A DNA stretch of 64,000 nucleotides. It comes from Zavarzinia marina (GTDB taxonomy: Bacteria > Pseudomonadota > Alphaproteobacteria > Zavarziniales > Zavarziniaceae). A program made the translations under genes and the position numbers. The stretch covers positions 124,001 through 188,000 of the forward strand of contig NZ_JAKGSB010000002.1 of the NCBI RefSeq assembly GCF_021568905.1, in the 5' to 3' direction. The notes beneath the pieces are model-generated. The model did not search any database, was not told the DNA's origin, and saw only the letters and a program-made list of their open reading frames with translations. This document shows positions 1 through 64,000 of the stretch, piece after piece (position 1 is the stretch's first letter; the number at the start of each line of letters is the position of its first letter).

Positions 1-723
1 CGGTTCCACATGCGCGGCAACCTCGAGGTCGGGCCCGATCCGCGGCATCAACCGACCCTCGAAGACGAGGAACTGAAAGGGTGCCAGCAGGAGCGTGCCG
101 ATGGTCAGGATTGCCCCGCTCCAGGCGAAGATCGCGTGGAAAGGCAGGGAAAGCACGCCGATGACATTATGCGCGTCCTGCCAGAAGCGCTTGAGGTTGC
201 GCCCGGCGCGCAATGCGGACATGTCCTTCAACAGCACGGGAGAATGGACGACGATGCCGCTGACCAGGGCCAGACCGTAGAGCACGCAGGCGACGCCGAA
301 CAGATAGGTGCCCCAGGGCGCGGGCAGGCCGGCCGTATAGTGCAGCGTGTAGATGAACTGAATGAAGCCGCCGTGCTCCGCGCCCTGCGTCAACGCCTGG
401 TTCGAGGGATCGAGCAGGTAGCGGCGGTGTTCGGCGTAATTCTCGCTGTACCAGTGCAGTTCGGGATTGGCGGGTTCCAGGCGCAGGCGAAGATTATGCG
501 CGTTCGGGTGGGCGGCTTGGACCTTGTCCAGCAACAGCTGCGCCCGCTCGATCTTTTCCTCGCGCGGGACTTCGCCCGCGGGCCGGCGCCAGCCGTCGAG
601 CTCATGCGTGAAGACCGAGATGGCACCCGCATAGAACGCAATGAAGAGCAGCAGGCCGGAAGCCAGGCCGACCCAGGTGTGCAGCGTCACGAAGCTGCGC
701 AGCGTCTTGGATGGGAGTCTCAT
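1..723 (-). CDS. PepSY-associated TM helix protein (partial, 3' end outside window)
   Basis: Only the first 241 residues are visible. A transmembrane helix at about residues 12-35 is followed by a periplasmic stretch to about 125 and further helices at about 130-160 and 185-215, the usual layout of PepSY_TM (PiuB-like) proteins. Family members are inner-membrane proteins of siderophore clusters and are thought to help reduce or release iron from the imported chelate. Its ATG overlaps the stop of the DUF3649 gene as ATGA, so it is translated as the last visible gene of the TonB-receptor operon. The iron role is inferred from family and neighbours. Confidence 0.85.
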   Translation of the reverse strand, partial: MRLPSKTLRSFVTLHTWVGLASGLLLFIAFYAGAISVFTHELDGWRRPAGEVPREEKIERAQLLLDKVQAAHPNAHNLRLRLEPANPELHWYSENYAEHRRYLLDPSNQALTQGAEHGGFIQFIYTLHYTAGLPAPWGTYLFGVACVLYGLALVSGIVVHSPVLLKDMSALRAGRNLKRFWQDAHNVIGVLSLPFHAIFAWSGAILTIGTLLLAPFQFLVFEGRLMPRIGPDLEVAAHVEP

Positions 724-995
724 GGTGCGCCGACTCCGATCCAGCCCAGAGTCTTCAGGCCCTGCAGCAGACCATAGCCGAGCACCGTGGCACCGCCCAT
801 CCACAGCCAGGCCCGCAGACCGCTGCGCGCGGCGAAGGCAAGCGACATGAGGCCGATCCAGAGGGGAAAGGCCATCATCAGCCAGGGCAGGGTGACGATC
901 TCGGGACGGCCGGGCCAGCTCAGGGCCAGCAGGCCGATGACGGCAACCGTCAACGGCAAGCCCAGGAGGGCCGCCGCGAGCGCCTTAACCCACAT
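720..995 (-). CDS. DUF3649 family small membrane protein
   Basis: A 91-residue protein with about three hydrophobic segments and the FAARSGLRAWLW stretch typical of DUF3649, a family of unknown function almost always found in iron-siderophore uptake operons. I chose the ATG at 995 (MWVKAL...) over an upstream start at 1055, which would overlap the preceding gene far more. With this start it overlaps the DUF3325 gene by 11 bases and the PepSY gene by 4, so the three are translationally coupled. The exact role in iron uptake is not known. Confidence 0.75.
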   Translation of the reverse strand: MWVKALAAALLGLPLTVAVIGLLALSWPGRPEIVTLPWLMMAFPLWIGLMSLAFAARSGLRAWLWMGGATVLGYGLLQGLKTLGWIGVGAP

Positions 996-1281
996 GGCGG
1001 ATTTCCTTCCGCGCCTTGCGCTCGCTCTTCCATGCGCCGTACCAGACGTCGGCATAGGGCAGGGCGACGGCCGCCAGCATGAAAGCCGTCAGCATCGCAA
1101 AGCCGCCGCCCCAGAAGCCCAGCGCCCGCCAGGCCGCCGCCCAGGCCAGCACCAGCAACAGCCAGCCGGCCCGGCGCAGGCGCCGCGGCCGGCGGACCCC
1201 GCGCAGCCGCTGATGCGGGCTGCCCAGGTAGAAGGCGCCAGCCGCAGCCAGCGCGAGCACGAGATAGAGCGCGCCCCACAT
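985..1281 (-). CDS. DUF3325 family small membrane protein
   Basis: A 98-residue protein with an N-terminal helix, a basic loop around residues 24-37 (HQRLRGVRRPRRLRR), two further helices and a charged C-terminal tail (KSERKARKEIRHVG). This matches DUF3325, another membrane family found between a TonB-dependent siderophore receptor and DUF3649/PepSY genes. The gene order here (receptor, DUF3325, DUF3649, PepSY) is the common one. Function is unknown; a part in iron-chelate handling at the inner membrane is inferred from context. Confidence 0.75.
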   Translation of the reverse strand: MWGALYLVLALAAAGAFYLGSPHQRLRGVRRPRRLRRAGWLLLVLAWAAAWRALGFWGGGFAMLTAFMLAAVALPYADVWYGAWKSERKARKEIRHVG

Positions 1282-1286
1282 GCCGG

Positions 1287-1397
1287 TCAGAACGTTTCGC
1301 GATGAATCGACGACACCGCGCGTGCCGTCCCGATCGCCATAAGGCCGATCAAGACGCGGATGTTCCCGTGGCCGATGATGACGCCCATGGTTTCCAT
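1287..1397 (-). CDS. possible 36-residue peptide between receptor and DUF3325
   Basis: An ATG-initiated frame of 36 codons lies in the gap between the TonB receptor and the DUF3325 gene. It is preceded by a good purine-rich ribosome-binding sequence (GAGGAAGGGG) and carries a short hydrophobic stretch (IRVLIGLMAIG). It ends 5 bases before the DUF3325 start. I recognise no family. The ribosome site could equally be a leftover, so this is a tentative call. Confidence 0.25.
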   Translation of the reverse strand: METMGVIIGHGNIRVLIGLMAIGTARAVSSIHRETF

Positions 1398-1475
1398 TCG
1401 CCCCTTCCTCACACTACCGCCGGGTCTTCATCGCCAGCGGACCGTGCCCCCGCGATACCCCTTCGGTTGCAGATT

Positions 1476-3650
1476 TCAGAATTGGCTGCTGAGGCGGATG
1501 CCGAAGGTCCGTCCCTCGCCGACGGCCGCCTGCGCCCCACCGGACGAGATGCCGGTCAGATACTCCTCGTCGAAGAGGTTGCGGGTGAATGCGGAAACGG
1601 TGAAATGCTCGGCCTCATAGCCGAAATTGGCATTGACCAGGGTGAAGGCATCGACGGACAGCGCCGGCGAATTGGCGATGTCGCCCTTGCTGTAGAACCC
1701 GTCGGTGTAGATGACGTCGCCGCCCAGGAAGAAGCCCGAGCGATGGTGCCACATGCCACCCAGCGAGGCGGTGACGGCCGGCGCCTCCGGGAATTCATTG
1801 CCGTCGAGATTGAAGCCGGCGCCGCCCGAACCGGTCAGGACGAAACCTTCGTCGAATTCCGTGTCGAGAAGGCCGAGGCCGGCGAAGAGCTCGAGGCCCG
1901 GCGTGGGTTTCCACCGCGCCTCGACCTCCGCGCCATAGGCATGAGATTCGGCGGCATTGATCGTGATGGTCTGGAACGGGAAGCTGTCGCTGAAGAAGAT
2001 CGGGACCTGCTGGTCGCGATAGTCGTAGTAGAAGGCGTCGAGATTGAGTTGCAGGCGGTCGCCGAACCAGCGCGAGCGATAGGCCAGCTCATAGGCCCAC
2101 AGGGATTCCGCCGAGACTTCGTTGACGTTCGCCGTGCCGATCTCGAGTTCCGAGAATCCGGGGCGATAGCCCTTGCTGACCGTGGCGGCGATGGTCTGAT
2201 TCTCCGCCAGATCGAAGGCGAGGCCGATCTTCGGCAGGAAGGCGGTATCGGAGACCGAACTGTCCTCGGCCAGCGAGGCGTAGGTCGGCGTGAAGGTGGC
2301 AATGGTCGTGACGACATCCAGCAGGGCACCGCTGTAGTTCGCGGAGACTTCGTCGCGCAGCAGGCGGCCGCCCGCGAGCAAGGTCCAGCGGTCGGCGAAT
2401 TCGTAGCGTGCGTCCGCATAGAGCGCGAAGGACTCGCTCTCGTTCGTCGCGTCGAGCTGCTGGAACGGCAGCAGGGGGATGAGGGGGGCGAAGAACGTCG
2501 TCTGGATGTTGGAATCGATATCCATGGTGGAGCGGCCGGCGAAGACGCCGATCACGCCCGAGACCGGCGAATCCGGCGAGGCATAGCTGAGCCGGATGTC
2601 CTGCGACAGATCCTGGCCGCCGCGCATGTCGTCGCGCACCAGGGCCGACGTGGCCGGCGACGTGATCTCGACGTCCGTATCGACCAGGGCGCTGATCGAG
2701 TTGATCGTCCAGTCCGGGGAGATTTCGTAGCTCAGGTCGGCGATGTAGCGGTTCACCTTGGTGTCGCGGAATTCCCCGGCGCTGTTACCGGTATCGGTGA
2801 AGGTCCGGGCGAAGAAATCGGGGCCGGTGGCCAGCGACCAGGCGGGCTTGTCGTGGGTATGGCTGATCGTGAACAGGCCGGAGAATTCGGGCAGGCCGGC
2901 GGGTTCGATCAGCAGCTTGCCGCGCACTTCCTCGAATTCGTCGTCGCCCAGCGTCGCGAGGATGGGGTCGGTGTACTCGATGCCGTTGTCCCGCCGCGAC
3001 ATCTGGCCGGCGATGCGGACGGCGAGCTGATCCTCGACGATCGGTCCCGAAGCGACGATCGCGCCGGATGCCGTGTGCTGATTGCCGCCGATGCCTTCGA
3101 ACCTGAATTCCGGGTCCCAGGTCGGATCCTTGGTCTTGATCTGGATCGAGCCGGCCAGGGCGTTGCGGCCCTGCAGGGTCGACTGCGGCCCGCGCAGCAC
3201 TTCGATCTGCTCGACGTCCCAGATGCCGCGCGTGCCGCGCCGCGTCGCCTCGATGCCCTGTTCGGCGCCGTCGACCACGACGGAGATCGCGGGATTGGAG
3301 CGGCTGGGCTGGGTGGCACCCTCGGCGTTCTGGCCGCGAATGACGAAATTGCCGTTGCCCGTGCCGGTATCGAACGACCGGATGTTGGGCGCGTTGTTCA
3401 GCGCCTGGCCGAGCGTGTCATAGCCGAAGTCCTCGATCTCGTCGTCGGTGACGACATCGACGCTCTCATAGGTCTTGAAGACTTCGCGCGGCACCTTCTC
3501 GCCCTCGACCACGATCACGTCGAGCATGACGCTGTCGTCGCTGTCGGCCGGCTCCTGCGCCATGGCCGGCGACACGCCCGCCAGCGCGACCGATAAAGCA
3601 GCGCCGCTCAACCCGCCGCGCACACGCCGACGCCCGAAGATCACAGACAT
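1476..3650 (-). CDS. TonB-dependent outer-membrane receptor (ferric-siderophore type)
   Basis: A 724-residue outer-membrane receptor. Residues 1-29 form a signal peptide ending ...SPAMA before QEP. The plug domain follows (about 35-165) with the marks LGQALNNAPNI, FVIRG and IEVLRGPQSTLQGRNA, then a 22-strand-type barrel ending in phenylalanine (RLSSQF). It should import a ferric chelate, powered by TonB/ExbBD encoded elsewhere; the substrate cannot be read from sequence. I chose the ATG at 3650 because the signal peptide begins there and a purine-rich site precedes it; a start at 3740 would put a foreign hydrophobic stretch ahead of the signal peptide. It heads the operon with DUF3325, DUF3649 and PepSY genes. 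Confidence 0.9.
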   Translation of the reverse strand: MSVIFGRRRVRGGLSGAALSVALAGVSPAMAQEPADSDDSVMLDVIVVEGEKVPREVFKTYESVDVVTDDEIEDFGYDTLGQALNNAPNIRSFDTGTGNGNFVIRGQNAEGATQPSRSNPAISVVVDGAEQGIEATRRGTRGIWDVEQIEVLRGPQSTLQGRNALAGSIQIKTKDPTWDPEFRFEGIGGNQHTASGAIVASGPIVEDQLAVRIAGQMSRRDNGIEYTDPILATLGDDEFEEVRGKLLIEPAGLPEFSGLFTISHTHDKPAWSLATGPDFFARTFTDTGNSAGEFRDTKVNRYIADLSYEISPDWTINSISALVDTDVEITSPATSALVRDDMRGGQDLSQDIRLSYASPDSPVSGVIGVFAGRSTMDIDSNIQTTFFAPLIPLLPFQQLDATNESESFALYADARYEFADRWTLLAGGRLLRDEVSANYSGALLDVVTTIATFTPTYASLAEDSSVSDTAFLPKIGLAFDLAENQTIAATVSKGYRPGFSELEIGTANVNEVSAESLWAYELAYRSRWFGDRLQLNLDAFYYDYRDQQVPIFFSDSFPFQTITINAAESHAYGAEVEARWKPTPGLELFAGLGLLDTEFDEGFVLTGSGGAGFNLDGNEFPEAPAVTASLGGMWHHRSGFFLGGDVIYTDGFYSKGDIANSPALSVDAFTLVNANFGYEAEHFTVSAFTRNLFDEEYLTGISSGGAQAAVGEGRTFGIRLSSQF

Positions 3651-3705
3651 GAAAGCCCCCAACCCAATACAGATGGGGCTAACCGTAATAAAACCGAGGG
3701 CGATC

Positions 3706-3725
3706 ACAATTCTGATTACATTATC
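3706..3725 (-). promoter_or_regulatory. possible Fur-type iron box
   Basis: On the minus strand this reads GATAATGTAATCAGAATTGT, a partial match to the GATAAT-based Fur box. It lies about 55 bases upstream of the receptor start, where an iron repressor would act. The right half is degenerate. Alphaproteobacteria may use RirA or Irr instead, so the assignment is weak. Confidence 0.3.
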
Positions 3726-3803
3726 GCGAGACACGGCCATCTATCCGCGATGACCTTCGTGATCGCCAAAGGCGCGGGCCTGGCTGACGCTGGCGCACGG
3801 AAC

Positions 3804-4679
3804 CTAGGGTGCCTGAGCGTCCACCAGACCCGCCAGCGCCTCCGCCGCGCGGGAGAGGCTGCGCTGGCGATGGGTCAGCATCAGGAATTGGCGCCCCGGC
3901 ATCGCGAACGGCAGCACCGCCAGCCGGCCCGTCTCGAGGCCGCTGGCGACCACCACGCGCGACAGCACGGCGACGCCGCCGCCCGCCTCCACCGCCGTGC
4001 GCACCGCTTCGTTGGACGGCAGTTCGAGCAGGACGTCGAGATCGAAGAGACCGAGGCCGTGGGCCGCCAGCGCGCGCTCCAGCGCGTCGCGCGTGCCGGA
4101 CCCCTTCTCGCGCAGGATCCAGCGCAGGCGCCGAGGATCGAGGGGCGGCGGCCCGGCGTCGAAGCCGGCGGCGGCGACCAGCACCATGTCGTCCGCCGCG
4201 ATCGGGCGGGCGGACAGGGCATCGTCCGCCACCCGGCCCTCGACGAAGCCGATGTCGGCGGCACCGTCATGCAGCAGCGCGGCGACGGCCTCGGTATTGG
4301 CGATGGCGACATCGACCACGATGCCGGGATAGCTCTCGCGATAATGCAGCAGAAGCGGCGGCAGCCAGTAATGGGCGACGGTCTGGCTGGCGGCCACCGA
4401 GAGCCGGCCCCGGGCCAGCCCGGTCAGATCGGCCAGCAGCGCCTCCGCCCCCGCCGCCTCGGCGAGGACGGCGCGCGCCGCCGGCAGAAAGGCGCGGCCC
4501 GCCGCCGTCAGGGCGATGCCCCGGCCCACCCGGTCGAACAATCTGGTGCCGTGGCGCGCCTCGAGCGCGGCGATGGCGGCCGAGGTCGCGGATTGGGTCA
4601 GGCGCAGGGCCTCGGCGGCGCGGGTCATGTGCTCGTGCTCGGCGACGGCGACGAAGATCCGCAGTTGCTCCAATGTCAT
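3804..4679 (-). CDS. LysR-family regulator (YeiE/CysB-like), likely controls the adjacent exporter
   Basis: A 291-residue LysR regulator. The N-terminal winged helix-turn-helix occupies residues 1-60 (LEQLRIFVAVAEHEHMTRAAEAL...), followed by a substrate-binding-like effector domain from about residue 90. It lies 30 bases downstream of the YeiH-type exporter on the same strand, so the two are probably co-transcribed. YeiH-family transporters are commonly paired with LysR regulators of the YeiE type that respond to sulfite or sulfur status. The inverted repeat at 5796-5820 upstream of the exporter is the likely binding site. The effector is inferred, not shown. Confidence 0.85.
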   Translation of the reverse strand: MTLEQLRIFVAVAEHEHMTRAAEALRLTQSATSAAIAALEARHGTRLFDRVGRGIALTAAGRAFLPAARAVLAEAAGAEALLADLTGLARGRLSVAASQTVAHYWLPPLLLHYRESYPGIVVDVAIANTEAVAALLHDGAADIGFVEGRVADDALSARPIAADDMVLVAAAGFDAGPPPLDPRRLRWILREKGSGTRDALERALAAHGLGLFDLDVLLELPSNEAVRTAVEAGGGVAVLSRVVVASGLETGRLAVLPFAMPGRQFLMLTHRQRSLSRAAEALAGLVDAQAP

Positions 4680-4709
4680 CCGGTCCCGTCCGATCGTTGG
4701 CTTCGGCCC

Positions 4710-5726
4710 TCAGCCGATCACCTCGACCAGTAGCAGACTGAAGCCGGCGATGAAAACAAAGGCCAGCAGGGCGAGCAGCAGGGGACGCAATCCTTCGGCC
4801 TTCAGGCGGCGCAGATCCGTCTCCAACCCCATGGCGGCCAGCGCCGTGGCCAGCAGGAAGCCGGTCAGCGGTGCCGCCGCCGCCCTGAGACCCGCCGGCA
4901 CGTCCACCACGCTGTTCAGGCCGACCAGAACGATGAAGCCGAGGACGAACCAGGGCACCGGCGGCCTGGCCGCGCCCTGGCCGCCCCGGCCGAGGCCGAG
5001 CAGCAGGACGACCGGGGCCAGCAGCATGACGCGGGACAATTTGGCGACGGTGCCGAAATCGCCCGCCTCGGTGCCGCGCTGATAGGCGGCGGCGACGACC
5101 TGGGCGATCTCGTGGATCGAAGCCCCGGCCCAGAGCCCGAAGGCGCGCGGCCCGAGATCCGCGAGGCCGGCCAGCGCCGGATAGGCGAACATGGCGATCG
5201 AACCGAAGATGGTGACGCAGGCGACGGCATAGGCGACGTCCTCGTCCCGGCCGCGCACCGCCGTATTGGCCGCCAGTACGGCGGAAGCGCCGCAGATCGA
5301 GGTGCCGGCGGCGATCAGCGCCGTCAATTCCCGCCCGACCCCCAGAAGACGGCCGGCGAGGGTGGTGAAGCCGAAGGTGGCGGCCAGGCTGAGGGCGATC
5401 ACCGCCAGCCCGCCGGGCCCGACCGCGAAGACCTGCGCCATCGTCAGTTGCAGGCCGAGGAGCACGATCCCGGCGCGCAGCAGGCGGCGCATGGAAAAGG
5501 CGATGCCGGGCCTGACCCGCGCCGGCAGACGGGCGAGATTGCCGAGGCCGATCCCCAGGGCGATGGCGAGGATCATGGGGCTGAGGGCGCCGAAGGCCGG
5601 CAGGCGGTTGAGCGCGGTCGCGGCAAGGCCGATGCCGCCCGCCAGCAAGAGACCGGGCAGAACGTCCCCCGCCCGTCGGGCCAGGGGAACAGGATCGGAA
5701 AGGGAAAGGATAGGCGTTGAACTCAT
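4710..5726 (-). CDS. YeiH/YfiH-type putative sulfate/sulfite exporter (UPF0324)
   Basis: A 338-residue inner-membrane protein with about ten hydrophobic helices. It contains the family stretches GAGTSICGASAV-like (AAGTSICGASAVLAAN) and HEIAQVVAA. This is the UPF0324/YeiH family, annotated as putative sulfate exporters; a role in sulfite or sulfonate efflux is suggested by regulator pairing but unproven. I chose the ATG at 5726, which has GGAGG eight bases upstream, instead of an in-frame start at 5774. It is the first gene of a two-gene unit with the LysR regulator and has an AT-rich, dyad-bearing promoter region upstream. Confidence 0.85.
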   Translation of the reverse strand: MSSTPILSLSDPVPLARRAGDVLPGLLLAGGIGLAATALNRLPAFGALSPMILAIALGIGLGNLARLPARVRPGIAFSMRRLLRAGIVLLGLQLTMAQVFAVGPGGLAVIALSLAATFGFTTLAGRLLGVGRELTALIAAGTSICGASAVLAANTAVRGRDEDVAYAVACVTIFGSIAMFAYPALAGLADLGPRAFGLWAGASIHEIAQVVAAAYQRGTEAGDFGTVAKLSRVMLLAPVVLLLGLGRGGQGAARPPVPWFVLGFIVLVGLNSVVDVPAGLRAAAAPLTGFLLATALAAMGLETDLRRLKAEGLRPLLLALLAFVFIAGFSLLLVEVIG

Positions 5727-5795
5727 GGCGGCTGTCCTCCGGTCCGAAGACGGTGACAGCCCGCGATCAATCAATCCAACGCATTATTATCCAAT

Positions 5796-5820
5796 AATTC
5801 ATCGACTGTTTCGATGAATT
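5796..5820. promoter_or_regulatory. LysR-type operator: perfect 10-bp inverted repeat upstream of yeiH-like gene
   Basis: Arms AATTCATCGA and TCGATGAATT flank a 5-base spacer and are exact inverted complements. The centre fits the LysR ATC-N9-GAT / T-N11-A rule. A second AT-rich dyad, ATTATT-ATCC-AATAAT, lies immediately beside it at 5783-5798. Together they sit 57-94 bases upstream of the exporter start, as expected for a paired LysR recognition and activation site. Confidence 0.65.
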
Positions 5821-5842
5821 CCCGGCGGCGGCTACCGCCGGG
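5821..5842 (-). terminator. GC-rich hairpin downstream of trcR
   Basis: Arms CCCGGCGG and CCGCCGGG (8 bp, 6-base loop) lie just past the trcR stop. There is no T-run after the stem on the minus strand, so it may stabilise the 3' end or end transcription inefficiently. It directly abuts the yeiH operator. Confidence 0.4.
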
Positions 5843-5851
5843 GGTCGGAAA

Positions 5852-6559
5852 TCAGTTGGCCCAGCCGGGGATCGGGGACTCGTCGCCCTCGCCGTCGCCC
5901 TCTTCGCCTGCCGCTTCTTCACCGACCGGCGCTTCTTCGCCTTCCGGCGCTTCGCTCTCGCCTTCGGCCAGGGCCTCCAGGACCTCGGGGGCGTTCGCCT
6001 CGTCGTAATCCTCGTCCTCGTCGCCGCCTTCGCTCTTCAGGCGCTCGGCCGCCTTCTGCACCGCCTGGTCGAGTTCGATCTGGCTGCACAGGCCGAGGGT
6101 CACGGGATCGACCGGCTTGATGTTCGAGCTGTTCCAATGGCTGCGCTCGCGCACCGCCTTGATGGTCGGCTTGGTGGTGCCGATCAGGCGGCAGAGCTGG
6201 GCGTCCGAAAGCTCGGGATGATGGCGCAGCAGCCAGGCGATGGCGTCCGGACGGTCCTGACGGCGCGACACCGGCGTGTAGCGCGGGCCCTTGGAGCGGA
6301 CGCGCGGCGCCGGATTGGTCGATTCCAGCAGTTCCATATGGTGGCGCGGATCGGCCTGGGCCTTGTCCAGCTCGGCCTGGGAAATCTGGCCGTGGGTGAC
6401 CGGGTCGAGACCGACGATGCCCTGGAACACCTCGCCGTCGGCAATACCTTTCACCTCCAGCGGATGCAGGCCGCAGAAGGTCGCGATCTGATCGAAGGTC
6501 AGGGCGGTATTTTCCACCAGCCAGACGGCTGTGGCCTTGGGCATCAAGGGAAGGGGCAT
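5852..6559 (-). CDS. trcR: DUF1013 / TrcR-type cell-cycle regulator
   Basis: A 235-residue cytoplasmic protein. The conserved DUF1013 core (residues about 1-165) opens with MPLPLMPKATAVWLVENT and contains QIATFCGLHPLEV and SDAQLCRLIGTTKPTI, both helix-turn-helix-like. The C-terminal 60 residues are strongly acidic and low-complexity (Glu/Asp/Gly/Ala-rich). DUF1013 proteins are nearly restricted to Alphaproteobacteria and are known as the transcription-associated regulator TrcR. The ATG at 6559 has a GGAGGA site; a longer start at 6616 lacks one. No operon partner is evident. Confidence 0.85.
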   Translation of the reverse strand: MPLPLMPKATAVWLVENTALTFDQIATFCGLHPLEVKGIADGEVFQGIVGLDPVTHGQISQAELDKAQADPRHHMELLESTNPAPRVRSKGPRYTPVSRRQDRPDAIAWLLRHHPELSDAQLCRLIGTTKPTIKAVRERSHWNSSNIKPVDPVTLGLCSQIELDQAVQKAAERLKSEGGDEDEDYDEANAPEVLEALAEGESEAPEGEEAPVGEEAAGEEGDGEGDESPIPGWAN

Positions 6560-6707
6560 GTCAATCCTCCACCGTTGCGACGGATCCTCACCGGACCTGC
6601 CGCCGCCACGATTCATGGCATTTAGCGATAACGGCTATATAGTCGCGCCCGGCGCCATCGTCAAACCCTGCACGCGGCACGACTTTAAACCCGCCCGGAA
6701 TCCGAAC

Positions 6708-6793
6708 GCGTCATCGGGGCAGAAGGCCGGGATCTCGTGACGACAAGGCCGCCCTTATCTCGACAAGGTCCCGACCTGCGCCGGGACGACGAG
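6708..6793. repeat. dispersed palindromic intergenic repeat, copy A
   Basis: This 86-base element matches the one at 51282-51366 almost along its full length; shared blocks include ATCTCGTGACGA, AAGGTCCCG and CGCCGGGACGACGAG. Its outer ends are inverted complements, so the element can fold as a long hairpin. It lies between trcR and the 3' end of the quinone oxidoreductase gene. Confidence 0.75.
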
Positions 6794-6813
6794 GTACTCG
6801 GATCGCGGGCTGC

Positions 6814-7818
6814 TCACATCGTCAGCACGATCTTGCCCAGATGGCCCCGGTCGTCCATGCGGGCGTGGGCGCCGGCGGCGTCCGCCAGGGGGAAGACCGT
6901 GTCGATCACCGGCTTGATGCGCCCCTCGGTGACCAGCGGCCAGACCGTCTCGCGCAGCGACTCCGCGATCGCCGCCTTGTCGGCGACGGAGCGGATGCGC
7001 AGCGTCGAGCCGGTGATGGTCTGGCGCTTCAGCATCAGGCCCATCAGATTGATCTCGACCTGGGGTCCCTTGAGGAAGGCGATATAGACCAGCCGGCCAT
7101 CGACCGCGAGGCAGGTCAGGTTGCGCTGGACGTAATCGCCACCGACCATGTCGAGGATGACGTCGACCCCCTTCTTGCCCGTCTCGGCCTTGATCACCTC
7201 GACGAAGTCTTCCGTTTCGTAGTCGATCACCCGATGGGCGCCAAGGGCCTTCAGGGGTTCGATCTTGGCGGCGCCGCCGACCGTGGTGAAGACCTTCGCC
7301 CCCAGGGCCGAAGCCATCTGCACCGCCGTCGTACCGATGCCGCTGGCGCCGCCGTGGACGAGGAAACTCTCCCCCGCCTTCAGGCCGCCGCGATCGAAGA
7401 CGTTGGTCCAGACCGTGAAGAAGGTCTCGGGCATCGCCGCCGCCTCGACCATGGTCAGGCCCGGCGGCACGGGCAGGCAGTTGGCGGCCGGCGCCACCGC
7501 GTATTCGGCATAGCCGCCGCCCGGCAGCAGGGCCGTCACCCGATCGCCGAGGCCGACACCGTCGACGCCCGCGCCGAGCGCGACCACGGTGCCCGCGCCC
7601 TCGAGCCCCGGGGTCTCGGGCGCACCCGGCGGCGGCGGATAGAGACCGAGACGCTGGAACACGTCCGGCCGGTTGACCCCCGCCGCTTCCAGCCTGATCA
7701 GCACCTCGCCCGCGCCCGGCCGGGGTACCGGCAGATGCACCGGCTGCAGCACTTCGGGCCCCCCGGGGCTGGTGATGGCGATGGCGGTCATGGTATCGGG
7801 CAGGACGGGAGGGGTCAT
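6814..7818 (-). CDS. NAD(P)H:quinone oxidoreductase, zinc-free MDR family (PIG3/QorA-like)
   Basis: A 334-residue medium-chain reductase. The GroES-like half covers residues 1-130 (VNRPDVFQRLGLYPPPPG, LEGAGTV), followed by the Rossmann half with VHGGASGIGTTAVQMASALGA and DVILDMVGGDYV. There is no catalytic zinc ligand set. The PIG3 group reduces quinones with NADPH and often serves in stress defence. I chose the ATG at 7818, which has AAGGA upstream; an internal ATG at 7791 is possible. It stands divergent from the DUF1192 gene, 122 bases away. Confidence 0.9.
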   Translation of the reverse strand: MTPPVLPDTMTAIAITSPGGPEVLQPVHLPVPRPGAGEVLIRLEAAGVNRPDVFQRLGLYPPPPGAPETPGLEGAGTVVALGAGVDGVGLGDRVTALLPGGGYAEYAVAPAANCLPVPPGLTMVEAAAMPETFFTVWTNVFDRGGLKAGESFLVHGGASGIGTTAVQMASALGAKVFTTVGGAAKIEPLKALGAHRVIDYETEDFVEVIKAETGKKGVDVILDMVGGDYVQRNLTCLAVDGRLVYIAFLKGPQVEINLMGLMLKRQTITGSTLRIRSVADKAAIAESLRETVWPLVTEGRIKPVIDTVFPLADAAGAHARMDDRGHLGKIVLTM

Positions 7819-7881
7819 GGCGCTTATCCTTGCTGAGACCCTCTGGTTAGGCGAGGACGGCCCCGGAGGCAAGAATGGGGA

Positions 7882-7938
7882 GCCAGTAATGGGGAGACAG
7901 GCCAGTAATGGGGAGACAGGCCAGTAATGGGGAGACAG
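7882..7938 (+). repeat. three perfect tandem copies of a 19-bp unit covering the DUF1192 ribosome site
   Basis: The unit gccagtaatggggagacag occurs three times without mismatch at 7882-7900, 7901-7919 and 7920-7938. A fourth, truncated copy (aatggggag) starts at 7874. Each copy carries a purine-rich GGGGAGACAG and an ATG, so the array repeats the translation-initiation signal. Because 19 is not a multiple of three, the copies' ATGs fall in three different frames. Confidence 0.95.
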
Positions 7939-7940
7939 GA

Positions 7941-8150
7941 ATGGCATTCGATCCCGAAGACGAACGCGTGGCCCGGCCCGGCGCGGCCCTGAAGGCTCAT
8001 CTGATCGCGCCCGCCCCGCTCGACAATCTGTCGGTCGAGGACATCGAGGCGCGCATCGAGTCCGCCCGGGCGGAGATCGCCCGCTGCGAGGACGCAATCG
8101 CAAAGAAGAAGGCGAGCCGAAGCGCGGCGGACGCCTTTTTCAAGCGCTGA
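7941..8150 (+). CDS. DUF1192 family small protein
   Basis: A 69-residue protein with the DUF1192 signature LSVEDIEARIESARAEIARC, followed by a basic helix and the conserved end SRSAADAFFKR. The C-terminal two thirds is one long amphipathic, coiled-coil-like helix. The family is small, alphaproteobacterial and of unknown function. I chose the ATG at 7941, preceded by GGGGAGACAGGA; an in-frame ATG at 7908 inside the tandem repeat would add 11 residues of repeat-encoded sequence. Confidence 0.85.
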   Translation: MAFDPEDERVARPGAALKAHLIAPAPLDNLSVEDIEARIESARAEIARCEDAIAKKKASRSAADAFFKR

Positions 8151-8253
8151 GCGATAAGAATCTTATTCGCGTTTCGCTGTGACGGGTTGACGCAGGTCAT
8201 GCACCCGCGCATGATCCGTCCCGCAAGTCTTACAGGGACGGCATCACAAAAGA

Positions 8254-8284
8254 ACGGGCTGCCCATCGGGCAGCCCGTCGTCTT
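8254..8284. terminator. bidirectional terminator between DUF1192 and hsp20
   Basis: A perfect 10-bp stem, ACGGGCTGCC and GGCAGCCCGT, with a 5-base loop. The plus strand continues with cgtcttt and the minus strand with TCTTTTGTG, so it can serve both convergent genes. Confidence 0.75.
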
Positions 8285-8286
8285 TC

Positions 8287-8307
8287 GGGCCCCTTCGGAA
8301 GGGGCCC
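8287..8307 (-). terminator. second hairpin downstream of hsp20
   Basis: Arms gggcccctt and aaggggccc (9 bp, 3-base loop). It is the first hairpin met by hsp20 transcripts. It has no T-run, so it probably works together with the adjacent 8254-8284 terminator. Confidence 0.45.
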
Positions 8308-8344
8308 ATCCAGACGGGGAAGCCTATCCAGAAAAGGAAGCGTA

Positions 8345-8815
8345 TCAGGCGGCGGCCTGATGCTCGATCCGCGGGCCGGCGACGGCGGCGCCGGTCTCGA
8401 TCGCGATCTGGCGCGGCTTCTTCGCTTCCGGCACCTCGCGCACGAGATCGACGTGCAGCAGGCCGTTCTCGAACGACGCATTCACGACCTTGATGGTATC
8501 GGCAAGCTCGAAGCGGCGCTCGAAGGCGCGGGCGGCGATGCCGCGATGCAGATACTGGACCTCGGCCTTGTCCTCGCGGCCCTTGCCGGCGATGACGAGG
8601 ACATTCTCGTTCACGGTCACGTCGAGTTGGTCGGGGGCGAAGCCGGCGACGGCCATGGTGATGCGGTACTTGTCCTCGCCCGCCTTCTCGATGTTGTAGG
8701 GCGGATAGGACGTGGCGGCCTCGTCGACGCGGGCGGCGGCATCGAGCAGGCGCGAGACCCGGTCGAAACCGATGGTGGAACGCATCAGGGGCGAAAAATC
8801 AAAGGCAGAGCGCAT
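8345..8815 (-). CDS. Hsp20/alpha-crystallin small heat-shock protein
   Basis: A 156-residue IbpA-type small heat-shock protein. The short N-terminal arm (MRSAFDFSPLMRSTIGFDRV) is followed by the alpha-crystallin domain (about 35-130: YPPYNIEK, YRITMAVAGF, AFERRFELADTIKVVNASFENGLLHVDL) and a C-terminal tail. These ATP-independent chaperones hold unfolding proteins during heat stress. The ATG at 8815 has GGAGAA upstream; the longer frame to 8947 reads through the leader and is rejected. The leader can hide this ribosome site in a ROSE-like hairpin. No sigma-32 promoter was confidently identified. Confidence 0.9.
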   Translation of the reverse strand: MRSAFDFSPLMRSTIGFDRVSRLLDAAARVDEAATSYPPYNIEKAGEDKYRITMAVAGFAPDQLDVTVNENVLVIAGKGREDKAEVQYLHRGIAARAFERRFELADTIKVVNASFENGLLHVDLVREVPEAKKPRQIAIETGAAVAGPRIEHQAAA

Positions 8816-8820
8816 CGCAA

Positions 8821-8835
8821 TTCTCCATTGAGCAA
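8821..8835 (-). promoter_or_regulatory. ROSE-like RNA thermometer hairpin at the hsp20 ribosome site
   Basis: The minus-strand leader reads TTGCTCAATGGAGAA just before the ATG. UU-CUC can pair with the GAGAA of the ribosome-binding site, leaving a single bulged G in UUGCU. That is the layout of the 3' hairpin of ROSE thermometers, which repress rhizobial and other small heat-shock genes at low temperature. GC-rich segments further upstream (to about 8905) could form the accessory stems. Confidence 0.5.
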
Positions 8836-8961
8836 CGGCGAGTTTCGTCATGCGGCCATCCCCCCGAAGCCCGGGCGGGATCGCGCGCCGAGCCCCGTCG
8901 CGGGCACCCGGCACCAATGGATTTAAGGGCTGCGGCCCGGGCTTCAAGAGGCCCTGGAACG

Positions 8962-8987
8962 AAAAAAGGCGGCCCCGCGGGACCGCC
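8962..8987 (-). terminator. Rho-independent terminator of rpmE
   Basis: On the minus strand, GGCGGTCCC and GGGGCCGCC pair (9 bp with one G-T pair, 2-base loop) and are followed by TTTTTT. It lies about 33 bases past the L31 stop. Confidence 0.9.
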
Positions 8988-9019
8988 CTTTCACGAACGC
9001 CGCCGGTCGCGGCGCGGCC

Positions 9020-9244
9020 TTACTTGAGGCCGAACTTCGAGAAGCGCTTGTTGAACCGGGCGACCATGCCGCCGGTGTCGATGATGCGCTGCTGACCGCC
9101 GGTCCACGCCGGGTGGGAGCTCTTGTCGATGTCGAGCTTCATGACATCGCCTTCCTTGCCCCAGGTGGTGCGGGTCTTGAACACCGTGCCATCGGTCATT
9201 TCGACCGAGATGACGTGGTAGTCCGGGTGAATGCCTTCCTTCAT
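9020..9244 (-). CDS. rpmE: 50S ribosomal protein L31, zinc-free type
   Basis: A 74-residue ribosomal protein with the L31 hallmarks [19 protein letters not shown] and [15 protein letters not shown]. The sequence has no cysteine at all, so it is the C-minus form that cannot bind zinc. It is a monocistronic unit: a strong terminator follows, and the gene upstream on this strand ends 140 bases earlier. The start is fixed by the universal N terminus. Confidence 0.97.
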
Positions 9245-9331
9245 CGTCCTGCTCCTTGACCACGGTGCCCTGGCTGTCCTGGGCCGCCGGCCATGGGTAA
9301 ATCGGTTTCGACTGCGCGTCGGGAAGCCGCG

Positions 9332-9360
9332 TTCCTATCGGAAATGGCCGTCGAAGGCAA
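9332..9360 (-). promoter_or_regulatory. possible sigma-70-type promoter of rpmE
   Basis: Minus-strand TTGCCT and TAGGAA are separated by 17 bases, about 90 bases upstream of the L31 ATG. An inverted repeat (AAGCCGCG ... CGCGGCTT) surrounds the region. The match is modest. Confidence 0.35.
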
Positions 9361-9385
9361 CGACAATCGCGGCTTTCCCCGGTTT

Positions 9386-10381
9386 CTAGAGACGCGACAG
9401 CAGTTCCGCCTTCTTTGCCGCGAATTCCGCGTCGCTCAGGATGCCCTTGTCGCGGAGCGCCGCCAGCTTCTCGATGGTGGCGATGATGTCGGCGGCGGAG
9501 GGAGCTGCCTGGGCCGGGCTGGCCGGCGCCGGGACCTCGAGCCCCGCGCTGTCCGGGGCCGGGATTTCGGTCGCCGTCGGCACCGGCACTTCCTGGGGTG
9601 CCGGCGGCGGCACTTCCGGCATGATGGTGGCGGGCGCCGGTACCTCGGGCATGGGCGGCGCTGCATCCGGCATCCGCGGCGCCGCCGGCGCCTCGCGGCC
9701 GCCGGAGACCACGGGCAGGGAGGCGACGTCGATCAGGCCGTACTGGCTGGTGAAGCTGAGGGTGCCGCTGCCCGACTGCTGCTGCGAGAAGCCGCCGATC
9801 GAATGATCCATCGTGTCATAGACCGTGACATGGCCGCCGAGGTCGATGGCGAGGCGCCGGGGTCCGGCGAACCAGGCATAGCGGACATTGTTCTGGGCAC
9901 CGCTGCTGTTCGGCTGGCCGAGGTCCGCCGGCCACCAATGGCTGCCCTGGCCCGGCCCCGGCACGAACAGGCTGACGCCGGCACCGCCGCCCTGGCTCTG
10001 CGACTGGTATCCGCCCTGATTCGGCTGGCTGTCCTGGCTCTGGTAATTGCCGTAGCCACCCTGGCCGTAACCACCCTGGCTCTGGGACTGGAAGCTGCCG
10101 GTCAGCAGCAGGCCGGGCTGGCTGGCGGCCAGCGACGCCAGTTCGTTGCACAGGGCGTCGATCCGGCCCTTCAGAGCATTGTTGAACATGTCGGACAGCA
10201 TGATCATGCCGCCCTGCATCCATTGGCCCGAGCCGCCGAATTCCGGATGGTCGAACTGCGCCATGGAGCCGTTGCCGTTGACGACGCTCATCAGCATCGA
10301 GGTGACGGCGTCGGCGCTGAAACCGTGACGTTGCGCGATATCGCCGACCGCCTGCTGGCCGGCCTGGGAGAGCTGTCGCAT
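9386..10381 (-). CDS. SHOCT-domain protein with Gln/Gly/Ser/Tyr low-complexity segment
   Basis: A 331-residue soluble protein in clear blocks. The N-terminal helical part (1-90, MRQLSQAGQQAVGDIAQRHG) resembles proteins annotated only as SHOCT-domain. Residues about 95-134 are almost entirely Gln, Gly, Ser and Tyr (GGYGQGGYG repeats). A conserved middle region (137-225) contains WWPADLGQPN and YAWFAGPRRLAIDLGG. A Pro/Glu/Ala-rich linker (230-295) leads to a C-terminal SHOCT domain (297-331, IEKLAALRDKGILSDAEF), a short oligomerisation helix pair. I chose the ATG at 10381, which has AGGA upstream. No signal peptide is seen. Function is unknown. Confidence 0.75.
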   Translation of the reverse strand: MRQLSQAGQQAVGDIAQRHGFSADAVTSMLMSVVNGNGSMAQFDHPEFGGSGQWMQGGMIMLSDMFNNALKGRIDALCNELASLAASQPGLLLTGSFQSQSQGGYGQGGYGNYQSQDSQPNQGGYQSQSQGGGAGVSLFVPGPGQGSHWWPADLGQPNSSGAQNNVRYAWFAGPRRLAIDLGGHVTVYDTMDHSIGGFSQQQSGSGTLSFTSQYGLIDVASLPVVSGGREAPAAPRMPDAAPPMPEVPAPATIMPEVPPPAPQEVPVPTATEIPAPDSAGLEVPAPASPAQAAPSAADIIATIEKLAALRDKGILSDAEFAAKKAELLSRL

Positions 10382-10574
10382 GGGATGTCCTGAAACGGGG
10401 TGAGATCTTCGAGGGACGTCGCCCCACGATCGCCCTACCCTGCCCCGCTTCCGTGACAGAAATAAAGCCCGCGCCGCGCGAAAGGCGAATTTTTCCTGTC
10501 CGGCCCCCGGTTGGCAGTCCGGTCCTGGGGGGCTAATACTGTCGGCTTTCCGTTTCCAGCGATGGCCAACACGC

Positions 10575-10817
10575 ATGACCGACAGCCTGCCCGACCGTCT
10601 TTCCACCAATCCGAACAGCCCCTATTACGACGAAGAGATCCTGAAGCGCGGCATCGGCATCCGCTTCAAGGGGCAGGAAAAGACCAATGTCGACGAATAT
10701 TGCATCTCCGAGGGCTGGATCCGCGTCGCCGCCGGCAATTCCCGCGACCGCAAGGGCAATCCCCTGACCATCCTCCTCAAGGGCCCGGTCGAGCCCTATT
10801 TCCGCGACGCCGACTGA
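10575..10817 (+). CDS. DUF3297 family protein
   Basis: An 80-residue protein matching DUF3297: LPDRLSTNPNSPYYDEEIL at the start, then GIRFKG..., and ISEGWIRVAAG near the middle. Members are small, cytoplasmic and of unknown function, common in Proteobacteria. It is convergent with the AraC regulator (12-base gap) and divergent from the SHOCT gene. The start is the only ATG consistent with the family N terminus. Confidence 0.85.
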   Translation: MTDSLPDRLSTNPNSPYYDEEILKRGIGIRFKGQEKTNVDEYCISEGWIRVAAGNSRDRKGNPLTILLKGPVEPYFRDAD

Positions 10818-10829
10818 GCGGGCGCGCCG

Positions 10830-11708
10830 TCACTCGGCGATGCGGCGGCGGTACTGCTGGGGCGTCTCCCCCAGATGCTGCTTGAAGACGCGGGAGAAAT
10901 GGCTCTGGCTGGCGAAGCCGACCTGATCGGCCAGTTCCGCCAGCGAGACCCGCGTGCTCTGCAGCAGTTCGCAGGCCCGCGTCACCCGGGCACGGGTGAT
11001 GAAGGCATGGGGCGTCATGCCGAATTCGGTCTTGAAGAAACGGAAGACGTAGGACGCCGAGACGTCGAACAGGCGCGCGATCTCGTCGATCTCGATGCCG
11101 CGCTCCAGATTGGCGCCGACGAAGTCCGACACCGCCGCGCGCCGGAACGAGCGCCGCCCGTTCGACGGTTGCAGGGCGCGGATGCGGCGGATCGCGATCG
11201 TTTCCAGATGGCCGCATAGGGCGCCCACCATCGCCTTCAGATGGCCCTCGGTCATATCGTCCGCCGGCTGTCCCAATTCGCCCGCGATCGACAGGCCGAG
11301 GCTGAGGGACAGCGCGTCGGGCACGGCGAATTGCAGATCGTCGATGAATTCGCTGCGCCCGATCATGGCGCAGGCCTGCGCCGATGGCCGAAACTGCACG
11401 GTCAGCAGGTCGAGCTCGCCGTTGATGCGCCAGAACACCCGCGTGTTGGCGGGGATGAACTGCACCGATCCCGGTGCCGCCTCGCGCTCCGACCAGTCCT
11501 CGTCCACGCGGTAGCGCGCCCCGGCCCGGCCGCCCAGCATGATGGCGACGCCCCAATGGGCCAGCGGCGCCATGTCGAAGATCGCCACATGCCGGCACCA
11601 ATAGCCGATCATTGCAGGACGATCGTCCAATATCGTGCAGTACTCGAACTCCGGATCGCCCAGAGCACTGGTCACATAATCGAAATCCCGCCGGAACGTC
11701 GAGAACAT
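10830..11708 (-). CDS. AraC-family regulator, divergent from DUF1329/DUF1302 pair
   Basis: A 292-residue regulator. The N-terminal sensor (about 1-180) resembles AraC-binding-like domains. The C-terminal double helix-turn-helix (195-290) carries EIARLFDVSASYVFRFFK and the family signature QVGFASQSHFSRVFKQHLGETPQQYRRR. It reads away from the DUF1329 gene across a 352-base spacer containing an inverted repeat, which suggests it controls that pair. The GGGGGTGG ribosome site supports the ATG at 11708. The inducer is unknown. Confidence 0.88.
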   Translation of the reverse strand: MFSTFRRDFDYVTSALGDPEFEYCTILDDRPAMIGYWCRHVAIFDMAPLAHWGVAIMLGGRAGARYRVDEDWSEREAAPGSVQFIPANTRVFWRINGELDLLTVQFRPSAQACAMIGRSEFIDDLQFAVPDALSLSLGLSIAGELGQPADDMTEGHLKAMVGALCGHLETIAIRRIRALQPSNGRRSFRRAAVSDFVGANLERGIEIDEIARLFDVSASYVFRFFKTEFGMTPHAFITRARVTRACELLQSTRVSLAELADQVGFASQSHFSRVFKQHLGETPQQYRRRIAE

Positions 11709-12060
11709 CCCACCCCCTTTGGCGCTTCCGCACCTTGTTTTTCGTCAGGATAGGGACATCCGTCCAGCGACGCCAGAAATATGAAAAATCGAGTTCACAC
11801 ATGTGCAAGAACTCGCCAATTCGACCTGATAACTTCCCTTGCAACAACGAAAAGCGGAGGAAGTGCCTGAAAGGGCGCTGGCGGGTTTCTTTTGCCCGTC
11901 GGCGACGAGGCAAGGGCGGAACGGGATCGTTTCTTGAAAAATCAGGAAATTTCATGCGGTGGCAAAGTCACCGCAGCGGATTCCCGTGCGCCTTGGACGA
12001 AGGATGCGCCTTCACTTCCCGAGCGAAAACTGTGTTTACCGGGGATACGAGGAGCACCTG
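11709..12060. other. divergent promoter region between AraC regulator and DUF1329 gene
   Basis: This 352-base gap contains no convincing gene. It holds the inverted repeat at 11791-11814 and, next to the DUF1329 start, the ribosome site GAGGAG. Short frames here lack family resemblance. Confidence 0.6.
11791..11814. promoter_or_regulatory. inverted repeat GAGTTC-N12-GAACTC, candidate operator
   Basis: The 6-base arms are perfect complements and enclose an inner palindrome, CACATGTG. It lies 83 bases upstream of the AraC start and about 247 upstream of the DUF1329 start. The inner CACATGTG core also occurs in the MarR-linked palindrome at 17091-17104. Confidence 0.45.
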
Positions 12061-13440
12061 ATGAAGACGCTGAACCTCATGATGGCGGGTCTTGTCCTTG
12101 CCGCGGCGGCGACGCCCGCCTCGGCCAAGGTGCCGCAGTCGGAGGCCGATCGCCTGGGCGCGGATCTGACCATGGTCGGCGCCATCAAGGCGGGCAATGC
12201 CGAGGGCACGATTCCCGCCTATGACGGCGGCATCACCAGGCCGCCGGCGGGCTACGCGCCGGGTACGCATTATCCCAACCCCTTTGCCGGCGACACGCCG
12301 ACGGCGACCATCAGCGCCGCCAACATGGGCCAATACGTGGCCCATCTGACCGCCGGCCAGCAGGCCATGCTGAAGCTCTATCCCGACTTCAAGATGCCGG
12401 TCTATCAGACGCGGCGGTCGTGTTCCCTGCCCGAGCGGGTCTATGAGGCGAGCAAGCGGAACGCCGCGACCGCGACCATGACCGAGGACAAGAACGGCCT
12501 GAATGACGCAATCCTGGGCGTGCCCTTCCCGATCCCGCAGAGCGGCGTCGAGGCAATCTGGAACCACCGGCTTCGCTATCGCGGCTTCAAGTTCCGCCGC
12601 TGGTTCGGCTCCGCCGCGGTGAACCGCGACGGTTCCTACATCATGTTCAAGAGCCAGGACGAGGGCATCATCCACTATTCCGGCCCCGGCCTCGCCGAGA
12701 TCGGCGACGTTACCGACATCAAGCAGCTCAACAATATCGGTATTTCCTACCTGAACATCACCACTGCGCCGTCCCGGGTGGCGGGTTCGATCGTTCTCGT
12801 CCTCGACACGATCAACGCCAAGGAACTGCCGCGCCAGGCCTGGCAGTACAATCCGGGCACGCGGCGGGTGCTGCGCGCCCCCGAGCTCGCCTATGACAAC
12901 CCGCTGTTCAACACCGACGGCCTCGCCACCACCGACCAGTTCGACGTCTACAACGGCGCCACCGACCGTTACACCTTCGACCTGCTGCCGTCGAAGGAGC
13001 TCTACATCGGCTACAACGCCTATGAGCTGATGTCGGACAAGCATCCCTATGACGAGCTGCTGCGCCCCGCCCACCTCAACCAGGATCTCGCCCGCTACGA
13101 GCTGCATCGGGTCTGGGTCGTCGATTCCAAGCTGAAGGAAGGGTCGCGCCACATCTACGGCCGCCGCACCTTCTATCTCGACGAGGACAGCTGGAACATC
13201 GTCGCCGTCGACATATACGACGGCCGTGGCGAGATGTGGCGCGTGCAGGATGCCCCGGCCGCGAATTACTACGACCTGCCGCTGTGCTCCTCCGCGCTCG
13301 AGACCAGCTACGACCTCCAGTCCGGCCGCTATGTCGTCTTCGGCCTGAAGAACGAGGAAAAGATGCTGGACTGGAACGTGCCGGATATCGATCCCTCGCA
13401 ATTCTCGCCCGACGCCATCCGCCGCATGGGCAAGCGCTGA
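12061..13440 (+). CDS. DUF1329 family exported protein
   Basis: A 459-residue protein with a signal peptide (residues 1-21, ...TPASA before KVPQSEA) and the DUF1329 pattern: EADRLGADLTMVGAIKAGNAEGTIPAYDGGI, then PYDELLRPAHLNQDLARYELHRVWVV and RRTFYLDEDSW. DUF1329 proteins have a LolB/LolA-like lipid-binding fold and are nearly always encoded with a DUF1302 outer-membrane protein, often near RND transporters or lipid and hydrophobic-compound catabolism genes. I chose the ATG at 12061 (GAGGAG upstream, signal peptide start). The DUF1302 gene follows after 65 bases. The cargo is unknown. Confidence 0.9.
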   Translation: MKTLNLMMAGLVLAAAATPASAKVPQSEADRLGADLTMVGAIKAGNAEGTIPAYDGGITRPPAGYAPGTHYPNPFAGDTPTATISAANMGQYVAHLTAGQQAMLKLYPDFKMPVYQTRRSCSLPERVYEASKRNAATATMTEDKNGLNDAILGVPFPIPQSGVEAIWNHRLRYRGFKFRRWFGSAAVNRDGSYIMFKSQDEGIIHYSGPGLAEIGDVTDIKQLNNIGISYLNITTAPSRVAGSIVLVLDTINAKELPRQAWQYNPGTRRVLRAPELAYDNPLFNTDGLATTDQFDVYNGATDRYTFDLLPSKELYIGYNAYELMSDKHPYDELLRPAHLNQDLARYELHRVWVVDSKLKEGSRHIYGRRTFYLDEDSWNIVAVDIYDGRGEMWRVQDAPAANYYDLPLCSSALETSYDLQSGRYVVFGLKNEEKMLDWNVPDIDPSQFSPDAIRRMGKR

Positions 13441-13505
13441 CACCAACGAAGAAGAGGAAAGACGGTCGCGCCGCCGAGGCGTGGCCGCGTGGGGGAGAGA
13501 CGAGA

Positions 13506-15704
13506 ATGCATGCTTCCAGGCATCCGGGCCGGCCGGCGCGCCGGATCTTCCTGACGGCGACCGCCGTCTGCGCCCTGACCGCCGCCGCGGGCGCCGCCGC
13601 CGCCTATGAATTCGACGTCGGCGACGAGATCACGGTGTCCATCATCGGCTCGCTGTCGACCGGCGCCCAGATCCGCATGGCCGACCGCGATCCGCGCAAC
13701 TACGGCTACTACTACGGCGGCGGGCTGATCTCGTCGGGCAACGACGACGGCAACCTGAACTTCGACAAATACGACCTGATCAGCCAGATCACCACGGCCA
13801 AGGCCGAACTGTCGGTCGAATGGCGGAATTTCCTGGTCTATGTCCGGGGTGCCGCCTTCTACGACTGGGTCGCGGACAACAACGACCTGGCGGATTTCGA
13901 CCCGGCGCATCGGGTCTACAACTCCGGGCGTTACCACGACGGCGCCGCCGACAAGGCGAATTGGGACGCCTATCTGCTCGACTACTATGTGCGCGGCGAC
14001 TTCACGCTGTTCGACAATTACCTGGGCATCACGGTCGGCAACCAGATCCTGAACTGGGGCGAGGCGCTGTTCACCATCAACGGCATCTCGGTGATCAATC
14101 CGATCGACGCCGGCAAGATCCGCGTGCCCGGCGCCGAGCTGAAGGACGCGCTCATCCCCGTGCCCATGGTCTCCGTCAATTACGAGATTGCCAGCGGCCT
14201 GTCGGTGGAAGCCTTCTACCAGCTCGATTTCGAGCCCTTCAAGCTCGACGCCTGCGGCAGCTTCTTCTCCTTCACCGACAATTTCTGCGACGGCGTGAAG
14301 GTCTCGTCCAGTTTCACCGATCCCTACGACACACGGTCCTATACCTCCGGATCCGGCCTGAACCCCAATGATTACGACGATCCGAACAGCGTGCTGCTCG
14401 CGGCGAACGCGCCCATCACCACGCTCGACGATCCCGATACGGACGATTGGGGCGTCTCGCTGCGCTACTTTTCGCCCGAGCTGAACAATACCGAGTTCCA
14501 GCTCTACTACGTCCGCTACAATTCGCGCCTGCCCTCGCTCTATGCCGAATCGCCGGCCCAATTCGCCCCCGGCACCGGCGAGACCAATCTGGCCGCGCTG
14601 CCGGCGCCCCTGCTCCAGGGCCTGTTGGACCAGCTCGGGGTCGATGCGCTGAACCAGCTCACCACGGCGCTTTCCAATGTGCTCGGCGGGCCGATCACCG
14701 ATATCGCGGGGGCCCTCACCAATCCGCTCAGCAATGTGCTGATCGATCCGGCCTTCGGCACGGCGCCCCGTTCCACGGTGCTGAAGAATCTCGAGGGCGG
14801 CGGTCTCTATCAATATTACCCGTCCGATCTCGAAATGATCGGCTTCGCCTTCAACACCACCTACGACCCGCTGGCGGTGGCGATCAACGCGGAGGTGAGC
14901 TGGAAGCACAATGTGCCGATCTGGATCTCCGAACCCGCCTTCCTCGCCGCCGTCTATAATTCGGCGGGCGGCGTTCCCATCGACCAGGCGACCAAGGCCG
15001 AGACCGAGCTTTGCGTGCAGCCCGTCTGCGTCCAGAATCCGGGCATCGCGCCGATCCTCGAAACGCCCTTTTCCGGGCACGACGATCAATATGTTCCGGG
15101 CGGCCGCGTCTTCCTCGACGAGCCGCACGACGTCTGGCAGGCGGCGATCCGCTTCATGCAGATCCGCGGCGGCTCGGACTGGGTGACGAAGCTGCTCGGC
15201 GCCAACCAGCTCTTCGCCCTGGTCGAATTCGGCGCGCTCCACGTCGATCTCGACAACGGCACGCAATATGCGGCTTACGGCCAGAACGGCTTCACCGGCT
15301 TCCGCACCCGGCCGCTGAACCTCGGCCCGGTCACGGTGCAGGACCCGATCTATGCCACCAACCTGGGGCCCTATTTCCCGTCGACCTGGAAGAATCCGTC
15401 GAAATGGTCGGGCGGCGTGCAGGGCCTCGTGTTCTGGGATTATCCGAACGTGATGGACGGCGTGACCATGACGCCGTCGGTCGGCTTCTCTCACGGGCTG
15501 TTCGGGGTGACCCCGGCGCCGACGCCCGGTTTCGTCAAGAGCGTGACGTCGCTGAATTTCGCCGTGAAGTTCGACTACCTCGAACACTGGAGCCTCAGCG
15601 TCAACTACTTCAAGAGCTTCGGCGGCGGCGGGGGCGGCGGCGGTTCGCGCAATCCCTATATCGACCGCGACTTCGTCGGCTTCAACCTGACCTATTCGCT
15701 GTAA
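13506..15704 (+). CDS. DUF1302 family outer-membrane protein
   Basis: A 732-residue protein with a signal peptide (about 1-34, ending AAAAA before YEFDVG) and an amphipathic beta-strand pattern with a C-terminal aromatic-rich strand (GFNLTYSL), as in outer-membrane barrels. The first 250 residues carry the DUF1302 marks GSLSTGAQIRMADRD, VYVRGAAFYDW and GNQILNWGEALF. A glycine run (GGGGGGGG) precedes the last strands. It is the usual partner of DUF1329 and lies right behind it. I chose the ATG at 13506 (GGGGGAGAGACGAGA upstream). A role in envelope lipid or hydrophobic substrate transfer is inferred from the pairing. Confidence 0.9.
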   Translation: MHASRHPGRPARRIFLTATAVCALTAAAGAAAAYEFDVGDEITVSIIGSLSTGAQIRMADRDPRNYGYYYGGGLISSGNDDGNLNFDKYDLISQITTAKAELSVEWRNFLVYVRGAAFYDWVADNNDLADFDPAHRVYNSGRYHDGAADKANWDAYLLDYYVRGDFTLFDNYLGITVGNQILNWGEALFTINGISVINPIDAGKIRVPGAELKDALIPVPMVSVNYEIASGLSVEAFYQLDFEPFKLDACGSFFSFTDNFCDGVKVSSSFTDPYDTRSYTSGSGLNPNDYDDPNSVLLAANAPITTLDDPDTDDWGVSLRYFSPELNNTEFQLYYVRYNSRLPSLYAESPAQFAPGTGETNLAALPAPLLQGLLDQLGVDALNQLTTALSNVLGGPITDIAGALTNPLSNVLIDPAFGTAPRSTVLKNLEGGGLYQYYPSDLEMIGFAFNTTYDPLAVAINAEVSWKHNVPIWISEPAFLAAVYNSAGGVPIDQATKAETELCVQPVCVQNPGIAPILETPFSGHDDQYVPGGRVFLDEPHDVWQAAIRFMQIRGGSDWVTKLLGANQLFALVEFGALHVDLDNGTQYAAYGQNGFTGFRTRPLNLGPVTVQDPIYATNLGPYFPSTWKNPSKWSGGVQGLVFWDYPNVMDGVTMTPSVGFSHGLFGVTPAPTPGFVKSVTSLNFAVKFDYLEHWSLSVNYFKSFGGGGGGGGSRNPYIDRDFVGFNLTYSL

Positions 15705-15772
15705 CTGGCCAGGTACGTCACCCGGCCCCGCGTTCCCACACGCTCGTTACCTCCTAACGGGTGTGCCACTCG

Positions 15773-15816
15773 CCCCGGATCGCCGCGCCCTCGCGGCCGG
15801 CGGTCCGGGGTTTCTT
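15773..15816 (+). terminator. terminator of the DUF1329/DUF1302 unit
   Basis: An outer stem CCCCGGA/TCCGGGG continues into an inner stem CGCCG/CGGCG and is followed by TTTCTT. It lies 68 bases past the DUF1302 stop and just before the convergent enoyl-CoA isomerase gene. Confidence 0.75.
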
Positions 15817-15826
15817 ATGATCCGCC

Positions 15827-16600
15827 TCAGGCCGCGAATTTCGAGAAGTCGGGCTTGCGCTTCTCGAAGAAGGCACCGATCGCCTCGGCGACCTCGGGCC
15901 CGCGCAGCAGGCGGCCGAAGATCGTGCCTTCCTCCTTCATGCGGCCGGCGACGTCGGGCGTCTGCGACTTCATGAGTTGCTTGGTCAGGCGCAGCGCCGA
16001 GGGCGAGAGCGCGGTCAGGCGCGCCGTCTTGGCCGCGACATGGGCCATCAGCTCGGCCGCCGGCACCACCGCGTTGACGAAGCCGAGCTCGGCCGCCGTC
16101 GCCGCGCTGAACTGCTCTCCGAAGAGGAAGAGTTCGGCCGCCTTGCGGTGGCCGATCATGGCCGGCACGATCAGGCTCGACGCCGCCTCGGGCACGAGGC
16201 CGAGCGCGGTGAAGGGCATCGAGAAACGCGCCGTGTCGGCGGCATAGACCAGGTCGCAATGCAGCAGCATGGTGGTGCCGACGCCGACCGCGATGCCGTT
16301 CACCGCCGAGATCATGATCTTGGGGAAGCTGGCGATCGCGGCCAGGAAGCGCGAGACCGGCGATTCGCCCTCGAGATCGGGCGGATTCTGCATGAAGTCG
16401 ACCAGATCGTTGCCGGCGGTGAAGGCATCGCCCGCGCCGGTGAAGACGAGGACGCGCACCGTCGGATCCTCTTCCGCCGCCTTCATGGCCGCGACGATGG
16501 CGTCATACATGGCCAGCGTCAGGGCGTTCTTCTTGTCCGGCCGGTTCATGGTGATGGTGGCGACACCGTCCTGGGTTACGCTGGTGACCAGATCCGTCAT
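15827..16600 (-). CDS. enoyl-CoA hydratase/isomerase family, ECI2-like active site
   Basis: A 257-residue crotonase-fold enzyme (NRPDKKNALTLAMY, oxyanion-hole strand VNGIAVGVGTTML). The two catalytic glutamates of true enoyl-CoA hydratases are missing (threonine and phenylalanine stand there). A glutamate occurs instead at position 138 in VPEAASS, where delta3,delta2-enoyl-CoA isomerases of the ECI2/PECI type have theirs (PEGCSS). It therefore probably shifts double bonds during oxidation of unsaturated fatty acids. Its ATG overlaps the stop of the MarR gene as ATGA, so the two form an operon. Confidence 0.85.
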   Translation of the reverse strand: MTDLVTSVTQDGVATITMNRPDKKNALTLAMYDAIVAAMKAAEEDPTVRVLVFTGAGDAFTAGNDLVDFMQNPPDLEGESPVSRFLAAIASFPKIMISAVNGIAVGVGTTMLLHCDLVYAADTARFSMPFTALGLVPEAASSLIVPAMIGHRKAAELFLFGEQFSAATAAELGFVNAVVPAAELMAHVAAKTARLTALSPSALRLTKQLMKSQTPDVAGRMKEEGTIFGRLLRGPEVAEAIGAFFEKRKPDFSKFAA

Positions 16601-17067
16601 GATGACACTCTCCTCTTCTTGTCGTGATCGTCCCCGTTGCGCAGGGTCGCGAAACGTTCGGCGGCGGTTTCGAGGAAACGGGCGACCAACGCCACTTCCT
16701 CCGCAGTGAAGCCTTCGGTCAGGCGGGCGTTCACCGCCGTCATCAGGGGCCGGGCGGCGGCGATCCGATCGCGCCCTGCCCGCGTCAGGGCGAGAAGCGT
16801 CACGCGTCGGTCCGTCTCGTGCGGGCGGCGCCTGATCAGGCCCGCGCGCTCCAGCCGCTCCGCGAGACCGGTGACGGCGGAGGCGTTGAGGTCCAGGCGC
16901 TCCGCCAGATCGCCGGGGGTGCAGTCCGGCGTCTCCCCCAGGACGAACAGGGCGCCGAGTTGCGCCGCCGTCACGTCGAGACGCGTCAGCAATTCGCCGT
17001 CCGCGGTCTTGAAGGCGGCATTGCGGGCCCTGTTCAGCAGATGGAAGAGACGGGGTGTCGAGCTCAT
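16597..17067 (-). CDS. MarR-family regulator
   Basis: A 156-residue MarR regulator with the winged helix at about 45-110 (PGDLAERLDLNASAVTGLAERLERAGLIRR, DRRVTLLALTRAG). It is the first gene of a two-gene operon with the enoyl-CoA isomerase. A perfect 14-bp palindrome 24 bases upstream of its start is the probable autoregulatory operator. I prefer the ATG at 17067 (AGGGTG upstream) over a GTG three codons earlier. The ligand may be an acyl-CoA or phenolic acid by family precedent; this is inference. Confidence 0.88.
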   Translation of the reverse strand: MSSTPRLFHLLNRARNAAFKTADGELLTRLDVTAAQLGALFVLGETPDCTPGDLAERLDLNASAVTGLAERLERAGLIRRRPHETDRRVTLLALTRAGRDRIAAARPLMTAVNARLTEGFTAEEVALVARFLETAAERFATLRNGDDHDKKRRVSS

Positions 17068-17090
17068 GGCCGGCACCCTACGGCGAAATG

Positions 17091-17104
17091 CTTCACATGT
17101 GAAG
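17091..17104. promoter_or_regulatory. MarR operator candidate CTTCACATGTGAAG
   Basis: A perfect 14-bp palindrome lies in the 39-base gap between the MarR start and the stop of the MBL hydrolase gene. Size, symmetry and position are typical of MarR autoregulatory sites. Confidence 0.65.
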
Positions 17105-17106
17105 TA

Positions 17107-18162
17107 TCATTCGGCCGCGTCCCGCGCGGCCACCAGACGGCGCCAGTAGTGGACACCGTCGCCCGCTTCCTCCCGCGCGATCAGGCCGCGCGTGCGCAGG
17201 CAATGGAGATGCGCCAGCCCCTCGCCCAGCGCCAGCATGAGGTCGGTGCCTTCGAGCTTGCGCCGGAACATCGGCAGCATCAGGTCGAGGGCGTGGCGCG
17301 GCTCGTCCAGGGCATTCATGGTCAGGTCGAGCCGGCGCTGGTGCCCGACGGCGAGGCGCTGCACCCGGCTGTGCAGGCCATGGAAGGGTTCGTTGTGGGC
17401 GGGCAGCAGCAGGACGTCGTCGGGCACGCGCCCGGCGATCGCCGCCAGGGAGTCCAGCCAGTCGGTCAGGGGATCCGCCTCCGGCTCGGTCACGCCGACC
17501 GAGACGTTGGAGGAAATGCGCGGCAGCACCTGATCGCCGGAGATCATCAGCTTCCTCGCCGGCGACCACAGGCAGGCGTGCTCCGGCGAATGGCCGCGCC
17601 CGACCACCACTTCCCATTCATCGCCGCCGATCTCGATCCGGTCGCCGTCGCTCATGCGCCGATAGCCGAGCGGCATCTCGCTGACGCCCAGGGAGAAATT
17701 GCCGAAGCCGCGCGCCTTGTAGGTCTCCAGCATCTCGGGCGTGAAGCCGCAGCGACGATAGAATTCGACCGCCTCCGCCGGCGGTTCGGGCCGGACGTCG
17801 AGGCAGAGGATGCGGGCCAGCAGGAATTCCGCCCGCGTCATCCACAGCGAAGCGCCGAAATGGCGCACCAGGAAACCGGCCTGACCGATGTGATCGGGAT
17901 GCAGATGGGTGGCGAAGACCCGCGTCACCGGGCGGCCGCCCATGACGCCCTCGAACAGGCGGTGCCACTGCGCCTCGGTCTCGTGTCCGCGCAGGCCCGT
18001 ATCGACCACGGCCCAGCCCTCGCCGTCCTCGATCAGCCAGCAGTTGATGTGATCGAGACTGAACGGCAGGGAGAAGCGCACCCAATGCACGCCGGGCGCC
18101 ACCTCGATGGCTTCGCCGGGGGCCGGGACCCGCTCGAAGGGAAATGAAAGACTGCCCACCAC
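17107..18162 (-). CDS. MBL-fold metallo-hydrolase
   Basis: A 351-residue metallo-beta-lactamase-fold hydrolase. The metal motif THLHPDHIGQ matches HxHxDH, and further ligands are in GRGHSPEHAC, SGDQVLP and LPAHNEPFHG. A C-terminal helical domain (about 260-351) follows, as in the group with a winged-helix tail related to LACTB2 and glyoxalase-II-like enzymes. The substrate is unknown. I chose a GTG start at 18162, seven bases after GGAAG and behind a good promoter at 18192-18219; the long N-terminal extension to 18324 is low-complexity and runs through that promoter. Confidence 0.85.
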   Translation of the reverse strand: MVGSLSFPFERVPAPGEAIEVAPGVHWVRFSLPFSLDHINCWLIEDGEGWAVVDTGLRGHETEAQWHRLFEGVMGGRPVTRVFATHLHPDHIGQAGFLVRHFGASLWMTRAEFLLARILCLDVRPEPPAEAVEFYRRCGFTPEMLETYKARGFGNFSLGVSEMPLGYRRMSDGDRIEIGGDEWEVVVGRGHSPEHACLWSPARKLMISGDQVLPRISSNVSVGVTEPEADPLTDWLDSLAAIAGRVPDDVLLLPAHNEPFHGLHSRVQRLAVGHQRRLDLTMNALDEPRHALDLMLPMFRRKLEGTDLMLALGEGLAHLHCLRTRGLIAREEAGDGVHYWRRLVAARDAAE

Positions 18163-18191
18163 GCACTCGCTTCCAAACGTTCGCGACTGCG

Positions 18192-18219
18192 AGTGTAGGG
18201 GGGATGACGCGAACGTCAA
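18192..18219 (-). promoter_or_regulatory. sigma-70-type promoter of the MBL hydrolase gene
   Basis: Minus-strand TTGACG and TACACT are separated by 16 bases, ending 30 bases before the GTG start. It is one of the clearest promoter matches in the window and argues against the longer reading frame. Confidence 0.6.
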
Positions 18220-18231
18220 CTTGCCCCCGAA

Positions 18232-18267
18232 GACCCGCCGCCGACGCGACGTCGGCGGCGGCGGGTC
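18232..18267 (-). terminator. large hairpin downstream of the acyl-CoA dehydrogenase
   Basis: Long GC-rich arms (gacccgccgccgac and gtcggcggcggcgggtc, one-base bulges) form a strong stem 11 bases past the stop. No T-run follows, so it may be a transcript-end stabiliser or a weak terminator that separates the gene from the MBL promoter. Confidence 0.5.
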
Positions 18268-18277
18268 CGATGGCCGA

Positions 18278-20074
18278 TCAGGCCACCAGCAGGTCCGGCA
18301 GGTCGGCCAGCAGGGCGTTGCCACTGGTCACCGGACCCAGCAGGGCGGCGGCGACCGGCAGGCGCTGTTCGGCGAAATAGCGGGCCGAGGCGATGCGCGC
18401 GGTCAGGAACTTCCGGTCCGCGCCGTCCTGGTCCAGCTTCTCGCCGGCGGCAAGGGCAAGACGCGCCAGCAGCCAGGCGCCGACCACATTGCCCGCCATC
18501 TCGAGATAGGTGCAGGCGGTCGCCAGCACCTCGTTCGGATCGTTGGTGGCATGGGCCAGCACCCATTCCGTCGCCTCGGCGAAGGCGGCGGTGGCCGGCG
18601 CCAGATGCTTGGCGATCACCTTGAAGTCGGCGCCTTCCGCGGTTTCCAGGGCCGGGATGACGCTTTCGATTTCGGCGATCAGGCCGCGCACTGTGTCGCC
18701 GCCGTGCATCGGCACCTTGCGCATGACGAGGTCGATCGCCTGAATGCCGTTGGTGCCCTCGTAGATCGGGGCGATGCGGCTGTCACGCCAGTGCTGGCCG
18801 GCGCCCGTCTCCTCGATGAAGCCCATGCCACCGTGGATCTGGATGTTCAGCGAGGTCAGGTCCATGCCGCGGTCGGTGCACCAGGCCTTGGTGATCGGGG
18901 TCAGCAGGTCGGCCATGGCGCGTTCCGCCGTCCGCTCCTCCTCCGTCGCCGCCGCCTTGGCGAGGTCGATGGCGAGGGCGTTGCGGCACACCAGGGCGCG
19001 CATGGCGTCGATGGTGGAGCGCATGGTGAACAGCATGCGGCGGATGTCGGGATGGTCGATGATCGCGCTCGGGCCCGGCGGGGCGCCGACGGCGCGGCTC
19101 TGGCGGCGCTCCTGGGCGAAGGCCAGCGCCTGCTGATAGGCGCGCTCCGACAGCGCCAGACCCTGCACACCGACCGACAGGCGGGCATTGTTCATCATGG
19201 TGAACATGGCCTGCAGGCCCCGGTTCTCCTTGCCGATCATGTAGCCGACGCAATCGTCGTTGTCGCCGAAGGCCATGACGCAGGTGGGCGAGCCGTGGAT
19301 GCCGATCTTGTGCTCGATCGAGACGCAGCGCACGTCGTTGCGCTGGCCGAGCGAACCATCCGCGTTGATCAGATACTTGGGCACGATGAAGCAGGAAATG
19401 CCCTTGGAACCGGCGGGCGCGCCCGGCGTCTTGGCCAGCACCAGATGGATGATGTTCTGCGACAGGTCATGCTCGCCGAAGGTGATGAAGATCTTCTGGC
19501 CCTTGATGCGCCAGGTGCCGTCCTCGGCCGGGACCGCCTTCGACTTGATCTCGCCGAGGTCGGAACCCGCCTGGGGCTCGGTCAGATTCATCGTGCCGGT
19601 CCATTCGCCGGCGATCATCTTCTCGAGATAGGTCGCCTTCTGCTCCTCGGTGCCATGGGCCATGATCGCCTCGGTGGCGCCCTGGTTCAGCAGCATGATC
19701 AGGCCGAAGGCCATGTTGGACGAGGACCAGAGTTCCGAGACCGCCACGGTGACGGTCCAGGGCAGGCCCTGGCCGCCGAATTCCGGCTCGAAGGGGACGC
19801 CCGGCCAGCCGCCCTCGACATAGGCCTTCCACGCCGCCTCGAAGGCCGCCGGCACCGTGACCTTGCCGTTTTCGATCTTGGCACCCTCGCGGTCGCCGAT
19901 CGGGTTGGTCGGGGCGATGACGTCCCGCGCGAGCTTGCCGGCCTCCTCCAGCACCTGGTCGATCACTTCCGGGGTCGCGTGCTCGTAGAGCTCGTACCCG
20001 GAAATGTCGTTCAGGCGGCCGATGGTCTCCAGCGTGAACATCAGCTCGCGCGAGGGGGCGGAATAGACGGTCAT
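18278..20074 (-). CDS. acyl-CoA dehydrogenase, large DmdC-like family
   Basis: A 598-residue flavoenzyme, longer than the 380-residue short-chain type. It shows the N-terminal MTVYSAPSRELMFTLE typical of the DmdC/large acyl-CoA dehydrogenase group, the middle-domain FAD motif MNLTEPQAGSDLG, the substrate helix RMLFTMRSTIDAMRAL, IHGGMGFIEETGAGQHWRDSRI near 430, and the extra C-terminal helical domain. It should oxidise an acyl-CoA to the enoyl-CoA; the chain type cannot be read. The ATG at 20074 is the family start. It is divergent from the Sua5 gene. Confidence 0.9.
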   Translation of the reverse strand: MTVYSAPSRELMFTLETIGRLNDISGYELYEHATPEVIDQVLEEAGKLARDVIAPTNPIGDREGAKIENGKVTVPAAFEAAWKAYVEGGWPGVPFEPEFGGQGLPWTVTVAVSELWSSSNMAFGLIMLLNQGATEAIMAHGTEEQKATYLEKMIAGEWTGTMNLTEPQAGSDLGEIKSKAVPAEDGTWRIKGQKIFITFGEHDLSQNIIHLVLAKTPGAPAGSKGISCFIVPKYLINADGSLGQRNDVRCVSIEHKIGIHGSPTCVMAFGDNDDCVGYMIGKENRGLQAMFTMMNNARLSVGVQGLALSERAYQQALAFAQERRQSRAVGAPPGPSAIIDHPDIRRMLFTMRSTIDAMRALVCRNALAIDLAKAAATEEERTAERAMADLLTPITKAWCTDRGMDLTSLNIQIHGGMGFIEETGAGQHWRDSRIAPIYEGTNGIQAIDLVMRKVPMHGGDTVRGLIAEIESVIPALETAEGADFKVIAKHLAPATAAFAEATEWVLAHATNDPNEVLATACTYLEMAGNVVGAWLLARLALAAGEKLDQDGADRKFLTARIASARYFAEQRLPVAAALLGPVTSGNALLADLPDLLVA

Positions 20075-20183
20075 GGGGTCAGCTCTCCGATATTTCTGTC
20101 TTTGGGGCCGAACATCTCGGGGTCGTGCGGCCTTTGAGGGGCGACCGCGATATGCTAAGGCCAGTGAAATCATGGAAGTCGAC

Positions 20184-21182
20184 ATGACGCCGCAGACATT
20201 GGCGCCCATCAAGCCCCCAGTGGCCGAGACCATTGCGCAAGCAGGCCGCTTACTCAAGGGTGGTTTTCTCGTTGGGCTGCCCACCGAGACCGTTTACGGC
20301 CTGGCGGGCGACGCGACGTCGGATCGCGCCGTCGCCGCCATCTTCGCGGCCAAGGGCCGGCCCGGCTTCAACCCCCTGATCGTCCATGTCGCCGATGCCG
20401 CCGATGCCCCCGCGCTCGCTATCGTCCCGCCCGTCGCCCAGGCCCTGATCGACGCCTTCTGGCCCGGCCCCCTGACCCTGGTCCTGCAACGGCGGGCGGA
20501 TTGCCCCGTCTCCCTGCTCGCCTCCGCCGGGCTCGACACCCTGGCGCTGCGCTGTCCGGCCCATCCGGTCGCCCGGGCCGTGATCCGGGCCGCCGGCGTG
20601 CCGCTGGCCGCGCCCAGCGCCAATCCCTCCGGCCGGCTCAGCCCGACTTCGGCCCGGGACGTCGCCGATGCCTTCCCCGAGGACCGCGTGGCCCTGGTGA
20701 TCGACGGCGGTGCCACCCCGGTCGGGGTCGAATCCACCATCGTCGGCCTGTTCGGCGACCGCGCCGTGATGCTTCGCCCCGGCGGCCTGTCGCGGGCCGA
20801 GATCGAGGCGGTGACCGGTCCCCTGGCCGAAGCCGGCGACGACGCCGATGCGCCCCGGAGCCCGGGACGCCTGCTCTCCCACTACGCCCCCGGCCTGCCC
20901 GTCCGCCTCGACGCGACGGGTGTGGCGCCGGACGAGGCTCTGCTCGCCTTCGGGGCGGGCGTGCCCGAAGGCGCCCTCGTGGTCGAGAATCTCTCCCCTC
21001 GCGGCGATACGGCCGAGGCGGCTGCCAATCTCTTCGCCATGCTCCGCCGCCTGGACCGTTCGGGGGCGCGCGCCATCGCCGTCATGCCGATCCCGGCGAC
21101 CGGCCTCGGCGAAGCCATCCGCGACCGCCTCGCCCGCGCCGCCGCGCCGAGGGAAGCCCCCTCCCGGGAAGCTGCGTCATGA
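20184..21182 (+). CDS. Sua5-type threonylcarbamoyl-AMP synthase
   Basis: A 332-residue enzyme that makes threonylcarbamoyl-AMP from threonine, bicarbonate and ATP for the tRNA t6A37 modification. The YrdC domain (about 10-200) shows GLPTETVYGLAGDAT, KGRPGFNPL, WPGPLTLVL and PSANPSG. The C-terminal Sua5 domain (about 215-330) begins after RSPGRLLSHYAPGLPV, so this is the two-domain Sua5 form and not short TsaC. GGAAG upstream supports the ATG at 20184; one at 20172 is also possible. Its stop overlaps the next start as ATGA. Confidence 0.92.
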   Translation: MTPQTLAPIKPPVAETIAQAGRLLKGGFLVGLPTETVYGLAGDATSDRAVAAIFAAKGRPGFNPLIVHVADAADAPALAIVPPVAQALIDAFWPGPLTLVLQRRADCPVSLLASAGLDTLALRCPAHPVARAVIRAAGVPLAAPSANPSGRLSPTSARDVADAFPEDRVALVIDGGATPVGVESTIVGLFGDRAVMLRPGGLSRAEIEAVTGPLAEAGDDADAPRSPGRLLSHYAPGLPVRLDATGVAPDEALLAFGAGVPEGALVVENLSPRGDTAEAAANLFAMLRRLDRSGARAIAVMPIPATGLGEAIRDRLARAAAPREAPSREAAS

Positions 21183-22591
21183 TCGCCACCGACCTCCGCG
21201 ACCGGCTGCTCGCCATCCTCGGGCCTGCAGGGCTTGTGGAAGACGCGGACACGATCGCGCCGCGCCTGCGCGATCATCGCGGGCGCTATGTCGGGCGCAC
21301 CCCCTTCGCCATCCGCCCGGCGACGGTCGACGAACTCGCGGGCTGCATGGCGATCCTCCATGAAGCCGGCATCGCCATGGTGCCGCAGGGCGGCAATACC
21401 GGGCTGGTCGGCGGCGCCACCCCCGACGAGAGCGGGGCGCAGGTGCTGATCCTGACCGATCGCCTGCGCGCCGTCCGCGAGGTCGATCCGGCGGGCGACA
21501 CCATCACGGTCGAGGCCGGCTGCACGCTCGCCGAGGTCCAGGCGGCGGCGGAGGCGGCGGACCGTCTCTATCCCGTCTCCCTGGCGTCGGAGGGGAGCTG
21601 CACCATCGGCGGCACGCTGTCGACCAACGCCGGCGGCGTCCATGTGCTGCGCTGGGGCAATACGCGGGAACAGGTGCTGGGCCTCGAAGTCGTGCTGCCC
21701 GACGGGCGGATCTGGAACGGGCTTCGGGCCTTGCGCAAGGACAATACGGGCTACGATCTGAAGCAGCTCTTCATCGGCGCCGAAGGCACATTGGGCATCA
21801 TCACCGCCGCCGTCCTGAAGCTGCAGCCCCGGCCGCGCGGGCGCGCCGCCGCCTTCTCTGCCGTGCCGGACGTCGAAGCGGCGGTCGCCCTGCTGCAACG
21901 CCTGCGGGCGGCGGCGGGCGAGGCGCTGACCGCCTTCGAACTGATGCCGGAGATCGGCCTCGGCTTCGTCCTGAAACACATGCCGGGGCGCCAGCGCCCC
22001 CTGGCCGACGCGTCCCCCTGGTATGTGCTGGCGGAAATCGCCTCCCAGGGCACGGATCAGGCGGACGTCATGGAAGCGGCCCTGGCCGATGCGGTCGAGG
22101 CGGGGCTGGTGCGGGATGCGACCATCGCCACCTCCGAAGCCCAGGCAAAGGCGCTCTGGGCCCTGCGCGAGGACATGTCGGACGCCCAGCGCCCGGAGGG
22201 GGCGAGCCTGAAGCACGACGTCTCCGTGCCCGTGCCGCGCATCGCCGCTTTCGTCGCCGAAGCCACGGCCGCCGTGCTGGCGCGCGATCCGGGGGTGCGG
22301 ATCTGCTGTTTCGGCCATGTCGGCGACGGCAATCTGCACTTCAACCTGAGCCAGCCCCTGGGCGCGGCAGCGGCCGATTTCATGGCACGCACGGCGGAAT
22401 TCGCCCGCCTTGTGCACGACATCGTCCATGCCCATCATGGCTCCATCTCCGCCGAGCACGGAATCGGGCGTCTGAAGGTGGCGGAGATCGCGCATTATCA
22501 GGATCAGGTCGAGTTGGACCTCAAGCGCCGCATCAAGACGGCGCTCGACCCCCGGGGGTTGATGAATCCCGGCAAAGTGGTCGGACCATGA
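21179..22591 (+). CDS. FAD-binding oxidoreductase (D-2-hydroxyacid dehydrogenase type)
   Basis: A 470-residue VAO-family flavoprotein. The FAD-binding domain (about 40-220) has VPQGGNTGLVGGATP, GGTLSTNAGGVHVLRWGNTREQVLG and FIGAEGTLGI. The C-terminal cap holds FGHVGDGNLHFN and HGSISAEHGIGRLK, which carry the catalytic and metal-binding histidines of D-2-hydroxyglutarate and D-lactate dehydrogenases. It likely oxidises a D-2-hydroxyacid and passes electrons to a carrier. The start overlaps the Sua5 stop (ATGA). Confidence 0.9.
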   Translation: MIATDLRDRLLAILGPAGLVEDADTIAPRLRDHRGRYVGRTPFAIRPATVDELAGCMAILHEAGIAMVPQGGNTGLVGGATPDESGAQVLILTDRLRAVREVDPAGDTITVEAGCTLAEVQAAAEAADRLYPVSLASEGSCTIGGTLSTNAGGVHVLRWGNTREQVLGLEVVLPDGRIWNGLRALRKDNTGYDLKQLFIGAEGTLGIITAAVLKLQPRPRGRAAAFSAVPDVEAAVALLQRLRAAAGEALTAFELMPEIGLGFVLKHMPGRQRPLADASPWYVLAEIASQGTDQADVMEAALADAVEAGLVRDATIATSEAQAKALWALREDMSDAQRPEGASLKHDVSVPVPRIAAFVAEATAAVLARDPGVRICCFGHVGDGNLHFNLSQPLGAAAADFMARTAEFARLVHDIVHAHHGSISAEHGIGRLKVAEIAHYQDQVELDLKRRIKTALDPRGLMNPGKVVGP

Positions 22592-22622
22592 GACAATGAT
22601 AAAGGCATAGGGGAGGGGCAGC

Positions 22623-23612
22623 ATGCCTACGGCATTCGTCACGGGGGCGACCGGCTTCGTCGGCATCAATCTGGTGGACGAGCTTCTGGCGCGGGACTGG
22701 CAGGTCACCTGCCTCGCGCGGAGCGGCTCCAACACCCATCTGCTCGGCAAGCGCGACGTCGCCATCGTCAACGGCACGATCACCGACGCCGACAGCCTGC
22801 GCACCGCCATGCCGGCCCGGGTGGACGCGGTGTTCCACGTCGCGGGCGACACCAACATGTGGTCGCGCAACAATGCGCGCCAGACCGCGACCAATGTGAC
22901 CGGCACGAGGAACATGTGCGACGTCGCGCTGGAGAAGGGTGCCAGACGCTTCGTCCACACCTCGACCATCGCCGCCTGGGGCCTGATCGACGGCCCGATC
23001 GACGAGACCACGCCCCAGCGGGGCGGCCAGTCCTGGATCAACTACCAGAAATCCAAATATCTGGGCGAACAGGCGGTGAAACAGGCGGTCGGGCGCGGGC
23101 TCGATGCCGTGATCGTCAATCCCGGCGCCATCGTCGGCGCCCAGGACAGCCACACCTGGGCCCGCATGTTCATGATGATCGCCCAGGACGAACTGCCCGG
23201 CGTACCCCCCGGCGCCATGTCCTTCGGCCATGTCGGCGAAGTGGTGAAGGCCCATGTCGCCGCCGCCGAGGTGGGCCGCACCGGCGAGAATTATCTCCTG
23301 GCCGGGACCGAGGCGACCATGCGCGACTTCGTCGCCGAGATCGGCAAGCGCCTCGGCAAGGCGCGGCTGCCGCCGGTGGTGCCGCTGCCGCTGCTGCGCC
23401 TCGTCGCGCGTTTCTATGCGCTGCGTGCCGCGATCACCGGCGCCGAACCCTCGGTCACGCCGGAGATCGCCGCCATGGCGGCCAAGACCAATCCCTGTTC
23501 CAGCCGGAAGGCGCAGGCGGAACTCGGCTATCGCACCGTGCCGCTGGCCGACATGGTCGCCGATTGCGCCGACTGGCTGATCGCCCAGGGCTATCTCGAA
23601 AGGCCGAACTGA
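22623..23612 (+). CDS. NAD-dependent epimerase/dehydratase (extended SDR)
   Basis: A 329-residue extended short-chain dehydrogenase. It has the nucleotide motif TGATGFVGINLVDELL at residues 8-23 and the catalytic YxxxK as INYQKSKYLGEQ. The sequence FVHTSTIAAWG and VNPGAIVG places it with dihydroflavonol-reductase-like enzymes acting on steroids, sugars or polyketide-like substrates. The substrate is unknown. GGGGAGGGGCAGC precedes the start. The acetyltransferase gene follows with no gap. Confidence 0.85.
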   Translation: MPTAFVTGATGFVGINLVDELLARDWQVTCLARSGSNTHLLGKRDVAIVNGTITDADSLRTAMPARVDAVFHVAGDTNMWSRNNARQTATNVTGTRNMCDVALEKGARRFVHTSTIAAWGLIDGPIDETTPQRGGQSWINYQKSKYLGEQAVKQAVGRGLDAVIVNPGAIVGAQDSHTWARMFMMIAQDELPGVPPGAMSFGHVGEVVKAHVAAAEVGRTGENYLLAGTEATMRDFVAEIGKRLGKARLPPVVPLPLLRLVARFYALRAAITGAEPSVTPEIAAMAAKTNPCSSRKAQAELGYRTVPLADMVADCADWLIAQGYLERPN

Positions 23613-24056
23613 GTGCTTGAACGGACGCTTGCCATCCGCCCCGTCACCGATGCCGAAATCGACGATCTGGTCGCGCTCTGGATCGACTGCGGCCTGACCC
23701 GGCCGTGGAACGACCCGCGTGACGACATCACCCGCGCCCGCGCCTCGGCCGAGGCCGACATTCTGGTCGCGGTCGAGGACGAACGGGTGGTCGGCAGCGT
23801 GATGGTCGGGCACGAGGGCCATCGCGCCTGGATGTATTACCTGGCGGTCGCGCCCGCGATGCAGGGCCGGGGCCTCGGCCGCCGCCTGGTGCGCGAGGCG
23901 GAGATCTGGGCGGCGGCCACCGGCATGCCCAAGATGCACCTGCTGATCCGGCCGGAGAACGACCGCGTCCGCGCCTTTTATGAAGCCATCGGCTACGGCG
24001 AACAGAAGCGCGTCATGATGGCGCGCTGGCTGGACGGCCGGCCGCTGCACGATTGA
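23613..24056 (+). CDS. ypeA: YpeA-like GNAT acetyltransferase
   Basis: A 147-residue GNAT enzyme. LWIDCGLTRPWNDPRDDI is the signature of the YpeA group, and the acetyl-CoA loop is VAPAMQGRGLGRRLV. The substrate of YpeA proteins is not established. The likely start is the GTG that directly follows the stop of the epimerase gene, giving translational coupling. Confidence 0.85.
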   Translation: MLERTLAIRPVTDAEIDDLVALWIDCGLTRPWNDPRDDITRARASAEADILVAVEDERVVGSVMVGHEGHRAWMYYLAVAPAMQGRGLGRRLVREAEIWAAATGMPKMHLLIRPENDRVRAFYEAIGYGEQKRVMMARWLDGRPLHD

Positions 24057-24092
24057 ACCGACCCAAAACAAGAACGACACGGGGAGAGAAAC

Positions 24093-24863
24093 ATGACGTT
24101 CCAGCCGTTCGACCTGACGGGCAAGGTGGTGCTGGTGACCGGCGGCAATGGCGGCATCGGCCTGGGACTGGCCGAGGGCTGCGCCAAGGCGGGCGCCGAT
24201 ATCGCCGTCTGGGGCACGAGCGAGGCTAAGACGGCCGCCGCCGTGGAACGCCTCTCGGCCCATGGCACCAGGGTCGCGGGCTTCGCCGTCTCGGTCGCCG
24301 ACGAGGCGGCGGTGGCGGACGGCTTCGCCCGCACGGTCGAGACCTTCGGCCGCGTCGACTGCTGTTTCGCCAATGCCGGTGTCGGCGGCATGACGCCGTC
24401 CTTCATGGAACTCGGCCTCGACGAATGGCGCCGGGTGATGGCGGTCAATCTGGACGGCGCCTTCCTGACCCTGCGCGAGGCCGCGCGCCACATGACCCTG
24501 CGGGGCGGCGGCGGCTCGCTGGTGGTCACGGCGTCCCTGGCCGGGATCGAGGGCGCGGCGCGGAACGAGCATTACGGCGCCACCAAGGGCGGCGTCATCG
24601 CCCTGATGCGGGCGATCGCGTCCGAACTCGGGCGCGACGGCATCCGTTGCAACGCCATCCTGCCCGGCTGGATCGAGACCGACATGACCGAAGCCCTGTT
24701 CGCCATGCCGCGCTTCCGCGAAAAGGTCCTGCCGCGCGTGCCCCTGCGGCGCTGGGGCAGGCCCGAGGATTTCGCCGGCATCGGCGTCTATCTCGCCTCC
24801 GACGCCAGCGCCTTTCACACCGGCGACTGCCTGGTGCTCGACGGCGGCTATGCCATCTTCTGA
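24093..24863 (+). CDS. SDR-family oxidoreductase
   Basis: A 256-residue classical SDR. The NAD(P) motif TGGNGGIGLGLA lies at residues 16-27, NAG at about 93-95, a catalytic serine in VTASLAGIEG, and YGATKGG supplies the YxxxK motif. The end DGGYAIF is typical. It resembles 3-oxoacyl-ACP-reductase and glucose-dehydrogenase-like enzymes; the exact substrate is open. GGGGAGAGAAAC precedes the ATG. It lies in a run of four same-strand metabolic genes (22.6-25.9 kb). Confidence 0.87.
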   Translation: MTFQPFDLTGKVVLVTGGNGGIGLGLAEGCAKAGADIAVWGTSEAKTAAAVERLSAHGTRVAGFAVSVADEAAVADGFARTVETFGRVDCCFANAGVGGMTPSFMELGLDEWRRVMAVNLDGAFLTLREAARHMTLRGGGGSLVVTASLAGIEGAARNEHYGATKGGVIALMRAIASELGRDGIRCNAILPGWIETDMTEALFAMPRFREKVLPRVPLRRWGRPEDFAGIGVYLASDASAFHTGDCLVLDGGYAIF

Positions 24864-24874
24864 GACGACGGCCG

Positions 24875-25855
24875 ATGACCCCCTTCGCGCTCGACCTGCC
24901 GCCGTTCCGGCCCCGCCCGCCCTGGCTGGGCGCCCATCTGCAGACCGTGCGCAACGCCCTGGCCAAGCCCGCCGTGCCCCGGGTCGCCGCCGGTTCCAAG
25001 GCCCTGCGCCTGCCGGTCCGGGACGGCACGGGCGACGTGCTGCACGCCACCCTGGACCTGCCGGCCGAGGTGCGCGAGGGCCTGCCCCTGGTGCTGATGG
25101 CCCACGGCGTCTCGGGCAGCGCGGAGAGTTTCTACATGCGGGCGACGGCGGCGGACCTGCTGCCGCTCGGCTATCGGGTGCTGCGCCTCAACCTGCGTGG
25201 CGCCGGGCCCAGCCGGATCGATTGCCGGCGCCATTATCACGCCGGGCGTTCCGGCGACCTTCGGGATGCCATCGCCGCCCTGCCCGCCGGCCTGACGGCG
25301 GCGGGCGTCGTCGCCGTCGGCTTCTCGCTGGGCGGCAATACGGTCCTGAAGCTGGCCGGCGAACAGGGAGCGGACGGGCCCGTCGTGGCCGCCGCCTCGG
25401 TCTGCGCGCCGATCGACATGGGGGCGACCACGCGCAATCTGAACCGGCGCGCCAACCGGCCGTTCCAGGCCTATCTGCTGAAGGGCTTCAAGATCGAATA
25501 TGTCGCGCCGGGGGCCGAGCTGACGGACGAGCTGCGCGCCGCCGTCGCCGCCGCCCGCAGCTTCGCCGAATTCGACGCCACGGTCTCCGCCCCGCGCAAC
25601 GGCGCCCCGGACGTCGAGAGTTTCTACCGCGAGAACAGTTCGAAGCATTATCTGGCCGGCATCCGCGTGCCGACGCTGGCGATCGCGGCCGAGGACGATC
25701 CGATCGTCCCCTTCGCCCCCTATCGGACCGTCGACTGGCGCGCGCTTCCCGCCGTCGTCACCGCCTTCACGCCCGGTGGCGGCCATGTCGGCCATCACGG
25801 CCGAAACGGCATCTGGTACATCGAGGCGATCCGCCGCTTCCTGTCGGCGCTCTGA
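24875..25855 (+). CDS. YheT-like alpha/beta hydrolase (UPF0017)
   Basis: A 326-residue hydrolase. The family start FRPRPPWLGAHLQTVRNAL is followed by MAHGVSGSAES (oxyanion region), RLNLRGAG and the nucleophile elbow VGFSLGGN. The catalytic Asp is in AEDDPIVP and the His in GGGHVGHHG. YheT-type enzymes are esterases of uncertain substrate. The ATG at 24875 lies 11 bases past the SDR stop, so the two are co-transcribed. Confidence 0.87.
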   Translation: MTPFALDLPPFRPRPPWLGAHLQTVRNALAKPAVPRVAAGSKALRLPVRDGTGDVLHATLDLPAEVREGLPLVLMAHGVSGSAESFYMRATAADLLPLGYRVLRLNLRGAGPSRIDCRRHYHAGRSGDLRDAIAALPAGLTAAGVVAVGFSLGGNTVLKLAGEQGADGPVVAAASVCAPIDMGATTRNLNRRANRPFQAYLLKGFKIEYVAPGAELTDELRAAVAAARSFAEFDATVSAPRNGAPDVESFYRENSSKHYLAGIRVPTLAIAAEDDPIVPFAPYRTVDWRALPAVVTAFTPGGGHVGHHGRNGIWYIEAIRRFLSAL

Positions 25856-25859
25856 GCCC

Positions 25860-26294
25860 TCAAGCGCCCCAGCCGAGGATCCGCATCTGATGGCTGACGT
25901 CGCGGTCGCCGAAGCGGCAGGCGGCGATCAGGCGTTCGCCCGCGTCCCGGCCCCGGGCGATGCAGGAGATCTTCTGCCAGCCGACCAGCCGGCGCAGGTC
26001 GAGGGCGGCGGCCAGCCCGCAGTCGGCGACCGACGCCTTGGCCGCGCAGCCGGCGCCGAAGGCGGGCGCCGTCAGCCCGGCGATGCGGATGCGCTGCCCA
26101 CCCAGATCGATGGTGGCGCCGTCGACCACCGAGGCATAGCCCTCGATCCGGCTCGCGTCCGGCGCGGCGGGGCCCGTCAGGCCGCCGATGCCGGCGCCGA
26201 GCCCGGCCCCGCCGAAGGCGAGGCCCAGCGGCAGCACCATGGCCGCCAGCAGCCGCCGCGGCCCGTCCGGTAAAAGGGAAATCGAATGCGCCAT
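25860..26294 (-). CDS. exported/membrane-anchored protein with degenerate staphylococcal-nuclease fold
   Basis: A 144-residue protein. Residues 12-40 form a hydrophobic, glycine-rich signal or anchor. The rest aligns with the thermonuclease fold: ASVVDGATIDLGGQRIRIAGLTAP ~ VVDGDTI...GxxIRLxGIDAPE, then cysteines and AGERLIAACRFG. Key nuclease residues are replaced: DGDT is DGAT, DAPE is TAPA, and the DRYGR loop reads RDAGER. It is probably not a nuclease; it may bind nucleic acid or another ligand. GAGGCGGG supports the ATG at 26294. It is convergent with the YheT-like gene. Confidence 0.6.
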   Translation of the reverse strand: MAHSISLLPDGPRRLLAAMVLPLGLAFGGAGLGAGIGGLTGPAAPDASRIEGYASVVDGATIDLGGQRIRIAGLTAPAFGAGCAAKASVADCGLAAALDLRRLVGWQKISCIARGRDAGERLIAACRFGDRDVSHQMRILGWGA

Positions 26295-26547
26295 GAACCC
26301 GCCTCGTGGAGTCCGTTTCGTGCGAATTGCAACCATTATGGGCGCAAATCCTTAGGACTTTCTGAAACGCCGAAGGCCGCCCCATCGCCGCCGTTTTTCC
26401 ATGACAGGGTGCAGGCTCGCGGCTAGCCTCCCGTCAGTTCCGACGACGGGGCGCCGAGGATGGGGAGAGCCGGACGCGGAGCCGGCGGCTTCGACGCCCG
26501 AAGACCGAAATGCGGACGGCCACATAAACAGACGGATGGATGAAACC

Positions 26548-27513
26548 ATGACCCTCGACCCGCAGGCCAAGGCCATACTCGACCAGATCGCGCGTTCGCC
26601 CCTGCCCAAGATGCATCAGGTCCCGGCCAGCGTAGCCCGCCAGATGTTCGAGATGACCTGCCAGCTCACGGACATGAAGGACCTGCCCATCGGCAAGGTC
26701 GCGGACCGCACCATCCCGGGCCCCGGCGGCGAGATCCCCGTGCGGCTCTACACCCCGGTGGCGGCGCCGGCCGGGCCCCTGCCCGTGCTCGTCTATTTCC
26801 ACGGCGGCGGCTTCGTCATCGGCAGCCTGGACAGCCACGACGGCACCTGCCGCCTGCTGGCGAACGAGGCGAAATGCCTCGTGGTCGCGGTCGACTACCG
26901 CCTCGCGCCCGAGCACCGCTTCCCGGCGGCACTCGAGGACTGCATCGCCGCCGTCGACTGGGTGGCGCGCAACGCCGACGACATCAATGCCGACAGGACG
27001 CGCATCGCCGTGGGCGGCGATTCCGCCGGCGGCAATCTCTCCGCCGTCGTCGCCCAGCACATGCGCGACCGCGCCAAAACGGACAAGGCGGCGCCCGGCA
27101 TCGTCTTCCAGCTTCTGATCTATCCGGCGACCGACGCCCTCCATGAAGGCACGTCGCGCACCGCCAATGCCCAGGGCTATATGCTGGACCAGGATCTGAT
27201 GACCTGGTTCTTCAGCCAATATGTCGGCGATGCCGAGGGCATGGACCTGGCCGATCCCCGGGTCTCGCCGCTGCGCCATCCCAATCTGTCGGGTCTCGGC
27301 GCCGTGCATGTCGTCGTCGCCGGCTTCGATCCGCTGCGGGACGAGGGCATCGCCTATGCCGACGCCCTGAAGGCCGCCGGCAACGACGTGACCCTGGCCC
27401 AGTTCCCGGGCCAGATCCACGGCTTCTGCTCCATGGCGGGCGTGATCCACGAGGGCCGCACCGCCCTGTCCGGCGGCGCCGCCCGCCTGCGCGAGACCTT
27501 CGCCCGGCTCTGA
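26548..27513 (+). CDS. HSL-family alpha/beta hydrolase (esterase)
   Basis: A 321-residue hormone-sensitive-lipase-type esterase. It has the oxyanion motif YFHGGGFVIGS, the nucleophile GGDSAGGN, the acid DPLRDEG and the histidine in GQIHGF. It should hydrolyse short-chain acyl esters. I prefer the ATG at 26548 behind GGATG; an ATG at 26536 would add four residues. A second member of the same family lies at 36904-38004. Confidence 0.9.
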   Translation: MTLDPQAKAILDQIARSPLPKMHQVPASVARQMFEMTCQLTDMKDLPIGKVADRTIPGPGGEIPVRLYTPVAAPAGPLPVLVYFHGGGFVIGSLDSHDGTCRLLANEAKCLVVAVDYRLAPEHRFPAALEDCIAAVDWVARNADDINADRTRIAVGGDSAGGNLSAVVAQHMRDRAKTDKAAPGIVFQLLIYPATDALHEGTSRTANAQGYMLDQDLMTWFFSQYVGDAEGMDLADPRVSPLRHPNLSGLGAVHVVVAGFDPLRDEGIAYADALKAAGNDVTLAQFPGQIHGFCSMAGVIHEGRTALSGGAARLRETFARL

Positions 27514-27528
27514 TGCCGGTCGAAGCGA

Positions 27529-27551
27529 CCCCGCCCCTCTCAGGGGCGGGG
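27529..27551. terminator. bidirectional hairpin between convergent esterase and LysR genes
   Basis: A perfect 9-bp stem, CCCCGCCCC / GGGGCGGGG, with a 5-base loop. It contains the LysR stop codon in its loop. No T-run is present on either side. Confidence 0.5.
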
Positions 27552-28457
27552 CGCGCCCATCAGGGCGGGGCGGTCGCGCTTCATGATGGCGCTGATCTGG
27601 TCGATCGTGGCGCGCAGGCGCGGCGCATGACGCAGGTCGCGATGCACCGCCAGCCAGACTTCGCGCAAGGGACAGGCGCCGGGTGCGGTCAGCCGCGTCA
27701 GGCCCTCGTCGTCGCCGATGAAACAGGGCAGCAGCGCCAGGCCGAGTCCGGCCTTCACCGCCGCCAGTTGGGCCGGCGTGCCGTCGACCCGAAGCGCCGG
27801 CCGGGCGCCGCGCGCGACCTGGGCGAACCATTGCGCATCGGCGGCGCCCGAAAGTTCGGGCGGCGGGCCGATGGCGTCGCAGCCGGCGAAGGTGCCGGGC
27901 GCCGGGGTCCGCCGTTCCTCGGGATCGAGACCGGCGGCAAGGACATAGCTCGGCGCGGCATAGACCGCGAAGGCGACGAAGGCGACGCGCCGGACGAAGA
28001 GTTCCGCCTGATCCGGCAGGGCGAAGCGCAGCGCCAGATCGCTGTCGCGCCGCGCCAGCACCGGCGGCCGCTCGTCCGACACCAGTTCGAGGGCGAGGCC
28101 CGGATGGCTGGCGACGAAGGGGGCGAGACGCGGCGCCAGGAAGGGCGCGATCAGCAATTCGGGCGCCGAGACCCGCAGCACGCCTTCGAGCGGCGTCGGC
28201 CCGCCCGCCAGTTCGACCGAAAGCTCGGCGACCGTTCCGGCCATGTTTTCCGCGGCGGCGACGACGCGAAGACCGAGTTCGGTGGCGACGAGGCCCGTGC
28301 CCCGGCGCTCGAACAGGGGCTGGCCGACCGCGGCCTCCAGCGCCGAAAGGCGCCGGCCCATGGTCGACTGATTGAGGCCGAGCGCGCGTCCGGCCGCCGT
28401 CAGCGTGCCGTGGCGCGCGATCGCCAAAGCGATCTTGAGGTCGTCCCAGTCCTGCAT
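27540..28457 (-). CDS. LysR-family regulator, divergent from SDR
   Basis: A 305-residue LysR protein. The helix-turn-helix (WDDLKIALAIARHGTLTAAGRALGLNQSTMGRRLSALE) belongs to the group with TMGRR in place of the common VSRQI. The effector domain follows from about residue 90. It faces the SDR gene across a 56-base spacer, which points to control of that gene. AAGGG precedes the ATG at 28457; a longer frame to 28520 would overlap the SDR start. Confidence 0.87.
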   Translation of the reverse strand: MQDWDDLKIALAIARHGTLTAAGRALGLNQSTMGRRLSALEAAVGQPLFERRGTGLVATELGLRVVAAAENMAGTVAELSVELAGGPTPLEGVLRVSAPELLIAPFLAPRLAPFVASHPGLALELVSDERPPVLARRDSDLALRFALPDQAELFVRRVAFVAFAVYAAPSYVLAAGLDPEERRTPAPGTFAGCDAIGPPPELSGAADAQWFAQVARGARPALRVDGTPAQLAAVKAGLGLALLPCFIGDDEGLTRLTAPGACPLREVWLAVHRDLRHAPRLRATIDQISAIMKRDRPALMGAPRP

Positions 28458-28513
28458 GACCCTTGTCGCAAAACGAATCGCATCAGCGAACAACAATACC
28501 GGGGGAGGCCGAC

Positions 28514-29287
28514 ATGACATCCAAACTCTTCGACATGACGGGCAGGACCGCCGTCGTCACCGGCTCCAGCCGGGGCATCGGGCGGGCCATCGCCATCGAA
28601 CTGGCGCGCGCGGGCGCCCGCGTCGTCGTCTCCAGCCGCAAGGCCGACGCCTGCGCCAAGGTCCGCGACGAGATCGAGGCGGAGGGCGGCGAAGCCGTGG
28701 TCATTCCCTGCAACATCTCGTCGCGCGAGGATTGCGAAGCCCTGATCCAGGGCACGGTGGCGCGGTTCGGCGGCATCGACGCCCTGGTCTGCAATGCCGC
28801 CGTGAACCCCTATTTCGGCCCCATCGCCGATGTGCCGGATGCCGCCTTCGACAAGATCATGGCCTCCAACATCAAGTCGAACCTGTGGCTGTGCCAGATG
28901 GCGCGGCCGGTGATGGCGGCGCGCGGCGGCGGCGCCATCCTGATCATCTCCTCGATCGGGGGCCTGCGCGGTTCCGCCCTCCTTGGCGCCTATTGCATCT
29001 CCAAGGCGGCGGACATGCAGCTCGCCCGCAATCTGGCCGTCGAATGGGGCGGGGAGAACATCCGCACCAATTGCATCGCGCCCGGCCTGATCCGCACCGA
29101 TTTCGCCCGCGCGCTGTGGGAAAACCCCGATATCGAGCGCGAAGTGCTGCGCAACTGCCCCGCCGGGCGCATCGGCGAGCCGGAGGACATCGCCGGCGCC
29201 GCCCTGTTCCTGGTCTCCGACGCCGGGCGCTACACCAACGGCCAGACCCTGGCGGTCGACGGCGGCGTCACGATTGCCGGGGGATGA
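28514..29287 (+). CDS. SDR-family oxidoreductase
   Basis: A 257-residue short-chain dehydrogenase. It has VVTGSSRGIGRAIA (residues 14-27), NAAVNP, the active-site serine in ISSIGGL, YCISKAA as YxxxK, and the C-terminal LAVDGGVTIAGG. Such enzymes reduce or oxidise secondary alcohols; the substrate is not readable. GGGGGAGGCCGAC precedes the ATG. The divergent LysR gene is the likely regulator. Confidence 0.88.
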   Translation: MTSKLFDMTGRTAVVTGSSRGIGRAIAIELARAGARVVVSSRKADACAKVRDEIEAEGGEAVVIPCNISSREDCEALIQGTVARFGGIDALVCNAAVNPYFGPIADVPDAAFDKIMASNIKSNLWLCQMARPVMAARGGGAILIISSIGGLRGSALLGAYCISKAADMQLARNLAVEWGGENIRTNCIAPGLIRTDFARALWENPDIEREVLRNCPAGRIGEPEDIAGAALFLVSDAGRYTNGQTLAVDGGVTIAGG

Positions 29288-29399
29288 GAACGCGCCGCGA
29301 TCCCCATGCAACACTTCGGCGAGAATCGCATTTCGCACGTGCAAAAAGATCGCTACTCGCCTGCCCCGCCTGTAGGTTACGTCACCATGACTGAATTGG

Positions 29400-29420
29400 A
29401 GTTCCGACCGCGCCGGAACT
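29400..29420. other. 7-bp inverted repeat between SDR and Sel1-protease genes
   Basis: Arms AGTTCCG and CGGAACT with a 7-base spacer, followed by tattctt. It may be a weak terminator for the SDR or an operator for the protease gene, which starts 20 bases later. Confidence 0.35.
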
Positions 29421-29439
29421 TATTCTTGGTGCTTCTGGC

Positions 29440-31542
29440 ATGATTTTTCCTGGTCGCCGCAGCTCGCTGATCGCTGCCGGCGCTTTTGCCGCGTGCAGCG
29501 TCCTGGCCGCAACGGCGGTCGGTGCCCCGGCGGGTTCGCCCGCCGACGGGGCACCCGCGCCCGACGTCGCCGCTTCGCCGGCGCCGGCCCCCGACAATAC
29601 CGCCCCCGACAATACCGCCGGCCCCGAAGTCGTGGCGCCCGATGTCGTGGCGCCCCCGGAAGCGGCCCCCATGCCCGACGGCGGGACGGCGGATCTGCCG
29701 GCCGACGACGACGCCGAGCCGGCGAAGCCCACCCCCACCGTCTCCGCGCAGGCCGAACTGCCGTCGGGGCCGACCTATCAGGCAGGCTTCAACGCCTATG
29801 AGCGCGGCGACTACGAGCGTGCCTACGAAATCTGGCTGCCGCTGGCGGAGGAAGGGGATTCCGACGCCCAGTTCGGTATCGGCGTGATGACCGACAACGG
29901 CCAGGGCGTGAACGAGAACGACGCCGAGGCGGCGAAATGGTATCGGCTGGCCGCCGAACGGGGCAATCCGGACGCCCAGTTCAACCTCGCCCTGCTCTAT
30001 GATTCCGGCAAGGGTGTCGCCGAGAACAAGGAAGAAGCCGCCCATTGGTACGCCAAGGCGGCGGCGCGCGGCCATATCGGCGCGCAATACAATCTGGCTC
30101 TCATGCTCGAAGCCGGCGACGGCATCCTGCGCGATCCCGCCGCGGCGGCGAAATGGTACCGCCAGGCGGCCGAACTCGGCCATATCAAGGCCCAGAACAA
30201 TCTGGGCGTGCTCTACGACAAGGGCATCGGCGTCGCGGAAGACAAGGCCGAGGCGGCGAAATGGTACCGCATGGCGGCCGAGAAGGGCTTCGCCCGGGCC
30301 CAGTTCAATCTGGGCGTCATGTACGATTTCGGCACCGGCGTGCCGCTGGACGATCTGGAAGCGGCCAAATGGTACCGCAAGGCCGCCGAACAGGGCGACG
30401 TCGAGGCGCAGTTCAACCTCGCCCTCATGCTGGACGCCGGCGAAGGCATGACCGCCAACAAGTCGGATGCCGCCTTCTGGTACCGCAAGGCCGCCGAACA
30501 GGGCAATGCCGCCGCCCAGAACAACCTGGGCGTCCTGCTCGATTCCGGTGACGGCGTGCCCCGTGCCCCGGACGAGGCGGCCTATTGGTACGAACAGGCG
30601 GCCCAGCGCGGCAACAGCAGCGCCATGCGCAACCTTGCCGCCCTGTTCCGCGACGGCCAGGGCGTGCCCCAGGATCTGGTCGAAGCCTACAAGTGGCTGA
30701 CCATCGCCATCGAGTCCATGGGCACCGGCCCCGACCGCGAGATGGCGCTGGAGGACCGCACCGAACTCGGCGAGCGCATGGAGCGCGGCGAGACCCGCGA
30801 GGCCCGCCGCCGCGCCGAGGCCTGGTTGCGTCAGACCGGCCCGGGCAGCCCGGAGCGGGCGGCGAGCACCGGCCCGGCCGAATCGCCGCCGCCGGAACGG
30901 CGCCGCACCGAACTGGATTCGACCGGCTCCGGCTTCTTCGTATCGGCCGGCGGCCTCGTCCTGACCAATCACCATGTCGTCGCCGCCTGCAGCGACCTGA
31001 AGCTGCGCCTGGGGCGGGAGGCGATCGGCGCGGCGACGATCATGGCCGCCGATCCCGCCAGCGATCTCGCCCTGCTGCGGACCGGCGCCCGGCCGCCGAC
31101 CCGGGCGGTCTTCCGCATGGGCAAGGAACCGCGCCCGGGCGACGACGTGGTCGCCGTCGGCTATCCGCTGCGCGGCCTGCTGGCGTCGGAGGCCAACGTC
31201 ACCACGGGCACGATCAGCGCCAATGCGGGGCTGCGCGACGATCCGAATTATTTCCAGGTCTCCGCCCCGGTTCAGCCCGGCAATTCGGGCGGCCCCCTGC
31301 TCGACCGCGCGGGCCATGTGGTCGGTGTCGTCTCGGCCAAGCTCGATGCGCTCGAAGTGGTCGATGCCTATGGCGACATTCCCCAGAACGTGAATTTCGC
31401 GGTCAAGGGCCGGGTCGCCGCCGCCTTCATGAACCGGGCCCAGCTCACCCCCGTCGCCGCCGACAGCACCACCGCCCTGTCCGCCGCCGACGTCGGCGAG
31501 ATCGCGCGGCGCTATACCGTGCTGGTGGAATGCTGGAAATGA
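29440..31542 (+). CDS. Sel1-repeat protein fused to an HtrA-like trypsin domain
   Basis: A 700-residue exported protein. A signal peptide (1-28) precedes a Pro/Ala/Asp-rich linker (30-105). About eight Sel1/TPR-like repeats of 36 residues follow (115-430; AKWYRxAAExG and AQxNLGxxYDxG are the recurring cores). The C-terminal domain (490-670) is a trypsin-type protease with His512 (NHHVV), Asp542 (SDLALL) and Ser616 (PGNSGGPL), all present. No PDZ domain is seen. It probably acts in the periplasm as a protease whose repeats bind partners. The MOSC gene overlaps its stop (ATGA). Confidence 0.88.
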   Translation: MIFPGRRSSLIAAGAFAACSVLAATAVGAPAGSPADGAPAPDVAASPAPAPDNTAPDNTAGPEVVAPDVVAPPEAAPMPDGGTADLPADDDAEPAKPTPTVSAQAELPSGPTYQAGFNAYERGDYERAYEIWLPLAEEGDSDAQFGIGVMTDNGQGVNENDAEAAKWYRLAAERGNPDAQFNLALLYDSGKGVAENKEEAAHWYAKAAARGHIGAQYNLALMLEAGDGILRDPAAAAKWYRQAAELGHIKAQNNLGVLYDKGIGVAEDKAEAAKWYRMAAEKGFARAQFNLGVMYDFGTGVPLDDLEAAKWYRKAAEQGDVEAQFNLALMLDAGEGMTANKSDAAFWYRKAAEQGNAAAQNNLGVLLDSGDGVPRAPDEAAYWYEQAAQRGNSSAMRNLAALFRDGQGVPQDLVEAYKWLTIAIESMGTGPDREMALEDRTELGERMERGETREARRRAEAWLRQTGPGSPERAASTGPAESPPPERRRTELDSTGSGFFVSAGGLVLTNHHVVAACSDLKLRLGREAIGAATIMAADPASDLALLRTGARPPTRAVFRMGKEPRPGDDVVAVGYPLRGLLASEANVTTGTISANAGLRDDPNYFQVSAPVQPGNSGGPLLDRAGHVVGVVSAKLDALEVVDAYGDIPQNVNFAVKGRVAAAFMNRAQLTPVAADSTTALSAADVGEIARRYTVLVECWK

Positions 31543-31982
31543 CCGGAACCCTGATCGGCATCGCGCGGCGCAGCGCCAAGCGCGCACCGATGGAGGAAAT
31601 GACCGAGGCCCGCGTCAGCCCCGATGCCGGCGTCGAAGGCGATTTCCGGGGCAAGCCCGGCAAGCGCCAGGTGACCGTGCTCGCGGCCGAGGGTTTTGCC
31701 GCCGCCGTCGCCGAAATCGTGCCCGCGCCCGCCCGTGCCCCCTGGACGCTCCGCCGCGCCAATCTCCTGGTCGAGGGGGTGAGCCTGCCGCGCACGCCCG
31801 GCGCCCGCCTTTCGATCGGCGACCTGATCCTCGAAGTGACGGGCGAAACCGATCCCTGTTCGCGCATGGACGAACAGGTGCCGGGCCTGACCAAGGCCCT
31901 GACGCCCGACTGGCGCGGCGGCGTCACCTGCCGCGTGATCGCCCCCGGCACCATCCGCCTGGGCGACGCCGTCGACGCCTGA
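31539..31982 (+). CDS. MOSC-domain protein
   Basis: A 147-residue stand-alone MOSC domain with PDAGVEGDFRGKPGKRQVTVL, RRANLLVEGV and the conserved cysteine in TGETDPCSRMDE. MOSC domains handle sulfur bound to molybdenum cofactor and are related to the MoCo sulfurase C terminus. Size matches small YiiM/YuaD-type members. The ATG overlaps the protease stop, so they are co-translated, although no functional link is obvious. Confidence 0.87.
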   Translation: MTGTLIGIARRSAKRAPMEEMTEARVSPDAGVEGDFRGKPGKRQVTVLAAEGFAAAVAEIVPAPARAPWTLRRANLLVEGVSLPRTPGARLSIGDLILEVTGETDPCSRMDEQVPGLTKALTPDWRGGVTCRVIAPGTIRLGDAVDA

Positions 31983-31991
31983 GGCCCTGGT

Positions 31992-33005
31992 TCAGGGCCG
32001 GACCAGGGGGGCGTCGATGCCGTCGTCGTTCTCGTGCACGTCGAGTTCCGCCGAGGATTTGATCAGCGCCATGTTGAGGTTGAAGAAGCGCCCGGCCCGG
32101 GTCGTGAAGCTGCCGCCGACGATGTGGTTCAGGAAGCGCAGCATGTCGGCGCCGTCGAGCTTGCGCCCGCCTTCCGCGCCGAGCTTGGCGGACTGCCGCC
32201 CGGCGTAATCGACGTCGAGCCCGGCCGAGGAGAGCAGATCGGCATCGTTCAGAAGGCCGGCCATGCGCAGCAGGCGGCGATCCTCGGCCAGCGGCCTGAG
32301 TTCGGCGAAAGCCTCCGTCTCGACCGGCGGCGGCGCTTCGTAGAAGGCGGCGCCGTGAAGCGCCTTCATGTAGAGATTGGGGCCCGCCGGATCGGTCGCC
32401 AGCACGACGGCGCGGATCGCCGCGATATCGCCTTCCGCGACGCCCGCGTCCCGAAGGCAGGGCAGCGCCGCGTCGACCGCCAGGCTTTCCAGGCGAAAGC
32501 GGACCGCGCCGTTCATGGTGCCGTCGTGCTCGAAATCATGGATCAGGGCGGCGAGGCACAGAAGGCCGCGTTCCCGCGCGGTCAGGCGGATATGGGTCGC
32601 CACCTTGTCGTTCCGCTCGGCCAGGTAATGGGCGTTCAGGACGACTTCCAGGGTGTGATGGGCATTGTGATAGGGATTGACCGGCACCGGCGTGTCGCGG
32701 CTTTCGACCGCCGCCGAAAGGGCACGCGCGGCCAGGCGATAGGCATGGTCCGGCGGAAAGCCGTAGCCGGCCAGCATCCAGTCGGTCACCGGCGCCAGCT
32801 TCGGGACGGCCAGGTCTTCCAGCACCGTGAAGGCACGCACGATCGACTGCGCCGCGCGCCGGGCCGTGTGGCCCTCGATCAGGGTGAAGGGTTCGGCCGC
32901 GAGGTCGAGCCCGGCCCCGGCCGCCAGGGTCTCGAGCGCCGGCAGGGCCGCCCCGGCGGGAGCCCTGGTGGCTGGGGTGACCGGGGTCGACTCCGTCATC
33001 GCCAT
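31992..33005 (-). CDS. HD protein resembling class-I cyclic-nucleotide phosphodiesterase
   Basis: A 337-residue soluble protein. The metal motifs are NPYHNAHHTLEV (112-120) and LIHDFEHDGTMN (155-165), with NDADLL near 253. H-D-F-E-H-D-G-x2-N matches the PDEase class-I signature HDxxHxGxxN nearly position for position, and YHNxxH is the class-I upstream motif. So it is closer to the eukaryotic-type cAMP/cGMP phosphodiesterases than to generic HD hydrolases. Activity is inferred. I chose the ATG at 33005; 32999 is also possible. A perfect CRP-type site lies 137 bases upstream. Confidence 0.75.
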   Translation of the reverse strand: MAMTESTPVTPATRAPAGAALPALETLAAGAGLDLAAEPFTLIEGHTARRAAQSIVRAFTVLEDLAVPKLAPVTDWMLAGYGFPPDHAYRLAARALSAAVESRDTPVPVNPYHNAHHTLEVVLNAHYLAERNDKVATHIRLTARERGLLCLAALIHDFEHDGTMNGAVRFRLESLAVDAALPCLRDAGVAEGDIAAIRAVVLATDPAGPNLYMKALHGAAFYEAPPPVETEAFAELRPLAEDRRLLRMAGLLNDADLLSSAGLDVDYAGRQSAKLGAEGGRKLDGADMLRFLNHIVGGSFTTRAGRFFNLNMALIKSSAELDVHENDDGIDAPLVRP

Positions 33006-33423
33006 GCCGCCCCGTTCACGTAGCGGGCCCCTGCCGCGCATCCACGGCCGCGACGATTCTGAAGAAAGCGATGCATGGAGGAAGGCCGACCCGACGAGAG
33101 ACAAGATGTCCTATTCCGACCGCCATCGGGCCATTTCCGTCTGTGACCAACATCACACCTGATCGATTTCGCGCGCCGGAGCGACTTCGGGCCCCGGAGC
33201 GAATTTGGGCCAATGGCTGCCATGCGGTGGCGGGGCCGGGACACGGGGCAAGCCTAGCGCAATTCCCCCGCCCCGCAACAGCACCGGATATACCGGAATC
33301 GGACGAGAATTGCGGTCGGGGTCTTGGATGCCGGGACGGGTTTGAGCTAATCACAGAAGGGGGGACCGGCCGCGCGCGTGCCGGGTGTTCCCCCGCGCCC
33401 CCGCGGCCCAGGACAGGAAGACC
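33006..33423. other. divergent promoter region, PDE-like gene and LplT-Aas fusion
   Basis: The 418-base gap holds no convincing gene. Its main feature is the CRP-type site at 33142-33157. The 3' part is GC-rich and ends in the AGGAAG ribosome site of the fusion gene. Confidence 0.6.
33142..33157. promoter_or_regulatory. perfect CRP/FNR-family site TGTGA-N6-TCACA
   Basis: TGTGACCAACATCACA matches the CRP consensus half-sites exactly. It lies 137 bases upstream of the phosphodiesterase-like gene and 267 bases upstream of the LplT-Aas fusion. Confidence 0.65.
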
Positions 33424-36400
33424 ATGACCCGACAACCCGAGGCGGCCGCCGAAGCCGACCCGAAACCGGCCGCAACGGCGCCGGCGCGACGCAGCCCCAT
33501 CCCCCGCATCTTCATCGCCCTCTTCGCCTTCTGCGTGACGACGGCGGCGATCTTCGTCTCCCTGCTGCTGGCCGGGGGCGAGGCCCGGGGCTTCGGCGCG
33601 CGCGGCTTCCTGGCGGCCGCCCTGCTTCTGGTGCCCGCCGTCGTGCTGCCGCGGCTTTCGGGCGGTATCGCCACGCGGGGCCGGGGCCAGCCCATGATCA
33701 CCTGGTCCATGGCGGTCGCGCTGCTGGCGGCGGTGGTCGCGGCGGGTGCCATTCTGGCGCGGGCGGAATGGGCGCTGTGGCTTGCGCTGGCGCTCTGCGG
33801 CGTGGTCGCGGCGCTGCTCGGCCCGCTGGCGCTGTCCGCCCTGCACCGCCTGCTGCCGGAAGCGGGCCGCGCGGCCGGTGTCGCCGCCGCCCTGGCCGCC
33901 GTGTTCCTGGGGGCTGCCGGCGGTGTCGGCCTGACCCATGGCGTGGCCGCCCTGCCCGCGGGCGGCGCGCCCCTGATGGCGGCGCTGCTGATCGTGGTCG
34001 CGACCACCGGCTGGTGGCTGACCCGGCACCTCGCCGGCGGGCGCCTCGGCACCCTGCCGCCGGGCGACGAGGTCGATCTCGCGGCGCTCGGCACCGGCGG
34101 CGTCACCCGCACCGTCGAGCACATGCGCCGGCAGGACGTGCCCTTCACCGCGGCCTTCGCCATCGCCTGGGTCACCGCCGGGCTGTTCTTCCTGCTCGCC
34201 TTCCTGCCGGCCGCCGGCCGCGACCTGCTCGGCGGCGGCGCGCTCGTCCAATATGCCCTGCTCGGCGTGCTCGGCCTCGGCGTGGCGCTGGGGGCGCGCC
34301 TCGCGTTGCGCCTCTCGCACGGCGCGGCGAGCGCGGCCTGGGCGCCGCTGGCGGCCCTGGTCGCGATCTTCGCCGCCTTCGATCTCCAGGCGGTCGCCGC
34401 CGCCCTGGCCGCCCAGGCGCCGGCCGGTGCCGACCCCCGCCCCCTCCTCGCCCTATTGGCCGACGAAGGCGCGATCCGCTTCGCCATCGACGTGCTCTTC
34501 TTCGGCGCCGCCGCCGGCCTCTGGTCGACGCCCCTGACGGTCCTGATCGGCGACCGCACGGACGAGCGCGCGACGGCCCACCACTATGCCATCGCCGGCC
34601 TGCTGGTCGGCCTGTTCGGACTGGTGGCCCTGCTGGCCGGGCTCGGCCTGTCGAAGGCCGGGCTCGGGTTGCCGGGGCTCTTCTTCCTCTTCGCGCTGGC
34701 GAGCGTGGTCCTGCTGGTGCCGGCCATCCGGCTCTGGCCCGACCGCCTGTTCAAGGCCGCGACGGCGCGCCTGCTGCGCCTGCTGTTCCGGGTCGAGGTC
34801 AAGGGGGCGGAGAACATCGCCCGCGCCGGCGCGCGGGTGGTGGTGGTCGCCAATCACGTCTCCCACCTCGATGCGCCGCTGCTCGCCGCCTTCCTGCCCG
34901 ATGCCACGCGCTTCGCCGCCACGGAACGGGTCGCCCAATCCCTGAGCGCGCGACTGCTGTCCAAGCTGATCCATCTGACCCCGGTCGACACCTCGCGCCC
35001 GGTCGCGGTGAAGGCGCTGATCCGCGGCGTCGAGGACGGCACGCCCCTGGTCATCTTCCCCGAAGGCCGGCCCACGGTGACCGGCGGCCTGATGAAGGTC
35101 TACGAAGGCCCCGGCATGGTCGCCGATAGGGCGCATGCCATGGTCCTGCCGGTGCGCATCGAGGGGCCGCAATATTCGCTGTTCTCGCGCCTCGGCGGCA
35201 AGCTGCACCGGCGCCTGTTCCCCAAGGTGACGATCCACGTCCAGGAGCCGGAACGCTTCGAGATCCCGGCCCATGTCCACGGCCGCCTGCGCCGCCAGGT
35301 CGCCGGCAACAAGCTCTACGACATCATGGTCGAGATGATGTTCCACTCGGGCGATCTCGACACCAACCTGTGGCAGGCCCTGCTCGCCGCGCGCACCAAC
35401 CACGGCGGCGCCACCCAGGTGGTCGAGGATCAGGACCGCAAGCCCTTCAGCTACAACCGCCTGATCATGGCTTCCCTGGTGCTGGGCAAGGCGCTGTCGC
35501 GAAAGACCGCCGAGGGGGAGATCTGCGGCGTCCTCCTGCCCAATACCGCCGGTGTCGCGGTCACCTTCTTCGCCCTGCTCGCCTTCGGGCGGGTGCCCGC
35601 CATGCTGAACTTCTCCGCCGGACCGTCGACCATGGCGTCGGCCTGCCAGACGGCCAGGCTGAAGACCGTGCTGACCTCGCGCCGCTTCGTCGCCATGGCC
35701 AAGCTGTCGGAAGCGATCAAGGCGATCGAGGCCGTCGCGGACGTCGTCTATCTCGAGGACATCCGCGAGAGCCTCGGCCTCGGCGACAAGCTGTGGGGCG
35801 TGGCCGCGTCGCGCTTCACCGGCTTCTTCCACGGCGAGGCCGTGGCGCCGGCGAACAGTCCCGCCGTCGTCCTCTTCACCTCGGGCAGCGAGGGCCTGCC
35901 CAAGGGCGTGGTGCTGAGCCACCGCAACATGAACGCCAACCAGCTCCAGATCGCCTCGATCGTCGACATCACCAGCCAGGACAAGGTGTTGAATCCGCTG
36001 CCGGTGTTCCATTCCTTCGGCCTGCTCGGCGGCCTGGTGCTGCCCATCCTCCAGGGCGTGAAGACCTTCCTCTATCCCTCGCCGCTGCATTACCGGGCGA
36101 TTCCGGAACTGGTCTACGAGATCGGCGCGACCATGATGTTCGGCACCGACACCTTCCTGAACGGCTATGCCCGCGCCGCCCACCCCTACGACTTCTATTC
36201 GACCCGCTACATCTTCGCGGGCGCCGAGCGGGTGAAGGACGAGACGCGGCGGACCTATGGCGAAAAATTCGGCGTCCGCATCCTGGAAGGTTACGGCACC
36301 ACCGAATGCTCGCCGGTGGTCGCGGTGAATACGGCGATGCAGTTCAAGCCCGGGTCCGTCGGCCGCCTGCTGCCGGCGATCCGCTCGCGCCTGGAGCCTG

Positions 36401-36885
36401 TCGAGGGCATCGAGCGCGGCGGGCGCCTGGTGGTCAGCGGGCCGAACGTCATGCTCGGCTATTTCAGGGCGGAGAAGCCCGGCGTGCTGGAGCCCTGCGG
36501 GGACGGCTGGTACGACACCGGCGATATCGTCGACATCGACGATCTCGGCTTCGTCACCATCCTGGGCCGGGCCAAGCGCTTCGCCAAGGTCGCGGGCGAG
36601 ATGGTCAGCCTGGCCGCCGTGGAACACGAGGCGTCCGTGCTGTGGCCGGATTTCGCCCATGCCGTCGTGAACCTGCCGGATCCCGCCAAGGGCGAGCGCC
36701 TGGCCATGATGACCACCTGCCCCGAGGCCGACCGCAGTATCCTGTCGCGTCACCTGCACGAGCACGGGCTGACCGAGCTCATGCTGCCGAAGACGATCGT
36801 TCAGGTCGAGGAACTGCCCCTGCTCGGCTCCGGCAAGACCGACTATCAGGCGGTCAAGTCCGCCTTCCTGAAGAAGGCGGAATGA
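33424..36885 (+). CDS. LplT-Aas-type fusion: MFS transporter + acyltransferase + acyl-ACP synthetase
   Basis: A 1153-residue three-part protein. Residues about 20-440 form 10-12 transmembrane helices of the MFS type. A PlsC acyltransferase domain follows (about 450-640) with NHVSHLD at 477-483 (HX4D) and FPEGRPTVTG. The rest is an AMP-binding adenylase (about 660-1150) with FTSGSEGLPKGVV around 820 and YGTTECSPVV, ending in the catalytic-lysine region LLGSGKTDYQ. E. coli splits these jobs between LplT (lysophospholipid flippase) and Aas (2-acyl-GPE acyltransferase/acyl-ACP synthetase). It should re-import and re-acylate lysophospholipids. AGGAAG supports the ATG at 33424. Confidence 0.9.
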   Translation: MTRQPEAAAEADPKPAATAPARRSPIPRIFIALFAFCVTTAAIFVSLLLAGGEARGFGARGFLAAALLLVPAVVLPRLSGGIATRGRGQPMITWSMAVALLAAVVAAGAILARAEWALWLALALCGVVAALLGPLALSALHRLLPEAGRAAGVAAALAAVFLGAAGGVGLTHGVAALPAGGAPLMAALLIVVATTGWWLTRHLAGGRLGTLPPGDEVDLAALGTGGVTRTVEHMRRQDVPFTAAFAIAWVTAGLFFLLAFLPAAGRDLLGGGALVQYALLGVLGLGVALGARLALRLSHGAASAAWAPLAALVAIFAAFDLQAVAAALAAQAPAGADPRPLLALLADEGAIRFAIDVLFFGAAAGLWSTPLTVLIGDRTDERATAHHYAIAGLLVGLFGLVALLAGLGLSKAGLGLPGLFFLFALASVVLLVPAIRLWPDRLFKAATARLLRLLFRVEVKGAENIARAGARVVVVANHVSHLDAPLLAAFLPDATRFAATERVAQSLSARLLSKLIHLTPVDTSRPVAVKALIRGVEDGTPLVIFPEGRPTVTGGLMKVYEGPGMVADRAHAMVLPVRIEGPQYSLFSRLGGKLHRRLFPKVTIHVQEPERFEIPAHVHGRLRRQVAGNKLYDIMVEMMFHSGDLDTNLWQALLAARTNHGGATQVVEDQDRKPFSYNRLIMASLVLGKALSRKTAEGEICGVLLPNTAGVAVTFFALLAFGRVPAMLNFSAGPSTMASACQTARLKTVLTSRRFVAMAKLSEAIKAIEAVADVVYLEDIRESLGLGDKLWGVAASRFTGFFHGEAVAPANSPAVVLFTSGSEGLPKGVVLSHRNMNANQLQIASIVDITSQDKVLNPLPVFHSFGLLGGLVLPILQGVKTFLYPSPLHYRAIPELVYEIGATMMFGTDTFLNGYARAAHPYDFYSTRYIFAGAERVKDETRRTYGEKFGVRILEGYGTTECSPVVAVNTAMQFKPGSVGRLLPAIRSRLEPVEGIERGGRLVVSGPNVMLGYFRAEKPGVLEPCGDGWYDTGDIVDIDDLGFVTILGRAKRFAKVAGEMVSLAAVEHEASVLWPDFAHAVVNLPDPAKGERLAMMTTCPEADRSILSRHLHEHGLTELMLPKTIVQVEELPLLGSGKTDYQAVKSAFLKKAE

Positions 36886-36903
36886 CCACGGCGAAGGTCG
36901 GCG

Positions 36904-38004
36904 TCAAGCCGACTCGGGCAGCAGCATGGTGCGCGGTCGGCTCCGGCCGCGCGGCAGGGTGTGGCCGACCCAGAGCGCGCGGCGCAGCGAGCCCGCCGCC
37001 TGATCGAGGGCATAGCGCGCCCGGGGGATGGATCCCGTGAAGGTCAGGAAGCCGTGCAGCATGTCCGGATGGTCCTGCAGCTCGACCCGGACGCCGGCCT
37101 CGCGCAATTCCCCGGCATAGGCGACGCCTTCGTCGTAGAGCGGGTCGAAGCCGGCGACGACCACGGTCGCCGACGGCAGATCGTCGAAGCGGTCGGCGTG
37201 GATCGGCATCACCCGCGCCATCTCCTCGTCCGTCAGCCCGCCGGCGGCGAGGGCGCGGAACCAGTCGGTGAGCTGTTTCTCGAGGATGAAGCCGCGGCCG
37301 TAGAGTTCGGCCGAACGGGTGTTCATGCGCCCGTCGGTGGCGGGATAGATCAGCAACTGGTGGCACGGCGCCTGAATGCCGGCATCGCGCGCCATCAGGC
37401 ACACCATGGCCGACAGCAGCCCGCCCGCCGAATCGCCGGCGACCGCCATGCGCGCCGGATCGACGCGCAGATCGGCGGCACTGTCGAGCAGCCAGCGCCA
37501 GACCGCGCCGGCGTCGATCACCGCCGCCGGCATCGGATGCTCCGGCGCCAGGCGATAGTCGACCGACAGCACGGCGCAGCGCGCCCGGGCGGCGATGTGG
37601 CGGCAGGTGCTGTCATACCCGTCGATATCGCCGAGGACGAAGCCGCCACCATGGAAATAGACCGTCAGCGGCATGGGCCCGGTCAGGCCGGGCGGCACGA
37701 AGAGGCGCGCGCGGATCGGCCCCAGTTCGCCCGGGATCGACAGTTCCTCGACCAGCGCCATGGGCCGCGAGGCGACGGCGAAGCTCTTCATCGCGAAGCG
37801 ATAGAGCGAACGCGCCTGACGGAGCTGGAAGCGATGCATCGGAAACAGCCGGCCCTGGAGGGCGGCGAAGGTCTGAAGCTGCGGGTTCAGGCGCTTGCCG
37901 TCGATGATGGCGGGTGACAAGGCGGCGACGGAGGCGAGCACCGGCGCGGAAACCCCGGCGATACCGTTGCGGACCATACGCTGGATGTTGAAGACGAGAC
38001 TCAT
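36904..38004 (-). CDS. HSL-family alpha/beta hydrolase (acetyl esterase-like)
   Basis: A 366-residue esterase with YFHGGGFVLGD, the nucleophile AGDSAGGLLS, the acid region DPLYDEG and histidine in MLHGFLT. The first 90 residues form an N-terminal helical cap. It is convergent with the LplT-Aas fusion (18-base gap). GAGGAG lies about 12 bases upstream of the ATG at 38004; a GTG four codons earlier is the alternative. Substrate unknown. Confidence 0.88.
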   Translation of the reverse strand: MSLVFNIQRMVRNGIAGVSAPVLASVAALSPAIIDGKRLNPQLQTFAALQGRLFPMHRFQLRQARSLYRFAMKSFAVASRPMALVEELSIPGELGPIRARLFVPPGLTGPMPLTVYFHGGGFVLGDIDGYDSTCRHIAARARCAVLSVDYRLAPEHPMPAAVIDAGAVWRWLLDSAADLRVDPARMAVAGDSAGGLLSAMVCLMARDAGIQAPCHQLLIYPATDGRMNTRSAELYGRGFILEKQLTDWFRALAAGGLTDEEMARVMPIHADRFDDLPSATVVVAGFDPLYDEGVAYAGELREAGVRVELQDHPDMLHGFLTFTGSIPRARYALDQAAGSLRRALWVGHTLPRGRSRPRTMLLPESA

Positions 38005-38257
38005 ATCCTGCCGCACTCCTCGACCTGCCAGCGCCGATCATGCCGTCGGCGGCGGGGTGTGATGGCGCCGCGTCGTTCCCGAACCATGGGGACCGACGCC
38101 ATGACACCAGCGTCACCTTGTCACACCTTCGAAAAGATTAACGCCGCTGGTCAAGCGTCGATTTTCCCGAATGTGAGGATTTTTCAGGTGCACCACGGTA
38201 AGTGGCTGACGACGCGAGGGAAGGCAGGATGCAGGCTCGTCCACCCGGCGGCAGGCT

Positions 38258-38278
38258 CCGGCCCGCGCCGGGACGACG
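38258..38278. repeat. half copy of the dispersed palindromic repeat
   Basis: The block ccggcccgcgccgggacgac resembles the right end of copies A (6708) and B (51282). The left end is not recognisable, so this is a decayed or partial member. Confidence 0.45.
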
Positions 38279-38296
38279 GACGAGGTAACGGGGAAT

Positions 38297-38321
38297 CGGG
38301 CCGCGCCGGCGGCGCGGCCCG
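38297..38321 (-). terminator. hairpin terminator of asd
   Basis: A perfect 11-bp stem (CGGGCCGCGCC / GGCGCGGCCCG, 3-base loop) lies 8 bases past the asd stop. The minus strand continues ATTCCCCGTT, a weak T content. Confidence 0.55.
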
Positions 38322-38328
38322 AAAAGCC

Positions 38329-39357
38329 TCAGGCCGCCTTCTTCAGGTGGCGGGCAACCAGGATCTCGGCGATCTGGACGGCGTTGAGGGCGGCGCCCTT
38401 GCGCAGGTTGTCGGAGACGCACCAGAGGGCGAGGCCCTTGCCGTCCGGCACCGTCGGATCGCGGCGGATGCGCGAGACGAAGGTGGCGTAATCGCCCACG
38501 CATTCGAGCGGGGTGATGTAGCCGCCGTCCTCGCGCCGGTCGACGACCATCAGGCCCGGCGCCTCGCGCAGGATCTCGCGCGCCTGATCGACGGTGATCG
38601 GGTTCTCGAACTCGATGTTCACCGACTCCGAATGGCCGACGAAGACGGGCACGCGCACGCAGGTCGCGGTCAGGGCGATGTCCGGATCGATGATCTTCCG
38701 GGTCTCCGCCGTCATCTTCCACTCTTCCTTGGTGAAGCCGTCGTCCATGAAGACGTCGATGTGGGGGATGACGTTGAAGGCGATCTGCTTCGAGAACTTC
38801 TTCGGCTCGACCGTGTCGTTCACATAGAGCGCGCGGGTCTGGTTGAAGAGTTCGTCCATGCCCTTGTTGCCGGCGCCCGAGACCGACTGATAGGTCGAGA
38901 CGACGACGCGCTTGATCCTGGCGAAATCATGCAGCGGCTTCAGCGCCACGACGAGCTGCGCGGTCGAGCAGTTCGGATTGGCGATGATGTTGCGCTTGGC
39001 ATAGGCGCCGAGAGCATGGGCATTCACCTCCGGCACGATCAGGGGCACGTCCGGCTCCATGCGGAAATGCGACGAATTGTCGATCACCACGCAGCCGGCC
39101 GCCGCCACCTTGGGCGCCCATTTCGCCGAGACGGAACCGCCGGCGGAAAACAGCGCGATGTCGGTGCCGCGGAAATCGTAGTCCTCGAGGGATTTGACGG
39201 TCAGGGTCGTCTCGCCGAAGGAAACCTCGGTGCCGATGGATTTGGGCGACGCCAGCGCCACCACGTCGTCAGCGGGAAACTGACGTTCGGCAAGGATGTT
39301 CAGCATTTCACGGCCGACCTGCCCGGTCGCGCCGACGACGGCGACTTTCCAACCCAT
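38329..39357 (-). CDS. asd: aspartate-semialdehyde dehydrogenase
   Basis: A 342-residue enzyme that makes aspartate semialdehyde from aspartyl phosphate with NADPH, feeding lysine/diaminopimelate, threonine and methionine synthesis. It has VGATGQVG at residues 8-15, the catalytic Cys130 in NPNCSTAQ, the phosphate region SYQSVSGAG-like TYQSVSGAGNKGMDEL, and GHSESVNIEFENP near the C terminus. AAGGA precedes the ATG at 39357. It is monocistronic here, with a hairpin after its stop. Confidence 0.97.
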   Translation of the reverse strand: MGWKVAVVGATGQVGREMLNILAERQFPADDVVALASPKSIGTEVSFGETTLTVKSLEDYDFRGTDIALFSAGGSVSAKWAPKVAAAGCVVIDNSSHFRMEPDVPLIVPEVNAHALGAYAKRNIIANPNCSTAQLVVALKPLHDFARIKRVVVSTYQSVSGAGNKGMDELFNQTRALYVNDTVEPKKFSKQIAFNVIPHIDVFMDDGFTKEEWKMTAETRKIIDPDIALTATCVRVPVFVGHSESVNIEFENPITVDQAREILREAPGLMVVDRREDGGYITPLECVGDYATFVSRIRRDPTVPDGKGLALWCVSDNLRKGAALNAVQIAEILVARHLKKAA

Positions 39358-39504
39358 CGTCTTCGTCCTTAGGTCATGAGAGGTAGCTGCACCCGCTGCC
39401 CGTCCGGGCTGCTGTGCAGCGGGGCACAATACGCCAAACGGCGCCGCCCGCAAGCGGCGAAACACACAGGCCAGCCCTGACCAGGGTAGGGCGCGGGACC
39501 GCCC

Positions 39505-40017
39505 TCAGGCGCTAGCGCGGCGGATCTCGTCGACGATCATGACGCCGCCCGGACGCATCACCGCGACCCGGTCGCCACCCTGGGCGACGGCATAGGCGAG
39601 TGCCATGCCGGCCCTGGCGTAGAGATCGAGAGCACTGTCGGCACGCCCCTCGAATCCCGCGACGCCGAAGGAGAGGCGCGGCCGGGTCGAGCCCTCGGGC
39701 GGCCGGATCCGCTCCGCCGTCCAGTGCCAGACGCGGCGCGCGATCATGGCGCCGGCCTCGGGCGAGCTTTCGGGGGCCAGGATGCAGAAGCGATGATTGC
39801 CGAGCGCCGCCACCGTATCCGAGGGGCGCAGAATGTCGCCGAGAGTGTCGGCCGAAATGCCCGCGGCGACGTCGGGCACCGCGCCCGAACCGCCGTGCAG
39901 ATCGAAGCGGATCAGCGTGAGCAGCCGCGAATAGCGGCTGCACCGGTCGACCTCGGCGATGAGCCGGCGGCCCAGGGCTTCATGGTCGAACGCGAAATTG
40001 GGGTTTTCCCCCGCCAT
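39505..40017 (-). CDS. degenerate GGDEF-domain protein
   Basis: A 170-residue protein that is a single GGDEF fold. SDTVAALGNHRFCILAP aligns with SDxVARxGGDEFxxLLP, and FGVAGFEG, LYARAGMALAYAVAQGGDRV aligns with the terminal GVA...ADxALYxAKxxGRNRV. The active GGDEF loop reads GNHRF, so diguanylate cyclase activity is very unlikely. It has no sensor domain or membrane helix. It may bind nucleotide or interact with other c-di-GMP proteins. It stands 147 bases upstream of asd on the same strand. Confidence 0.7.
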   Translation of the reverse strand: MAGENPNFAFDHEALGRRLIAEVDRCSRYSRLLTLIRFDLHGGSGAVPDVAAGISADTLGDILRPSDTVAALGNHRFCILAPESSPEAGAMIARRVWHWTAERIRPPEGSTRPRLSFGVAGFEGRADSALDLYARAGMALAYAVAQGGDRVAVMRPGGVMIVDEIRRASA

Positions 40018-40148
40018 GGTCTAGTCCACACACGCAATGAGAGAAGAATTTATCCCATATTGGGCAGATATTGCACCGCGTCAACATCGTCCTGCGCATA
40101 GCTCCCAGATTGCCCGCAAAGGTCGTGCGCGTCCACGCAGGCGGAATC

Positions 40149-41939
40149 TCAATGCTTGCCGTCGAGGCGGCGGAGCGCCCAGCGCAGGACCACCCGGCCC
40201 GCATCGAGGGAACCGGAGACGACGATCTGTTCGGCCCGGCGCGCCGGGCCGAAATCGGTCACGGAGATGGATTCCTCGATCCCCACCTGCCCGCCGAGGG
40301 CGCGGAAGCGCCAGCCGTCGCCACCATGGGTGCGCAGCAGCACGGAACTGCCGTCACCGGTCAGATTGGCGCGGACGTCGGGCGCCAGATGGAAGCGGAG
40401 CGTGAAGGGCAGGCTGCGGCCCGGCGCGCGGCCGCGCGGTTCCACCCGGTCCTCGCCGCGCAGTTCGATGCCCTCGGCGTCGAGCCACAGGCTGCGGCGG
40501 TGGATGAGGCCGAGGCGGGTGCCATAGCCGGAATGGCTGGCCTCGATCCAGACCTGGCCGTCCGCCTCCTTGCGGTTGGCGGTGGTCGCCATGGCGGGCA
40601 GCACCGGCCGGAAGCCGAGGTCCCGGTCCTCGGCCGAGATCCAGGCGTTCTGGTCGTCGAGCGTCATGGTCGAATGGGCCGCCGTCGCCCGTGCCACGCG
40701 GCGCCAATCGTCGCCGAGGCCGAGCGCCGCCCCGCAGGAGACGATCAGCCGGTCGCGCCCCGACGACATCTCGAAAGCCAGCGGCGCGACATGGGCATGC
40801 GCGCAATAGCCCGGCGGCGGCGGCGCGCCGACGTCGAGCACCAGCATCAGACGCCGCGTCTCCAGCCGCTCGTAGCCGGCGTGGGGCATGCGCGCCGGCG
40901 CCTTGCCCTTGGGCGCCGCCAGCGCCAGCACCCGGTCGATGTGGAAGGCCGCCCCCGGCTGGCCGCCGTGAAAGGCGGCGAGCCGCCCGTCGCCCAGGCG
41001 GAAGAAGCGCACCGCCGGGGCCAGACGATCGATCGCCTGGGTCAGCAGATCGCCCGGCACCTGCCCCGCCGCCGCCAGTACGCCCCGCATGCGCACCAGC
41101 ACTTCGAGAAGCGCCAGATGGTCGGCGGGGTCGCGGCTGGGATAGCCGCCGTCGGGCAGGATCAGGCCGGCCAGCGCGCCATCGAGCCGGCGCAGCGCGC
41201 GCGCCAGCGGCCGGCCCCATTGGCCGAGGGCGAGACAGCCGTGAGCCAGCCCGACCGCCGCCTGCACCCGGGGCAGGCCCGGCGGCAGGCTGTTGAACGC
41301 CCTGGCGATATAGCGCTTCTGACGCATCAGGGCTTCGAGCAGGCCCTCGCGCAGGGCGGGATCGGCGTCGTCGAGCAGCAGGCCCAGATGGCCGGTCCAG
41401 GCCATGAGCCGCCGCCCGGCGAGATCGGGCCGCCACCAGCGCGCATCGAAACGGCCATAGCGGCGCAGCCAGCCGTCCAGCAGGGCGCGGGCCTGGCGCT
41501 GCGCCGCGTCCCCGCCCGCCGTCTCGAAATGGCGCAGCCAGTGGAAATCGTGCAGGGCCTCGCGCCATTCGGGGCTGGCGCCGATCAGGGTCCAGGGCGT
41601 CTGGTTGATCGACAGCAGGGTCTCGCCCGCGAAGTGATAGCGGCCCTGGAACAGGGCATTCGCCTCGTCGATGGAGCCCGGAAAGGGATCGGCCTGGACG
41701 TTCAGGGCATAGACCGACGGCGCCCGCCCGAGCGTCGCGACCGAGAGCCGCGACGCCGCCGCGGTCGCCCGCAGTTCGCGGCCGATGGCGGCGAGGCGCG
41801 CGCGCGCCAGGCTGCGCTTGGTCCAGGCCGGCGGCAGGCCCGGCAGGGTGGCGAGGGTGGTCGGCCCCGAGGCGTCGAGCCGGGGGTCGGGCGCCGCCAC
41901 GTCCCCCCTCGCCGTCCCGGTCCCGCCCGTCCCGGTCAT
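40149..41939 (-). CDS. heparinase II/III-family protein
   Basis: A 596-residue protein with the alpha/alpha-toroid plus beta-sandwich layout of heparinase II/III-like lyases. It shows HDFHWLRHFE, WWRPDLAGRRLMAW, LPDGGYPSRDPA and, in the sandwich, AHAHVAPLAFEMSSGRDRLIVSCG. No signal peptide is visible. In alphaproteobacteria this gene commonly lies with rsmB and rpe, as here. The substrate (an acidic polysaccharide) is inferred. The first 40 residues are low-complexity and the true start may lie downstream of 41939. Confidence 0.8.
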   Translation of the reverse strand: MTGTGGTGTARGDVAAPDPRLDASGPTTLATLPGLPPAWTKRSLARARLAAIGRELRATAAASRLSVATLGRAPSVYALNVQADPFPGSIDEANALFQGRYHFAGETLLSINQTPWTLIGASPEWREALHDFHWLRHFETAGGDAAQRQARALLDGWLRRYGRFDARWWRPDLAGRRLMAWTGHLGLLLDDADPALREGLLEALMRQKRYIARAFNSLPPGLPRVQAAVGLAHGCLALGQWGRPLARALRRLDGALAGLILPDGGYPSRDPADHLALLEVLVRMRGVLAAAGQVPGDLLTQAIDRLAPAVRFFRLGDGRLAAFHGGQPGAAFHIDRVLALAAPKGKAPARMPHAGYERLETRRLMLVLDVGAPPPPGYCAHAHVAPLAFEMSSGRDRLIVSCGAALGLGDDWRRVARATAAHSTMTLDDQNAWISAEDRDLGFRPVLPAMATTANRKEADGQVWIEASHSGYGTRLGLIHRRSLWLDAEGIELRGEDRVEPRGRAPGRSLPFTLRFHLAPDVRANLTGDGSSVLLRTHGGDGWRFRALGGQVGIEESISVTDFGPARRAEQIVVSGSLDAGRVVLRWALRRLDGKH

Positions 41940-41949
41940 TCCGGCCGCC

Positions 41950-42615
41950 TCAGGCGCCGCCGCGCAGATGCTGGATGTTGGCGGCGTAGGCGGCGGGCCC
42001 GCCGGTGAAACTGGCGGTGCCCGCGACGAGCACGTCGGCCCCGGCGGCGATGGCCCGGGGTGCGGTTTCGAGGTTGATGCCGCCGTCTACTTCGAGATCG
42101 ATGGCGCGGCCGGTGCCGTCGATCAGGCGGCGCAGGTCGCGGATCTTGTCGAGCTGGCTCTCGATGAAGCTCTGCCCGCCGAAGCCGGGATTCACCGACA
42201 TGACCAGGATCAGGTCGACCATGTCGATCACGGTCTCGACCGCGGCGATCGGCGTCGCCGGATTGAGCACGACGCCCGCCTTGACGCCATGGCCCTTGAT
42301 GGTCTGGAGCGTGCGGTGCAGATGCGGCCCGGCTTCCGGATGCAGGGAGATGATGTCGGCGCCCGCCTTGGCGAACCCCTCGATGAAGGGATCGACCGGC
42401 GAGATCATCAGATGCACGTCGAACGGCTTCTTCGTATGGGGCCGCAGGGCCGCCACCACCGACGGCCCGATGGTGATGTTGGGCACGAAATGGCCGTCCA
42501 TCACGTCGACGTGGATGTAATCGGCGCCGGCCTCGTCCATGGCGCGGACTTCCTCGCCGAGGCGGGCGAAATCGGCCGAGAGAATCGAGGGCGCTATGCG
42601 GATCGCTTGCTGCAT
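41950..42615 (-). CDS. rpe: ribulose-phosphate 3-epimerase
   Basis: A 221-residue TIM barrel that interconverts ribulose 5-phosphate and xylulose 5-phosphate. It shows [17 protein letters not shown], the metal motif [22 protein letters not shown] and DGGIN. All catalytic aspartates and histidines are in place. It belongs to a minus-strand run htpX, rsmB, rpe, heparinase-like, with 40 bases between the rsmB stop and its start. Confidence 0.96.
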
Positions 42616-42655
42616 GGCTTGCTCCTAACAGCAATGAAGCAGGTTGCCAACCGCT

Positions 42656-43975
42656 TCACGAGCGGATCAGGCGGGCCGCGAAAAAGCCGTCCAGGCCGCC
42701 GCATTCCGGCCACAGGCTGGGCAGGGTGCGCAACTCGCCCAGGGGCGTCAGCGCGGACTCCAGACCCGGCACCTCGGCGGGCGAAATCGGGTCGCGGCGG
42801 AGGGGGGCGCCGGCCGCCAGCAGCCCTTCGATCAGTTGCGGCCCCTCGCGCGGTTCGATCGAACAGGTGCAGAAGACCAGCGTGCCGCCGGGCGCCAGCA
42901 GCTTGACGGCGGCGCGCAGCAGCTTCGCCTGGATCTTGCCGAGCGCGCGGACGTCGTCGGCGGTCCGGTGCAGGGCGATGTCCGGATTGCGCCGCAGGGT
43001 GCCGGTCGCGCTGCACGGCGCATCGAGGAGGATCAGGGGAAAGGTCTCGTCCGGCCTGAAGGCGGCGACGTCGGCGACCACCGTTTCGGCCTCGAGCCCG
43101 AGACGCGCCAGATTGGCCGTCAGGCGTTCCATCCGTCCGCGCGCCTGATCGACGGCGGTCACCTCCGCCCCGGCCGCCGCCAGTTGCAGGGTCTTGCCGC
43201 CGGGTGCCGCGCAGAGGTCGGCGACGCGCCTGCCCGCGACCGCGCCGAGGAGGCGCGCCGGCAGGGCCGCCGCCGCGTCCTGCACCCACCAGGCACCTTC
43301 CGCGTAACCCGGCAGGTCCGCGACGCGCCCGGCTTCGGCGAGGCGCAGCGTGCCGGTCGGCAGCACCACGGCGCCGAGGCGCGCGGCCCATTCGTCGCGG
43401 TCGAGACCGGGACGGAGCGAGAGATCGAGGGGCGGCTCCACCTGATGGGCGGCGGCGATGGCGGCGGCGGTTTCGGCGCCGTAAGCCCGCACCCAGCCGT
43501 CATGGAGCCAGTCCGGGGTCGAGAGATGCGGCCGGTCCAGGCGCGCGGTCAGCGCCGCGCCCTCCCGGTCCAGGCGCCGCAGCACCGCATTGGCGAGACC
43601 GCGCAGGCGCCCGATCGAACCGTCCACCAGTTCGACGGTGGCACCGACGGCGGCATGGGGCGGCGTCTTCAGGATCAGGAGTTGGGCGGCGCCCAGCACC
43701 AGGATGGCGCGCAGCCGGTCCGGCAGGCGCCCGTCCGGCCGATCGAGACAACGATCGACGGCGGCGAGCAGAAAGCCCCAGGAGCGGACGGTGGCCGCCG
43801 CCAGGGCATGCGCGAAGGCACGGTCGCGCGGCTCCAGCCGGGCCAGCGCGCCCGACTCTTCGACCGCGTCGTCCAGCGGCACGCCCCGGCCGATCACGGC
43901 CTCGATCAGGCCGAGGGCGGCGAAGCGGGCGGCGACGCCGGCATGGCCGCCGGCGGCGGTGTTGGAAACGCTCAA
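42656..43975 (-). CDS. rsmB: 16S rRNA m5C methyltransferase RsmB
   Basis: A 439-residue RsmB/NOP-family enzyme. The N-terminal NusB-like domain (1-150) is followed by the SAM domain with CAAPGGKTLQL (254-264), DAPCSATGTLRRNPD (Cys321) and the catalytic Cys371 in VFCTCSIEP. It methylates C967 of 16S rRNA. It starts 5 bases after the htpX stop, so the two are co-transcribed. Confidence 0.93.
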   Translation of the reverse strand: MSVSNTAAGGHAGVAARFAALGLIEAVIGRGVPLDDAVEESGALARLEPRDRAFAHALAAATVRSWGFLLAAVDRCLDRPDGRLPDRLRAILVLGAAQLLILKTPPHAAVGATVELVDGSIGRLRGLANAVLRRLDREGAALTARLDRPHLSTPDWLHDGWVRAYGAETAAAIAAAHQVEPPLDLSLRPGLDRDEWAARLGAVVLPTGTLRLAEAGRVADLPGYAEGAWWVQDAAAALPARLLGAVAGRRVADLCAAPGGKTLQLAAAGAEVTAVDQARGRMERLTANLARLGLEAETVVADVAAFRPDETFPLILLDAPCSATGTLRRNPDIALHRTADDVRALGKIQAKLLRAAVKLLAPGGTLVFCTCSIEPREGPQLIEGLLAAGAPLRRDPISPAEVPGLESALTPLGELRTLPSLWPECGGLDGFFAARLIRS

Positions 43976-43979
43976 GGAT

Positions 43980-44855
43980 TCAGCCCCAGGGCCCGATCTG
44001 GCCCATTTCGGTCGCCATGCGGCGCAGGCGCTCGATCCGGTTCTCCATCCGGGGATGGGTGGTGAAGAGACCGTCCATGGCGCGCCCGTGCAGGGGATTG
44101 ACGATGAACAGATGGGCGGTCGCGGGATTGGCCTCGGCCGCGCGGTTCTCGATCGCGTCGGCGCCCTTCGACAGGCGCGCCAGCGCCGAGGCGAGCCAAA
44201 GCGGGCGGCCGCAGATCTCGGCGCCGATGCGGTCGGCCTCGTATTCGCGCGAGCGCGAGATGGCGAATTGCACCATGGCGGCAGCCAGCGGCGCCAGCAG
44301 GGCGACGAGCAGCGCGCCGATCCCGCCGAGCGGATTGTCGCGGCTGTCCCTGCCCCCGAACATGGCGGAGAACATGGCGAAATTGGCCAGCATGCCGATG
44401 GCGCCGGCGATGGTCGCGGTGATGGTCATCACCAGGGTGTCGCGGTTCCGGACATGGGCCAGTTCATGGGCCATGACACCCGCCACCTCTTCCTCCGAGA
44501 GAAGGTTCAGGAGGCCGGTGGTCGCGGCGACGGCGGCATTGTCGGGATTGCGGCCGGTGGCGAAGGCGTTCGGCTGGGCATTCTCGATGATATAGACGCG
44601 GGGCATGGGCAGGCCGGCATTGTCCGCCAGACGCGCGACGATGGCATGAAGGCGCGGCGCCGTCGCCGCATCCACCTGGCGCGCGCCATACATGGACAGG
44701 ACCATCTTGTCCGAATTCCAATAGGCGAAGCCGTTCATCGCCAGCGCGAAGAGGAAGGCGATGATCAGGCCGTTCTGGCCGCCGACGAGCCAGCCCGCGG
44801 CCAGAAAGAGGCCGGTCATGGCCGCCAGCAGCAGGGCGGTGCGCGCGTAACCCAA
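43980..44855 (-). CDS. htpX: membrane metalloprotease HtpX
   Basis: A 291-residue M48 peptidase. Two N-terminal helices (4-22, 28-46), the zinc motif HELAH at 130-134, two further helices (about 143-160 and 185-205) and the third ligand in [10 protein letters not shown] are visible. HtpX degrades misfolded inner-membrane proteins. The start is a TTG at 44855, five bases after GGGAGA; no ATG or GTG fits the family N terminus. Confidence 0.95.
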
Positions 44856-44956
44856 GTCGATCTCCCGTCGGAAACGGTCTTCGGGGCCGATCCCCGAAGG
44901 TCACGCCTTCATGTGGGGAAGCAGGCTCCGGCGGTCAAGATTTGCTGATCGCCGCC

Positions 44957-46201
44957 TCAGAACCCGGAACCGGCGAAGCTTTCGGGGGCGGGGCGCACGG
45001 TGCGCGGGCCCACCGCCGTCACTTCGAGGATGGCGAGGCCGTGCTGGGGCGTACCGTCGGCGCGGAAGCGGAACAGGCCGTCGACCCCGGCGAAACCGTC
45101 GGGCGACATCAGCGCCTGTTCGGCCGTGGCGAAGCCGCCGGGGCGGCGCGCCAGCATGACCGCCAGCACCGTGGCGTCATAGGCCTGGGCCGCGATGCGC
45201 GGCGGGCGGCGGCCATAGGTGGCGGCGAAATGGCTGGCGAAACGCTCGAAGCGGCCGGGCGGCGGGCCGGCGTACCAGCCGCCGAGGGTCAGGGGGTCGC
45301 TGCCGAGGTCGGAGCCGGACCATTGGTCGGTACCGAGCAGACGGATCTGGCGGGGATCGAAGCCGATGGCGGCCAGGGTCGCCGTCACCTGACGGAGCGC
45401 GGCGCCGCCCTCGGGCACGAAGATGGCATCGACCGGCATGCGCCCGTCGGGGCCCGGCGTGACCAGGGCGCGCAGATTGTCGCTCGGCTGCAGCATGTTG
45501 GAGCGATAGCGTTCCGCCGCGACGACGAGGCCGCCATGGGCGCTGACCGCGACGTCGAAGGCCGCCCCGACGACGTCGCCATAGGCCCCTTGGGGAATCA
45601 GGGCGGCGAAACGGGTCATGCCCTGGTCGGTGGCATGGGCGACGATGGCGTTCACCTGTTCCTCGGGCAGGAAGCCGAGGAGATAGACGCCGCGCCCGGC
45701 CGCCGTGCGGTCGGTGGTGAAGCCGAGCATGGGGGTGCCGGCGCGACGCGCCTCGGTCCCCGCGACCTTGACGGCGGTGGCGCCGAAGGGCCCGATGACG
45801 ATGCCCGCGCCGTTGGAGAGCACGTTCTGGATCGCGCCCGCCGCGGTCGAGGCGGAAGCGCCGGCATCGGCCGGCAGGATCTCGACGTCGCGCGCCGAAA
45901 GATCGAACAGCGCCAGTTCGGCCGCTTCCTGGAGCGCCTTGCCGATTTCGCCGGCCCGGCCGCTGGAAGGCAGGACGAGGCCGATCCTGGCCAGCTGCGG
46001 CTCGACCGGGGCCGGGGCGGGAACCACTGCCGGTGGCGGCGGTTTGGCGCTAGTGTCGGTATAGATCGTGCCGCAGGCGGCCATGACCAAGCCCACGAGA
46101 GCAATCAGCGATGAACGAAGAGAGTGACCCGCAAGACGATTCCGGAGACGGCTTTTCCGAAAACGGGCATCTCGGGACGGCGGGGCGAGAACTGTCGACA
46201 T
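44957..46201 (-). CDS. LppC/LpoA-like penicillin-binding protein activator lipoprotein
   Basis: A 414-residue lipoprotein. The signal ends in a lipobox, LVMAAC, near residue 43, followed by a Pro-rich linker and a periplasmic-binding-like fold (RIGLVLPSSGRAGEIGKALQEAAELAL, ...VIGPFGATAV). The family includes E. coli LpoA, an outer-membrane activator of PBP1A. The neighbours rsmI, yraN and the BON lipoprotein are the same as around E. coli lpoA, supporting the call. The only start upstream of the signal is the ATG at 46201, which lies inside the divergent rsmI gene. Confidence 0.85.
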   Translation of the reverse strand: MSTVLAPPSRDARFRKSRLRNRLAGHSLRSSLIALVGLVMAACGTIYTDTSAKPPPPAVVPAPAPVEPQLARIGLVLPSSGRAGEIGKALQEAAELALFDLSARDVEILPADAGASASTAAGAIQNVLSNGAGIVIGPFGATAVKVAGTEARRAGTPMLGFTTDRTAAGRGVYLLGFLPEEQVNAIVAHATDQGMTRFAALIPQGAYGDVVGAAFDVAVSAHGGLVVAAERYRSNMLQPSDNLRALVTPGPDGRMPVDAIFVPEGGAALRQVTATLAAIGFDPRQIRLLGTDQWSGSDLGSDPLTLGGWYAGPPPGRFERFASHFAATYGRRPPRIAAQAYDATVLAVMLARRPGGFATAEQALMSPDGFAGVDGLFRFRADGTPQHGLAILEVTAVGPRTVRPAPESFAGSGF

Positions 46202-47112
46202 CTGGGCCTGCACCGGCGGACTCTCCCGAACGCGAGGAATGGGAGGGCCAAGGTAGCGGCGGCGGCCGCCCAAGTAAACCGGCCCCCGGCCTGCATCTGG
46301 TGGCGACGCCGATCGGCAATGCGCGGGACATCACGCTGCGCGCGCTCGACACGCTGGCCGCCGCCGACCTGATCCTGTGCGAGGATACCCGCGTCACATC
46401 GAAACTTATGCGCATCCACGGCCTGCACCGGCCGCTCATGCCCTATCACGACCACAACGCCGCCCGCGTCCGGCCCGAGATCCTGGCGCGGCTGGCCGCC
46501 GGCGCCGTGATCGCCCTGGTGTCCGACGCCGGCACGCCGCTGGTCTCCGATCCCGGATACAAGCTGGTCGCCGAGGCGGTGGCGGCGGGCATTCCGGTCA
46601 CCACCCTGCCCGGCGCCTCCTCCGTCCTCGCCGGATTGACCCTGGCCGCGCTGCCGACCGACCGCTTCCTCTTCGCCGGTTTCCTGCCCGCGAAGACGAC
46701 GGCCCGGCGGGACGCGCTGGACGAATTGAGCGCCACCCGCGCCAGCCTGGTCTTTCTCGAATCGGCGCAGCGCCTGGCCGAGATGCTGGCGGATGCCGCC
46801 GCCGTGCTGGGCCCCCGCCCGGCCGCCGTCTGCCGCGAGATGACCAAATTGTTCGAGGAGGTGCGCCGCGCCCCCCTGGACGCGCTGGCCCGCCATTATG
46901 CCGAGGCGGGCCCGCCCAAGGGCGAGGTGGTGGTGGTGATCGGCCCGCCCGCCGCCGATGCCGGGCCCAGCGCCGGCGATCTCGATGCGGCGCTCCGCGC
47001 CGAACTCGCCCATGCCGGGCCGTCCGCCGCCGCCGCGCGGGTGGCCGCCGCCCTGGGCCTGCCGAAGCGCCAGGTCTATGCCAGGGCGATGGCGCTCAAG
47101 GCCGAGCCGTGA
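46111..47112 (+). CDS. rsmI: 16S rRNA (cytidine-1402 2'-O)-methyltransferase RsmI
   Basis: A 333-residue methyltransferase. The tetrapyrrole-methylase fold starts around residue 60 (LHLVATPIGNARDITLRAL) with DLILCEDTRVTSKLM, ALVSDAGTPLVSDPGY and GASSVLAGL. It methylates the ribose of C1402 in 16S rRNA. The first 57 residues are acidic, Gly/Ser-rich and not part of the fold. No ATG, GTG or TTG occurs between 46111 and the fold, so the long start is the best available. It overlaps the LppC-like gene on the other strand by 91 bases. Confidence 0.92.
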   Translation: MNEESDPQDDSGDGFSENGHLGTAGRELSTSGPAPADSPEREEWEGQGSGGGRPSKPAPGLHLVATPIGNARDITLRALDTLAAADLILCEDTRVTSKLMRIHGLHRPLMPYHDHNAARVRPEILARLAAGAVIALVSDAGTPLVSDPGYKLVAEAVAAGIPVTTLPGASSVLAGLTLAALPTDRFLFAGFLPAKTTARRDALDELSATRASLVFLESAQRLAEMLADAAAVLGPRPAAVCREMTKLFEEVRRAPLDALARHYAEAGPPKGEVVVVIGPPAADAGPSAGDLDAALRAELAHAGPSAAAARVAAALGLPKRQVYARAMALKAEP

Positions 47113-47474
47113 GCCGTGAAAAGCGCCGCCAGGCGGCCCGGCGCGGGCGCCGCGCGGAAACCCTAGCGGCGCTGTGGCTGATGGCGCGGGGCTGGCGCAT
47201 TCTGGCGCGGGACTGGCGCTGCAAGGCGGGCGAGATCGATCTGATCGCCCGTCGCCGCCACACCGTCGCCTTCATCGAAGTCAAATATCGCCCGGCCCTG
47301 GCGGGTGCCGGCGAATCGCTGCAAGCCCGCCAGCGCCGGCGCATCATGCGGGCGGCGGGCCAGTTCATGGCGACGCGGCCGGCGCTGGCGGGCCTGGACA
47401 TGCGCTTCGACGCCGTCCTCGTCTCGCCCTGGCGCCTGCCCGCCCATATCGTGGATGCATGGCGAATCGAGTGA
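47109..47474 (+). CDS. yraN: YraN-family endonuclease-like protein (UPF0102)
   Basis: A 121-residue protein with the restriction-endonuclease-like core CKAGEIDLIARR and FIEVKYR, matching the E-x-D-x(n)-ExK pattern of YraN. The function of the family is not established. It starts with a GTG that overlaps the rsmI stop as GTGA, so the two are coupled. The order rsmI-yraN is conserved widely. Confidence 0.92.
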   Translation: MSREKRRQAARRGRRAETLAALWLMARGWRILARDWRCKAGEIDLIARRRHTVAFIEVKYRPALAGAGESLQARQRRRIMRAAGQFMATRPALAGLDMRFDAVLVSPWRLPAHIVDAWRIE

Positions 47475-47493
47475 ATTCTTCGTGGAAGTGAAC

Positions 47494-48078
47494 ATGAAAA
47501 CGAATGGAACCGCCGCCCTCCTCGTCCTCGCGCTTGCCGCGCCGGCCATGGGCGGCTGTGTCGCGGCGGCGGTCGGCGCCGTCGGCACCGCCGGCTATGT
47601 CGCCGCGCAGAACCGCAGCCCGACCCAGGTGGCGGATGATTCCGCGACCCGCATCTGCATCAACGACAAGCTCCTGAAGCGCTCCACCAGCCTCTTCTCC
47701 AACGTCTCGGTCGAAGTGGTGCGCGGGCGCGTGCTGCTGATCGGCACCGTCGCCTCCGAAGCCGACCGGGCGGAAGCCGAAAGCCTGACGCGAACCTGCG
47801 AGGACGTGAAGGAGATCGACAACCGCATCGAGATCGCGGACGACGGCGGTGTCGGCGGCTATGCCAGCGACAGCTGGATCACCGCCAAGGTGAAATCGAA
47901 CCTGGTGACCGACTTCTCGCTGAACGGATTTTCGATCGGGGTCGAAACCGTGAATGGCATCGTCTATCTTTCGGGCGTCGTGCGCAGCGCAGAGCAGCGG
48001 GACAAGGCGGTCGAGATCGCCCGCTCCATCTCCGGCGTGCAGAAGGTGGTGAGCGCGATCCAGGTCGATCCCGAGTGA
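47494..48078 (+). CDS. dual-BON-domain lipoprotein, DolP (YraP)-like
   Basis: A 194-residue lipoprotein. The signal ends in the lipobox PAMGGC near residue 22. Two BON domains follow (about 45-115: KRSTSLFSNVSVEVVRGRVLLIGTV; and 122-192: LVTDFSLNGFSIGVETVNGIVYLSGVV). The architecture and location next to yraN match E. coli DolP, an outer-membrane lipoprotein that supports envelope integrity. GGAAGTGAAC precedes the ATG. It is likely co-expressed with rsmI and yraN. Confidence 0.88.
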   Translation: MKTNGTAALLVLALAAPAMGGCVAAAVGAVGTAGYVAAQNRSPTQVADDSATRICINDKLLKRSTSLFSNVSVEVVRGRVLLIGTVASEADRAEAESLTRTCEDVKEIDNRIEIADDGGVGGYASDSWITAKVKSNLVTDFSLNGFSIGVETVNGIVYLSGVVRSAEQRDKAVEIARSISGVQKVVSAIQVDPE

Positions 48079-48135
48079 GATTCGATCCCGAATGAAGCAC
48101 GCCCGTCAGTGAAACAAGCCCGAGCGAGTAACCCC

Positions 48136-48981
48136 ATGCCGCGTCTGGACCCCGTGCCGCCCCTGCCCCGCGAGATCGAGGATGCGCTCGACGCCGCCGG
48201 ACGGCAGGAGGACCGCGCGATCGATCTGGCGGAGACGGCGCTCCTTCTCGCGGCCATGGACCGGCCCGGGGTCTCGCTTTCGCCTTACCGCGACCATCTG
48301 GCGGAACTGGTCGCCGCCGTGAAGGATTGCCGCGCCCATACCGCCTTCGAGGCGGCGGCGGCGCTGCAGCGCGTCTTCACCGATCGTTTCGGCTATGACG
48401 GCGACCGCCTCACCTATGACGATCCGCAGAACGCCAATCTGATCCGGGTCATCGACCGGCGGAAGGGCCTGCCCGTCGCCCTCGGCGTCCTCTTCGCCCA
48501 TGCCGCGCGCGGCGCCGGCTTCGCCCTGTCCGGCCTCGCCTTTCCGGGCCATTTCCTGATGCGCCTCGAAGTGGCGGGGGAACGGGTGATCATCGATCCC
48601 TTCAACGGCGGCCGCCAGGTCGAGGCCATGGAGATGCGCCGCCTGGTCAAGCAGTTGATGGGCCCCGAACAGGAGCTGACGCCGCAGCTGACCGACACGG
48701 TCGGCAACCGCGCCATCCTGCTGCGCCTCCAGAACAACCTGAAGACCAGGGCCCAGGCCGACGGCAACACGGAACGCGTGGCCCATCTGGCGCGCACCAT
48801 GCTGCGCCTCGCGCCCGAGGACGGCGCGCTCTGGCTCGACTATGCCAAGGCGGAGCACAAGCTCGGCCGGCTCGGCGCCGCCAGCGGCGCGCTCGAACAA
48901 TGCATCGAGCATTCGCTGGACGGTTTCGAGATGATCGAGGCCCAGCGCCTCCTCGAGGAACTGCGCCTGCGCCTCAACTGA
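48136..48981 (+). CDS. SirB1-family transglutaminase-like/TPR protein
   Basis: A 281-residue protein. The transglutaminase-like core (about 60-180) holds [23 protein letters not shown] and [12 protein letters not shown], where the Cys of active transglutaminases is absent. A TPR-like helical tail follows (about 205-280). SirB1-like proteins are widespread and poorly understood. The ATG at 48136 matches the family start; a GTG at 48109 is less likely. It lies 32 bases ahead of gshB. Confidence 0.82.
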
Positions 48982-49013
48982 TCCCCCTCAACACCGCCGG
49001 ACGAGACAGACCC

Positions 49014-49958
49014 ATGGCCCTTGCCGTCGCCATCCAGATGGACCCCGTGGAGTCCTTCGACATCACCGTCGATTCGACCTTCCGCCTCGGGCTCGAAGCC
49101 CAGGCGCGCGGCCATCGCCTCAGCTATTACCTGCCCCGCGACCTCTCCCTGAAGAACGGCCGCGCGGTCGCCTTCGCGCGCGGCCTCGAACTCCGGCGCG
49201 AGGCGGGCAATCACTTCACGGCGGGCCCGGGCGCGGAGGTCGACCTCTCCACCCTGGACGTCGTCCTGATGCGCCAGGACCCGCCCTTCGACATGGCCTA
49301 TATCACCGCCACCCATATCCTCGAACACATCCACCCGAAGACCCTGGTGGTGAACGACCCGGTCGAGGTGCGGAACGCGCCCGAGAAACTCTTCGTCACC
49401 CATTTCCCGCAGCTGATGCCGCCGACCCTGATCACCTCGCGGAAGGAAGAAGTCGAGGCGTTCCGGGAGGAGCATCGGGACATCATCGTGAAGCCGCTGT
49501 TCGGCAACGGCGGCGCCGGCGTCTTCCACCTGAAGCCGGGGGACGAGAATCTGGGCAGCCTCCTCGAGACCTTCACCCAGCTCTACCGCGAGCCGGTGAT
49601 CGTGCAGCGCTACCTGCCGGAAGTGCGCCAGGGCGACAAGCGCATCATCCTGGTCGACGGCGTCGCGGTCGGCGCCATCAACCGCGTGCCGGCAGAAGGC
49701 GAAGCCCGCTCCAACCTCCACGTCGGCGGCAAGGCGGTGCGCAGCGCCCTGACCCCGCGCGAGATCGAGATCTGCGACACCATCGGCCCCGTCCTCGCTG
49801 AAAAAGGCCAGATCTTCGTCGGCATCGACGTCATCGGCGACTATCTGACCGAAATCAACGTCACCAGCCCGACCGGCATCCAGCAGATCGAAGCCTTCGA
49901 CGGCACCAATGTCGCGGGGCTGATCTGGGACGCGATCGAGAAGCGGGTGGGCGGTTAA
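49014..49958 (+). CDS. gshB: glutathione synthetase
   Basis: A 314-residue ATP-grasp enzyme that joins gamma-glutamylcysteine and glycine. It starts [22 protein letters not shown] and shows [42 protein letters not shown] and EINVTSPTG with the metal-binding residues. Length and motifs match the bacterial GshB type. Its stop shares the TTAA sequence with the convergent chrA stop. Confidence 0.97.
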
Positions 49959-51199
49959 CCCCCAATCAGCCCCAGCCCCGCCCCCGCCAGCACCAGCCAC
50001 TGCACCCCGACATTGAACCGCAGCATCGCCGCGACCGTCACCCCGGCCACCGCCACCGCCCGCCAGTCCACCGCGCCGCCCGGCACCAGCACCGCTTCCC
50101 CGAAGAAGAGCGCGAGGTTGGCCATGACGCCGACGACGGCGGCGGTGATGGCCTTCAGGGCGGCGGTGGCGGCGGGGGCTTTGGCGAGATGTTCGATCAG
50201 GGGGCTGCCGGCGAGGATGAAGAGGAAGCTGGGGAGGAAGGTGACATAGGTCACCAATAGGGCGCCGAGCACGCCCGCCAGGGCGGGTTCGAGGGCGCCC
50301 GGCTGTTTCCAGGCGGCGAGGAAGCCGACGAATTCGAGGACCAGGATGGTCGGGCCCGGCGTGGTCTCGGCCAGCGCGAGGCCGTCGACCATTTCCCCCG
50401 GCGTGAGCCAGCCCTGCACCGCGACCGCCTGATCGGCGATATAGGGCAGCACGGCATAGGCGCCACCGAAGGTGACGAAGGCCGAGGTGGTGAAGAGGCG
50501 CGCCAGGTCCGGGAAGATGCCGCCCGCGAGCGCGATCACGGCGAAGACCGGCACCGCCCAGAGAGCGACGAAAAGAGCCGCGAGGCCTAGCACCCGGGCA
50601 CTGTGGCGGGCAACGGTGCCCTTCGATCCAGTCGCCGGTTCGGCGGGGGCGGGTACGCTCGACCCGAAGCGCCCGGCCAGGAAGCCGATGAGCCCGGCGC
50701 CGATCACCACCAGGGGAAAGGGCGCGTGGAGGACCTGGAGGGCGAGCAGGGCAGCCAGCGCCAGGGCCGCCGGGGCCCAGCCGGTCAGGGTCTTCCGGCC
50801 GAGGCGCCAGAGGGCGGCGGCGACGATGCCGACGACGACGGGCTTCACGCCGTCGAAGAGGGCGGCGACCAGGGGCGCCTCGCCATGGGCCGCCGCGACC
50901 CATGAGAGGGCGCCGACGATCAGGGCGCCGGGCAGGATGAAGAGCGTGCCGGTGACGAGGGCGCCGCGCCAGCCGTGCAGGCGCCAGCCGATGAAGGTCG
51001 CCAGTTGCTGCGCCTCCGGGCCGGGCAGCAGCATGCAGAAATTGAGCGCGCGGAGATAGGTCGCCTCGTCCAGCCAGCGCCGTCGCGTCACCACCTCGTC
51101 ATGCATCAGGGCGAGCTGGCCTGCGACGCCGCCGAAGGAGATGACGCCGATGCGGGCGAAGAGGGCGGCGAGGGCGGGCAGGCTCGGCAGGGTGGCCAT
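49955..51199 (-). CDS. chrA: chromate transporter, long-chain ChrA (CHR family)
   Basis: A 414-residue membrane protein with two homologous halves, the long-chain form. The N half begins with [22 protein letters not shown] and has [20 protein letters not shown]; the C half has [17 protein letters not shown] and [22 protein letters not shown]. ChrA exports chromate; many members have only this inferred role. It is convergent with gshB, sharing TTAA. Confidence 0.93.
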
Positions 51200-51281
51200 G
51201 ATCGGGAAACCGGATCGTTGAGGATGCGGTACAGGAATAGCGCTGGATTGTTACAGGCGGTGGGGCCCGTCATTCCCCTAT

Positions 51282-51366
51282 CCCGTCATTCCGGCGAAGG
51301 CCGGAATCTCGTGACGAGAAGGCGCCCCTTCCGGCGGAAGGTCCCGGCCTTCGCCGGGACGACGAG
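51282..51366. repeat. dispersed palindromic intergenic repeat, copy B
   Basis: An 85-base element almost identical in its conserved blocks to 6708-6793. The left end (GTCATTCCGGCGAAGGCCGG) and right end (CCGGCCTTCGCCGGGACGAC) are near-perfect inverted complements. It lies between chrA and the 3' end of phaZ. Confidence 0.8.
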
Positions 51367-51379
51367 TTGAACCGGAGCC

Positions 51380-52600
51380 TCAGTCGTTGGCGAGGATCAT
51401 GTTCTTCACGCGGGGGTAGATCTGGCCTTCCCACTTCCGGCCGTTGAAGACGCCGTAATGGCCGACGCCGGGCTGGAGGTGGTGGGTCTTCTGATAGGGC
51501 CGGATCCTGGAACAGAGGTCCTGGGCGGCAACCGTCTGACCGACGGAACAGATGTCGTCGCGCTCCCCTTCGACGGTGAAGAGCGCGGTCTTGCGCACCG
51601 CCGTCGGGTCCACCTTCTGGCCCTTCCACTTCATGATGCCGCGCGGCAGTTCGTATTCCTGGAACACGCGGTTCACCGTTTCCAGATAGAATTCGGCGGT
51701 GAGATCGAGGACGGCGAAATATTCGTCGTAGAAGGTGCGGGTCTGTTCCGCCTTGTCCCATTCGCCCTTGGCCAGATTGGCGAAGAGTTCACGGTGCGAC
51801 TTCACGTGGCGGTCGGCATTCATCGACATGAAGGCGGAAAGCTGGGTGAAGCCCGGGTAGACCTTGCGCCCGGCGCCCTTGAGGCGGCGCGGCACGGTGG
51901 CGATCAGATTCTTCTCGAACCATTCGATCGGATTGTCGGTGGCGAGCTTGTTGACCACGGTGGGATTCACCCGGCAGTCGATCGGGCCGGCCATCAGGGT
52001 CATGCTGCGCGGCTGCATGGGATTGCCGTTCATCGCCATGACGATGACGGCGACCAGGGCATGGACGCAGGGCTGGCAGACGGCGACCAGATGACCCGGC
52101 GTGCCGATCTTCTCGAGGAAGAGGGCGACGTGCTCGACATATTCGTCGAAGCCGAACTTGCCGGCCGAGAGGGGAATGTCGCGGGCATTGTGCCAGTCGG
52201 TGATATAGACGTCGTGGTCCTGCAGCATGGTCTCGACCGTGCCGCGCAGCAGGGTGGCGAAATGCCCGGACAGCGGCGCCACGATCAGCACCGGCGGCTG
52301 GGCGACGGGCGTGTCCTTCTTGAAATGCAGCAGGGTGCCGAAGGCGGTGGAGAATTCCTTGACCTCGGTCACCGGCACTTCGCGGTTGCCGACCTTGACG
52401 TATTTGATGCCGAAGGGCGGACGGTCGTGGGTCAGGCGGGTGTGGCCGAAGACGTCGAAGGCCGCCGTGAACGCGCGGTAGGGATAGAAGGCGGACAGTC
52501 CCGACAGCATCGGGTTGCGCAGCACCGTCGCGGTCCCGCGCGCCGCCGCGCGCAGCGGATCCAGCATATCGGACTGCGCTTGATAGATCTCATAGATCAT
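51380..52600 (-). CDS. phaZ: intracellular polyhydroxyalkanoate depolymerase
   Basis: A 406-residue alpha/beta-hydrolase-like depolymerase that mobilises stored PHB granules. The start MIYEIYQAQSDMLDPLRAAA, APLSGHFATLLRGTVE, the Cys175 nucleophile context AVCQPCVHALVAV, EGERDDIC (acid) and VGHYGVFNG (His) fit the intracellular PhaZ family, which uses cysteine in place of serine. The start is the family N terminus. It is convergent with chrA and divergent from the GST gene. Confidence 0.95.
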   Translation of the reverse strand: MIYEIYQAQSDMLDPLRAAARGTATVLRNPMLSGLSAFYPYRAFTAAFDVFGHTRLTHDRPPFGIKYVKVGNREVPVTEVKEFSTAFGTLLHFKKDTPVAQPPVLIVAPLSGHFATLLRGTVETMLQDHDVYITDWHNARDIPLSAGKFGFDEYVEHVALFLEKIGTPGHLVAVCQPCVHALVAVIVMAMNGNPMQPRSMTLMAGPIDCRVNPTVVNKLATDNPIEWFEKNLIATVPRRLKGAGRKVYPGFTQLSAFMSMNADRHVKSHRELFANLAKGEWDKAEQTRTFYDEYFAVLDLTAEFYLETVNRVFQEYELPRGIMKWKGQKVDPTAVRKTALFTVEGERDDICSVGQTVAAQDLCSRIRPYQKTHHLQPGVGHYGVFNGRKWEGQIYPRVKNMILAND

Positions 52601-52959
52601 GCGTCACCGGCTCGCTTGGCATCAGTTCCAGAAACTCCCCCTCGGGGCGAAGGCGGCGGCGGCGCCATACCGGGGCACCATCCGGGCTTTCGGAATGAAA
52701 GGGGGCATTCGCGTCGAATTCTCCCGTGCATTTTTCGCTGCACTGCCACAATATCGTCAGGACCGATCACGAAGCGCAACAGGGAACTGTCGCCACAAGG
52801 TGGGATTGGTCGAATTTAACCCCACGTCTCTCGCTCGGGCGCTACGGGCCGGCGGCGTGGCCGCCGGTTGCCTCCGCGAACCATAAAAAGGTCAGGGCAG
52901 GAACCAAGTCAGGTCAGGTACCAGATCGGGCTGGTACCCGAAACAGAGGCAGGACGTCC
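52601..52959. other. intergenic region between phaZ and GST genes
   Basis: This 359-base gap has no convincing gene. It contains a GC hairpin (CCGGCGGC-GTG-GCCGCCGG, 52849-52867) and a perfect 8-bp inverted repeat, GGTACCAG/CTGGTACC, at 52917-52938 just upstream of the GST ribosome site. Promoters for both genes probably lie here. Confidence 0.55.
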
Positions 52960-53616
52960 ATGGCGAAGGCCACACTAACGATAAGCAGCAAGAATTATTC
53001 GTCCTGGTCGTTGCGCGGCTGGCTGCTGTGCAAATTCGCCGGCCTGGATTTCGAGGAGAAGGCCCTGTCGATCGACGATCCGGGCACGCGGGCCGAACTT
53101 CTGCTGCTGTCGCCGTCGTTCAAGGTGCCCGCCCTCACCCATGGCGACATCACGGTGTGGGATACGCTGGCCATCGCCGAATATCTGAACGAGGTGATCC
53201 CCGACGCCGGCCTCCTGCCGGAGGATCTGGCCGCGCGAACCCATTGCCGCGCCGTCTCGGGCGAGATGCATTCGGGCTTCGCCAACCTGCGCTCCGCCCT
53301 GCCCATGAACCTGAAGAGCCATTTTTCGGGCTTCAAGGTCTGGGCCGGCGCCCAGGCCGACATCGACCACATGATCCAGATCTGGCGCGGCTGTCTCGAC
53401 ACCTACGGCGGGCCGTTCCTGTTCGGGTCGAAGCCGACCATGGCGGATGCGATGTTCGCCCCCGTCTGCACCCGCTTCAAGACCTATGACGTGAAGCTGG
53501 ACCGCAAGTGCCAGGCCTTCTCGAACCGCATCCTGAACCTGCCGGAAATGATCGAATGGACCGCCGCCGCGCTGGCGGAGCCGGAGGAACTCGAGGAACT
53601 CGACGTCGAATTCTGA
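52960..53616 (+). CDS. glutathione S-transferase family protein
   Basis: A 218-residue GST. The thioredoxin-fold N domain has SKNYSSWSLRGWLL with the catalytic serine region and SPSFKVPALTHGDITVWDTLAIAEYL (the cis-proline FKVP motif). The C domain is all-helical with FGSKPTMADAMFAPVC. The SSW start resembles a GST subgroup common in Proteobacteria. AGGA precedes the ATG, and a strong terminator follows. Confidence 0.92.
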   Translation: MAKATLTISSKNYSSWSLRGWLLCKFAGLDFEEKALSIDDPGTRAELLLLSPSFKVPALTHGDITVWDTLAIAEYLNEVIPDAGLLPEDLAARTHCRAVSGEMHSGFANLRSALPMNLKSHFSGFKVWAGAQADIDHMIQIWRGCLDTYGGPFLFGSKPTMADAMFAPVCTRFKTYDVKLDRKCQAFSNRILNLPEMIEWTAAALAEPEELEELDVEF

Positions 53617-53638
53617 TCGTCGGGAACGGGACGCTTCG

Positions 53639-53668
53639 CCCGGGCCGGTCCGCCGGCCCGGGTTTTTC
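53639..53668 (+). terminator. Rho-independent terminator of the GST gene
   Basis: A perfect 10-bp stem (CCCGGGCCGG / CCGGCCCGGG, 4-base loop) is followed by TTTTTC, 22 bases past the stop. It is the strongest terminator in the window. Confidence 0.92.
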
Positions 53669-53736
53669 ATGTCCGAGGTGGCGAGCGTCACAGCCTGTGG
53701 TCTATGATTTACCGGATATTCAACCGATCGGGATCC

Positions 53737-55242
53737 ATGGTCGTCCGTCTTCGCACCGTCGCCTTCGAGGGCATCGACGTGGTCCCCGTCGATGTCGAAA
53801 TCGCCTTCGCCAGCGGCCTGCCCGCCTTTTCCATCGTCGGCCTGCCGGACAAGGCGGTGGCGGAAAGCAAGGAACGGGTGCGCGCCGCCCTCGGCGCCAT
53901 CGGTCTGGGCCTGCCGCCGAAGCGGATCACCGTCAATCTCGCCCCCGCCGACCTGCCGAAGGAAGGCAGCCATTTCGACCTGCCCATCGCCCTCGGCCTG
54001 ATGGCCGCCATGGGCCTGATCCCGGCGGAGGAATTGGCGGGTTTCGTCGCGCTCGGCGAATTGTCGCTGGACGGGCGGCTGAACCCGGTCGCCGGGGTGC
54101 TGAACGCCGCGATCGCGGCGGCGGCGGAGGACCGGGGCCTGATATGTCCCGAAGCCTCCGGCCCCGAGGCGGCCTGGGCCGGCGGCGATCCCATCCTGGC
54201 CCCCGCCTCCCTCATCGCGCTGGCCAATCATTTCAAGGGCAGCCAGATCCTGGACACGCCCCGGCCGCGCCCGCCGGCGGAGGTTCCGGCAGGCCTCGAC
54301 CTGCGTGACGTCAAGGGCCAGGAGACGGCCAAGCGGGCCCTGGAGATCGCCGCCGCCGGCGGCCACCACCTGCTGATGAGCGGCAGCCCGGGTTCCGGCA
54401 AGTCGATGCTGGCGGCGCGCCTGCCCGGCATTCTGCCGCCCCTCGAGCCGGCGGAGGCCCTGGAGCTTTCCCTCATCCAATCGGTCGCCGGGCAATTGGC
54501 GGGAGGCACGGTCACGCGGGCGCGGCCGTTCCGCAGTCCCCATCATTCCGCCAGCCAGGCGGCACTGGTCGGCGGCGGCCATCGGGCGAGGCCGGGCGAG
54601 GTCAGCCTGGCCCATCGCGGCGTCCTGTTCCTCGACGAATTGCCGGAATTCCAGCGCGCGGCGCTGGAGGCCCTGCGCCAGCCGGTCGAGACCGGCCGCG
54701 TGGTGGTCGCCCGGGCCAATGCCCATGTCGCCTATCCGGCGCGCTTTCAACTGGTCGCCGCCATGAACCCGTGCCGCTGCGGCTATCTCGAGGATGCGGA
54801 GCGCGCGTGCTCGAAGGCGCCGCGCTGCGCCGCCGACTATCAGAACCGCCTGTCCGGTCCCTTGCTCGACCGTTTCGATCTCTTCGTCGAGGTCCCGGCC
54901 GTCTCCGTCGCCGATCTCGCCCTGCCGCCGCCGGCCGAGGGCAGCGCCGAGGTCGCAAGCAGGGTCGCCGCCGCCCGCGCAGCGCAGGGATCGCGCCTTG
55001 CCGGGACCGGCCTCGTCACCAATGCCGAGATGGAGGGCGAAGTGCTGGATACCCATGCGACGCCGGACGAGGCCGGCCGCCGCCTGCTGCTCGACGCGGC
55101 GGAGCGCCTGCGGCTTTCGGCGCGCGGCTATCACCGCGTGCTGCGCGTCGCCCGTACCATCGCCGATCTCGCCGGCAGCGCCGGCGTCGCCCGCCTCCAT
55201 GTCGCGGAGGCGCTGTCGTACCGGCGGCGCGTGGTGGCGTGA
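53737..55242 (+). CDS. comM: YifB/ComM-family Mg-chelatase-like AAA ATPase
   Basis: A 501-residue protein. A ChlI-like N-terminal domain (1-170: FEGIDVVPVDVEIAFASGLPAFSIVGLPDKAV) precedes an AAA+ core with Walker A GSPGSGKSML, Walker B GVLFLDELPEF, and RARPFRSPHHSASQAALVGGG. The C-terminal Mg-chelatase helical domain ends ...ALSYRRR. ComM is a hexameric helicase that extends branch migration in natural transformation. The ATG at 53737 is the family start. Confidence 0.95.
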   Translation: MVVRLRTVAFEGIDVVPVDVEIAFASGLPAFSIVGLPDKAVAESKERVRAALGAIGLGLPPKRITVNLAPADLPKEGSHFDLPIALGLMAAMGLIPAEELAGFVALGELSLDGRLNPVAGVLNAAIAAAAEDRGLICPEASGPEAAWAGGDPILAPASLIALANHFKGSQILDTPRPRPPAEVPAGLDLRDVKGQETAKRALEIAAAGGHHLLMSGSPGSGKSMLAARLPGILPPLEPAEALELSLIQSVAGQLAGGTVTRARPFRSPHHSASQAALVGGGHRARPGEVSLAHRGVLFLDELPEFQRAALEALRQPVETGRVVVARANAHVAYPARFQLVAAMNPCRCGYLEDAERACSKAPRCAADYQNRLSGPLLDRFDLFVEVPAVSVADLALPPPAEGSAEVASRVAAARAAQGSRLAGTGLVTNAEMEGEVLDTHATPDEAGRRLLLDAAERLRLSARGYHRVLRVARTIADLAGSAGVARLHVAEALSYRRRVVA

Positions 55243-55245
55243 TCC

Positions 55246-56337
55246 CTATGCCGCCAGCCGGTCCAGCAGGGAGAGCATGACCGCGGCTTCCGGCATGGGG
55301 GCGATGGCGTCCAGCCGTTCGGGGACCAGGGCGGCGATATCGGGATGGCCGCCGATGCCCGACGTGCCGAGGGGGCCACGGAAGCCGTGGTCGGCCCAGG
55401 CGATTTCCTGCAAGGTCTCGCTGGTCAGGGCTTCGATCAGGCCGTCGGCGGCGGCGGTCAGGCTGATCAGGGGATGGGCGGAATAGACCGTCGGCACGGG
55501 GTAGAGCGCGACCGGCGTCGCGCTGCCGCCCGCGACGCGGCGCCAGCGCTCGGGATCCGCCAGGATCCATTCGATGAGCTGGTTTTCATAGCCGACCGCC
55601 ATGGGAAAGGCGCCGGGCCCGCCCGCCAGATAATCGTCGAACAGGCTGCCCGACGAATGGGACTTGTAGCCCATGCGGCGGAACAGGCTCTCCACCTCCG
55701 CCTCGACCGCCGGCAGGGTCGCCGTCGTGGCCACGTCGCCGGCCAGCAGATTGGCGACGAGGCCGGCGAACATGAAGCCCGAGTTGGAGCGGTTGGGATC
55801 GGTCGAGACGATGCGCGCCTTGCCGAAGAGTTCCGGCACCCCCAGTTCCGCCCAGGTCCTGTCGGAGAGCACGGCGCGCAGGAATTTCGGCAATTCGAAG
55901 GTCCGGTGGCCGGCGGCATCCAGGGTCACGAGGCCGGCCTTGGCGAGACCATCGGCGATGTTCGACCAGGAATAGACCACGATCGGCGAATTCAGCACGA
56001 CCTGGGAACGACGCACGGCGACCTTGTTCTCGCGCGCGATCTCGACCATGACCGAGGACGACGGCCACAGGAATTCCGGGTGCTGCGACAGGAGATCCGG
56101 CGCCCGCACCATCTCGACCGAGCCGGCCTGGCGGGCATTCAGCGCGAAACCGGCCGAGGCCAGCGCATCGATGGTGCGCGGATTGGCGAGGAAGGCTTTC
56201 TTTTCGCCGCCGACGAAACCGGACAGCGCCACCGGATCGCGCAGCAGGGGCGTGTCGCGGAGATAGAGAAAGCCGCCGGTCGCGGCGACGCTGGCGCCCA
56301 GAAGGCCGAGGCCGAGGCCACGGCGGGTGATACTCAT
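55246..56337 (-). CDS. periplasmic solute-binding-like protein, last gene of telA operon
   Basis: A 363-residue exported protein with a twin-arginine-like start (SITRRGLGLGLLGAS) and hydrophobic core to about 24. The fold is of the solute-binding type; STDPNRSNSGFMFAG (about 184-198) aligns with TSATQSNSGASAYLA of the upstream vWA lipoprotein, so the two are distant paralogues. A conserved GTSGIGG lies near the C terminus. No permease or ATPase is in this operon. It overlaps the XpaC-like stop by 4 bases. Ligand unknown. Confidence 0.7.
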   Translation of the reverse strand: MSITRRGLGLGLLGASVAATGGFLYLRDTPLLRDPVALSGFVGGEKKAFLANPRTIDALASAGFALNARQAGSVEMVRAPDLLSQHPEFLWPSSSVMVEIARENKVAVRRSQVVLNSPIVVYSWSNIADGLAKAGLVTLDAAGHRTFELPKFLRAVLSDRTWAELGVPELFGKARIVSTDPNRSNSGFMFAGLVANLLAGDVATTATLPAVEAEVESLFRRMGYKSHSSGSLFDDYLAGGPGAFPMAVGYENQLIEWILADPERWRRVAGGSATPVALYPVPTVYSAHPLISLTAAADGLIEALTSETLQEIAWADHGFRGPLGTSGIGGHPDIAALVPERLDAIAPMPEAAVMLSLLDRLAA

Positions 56338-56966
56338 GGCCGTTGTCCCCTATCGTCCGGCAGGCGGATATCGTCCTGGATGGCGGCATCGATCAGGCGC
56401 AATTCGACGTCGAGATCGGCGAGGTCGGTGTCGAGCAGCGAATCCTTGTAGTGACTGAAGGCGTCTTCCAGCTTGGCGATGGTGCCTTCGCTCTGGGCGA
56501 CCAGGGCGGGATCGGGCCGATCCATGCGTTCGAGCAGCGCATAGCGTTCCACCACCTTGCCCGCCGAGGGCAGATAATAGACCAGGAAGCGGCTGACCGT
56601 GCCGAGGCGGTTGGCGTCCTGCTCCACCCCCTTGACGATGGCGCGGGCCGTTGCCGCCAGATGCCGCACCCGGGTCTTCACCGCGTCCTTGCGCAGGCCG
56701 ATGGCCGCCGCCTCCAGCCCCTCGATATGGGGCAGGGCTTCGCCCAGCACCTTGCGCGCCAGATCGACCCGCCCGCGCCCGAAGCGCGAAATGTCGATCC
56801 CTTCGAACAGTCGGCGCGGCGCCAGCAGGAACAGGAGACCGAAGAAGACCAGCACGGCGAGACCGGCCGCGACCAGCAGCGGCAGGTCGATACCGAACAC
56901 GAGCGCGGGCACCACGGCGGCGCCGACGGCGCCCGCGATGAGCCAGTGACTGCCGTCCCTCGACAT
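56334..56966 (-). CDS. XpaC-like membrane protein
   Basis: A 210-residue protein with two N-terminal transmembrane helices (about 8-25 and 28-48), then a long helical cytoplasmic domain. FLVYYLPSAGKVVERYALLERM is the mark of the XpaC family (named in Bacillus for hydrolysis of a chromogenic phosphate, true function unknown). XpaC pairs with TelA in many bacteria, as in the Bacillus xpaC-yaaN pair. It overlaps the downstream gene and lies 9 bases behind the vWA lipoprotein gene. Confidence 0.82.
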   Translation of the reverse strand: MSRDGSHWLIAGAVGAAVVPALVFGIDLPLLVAAGLAVLVFFGLLFLLAPRRLFEGIDISRFGRGRVDLARKVLGEALPHIEGLEAAAIGLRKDAVKTRVRHLAATARAIVKGVEQDANRLGTVSRFLVYYLPSAGKVVERYALLERMDRPDPALVAQSEGTIAKLEDAFSHYKDSLLDTDLADLDVELRLIDAAIQDDIRLPDDRGQRP

Positions 56967-56975
56967 GCGCCGCCG

Positions 56976-58547
56976 TCAGTTGTAACCGCGGGCGGAACGG
57001 AAGGCACCGGTCAGGTCCTTCGTGCCGTCGAACACGCGCGCGCCGGTCGCCCCCGCCAGCACTTCGAGCTGTTGGCGATCCGCATTGCCGAAGGTGATGC
57101 CGAAGATCGGAATGCGCTTCTCGGCGTCACTGCGGCTGGCCAGGAATTGCACCGGGTCGCCCGAACTCTGGCCATCGGTCATGATCACGATGGCGGGCAG
57201 GTAATCGTCGGCGGCGATCAGGGGCGCCATCTGGGTGAAGGCCATCTGGGCGCAGGCATACATATCCGTGCCACCGCCGACCGGCTGACGCATGACCTCG
57301 TCCAACAGCTTTGCCTGATCGTCGGTACCGCCGGTACCGATCCAGATGTCGGTCACCTGGCCGCTGAAGGGCATGACGAAGATGCGGTCCTTGGACGACC
57401 ATTGCACCAGCACTTCCGAGGCCCGCTCGGGCGAGAACAGGAAACTGACGGCGTGACGCAACGCGCTTTCCCCCTCGCCTTCCATGCTGCCCGAGAAATC
57501 GAGACACAGCGCGGTCAGGGACGGGCGGCGCAGCGCCTCCTGATAGAGGGTCAGGGCCTTGTAGATCACCGGTGCCTCGGGCATCTGCGCCGCCGTCACG
57601 AGGCGCGAGGGATCGAAATTCCAGTCGGGCTCCGCCGGCGCCTGATCGGCCCGGCCGAGCGCGATGCGCCGCCCCGTCACCGCGATCCGGGCCTGGGTCT
57701 CGGCCGAGAGCAGATAATCCTGAAGGGCGATGAAGAAGGCCTCGACCTCCCGCCCCCGGCCGCGTTCGAGGAAGCCGAGGGGTGAATCGGCGATGGCGAC
57801 ACCATCGGTCGGATAGACCGCCCACAGGGGTTCCTCGCCCCTTCCGCGTAGGGTGTCGTTCACTTCCTTGAGGACGGCTTCGTAATTCCACATGGCGTCG
57901 TAGACGATGCCGTTCTTCGCCGATTCGACATAGAGTTCGCCCAGCCAGCCGCTTGACCCCGACGAGCGTTCGACGCCGCGCAGGAGGCGCGTCACCTGAT
58001 CGAGGGTGGCGGGATCGTCCAGGTCCTCCGCTTCCAGCACCGGCTTGCCGCGCGCCGCCGCCAGCATGGCGAGATAGGCCGAGGCGCCCGAATTCGACTG
58101 GGTCGCCGAGGTCATGAGGAAACGCAGATCGCGCGCGTCGACGGCGGCCAGGATGTCGGCGGTCGAGACCGGCTTCCCGGTCCAGCCCAGCGCCTCCGCC
58201 TTCGACTTGCGGATGCCGAGCACGACCGGATTCTGCGAGATCGACTTGGCGTGGGTCACCCGCCTGGCGCTGTCGAACAGATCGATCCAGATGCTGAAGG
58301 CGGGCCAGACCGCGTCCACCGTCGCCTCCTGGCCCTGGCGCAGCGAGAGCCCGATGTCGAGCGAACCGAGATAGGAGATGTGACAGTTCACACCCTGGTC
58401 GGCGCAGAATTCCTGGACCATGGGTTCCAGGATCTTGTTCTCGGACCCGGCGACGATCTCGAAATCGAACGCCGGTTTGTCGTCGCAGGCCGCGAGGCCG
58501 AACGCCGCGGCGCCCGCGAGGCAGAGGCGAAGGATAAGGTGGCGCAT
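56976..58547 (-). CDS. lipoprotein fusing a solute-binding domain to a von Willebrand A domain
   Basis: A 523-residue lipoprotein. The signal ends in LAAC, with Cys21. Residues 25-320 form a solute-binding fold (SATQSNSGAS near 148-157). Residues 343-520 form a vWA domain with a complete MIDAS: DFSGS at 350-354, TD at 427-428 and D458 (MTDGQ). The vWA domain should bind a divalent metal and a partner protein; the solute-binding part should sense a periplasmic ligand. It starts 4 bases after the telA stop. I know such fusions from TelA-linked clusters but not their ligand. Confidence 0.82.
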   Translation of the reverse strand: MRHLILRLCLAGAAAFGLAACDDKPAFDFEIVAGSENKILEPMVQEFCADQGVNCHISYLGSLDIGLSLRQGQEATVDAVWPAFSIWIDLFDSARRVTHAKSISQNPVVLGIRKSKAEALGWTGKPVSTADILAAVDARDLRFLMTSATQSNSGASAYLAMLAAARGKPVLEAEDLDDPATLDQVTRLLRGVERSSGSSGWLGELYVESAKNGIVYDAMWNYEAVLKEVNDTLRGRGEEPLWAVYPTDGVAIADSPLGFLERGRGREVEAFFIALQDYLLSAETQARIAVTGRRIALGRADQAPAEPDWNFDPSRLVTAAQMPEAPVIYKALTLYQEALRRPSLTALCLDFSGSMEGEGESALRHAVSFLFSPERASEVLVQWSSKDRIFVMPFSGQVTDIWIGTGGTDDQAKLLDEVMRQPVGGGTDMYACAQMAFTQMAPLIAADDYLPAIVIMTDGQSSGDPVQFLASRSDAEKRIPIFGITFGNADRQQLEVLAGATGARVFDGTKDLTGAFRSARGYN

Positions 58548-58551
58548 GGCG

Positions 58552-59640
58552 TCACGCCCTGTCGGCGATCAGGCTGCGCTGCAGGTCGCCGGTCATGGCT
58601 TCCATGCGCTGTTCCGCCTCCGCCCGCTTGCGGCGCCCGTCCTCCTGCACGCGGAGCACAGAACCGATGGTATCGATCAGGTCGCGGTTGGTCTGCTCCA
58701 GGGTCTCGATGTCGACGATGCCGCGCTGGGACTGTTCCTCGATCGCGATCGCCTGATCCTTCATCATTTCGGACGCCTGTTTCAGCATCTCGTTGGTGGC
58801 GTCGGTCACGGTCTTCTGGAGTTCCAGGGCCTGCTGCTGGCGGGTCAGGCCGAGCAGCACGATCATCTTCTGCTTCCAGACCGGCACTGTCAGCTGCGCC
58901 GTCGCCTGGAGGTTCTCGATCAGGGTCTCGTCGCCTGACTGCACGATGCGGATCTGCGGCAATTGCTGGATGCCGATCTGGCGCGCCTGCTGCAGGTAGT
59001 AGACGCGCTTCTCCAGCCGGTCGAGGGCCTGGACCGCATCCTGATAGGCCTGGGCCGCCAGCATGGCATCGCCCCCGGGAGCCGCCGCTTCCGCCGACGC
59101 CTTCAGGCGCGTCAATTCGGCGGTGCGATAGGTCTCGGCGAAATTCTTGCCGGCGGCGATGAAAGTGTCCAATTCGCCGATCGAGCGGAGCGTCTCTTCA
59201 TGGAGGTCGTCGAGCACGGCGATGTCGCGCTTCAGACGGTCCTTGTGGCGGTCGAGTTCGATGACGATGCCGTCGATCTGGCTGGCGACATCCTCGAACT
59301 GGGCGGCGAAGCGGCGCACCCGCGCGTGGAGGGAGGAGAACAGCCGTTCGAAGAAGCCGGCATTCTTCAGGCTGGCGGGATCGAGGCCCTTCGCCTTCTC
59401 GATGATGTCGATCAGCAGCTTGCCGGTCTCGCCCATCTCCTTGTTGCGGGTCTGGGCCAGGATCTTGTCGGCATAGGCGGTGACGGAACGCTGGGCCACA
59501 TCGCCGAAGCTGGCGAGCTGGGCCCGGTCGCCCAGGTCGATGCCGCCGGCGATGACGGCGACCCGATCGGGATCGACCATGACCACGGGCAAGGCGGCTG
59601 CCGCCCGCGGACTCGGGATTTCGCCTTCGATGGTCGTCAT
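58552..59640 (-). CDS. telA: TelA-family toxic-anion-resistance protein
   Basis: A 362-residue cytoplasmic coiled-coil protein. The family core includes FFERLFSSLHARVRRFAAQFEDVASQIDGIVIELDRHKDRLKRDI, then RIVYYLQQARQI-like RVYYLQQARQIG, LPQIRIVQSGDETLIENLQ and PVWKQKMIVLLGL. TelA proteins were named for tellurite resistance; their direct activity is unknown and they are thought to act in membrane stress. It is the first gene of a four-gene operon. GGGGGAACAGG precedes the ATG at 59640. Confidence 0.92.
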   Translation of the reverse strand: MTTIEGEIPSPRAAAALPVVMVDPDRVAVIAGGIDLGDRAQLASFGDVAQRSVTAYADKILAQTRNKEMGETGKLLIDIIEKAKGLDPASLKNAGFFERLFSSLHARVRRFAAQFEDVASQIDGIVIELDRHKDRLKRDIAVLDDLHEETLRSIGELDTFIAAGKNFAETYRTAELTRLKASAEAAAPGGDAMLAAQAYQDAVQALDRLEKRVYYLQQARQIGIQQLPQIRIVQSGDETLIENLQATAQLTVPVWKQKMIVLLGLTRQQQALELQKTVTDATNEMLKQASEMMKDQAIAIEEQSQRGIVDIETLEQTNRDLIDTIGSVLRVQEDGRRKRAEAEQRMEAMTGDLQRSLIADRA

Positions 59641-59758
59641 GAACCCTGTTCCCCCTCGCTGATCCACCGCATTCAACCGCGATTGGATGACAGTTTCCTG
59701 ACATCGAACCCGAGGATAGCATGTCGTGACGGCAGATGCGGCAACGAGCGGGACGGGT

Positions 59759-59786
59759 GGCGCCGCGATCGTGCGAAGGCGGCGCC
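59759..59786. terminator. hairpin between ABC binding-protein gene and telA operon
   Basis: Arms GGCGCCGC and GCGGCGCC (8 bp, 12-base loop) lie about 19 bases past the binding-protein stop. No T-run follows; a role as transcript end is likely but unproven. Confidence 0.4.
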
Positions 59787-59804
59787 CGTGGTCTCGGATC
59801 CGGA

Positions 59805-60794
59805 TTATTCGCCCTTGCCGATTCCGAGATCGACCGAGGCCATGGGGTCCATGGAGGCCGGATCGACGCCCTGCTGGCGTGCGACCCATTCCCAAGTGGT
59901 ACGAACCCGGTCGGGATCGAAGATGCCGAGGCCGGCGACATCGGTATTGGCGTTGAACAGCAACGGCACCGTGGCATCCACCTGCTTGCGCGTCATGTCC
60001 AGTTCGATCTCGGGGATCGCCGCCTTCACTGCGGCGGCGGCCAGGGCCGGATCGTCCTGCATCAGCCTCTCCGCCTTCACGAGCGCCCGAACGAAGCGCA
60101 GGACGACGTCGCGATGCTCCGCCAGAAAGGCCTCGGAGACGAACACGGTCGAGGAATAGCCGTCCAGGCCATATTCGGCCCAGGGAACGATCGCGGGCGT
60201 CGCCCCGGTGCTTTCGAGAAGATCGACGGTCTGCGGCGCACTGGTGACATATTGGATGATGGCGTCCACCCGACCGGCCGCCAGCATGGCCGGCAGGGTG
60301 CTGGCGTCGGCCTTGATCAGTTCGACCGATTCGGGATCGACGCCGTTCGCCTGCAGAAGAAATGGCCACGGACCGTTGGACGAGGTGAAGGGAGAGGTGG
60401 CGACCTTGCGCCCGGCGACGTCCTTCAGGCCGGTGATGCCTGATGCGGCGGTGGTTACCAGCGAGTCAGGCGCCTTGGTATAGACCGGCATGACGGCCAC
60501 CACGGGCACTTCGGTTCCGACCTTGGCCGTGAACAGGGCATCGAGACCGCCCTCACCCATGTCGGCCGCACCTGTGGCGACCTTGGTGATCGAATCGCTA
60601 GACCCACGACCGGAGACCAAATCGACATCGAGCCCTTCCGCCTCGAACAGCCCCTCGGACTGCGCGAGATAATAGGCCGCACGGTCACCGCCAGGCAGCC
60701 ATGAGAATTGGAAGTTCACATGATCGGCCGCAAGCGCGGGCACGGCCACGCCCGTCGAAAGCGCGAGGAGTAGAGCGGCGAGTCTGATACGCAT
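59805..60794 (-). CDS. ABC transporter substrate-binding protein (NMT1/THI5-like)
   Basis: A 329-residue periplasmic protein with a signal peptide (1-23, PALA before ADHVNF). NFQFSWLPGGDRAAYYLAQSEGLFEAEGLDVDLV is the start of the NMT1 family that binds pyrimidine precursors, taurine, nitrate or sulfonates. It belongs with the permease and ATPase at 62.8-64 kb though separated from them by two LysR genes. AGGA supports the ATG at 60794. Ligand not readable. Confidence 0.9.
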   Translation of the reverse strand: MRIRLAALLLALSTGVAVPALAADHVNFQFSWLPGGDRAAYYLAQSEGLFEAEGLDVDLVSGRGSSDSITKVATGAADMGEGGLDALFTAKVGTEVPVVAVMPVYTKAPDSLVTTAASGITGLKDVAGRKVATSPFTSSNGPWPFLLQANGVDPESVELIKADASTLPAMLAAGRVDAIIQYVTSAPQTVDLLESTGATPAIVPWAEYGLDGYSSTVFVSEAFLAEHRDVVLRFVRALVKAERLMQDDPALAAAAVKAAIPEIELDMTRKQVDATVPLLFNANTDVAGLGIFDPDRVRTTWEWVARQQGVDPASMDPMASVDLGIGKGE

Positions 60795-60948
60795 GATGGA
60801 TTCCTGTTCGGTTTCGGTTTCGGTGGCTGAACGGTCATTCGGCATCACTTTCTGGAGCTATTGAAAACTGCGGCAGCACCATCCAGAAGCGTTGAATTCC
60901 GCCCTGTGCGGTGCAAAAAAGAGAACGCCATCGCCTGGGAGCGTCGCC

Positions 60949-61851
60949 GTGCTGCATGCCCGCATCCTGACCTATCTCGACACGGCGGTTCGAGCCGGCT
61001 CGATCCGGAAGGCAGCGGCGCGCCTCGGCATCGCCGCATCCTCCATCAGCCGTCAGATCGCCGAACTGGAGCGGGAACTGGGCTCGCCCCTGTTCGAACA
61101 TCTGCCGGGCCACCTGCGCCTGACGGCCGCGGGCGAGATCCTGATGGCCCATGTGCGTCAGACCCTGAAGGAACACGATCGGGCTCTGGCTCGGATCGAG
61201 GATCTGAAATCGCCCGGCAGCGGCCAGGTGCGAATCGCGACCATGAACGGTCCCGTCGGCGGCTTCGTGCCCCACGCGGTGATGGAATTCGCGGGACGTT
61301 TCCCACAGGTCCGTTTCACTGTGCAGTCCATGGTCGCGGCGGAACTGGTGGCGACCCTGAAGGCGGGCGAAGCCGACGTCGGCATCGGTTACAACCTGCC
61401 CGACGATCCTCGCCTGACCGTGGTCGACAGCCTGGAAGTCCGCCTCGGCGCCGTGGTCGATCCTCACCACCCGCTGGCCCGGCGGGCCGGTGTCCGTCTC
61501 GCCGATTGCGCCGTTCACCCGATCGTGCTCGCGGACGGCAGCAGCGCCGTGCGCCGCCTGATTCACTTCGCGGCGGCGCGGAGCCGGTCCGAATTGACGC
61601 CGGTCATCGACACCAATTCCATCGAGCTCATCAAACGTTCCCTGATCGACGGCGAAACCGTGACGTTCCTAAGTCCCGCGGACGTGGTCGAGGAGACGGC
61701 TGCCGGGCGCCTCGTCTATCTGCCGCTGACCGACGCTTCGGTCGACAGTCAGACCCTCTCGATCGTTCAGCGCGAGGGCGCGGTGCTGAATTTCGCCGTC
61801 ACGCTCTTCATCGAACAGGCCCGCCGTCGATTGGCCGACCTGATGCCGTGA
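60949..61851 (+). CDS. LysR-family regulator, first of a paralogous pair
   Basis: A 300-residue LysR protein: LHARILTYLDTAVRAGSIRKAAARLGIAASSISRQI forms the helix-turn-helix. It starts with a GTG at 60949 (GGGAG upstream), which aligns with the start of the paralogue at 62770. It faces the binding-protein gene across 154 bases and probably controls it. Its effector domain contains NGPVGGFVP, parallel to NGLASGLMS in the paralogue. Confidence 0.88.
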   Translation: MLHARILTYLDTAVRAGSIRKAAARLGIAASSISRQIAELERELGSPLFEHLPGHLRLTAAGEILMAHVRQTLKEHDRALARIEDLKSPGSGQVRIATMNGPVGGFVPHAVMEFAGRFPQVRFTVQSMVAAELVATLKAGEADVGIGYNLPDDPRLTVVDSLEVRLGAVVDPHHPLARRAGVRLADCAVHPIVLADGSSAVRRLIHFAAARSRSELTPVIDTNSIELIKRSLIDGETVTFLSPADVVEETAAGRLVYLPLTDASVDSQTLSIVQREGAVLNFAVTLFIEQARRRLADLMP

Positions 61852-61855
61852 CGCG

Positions 61856-62770
61856 CTAGGACCGCGCCGCTGGCCCCGTGAGCTGACGCAGCCGCGCTTG
61901 GAGCCGGCTTGCAAAAACGGCGGAAGAAGGGCTGGCCGCAGCGGCCCCGCGTTCGATCAAGAGCAGGGGATTGGATGCCATGCGGTCACGCAGGTGCAGT
62001 GCCACGAAGATGCCAGCACGGCATTCACCGTCGATGTCGGGCGGCGACAGGAAGGTTACCGCCCCCCCGCGATGGACCATGAATTTCATCATCTGGACCG
62101 AATTGGTCTCGAAACGAGGCCGCAGCACGACCTGCGAGCGGGCGCAGGCTTCGTCCACGATCTTGCGGATTGTGAGCGACGGATCGGAAAGCACCAGCGC
62201 GTGCCCCTCCAGGTCCGACAGGCGAACGAGCGGTTTCTGGGCGAGCGGGTGGCCGGCGGCGGCAACGACGACGAGCGCGGTCTCGAACACCTCGACGATG
62301 CGATGCTTGGCGCCCGGCACCAAGTTGTAGCCCAGTCCGAAATCGACTTCGCCGTCCTCGACGGCGGTGACGATCTCCCGCGCCGTCAGACTGCGGATCT
62401 CGAAACGAACCCCCGGAAATTCCGCCATGAAATCGCTGCACATGTTGCTCATCAGGCCGCTGGCGAGCCCGTTCATGGTGGCGATGCGAACCGTGCCGCG
62501 ACCGATGCCGCCGAGTTCCTTGATGCGGAAGTGCGTCCGCTCGTGGTCGCGAAGCGTTCGCCGGATATGGGTGATCAGGATCTCACCCGCCGCCGTCAAG
62601 CGGAGCCGGCGGGGCAGACGCTCGAACAGCGGCGTCCCCATCTCGGCCTCCAATTCGATGATCTGGCGATTGATCGAGGATGAAGCGACGTGCAGTTTCT
62701 CGGCCGCGCGGCGGATGGAACCGCTCCGTACCACCTCGTCCAGATATTTCAGCATCCTCGAATGCAGCAT
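61856..62770 (-). CDS. LysR-family regulator, second of a paralogous pair
   Basis: A 304-residue LysR protein (LHSRMLKYLDEVVRSGSIRRAAEKLHVASSSINRQI). It is clearly homologous to the convergent neighbour over its whole length, including LRLTAAGEIL and VRIATMNG. It lies 56 bases downstream of the ABC permease on the same strand and may be expressed with it. The pair may respond to related signals. Confidence 0.88.
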   Translation of the reverse strand: MLHSRMLKYLDEVVRSGSIRRAAEKLHVASSSINRQIIELEAEMGTPLFERLPRRLRLTAAGEILITHIRRTLRDHERTHFRIKELGGIGRGTVRIATMNGLASGLMSNMCSDFMAEFPGVRFEIRSLTAREIVTAVEDGEVDFGLGYNLVPGAKHRIVEVFETALVVVAAAGHPLAQKPLVRLSDLEGHALVLSDPSLTIRKIVDEACARSQVVLRPRFETNSVQMMKFMVHRGGAVTFLSPPDIDGECRAGIFVALHLRDRMASNPLLLIERGAAAASPSSAVFASRLQARLRQLTGPAARS

Positions 62771-62826
62771 CGCCAGCCCCGATCAGCCCTTGTTGTGCCG
62801 GGCGGCGGCATTCTTGGCAAGACGGA

Positions 62827-63624
62827 TCATCCCTTCACGCGGGACCACGGCGCCAGGACCCGCTGCACGAGATCGATCAGGCGGAAGAAGCCGAGACTCA
62901 GGGTCACCATCAGGGCGAGCCCGGCGAAAGCGGCATCCATCCTGAGGTTGGACGTGGAGAAGCTGATGTAGTAGCCGAGACCCTTGTCCGCCGTGACGAA
63001 TTCCGCCACCACGGCGCCGATCAAGGACAGGGTGGTGCAGATGCGCAGCGCCGAGAAGACGTGCGGCATCGCATACGGCAGACGGATGTGCCAGATCTCG
63101 CGAGAGCGACCGGCACGAAGCGAGCGCGACAGTTCGATCAGTTCGGGCGGCGTGGCCATCAGGCCCGTGGTCGTGGAAACGACGATCGGGAAGAAGGTGA
63201 TCAGGAAGGCGATCAGCACGCGGGGCAGGTCCCCGGCCCCAAGGCTGACGACGATGATCGGCGCGATCGCGACGACAGGCATCGACTGGACGACGACCAG
63301 CAACGGGTAGAGGGAACGCGACATCGACCGCGAAGTCGCGAGGGCGACCGCCAGGGGAACGGACACCAGGATCGCCAGGACGTAGCCCATCAATGCGACC
63401 CGCAGCGTGGCCCAGACGTGTTTAGCCCATTGGCCGACGTCGACCGAAACCATGGACGACAAGATGGCGCTGGGCGCGGGCAGCAGGAAAGCCGGGATCG
63501 AGAACACGCGGACCACGGCTTCCCAGAACAATACCAGGACGACGAAGGTGAGCACGGGCATCGCGGCATCGAACCAGCGCAGCAGAAAGACCGCCGGGCG
63601 CGGCCGGGCGTCGGTGCGGGACAT
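62827..63624 (-). CDS. ABC transporter permease (SsuC/TauC-like)
   Basis: A 265-residue inner-membrane permease with about six helices and the EAA loop ELIELSRSLRAGRSREIWHIRLPYAMPHVFSALRI, which contacts the ATPase. Type matches the nitrate/sulfonate/taurine family. AAGG precedes the ATG at 63624, which lies 4 bases after the ATPase stop. Confidence 0.92.
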   Translation of the reverse strand: MSRTDARPRPAVFLLRWFDAAMPVLTFVVLVLFWEAVVRVFSIPAFLLPAPSAILSSMVSVDVGQWAKHVWATLRVALMGYVLAILVSVPLAVALATSRSMSRSLYPLLVVVQSMPVVAIAPIIVVSLGAGDLPRVLIAFLITFFPIVVSTTTGLMATPPELIELSRSLRAGRSREIWHIRLPYAMPHVFSALRICTTLSLIGAVVAEFVTADKGLGYYISFSTSNLRMDAAFAGLALMVTLSLGFFRLIDLVQRVLAPWSRVKG

Positions 63625-63628
63625 GGCG

Positions 63629-64000
63629 TCAGACCTTCGGCTTGATGGTGAAGAGTTGGTCGCGAATGTGATTCGCGAGGGCGCTGAACCGATGCGCGGA
63701 GAAAGTGTCGATGGTTCGCGGGCGCGGCAGGTCGACATTGATGATCTCGCGCACGCGGCCGGGTCGCGGCGCCATGACGATGATGCGGTCGGACAGCAGC
63801 ACGGCCTCCGGAATCGAATGGGTGATGAAGATCACGGTCTTCGGGCGTTCCTGCCAGATCCGCAGCAACTCGAAACTCATCTCGTCGCGGGTCAGCGCGT
63901 CGAGGGCCGAGAAAGGCTCGTCCATCAGGAGAATGTCGGGATCGAGCAGCAGGGCGCGGGCGATTGCGACGCGCTGCTGCATGCCGCCCGAGAGTTCGTC
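63629..64000 (-). CDS. ABC transporter ATP-binding protein (SsuB/TauB-like), partial
   Basis: Only the C-terminal 123 residues are present; the rest lies outside the window. The visible part has the ABC signature LSGGMQQRVAIARALLLDP, Walker B ILLMDEPFSALD and the switch histidine in FITHSI. The following PRPGRV is typical of nitrate/sulfonate ATPases. It is the upstream gene of the ATPase-permease pair. Confidence 0.93.
   Translation of the reverse strand, partial: DELSGGMQQRVAIARALLLDPDILLMDEPFSALDALTRDEMSFELLRIWQERPKTVIFITHSIPEAVLLSDRIIVMAPRPGRVREIINVDLPRPRTIDTFSAHRFSALANHIRDQLFTIKPKV

Follow-up and report, generated by a model that had tools for sequence, protein, structure and literature searches.

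The hsp20 locus and its leader

The window (the whole stretch of 64,000 nt of Zavarzinia marina DNA that was analysed) carries on its minus strand a small heat-shock gene, hsp20 (8348–8815; ATG at 8815–8813, stop codon at 8345–8347). Its 156-aa product matched Pfam HSP20 with 73.7 bits, and the leader of this gene is hence that of a small heat-shock gene, which is where ROSE elements are expected. Among the NCBIfam models, the product came closest to IbpA and IbpB but stayed under the cut-off of each. Its three nearest named orthologues are Zavarzinia proteins with 87–88% identity. A search for Zavarzinia and heat shock found no paper in the library consulted.

Along the minus strand, rpmE (Ribosomal_L31) is followed by a probable intrinsic terminator, a promoter-like sequence (CTTGAA-14-CCTTAAAT), a leader of ~100 nt and hsp20. 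The probable rpmE terminator is located between rpmE and hsp20 at 8990–8962; it folds into a hairpin with −19.3 kcal/mol and has a T run at 8967–8962. Simple promoter and terminator scans reported nothing, including this terminator. The putative promoter (8948–8921, minus strand) was recognized by eye: CTTGAA (8948–8943) is separated by 14 nt from CCTTAAAT (8928–8921), and we call it σ32-like for its resemblance to the σ32 consensus. CTTG was present at −150 to −91 in 88 of the 106 class leaders that are described below, as compared with 20% in shuffles.

From this promoter, the hsp20 transcript would start at ~8915, just before the first helix of the leader, so the leader with its ROSE-type element would occupy 8915–8816 on the minus strand. 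A sequence-only reading of the window had placed a ROSE-like RNA thermometer at 8816–8905. We observed that this span does hold the leader element, but it is slightly short, as the consensus structure begins at 8912.

The Shine–Dalgarno hairpin and its folding as a single sequence

ROSE elements have a U(U/C)GCU motif that pairs imperfectly with the Shine–Dalgarno (SD) sequence in the 3′ hairpin. In the window, the motif is UUGCUC (TTGCTC in the DNA, 8835–8830, minus strand), which faces the SD sequence GGAGAA (8826–8821, minus strand); GGAG is present in all seven leaders of the bacterial family. The UU-G-CUC opposite GAGAA with one bulged G (8833), as described in the sequence-only reading, is therefore present at these positions. 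The 3′ hairpin as a whole (8841–8815, minus strand) is made of a UCGC/GCGA outer stem and the UU(G)CUC/GAGAA core, and it includes the A of the start codon. The motif, the consensus fold and the class covariation described below all point to this hairpin, while single-sequence folding is ambiguous. Deleting the bulged G in silico lowered the folding energy of the hairpin at 37°C (−7.7 kcal/mol with the G, −11.5 kcal/mol without it). This stabilization by 3.8 kcal/mol fits with the bulged G being a built-in weak point, as would be expected.

The isolated SD hairpin folded as UU(G)CUC/GAGAA at 20–55°C, and the leader extended to 8800 formed two GC-rich helices and the bulged-G SD hairpin at 20–42°C. 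In the segment 8914–8810, none of the five core pairs appeared in the minimum-energy fold at any of the five temperatures. A rival fold of this segment (minus strand) is without the ROSE core and lies 1.4–1.8 kcal/mol below the ROSE fold. The rank of the two folds depended strongly on the 3′ end of the segment. The mean core-pair probability at 37°C was 0.05 with the 3′ end at 8810; with the ends at 8800, 8790, 8770 and 8816 it was 0.65, 0.38, 0.40 and 0.31, respectively.

Folding at 25 and 42°C had been proposed as a check, and its outcome was divided: in the segment 8914–8800 the core weakened on warming (mean core-pair probability 0.89 at 25°C, 0.49 at 42°C), whereas it was missing from the minimum-energy fold when the segment ended at 8810. 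The ROSE core was found in the minimum-energy folds of four of the seven family leaders (G001, G002, G003 and G004) and was absent in the 105-nt segment of the window, G005 and G006. Short hairpin segments were predicted to open little between 25 and 48°C, for the window and for three Rfam-positive Bradyrhizobium hairpins alike. Temperature folding is not decisive as a discriminator, short and longer segments giving mixed answers. As single-sequence folding is ambiguous, the case rests on comparison and not on single folds.

Compensatory changes in the leaders of the family

We aligned seven leaders from the same bacterial family, six of them from the genus of the window and one (G006) from a second genus. 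RNAalifold yielded 33 pairs, of which eight were changed on both sides. These lie in helix I (8912–8887, minus strand; 11 pairs, loop CGA) and helix II (8881–8858, minus strand; nine pairs), with four double-changed pairs in each. The suggestion that the GC-rich upstream sequence could supply further stems was borne out by these two helices. ROSE leaders are composed of two to four hairpins, and here helices I and II, having compensatory changes, precede the 3′ hairpin. The consensus fold also contains a possible closing helix (8854–8811, minus strand) of CGCA (8854–8851) with UGCG (8814–8811), which includes the UG of the start codon; its four pairs are invariant, and it is therefore neither supported nor opposed.

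In this structure 97.8% of the cells were paired, as against 92.8% in shuffled and 38–52% in slid alignments. Double-change cells numbered 13, compared with 5.0 in the shuffled and 0–2 in the slid ones. The slide control leans in favour of the structure, because the structure was derived from the same seven sequences. Within the seven leaders the SD core showed no covariation, being nearly invariant, and all the double changes were in helices I and II. Alignment of relatives' leaders had been put forward as a way of checking the thermometer, and it did reveal compensatory changes (eight of 33 pairs) in the family, while class-wide they fell mostly in the flanking stem of the SD hairpin.

Covariance-model searches

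Next, a covariance model (R1) was built from the seven family leaders and run over 54 sources. At E ≤ 1 it matched 23 of the 45 non-training orthologue loci, and each match was at the hsp20 start. It also matched the seven training loci, with the window match at 8810–8914 (107 bits); these matches are by construction, as the leaders are the training sequences. Two loci of the window's own genome around other hsp20 genes (L001 and L003) gave no match with R1. In six whole Zavarzinia genomes, R1 found the one leader in each (all of them training sequences), and extra matches were seen in G004 at the start of a second hsp20 gene (weak, E 0.24) and in G005 (E 6.8). A search of 80 leaders at E ≤ 10 gave 92 matches, some weak ones being on the wrong strand or off register; these were left out of the counts.

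The Rfam ROSE model, RF00435, matched the window over its full length (8809–8911, model positions 1–94) with 18.4 bits. The proposed covariance-model search thus does place a ROSE match at the hsp20 leader, but a sub-threshold one: the gathering score is 45 bits, and for this reason the element is not filed under the curated Rfam set. In the whole-genome search, 150 of 347 candidates were scored, and no match other than the hsp20 leader (E 4.66) was listed at E ≤ 10. The RF00435 score alone is not significant; its position is what counts. The hsp20 leader was the best whole-genome match in G002 and G006 too, and in G001 and G003 it was not among the matches listed. When the seven family loci were scanned, matches at E ≤ 10 were confined to G002 and G006. 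Of 14 control genomes, three (two of which are not proteobacteria) had a match at E ≤ 10, and none was above the cut-off. Three of the four Bradyrhizobium genomes used as positive controls exceeded it with 45.2–56.2 bits, and so the search works.

With cmscan, none of 60 related loci (the window's L004 included) reached 45 bits, the best being 41.9 bits; despite these scores the motif was present in 55 of the 60, which comprised three sets of 20, one of them hand-picked after the leaders had been inspected. RF00435 had no match at E ≤ 0.001 over 41 relatives, in a search with strict filters and no positive control that is uninformative on absence. Two sub-threshold RF00435 matches with 25.5 bits each, G002:C8:1422-1531 and G002:C11:12240-12349, lie off the hsp20 leader in a single Zavarzinia genome and are possibly a repeat. 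Sub-threshold Rfam matches to CC2171, Xoo2 and others near rpmE were taken as chance or terminator-driven.

Conservation of the motif across the class

We searched 192 genomes of the class, where at least 150 had a protein match, and sampled a single leader per genome from 107 that lie outside the genus of the window. This sampling favours the stronger matches; left out were second copies, most of the weaker-match genomes and the top hits of G140, G106 and G095. By the rule used, 106 of the 107 had an ATG; L167 was dropped for having none, though the motif is present there. U(U/C)GCU was found within 18 nt 5′ of the SD sequence in 99 of the 106 orthologue leaders, as against 0, 0, 1, 2 and 2 of 106 at five more distant 18-nt positions and 2.6% in mononucleotide shuffles. 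Of the seven remaining leaders, two carry CCGCU, three carry ACGCU and two are without any such motif. In the three lineages with ACGCU (L195, L201 and L203), ACGCU opposite GGAGGU replaces UYGCU opposite GGAGGA, so that the first core pair has been exchanged with compensation.

We then counted standard pairs at six positions of the hairpin (two core and four flanking) in 104 anchored sequences, and observed 529 against 433 expected. Other registers ranged from nine below to five above expectation, with one exception at 18 below, so the excess is in the ROSE register only. Shuffle tests can be inflated by the kinship of the sequences, and this register control guards against that. The strongest covarying pairs were flanking ones (86 versus 59.3 and 76 versus 47.5 expected). 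The core pair U1–A6 was formed in 97 sequences versus 91.7 in shuffles (p 0.0005). For Y2 with SD position 5 the numbers were 102 versus 99.4 (p 0.06, not significant, 104 anchored sequences), and Fisher's test on Y and the fifth SD base by themselves likewise gave no significance (p 0.13). A single bulged G was present in the minimum-energy fold of 91 of the 104 excised class hairpins. Judged from the sequences, the observed pairing is more than chance. The comparison suggests that compensatory change has preserved the ROSE core, including its bulged G, throughout the class, whereas the remainder of the leader has diverged too far for the standard model to recognize.

A second tier of hsp20 matches (L207–L240) had UYGCU near the SD sequence in 23 of 34 leaders, often with a CUCGCUC core, whereas at four other positions it occurred in only one or two of the 34. 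The bulged G was seen in 19 of the 23 folds. This tier is defined by score only; seven of its 34 members come from the family of the window, and it holds the best match for G039, G149 and G048. UYGCU near the SD sequence was absent in the second-tier copies of the window's genome (L229) and of two other Zavarzinia (L227 and L239).

We consider it fairly probable that the ROSE element is ancestral and nearly universal on alphaproteobacterial IbpA-type sHSP genes (99 of 106 leaders plus the three compensated ACGCU/GGAGGU ones), that a variant of it occurs on second-tier hsp20 genes (23 of 34) but has been lost in places, for example in the window's genome, and that the Rfam cut-off hides most of these elements.

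The hsp20 leader as a probable ROSE-type thermometer

The conserved motif, the compensatory changes in the seven leaders and the class covariation support the ROSE-like thermometer that the sequence-only reading had proposed for the hsp20 leader. The two observations named there as counting against it did not arise: relatives do show compensatory changes, and the transcription start predicted from the promoter would lie before helix I and not inside the hairpin. We therefore regard the leader of the window, with high confidence, as a ROSE-type RNA thermometer, its response to temperature being deduced from the known family. In the mechanism that we propose, the hsp20 mRNA would begin ~100 nt 5′ of the start codon at a presumed heat-shock (σ32-like) promoter. 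Two GC-rich helices would form 5′ of the SD hairpin, and in the 3′ hairpin UU(G)CUC would pair with the SD sequence, in a stem that is made weaker by an internal mismatch and the bulged G. By analogy with ROSE elements (PMC3669281 and PMC4166951), the closed hairpin would block ribosome binding at growth temperature. On warming, as in the known family, the hairpin is expected to open and the sHSP to be made.

It is also conceivable, though improbable, that the leader lowers translation constitutively, through either this hairpin or the rival fold, with heat control residing wholly in the σ32-like promoter. The rival fold is within ~2 kcal/mol, folding of short segments showed no sharp melting, CTTG is common at promoter distance, and the window hairpin exceeds the class median in stability (−8.5 kcal/mol at 37°C versus −6.2 kcal/mol, for slightly different segments), all of which would suit such a constitutive effect. 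However, constitutive repression needs neither the conserved UYGCU (99 of 106) nor the bulged G (91 of 104 folds), and ROSE-like leaders with the same motif were thermoresponsive in the experiments described in PMC3669281. We reject, as very unlikely indeed, that the conserved leader is the start of the reading frame with incidental pairing. An upstream ATG at 8851 does share its frame with hsp20, an equally distant one occurs in G002, and G004, G005 and G006 have in-frame ATGs that are differently spaced. Only two of the seven leaders, however, have an ATG at the distance seen in the window and two have none, the SD sequence and the 8815 ATG are conserved in all seven, and the changes in the leader preserve pairs.

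The probable thermometer of the window is an ordinary member of the known ROSE kind, too divergent for the Rfam cut-off. The findings suggest that the Rfam ROSE family could be broadened. The natural variants UU/GAGAA, UC/GAGGA and AC/GAGGU offer material for studying what the bulge and the individual pairs contribute to the melting temperature.

Comparison with known ROSE systems

According to PMC4166951, which cites the survey of Waldminghaus 2005, more than 40 ROSE elements have been predicted in alpha- and gamma-proteobacteria. PMC3989490 and PMC5756330 describe ROSE on class A sHSP genes of M. loti and an Rfam-predicted ROSE before an hsp20 gene of Gluconobacter oxydans, respectively. Compared with the ROSE1 type of RF00435 and Bradyrhizobium hspA, the window has in common the sHSP gene, a multi-hairpin leader of ~95–100 nt, a GC-rich first hairpin, and UUGCUC opposite the SD sequence with one bulged G. 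It differs in its SD sequence, which is GGAGAA instead of GGAGGA, so that the second core pair is U–A, and in its RF00435 score (18.4 bits versus 45.2–56.2 bits in three of the four Bradyrhizobium control genomes). With the short ROSE-like elements of Pseudomonas ibpA, as given in PMC3669281, it shares the U(U/C)GCU/SD core and the IbpA-type gene. The ibpA promoter is described there as σ32-dependent, whereas that of the window is σ32-like only by eye. The Pseudomonas thermometers consist of two hairpins in 61–62 nt, while the window has two upstream helices and the SD hairpin in ~100 nt.

Follow-up and report, generated by a model that had tools for sequence, protein, structure and literature searches.

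A putative class-I-like cyclic nucleotide phosphodiesterase and its conserved CRP-type box in Zavarziniaceae

The DNA analyzed here, which we call the window, is a stretch of 64,000 nucleotides from Zavarzinia marina (contig NZ_JAKGSB010000002.1, positions 124,001 to 188,000 of the forward strand; G000:C10:124001-188000 in our numbering). The host is a soil and water bacterium. For comparisons, genomes G000 (the host) to G005 were treated as Zavarzinia, and G006 was taken to represent another genus in Zavarziniaceae. A gene on the reverse strand of the window (31992 to 33005) encodes a putative class-I-like cyclic nucleotide phosphodiesterase (PDE), an assignment based on Pfam, a family alignment, a profile search and a predicted fold. 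Its divergent neighbor on the forward strand (33424 to 36885) encodes an LplT-Aas-like fusion protein that scores 1171 bits against PRK06814, under the model cut-off of 1349. The exact CRP-type palindrome TGTGAN6TCACA, in the form TGTGACCAACATCACA, stands between the two genes at 33142 to 33157, as the first-pass annotation had reported.

The first-stage open reading frame of the PDE gene extends from 31992 to 33104 on the reverse strand and begins with TTG. Translation probably starts at an ATG at 33005 or 32999, because these positions better fit the N-termini of relatives. The protein has ~338 residues, and the motifs that had suggested a class I enzyme in the first place, YHNAHH and HDFEHDGTMN, are both present in the open reading frame. 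Pfam detects PDEase_I with a score of 27.4 bits (gathering cut-off 24.8), in a match that spans only positions 1 to 51 of 238. Only PDEase_I and HD are found by Pfam at E-values up to 10; the metallophosphoesterase domain typical of class III (CpdA-type) enzymes is absent. An NCBIfam search of the protein gave no match.

Relatives of the protein share its PDEase_I similarity, which is detected in all 16 members of the family alignment at E-values up to 0.1. A PDB profile search with the family retrieves class I PDEs, with E-values down to 2e-9, and the alignments to PDB chains run through the HD motifs, E174, T205-D206 and D257, and in the best rows to E279. Residues Y113, H114, H118, H157, D158, H161, N166, E174, T205 and D257 are invariant in 16/16 members. 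Among these, H118, H157, D158 and D257 are aligned by the profile to the metal-ligand His/His/Asp/Asp positions of class I PDE chains; the corresponding ligands of PDE4B2B are H238, H274, D275 and D392 (excerpt of PMC13095499).

The segment HDFEHDGTMNGA agrees with every specified position of the class I signature, as given in an extract of PMC1431542, except the last, where Ala168 replaces one of the residues LIVMFY. The residue at this position in the six other Zavarziniaceae is A, P, K or S. Class I cyclic nucleotide PDEs have an invariant purine-binding glutamine. In our family alignment (n=16), no glutamine column is conserved throughout after D257, and the PDB profile alignments end before this region. 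The sole column after D257 with at least five glutamines, Q272 (9/16), precedes E279; thus, we identified no purine-clamp glutamine. The stretch from E279 to F292 is short in the alignment. Because its signature deviates at the last position and the search for a conserved purine-clamp glutamine gave none, the protein appears to be a divergent, class-I-like bacterial variant, not a standard member of the class.

An AlphaFold2 model of the PDE, built from four Zavarzinia rows, is of modest confidence (pTM 0.71; pLDDT below 50 for residues 262 to 338). The top 26 rows of a Foldseek search with this model are all class I PDEs (best E-value 0.00036). In VIA-align, class I PDEs make up 50 of the 50 best listed rows, with Z-scores of 17.2 to 18.3, rmsd values of 4.0 to 5.0 and 254 to 275 residues aligned; identity to class I PDEs in the structural alignments is 14% to 18%. 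The model, whose mean pLDDT is only 63, thereby suggests a class I catalytic-domain fold.

When one mismatch is allowed, the palindrome matches the window only at the box TGTGACCAACATCACA, against an expectation of 0.56 matches. Because 47 of 100 shuffles of the window gave at least one such match, the box is unremarkable in the window alone. The whole 3.95-Mb genome, however, has just two exact TGTGAN6TCACA sites, and the PDE box is the only non-coding one. The second, C2:26636, falls within a coding gene, which G002 also conserves, and we did not keep it as a regulatory site. Sites with at most one mismatch number 31 in the genome, versus 2 for a reversed-pattern control. Upstream of the PDE orthologue, an exact site is found in all seven Zavarziniaceae genomes, with variable spacer letters and poorly conserved flanks; the chance of an exact site is 0.00004 to 0.00042 per 300 bp per genome under a first-order Markov model. 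The rarity in the genome, the recurrence in 7/7 genomes and the excess of 31 over 2 mean that the PDE box is more than a chance occurrence. These patterns indicate selection on the box and tie it to the PDE gene.

The box center is 144 bp from the PDE ATG, and the box is ~275 bp from the Aas start. Among the seven close orthologues, 139 to 193 nt separate the box center from the start of the protein match. A GTCCG/GTCGG-type stretch occurs on the PDE side, 20 to 21 nt downstream of the box, in six of the seven. In the window, the candidate -10 region GTCGGAATA (33112 to 33120, reverse strand) lies within such a GTCCG(T/A)-type stretch. It is possible that this stretch is the -10 region, which would place the box near -41 to -46, a class-II-like position for CRP. 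Upstream of the PDE gene of distant family members, no site with at most two mismatches was found in 400 bp (10/10 members). Therefore, the CRP wiring appears to be lineage-specific, and we discarded it as a feature of the PDE outside Zavarziniaceae.

The genome has 13 matches to the cNMP-binding domain. One of these, L016 (G000:C12:310298-311011), is a CRP homologue in which cNMP_binding and HTH_Crp_2 both score above cut-off, and it matches E. coli CRP chains with ~75 bits (E ~1e-19). Its recognition helix, TTRETVARV, aligns with CSRETVGRI of E. coli CRP, and we take the RE..R residues to contact DNA. The same helix is present in the CRP homologues of 7/7 genomes, and the L016 orthologues of G001 to G006 are 71% to 88% identical. 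The same genome as the box therefore encodes a CRP-type regulator whose recognition helix shares the E. coli residues, which supports the earlier reading of the box as a CRP site. In all seven genomes, crp itself has an upstream site that departs from the palindrome at one position at most (exact in G004), located at -81 or -82 in six of them and at -59 in G006.

Equivalents of E72, R82 and S83 of E. coli CRP are kept in L016, and T127 and S128 align with Ala and Asp. All five are presumably cAMP-pocket residues of the E. coli protein, the latter two contacting adenine. Because of the Ala and Asp at these positions, the ligand of L016 may not be cAMP; judged from sequence, cAMP is likely but not certain.

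Class III cyclases are matched in all seven genomes, with five matches in G000. One of the five is a CHASE2-cyclase with a lysine in IDKFIGD and a threonine in NYTVTGD, which by class IIIb rules presumably fit ATP as the substrate. Its two-gene operon is preceded by a site in 5/5 genomes examined, with one mismatch in G000, G001 and G004, and two in G003 and G005; the G006 contig lacks this region, and G002 was left out of the count. TCCTAT follows the site in four of the five. The two-mismatch sites are weak, in that some of the same loci contain further two-mismatch sites.

Of the 29 one-mismatch sites in the genome, one is the crp site. A crude GC-frame gene caller was used to locate the rest (n=28), of which 16 are intergenic and 12 fall within predicted open reading frames. 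The cyclase-operon site is counted among the 12 because starts of open reading frames are over-extended there. We also examined the exact sites of G001 to G006, leaving out the PDE sites and 5 of the 11 in G004 (the crp site among these five). A gene for an OmpA/Gly-zipper lipoprotein has an exact site in G001, G002 and G004, and a site with one mismatch in G000. Similarly, a gene for an alpha-2-macroglobulin-like protein has an exact site in G001, G003 and G005, and one mismatch in G000. These two genes may be further conserved CRP targets in the genus.

Orthologues of the PDE among 116 genomes are close in G001 to G006 (61% to 78% identity) and weaker in four more. In a sample of 386 genomes from the class, 19 have a match to the family profile, and the PDEase_I cut-off is reached in 1 of 397 genomes sampled from the phylum, which is this genome only. 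Viral contigs gave 85 pattern matches, none of them a relative. As for other PDE classes, class II is absent from all seven Zavarziniaceae genomes searched, and an E. coli CpdA query has a match in G000 only, which is weak (26% identity). With one weak match in seven genomes, CpdA was set aside as an alternative cNMP PDE.

We propose that a CRP-cNMP complex probably activates the class-I-like PDE, which in turn removes the messenger, thus forming a negative feedback loop. Class III cyclases would make a cyclic nucleotide, most likely cAMP, which would load L016. The loaded CRP would bind TGTGAN6TCACA beside the PDE promoter and would switch the PDE on, activation seeming the better reading than repression. 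The PDE, presumably a cytosolic, metal-dependent enzyme belonging to a divergent bacterial lineage within the class I superfamily, would act on cAMP and lower its level. Because loaded CRP would switch the PDE on, a rise in the messenger would induce its own destruction. Positive feedback acting on crp and on the cyclase may oppose this negative feedback.

The sequences show the fold-level relationship, the conserved metal-ligand positions, the conserved box, the CRP homologue, and the near-consensus sites before crp and the CHASE2-cyclase operon; catalysis, the cAMP substrate, CRP binding and activation are inferred. Because conserved sites precede the PDE, crp and the cyclase operon, the cAMP feedback loop suggested in the first-pass annotation is plausible; the tie to phospholipid repair that went with it is not supported. 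Only tentatively do we extend the proposal to a fuller form, in which an alphaproteobacterial class I PDE branch with a different base pocket (no purine-clamp glutamine and a short C-terminal loop) would switch off the signal in a closed CRP circuit whose regulator, cyclase and PDE all have a CRP box.

The protein might instead combine the class I fold and metal core with another (cyclic) nucleotide or phosphodiester substrate, and CRP might control it merely as a metabolic gene. The deviating last signature position, the short E279-F292 stretch and the failure to find a conserved purine-clamp glutamine are consistent with this explanation. Moreover, a class III PDE of Sinorhizobium meliloti, for which 3',5'-cAMP had been predicted as the substrate from its locus, acts on 2',3'-cNMPs (excerpt of PMC4222275). 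However, Y113, H114, H118, H157, D158, E174, T205 and D257 are kept in 16/16 family members, the CpdA and class II searches revealed no other cNMP PDE class in six of the seven genomes, and the gene appears to be wired to CRP. Another substrate is unlikely.

A protein other than L016 among the 13 with a cNMP-binding domain, or an FNR-type regulator, might instead use the box. Three of the 13 adjoin class III cyclase genes, and G004 has an exact site before a second Crp-like/cyclase operon, which would suit such a regulator. However, inspection by eye finds R-E-T-V-x-R in L016 only, two of the remaining proteins being FNR-like (ETVSR) and the others different, and a conserved site stands before L016's own gene. 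We regard use of the box by another regulator as improbable.

Still less probable is a role of the box for the divergent Aas fusion, or for both genes, even though Aas is divergent beside the PDE in 4/4 other genus genomes with long enough contigs (G001, G003, G004 and G005; in G002, the contig does not extend far enough to show this neighborhood). In G006, the exact box is kept before the PDE, within a neighboring reading frame, and the 3.3-kb contig holds no Aas. In addition, the conserved GTCCG stretch is on the PDE side, close to the box, whereas the Aas start is distant. Since the PDE keeps the box even without Aas alongside, the link to phospholipid repair is unsupported, and we rejected it; the fusion gene is regarded as a neighbor only.

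A generic HD-domain phosphohydrolase (YpgQ-like or HD-GYP-like) with superficial class I likeness is very improbable and was rejected, because its sub-threshold PF01966 match (13.9 bits) trails PDEase_I by 13 bits, YpgQ chains first appear at Foldseek row 27 (E 0.037 versus 0.00036), below the class I PDEs, and the structural alignment extends across 254 to 275 residues; the original preference for a class-I-like PDE is thereby upheld.

The proposed circuit, in which L016 activates a class-I-like PDE, can be compared with several known systems. CpdA of Pseudomonas aeruginosa, like that of E. coli, is a class III enzyme. It is a metallophosphoesterase whose fold is unrelated to that of the Zavarzinia PDE. 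The regulatory logic is alike: Vfr, a cAMP-CRP-type regulator, raises expression of this cAMP PDE (excerpt of PMC3535393), as we propose for Zavarzinia. The class III assignment of E. coli CpdA is given in an excerpt of PMC4222275, which also gives TGTGAN6TCACA as the E. coli CRP consensus. L016 resembles E. coli CRP in this site and in the recognition-helix residues RETVxR, but differs in the A and D equivalents of T127 and S128. In S. meliloti, CHASE2 cyclases similarly feed a cAMP-dependent pathway (excerpt of PMC13001267), and the Crp-like regulator is Clr, with the site TGTTN8AACA (excerpt of PMC4222275). Unlike what we propose for the Zavarzinia PDE, SpdA of S. meliloti belongs to class III, acts on 2',3'-cNMPs and is expressed independently of clr (extract of PMC4222275).

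The feedback logic is thus already known, and the PDE branch and its proposed CRP wiring appear to be a new variation; we found no paper in open-licence PMC text that describes CRP control of a class I PDE in bacteria or this PDE branch itself. Class I PDEs end cyclic AMP signals in animal cells and are drug targets in human medicine. They (PF00233) include the human PDEs, kinetoplastid PDEB1 and choanoflagellate Rh-PDE, and they share with the Zavarzinia enzyme a fold over ~260 residues, the metal-ligand His/His/Asp/Asp positions, the motifs YHN..H and HD..H.G..N, and a downstream E, TD and AD. The Zavarzinia enzyme differs in its low identity to them, its last signature position, its lack of an identified purine glutamine, and its form as a stand-alone bacterial protein of ~314 to 338 amino acids. 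Class I is usually regarded as a eukaryotic class, class III being the prokaryotic one (excerpt of PMC1431542). If our proposal is true, Zavarzinia has a small, testable bacterial sister branch of the human class I PDEs that has intact metal ligands and is wired to CRP, and the logic of Vfr-CpdA feedback operates there through an unrelated enzyme. The proposal would also account for messenger removal in bacteria that have several class III cyclases and mostly lack a clear CpdA or class II PDE, and it would place an animal-type PDE fold within a bacterial cAMP feedback loop.

CRP-type sites (exact or one-mismatch copies of TGTGAN6TCACA) are conserved across the genus Zavarzinia at alpha-2-macroglobulin-like and OmpA/Gly-zipper envelope genes (loci L189 and L199; contigs C10, 210 kb, and C16, 30 kb, of the Z. 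marina genome, G000). The sites hint that the presumed CRP regulon concerns the cell envelope.

Class III cyclase genes adjoin the genes of three of the cNMP-binding proteins of G000, at C13:66.3-68.7 kb, C15:60.5-62.5 kb and C9:1201-1204 kb. In another Zavarzinia genome, G004, the operon of the C13 type is preceded by an exact CRP-type site.

Close to the class-I-like phosphodiesterase (PDE) gene, and separated from it by one small gene, lies a gene (window 29440-31542, + strand) for a 700-aa protein in which a trypsin-like protease domain is fused with eight Sel1 repeats.

Two PDE-like copies are found in tandem within a single 1109-aa ORF of genome G106 (L010/L039; C29, ~18.7-20.7 kb). The first carries HDWHHDGGVN, and the second has CHWHHTGKGN at the corresponding place; this second copy may be dead or regulatory.

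Several relatives with large genomes encode a second, shorter HD family with the motifs YHNIEH and AHDIGY, represented by L178 (G661), L179 (G352) and L181 (G550), all from one genus (f170 g262). Its matches to PDEase_I, the Pfam family of class I PDEs, are sub-threshold.
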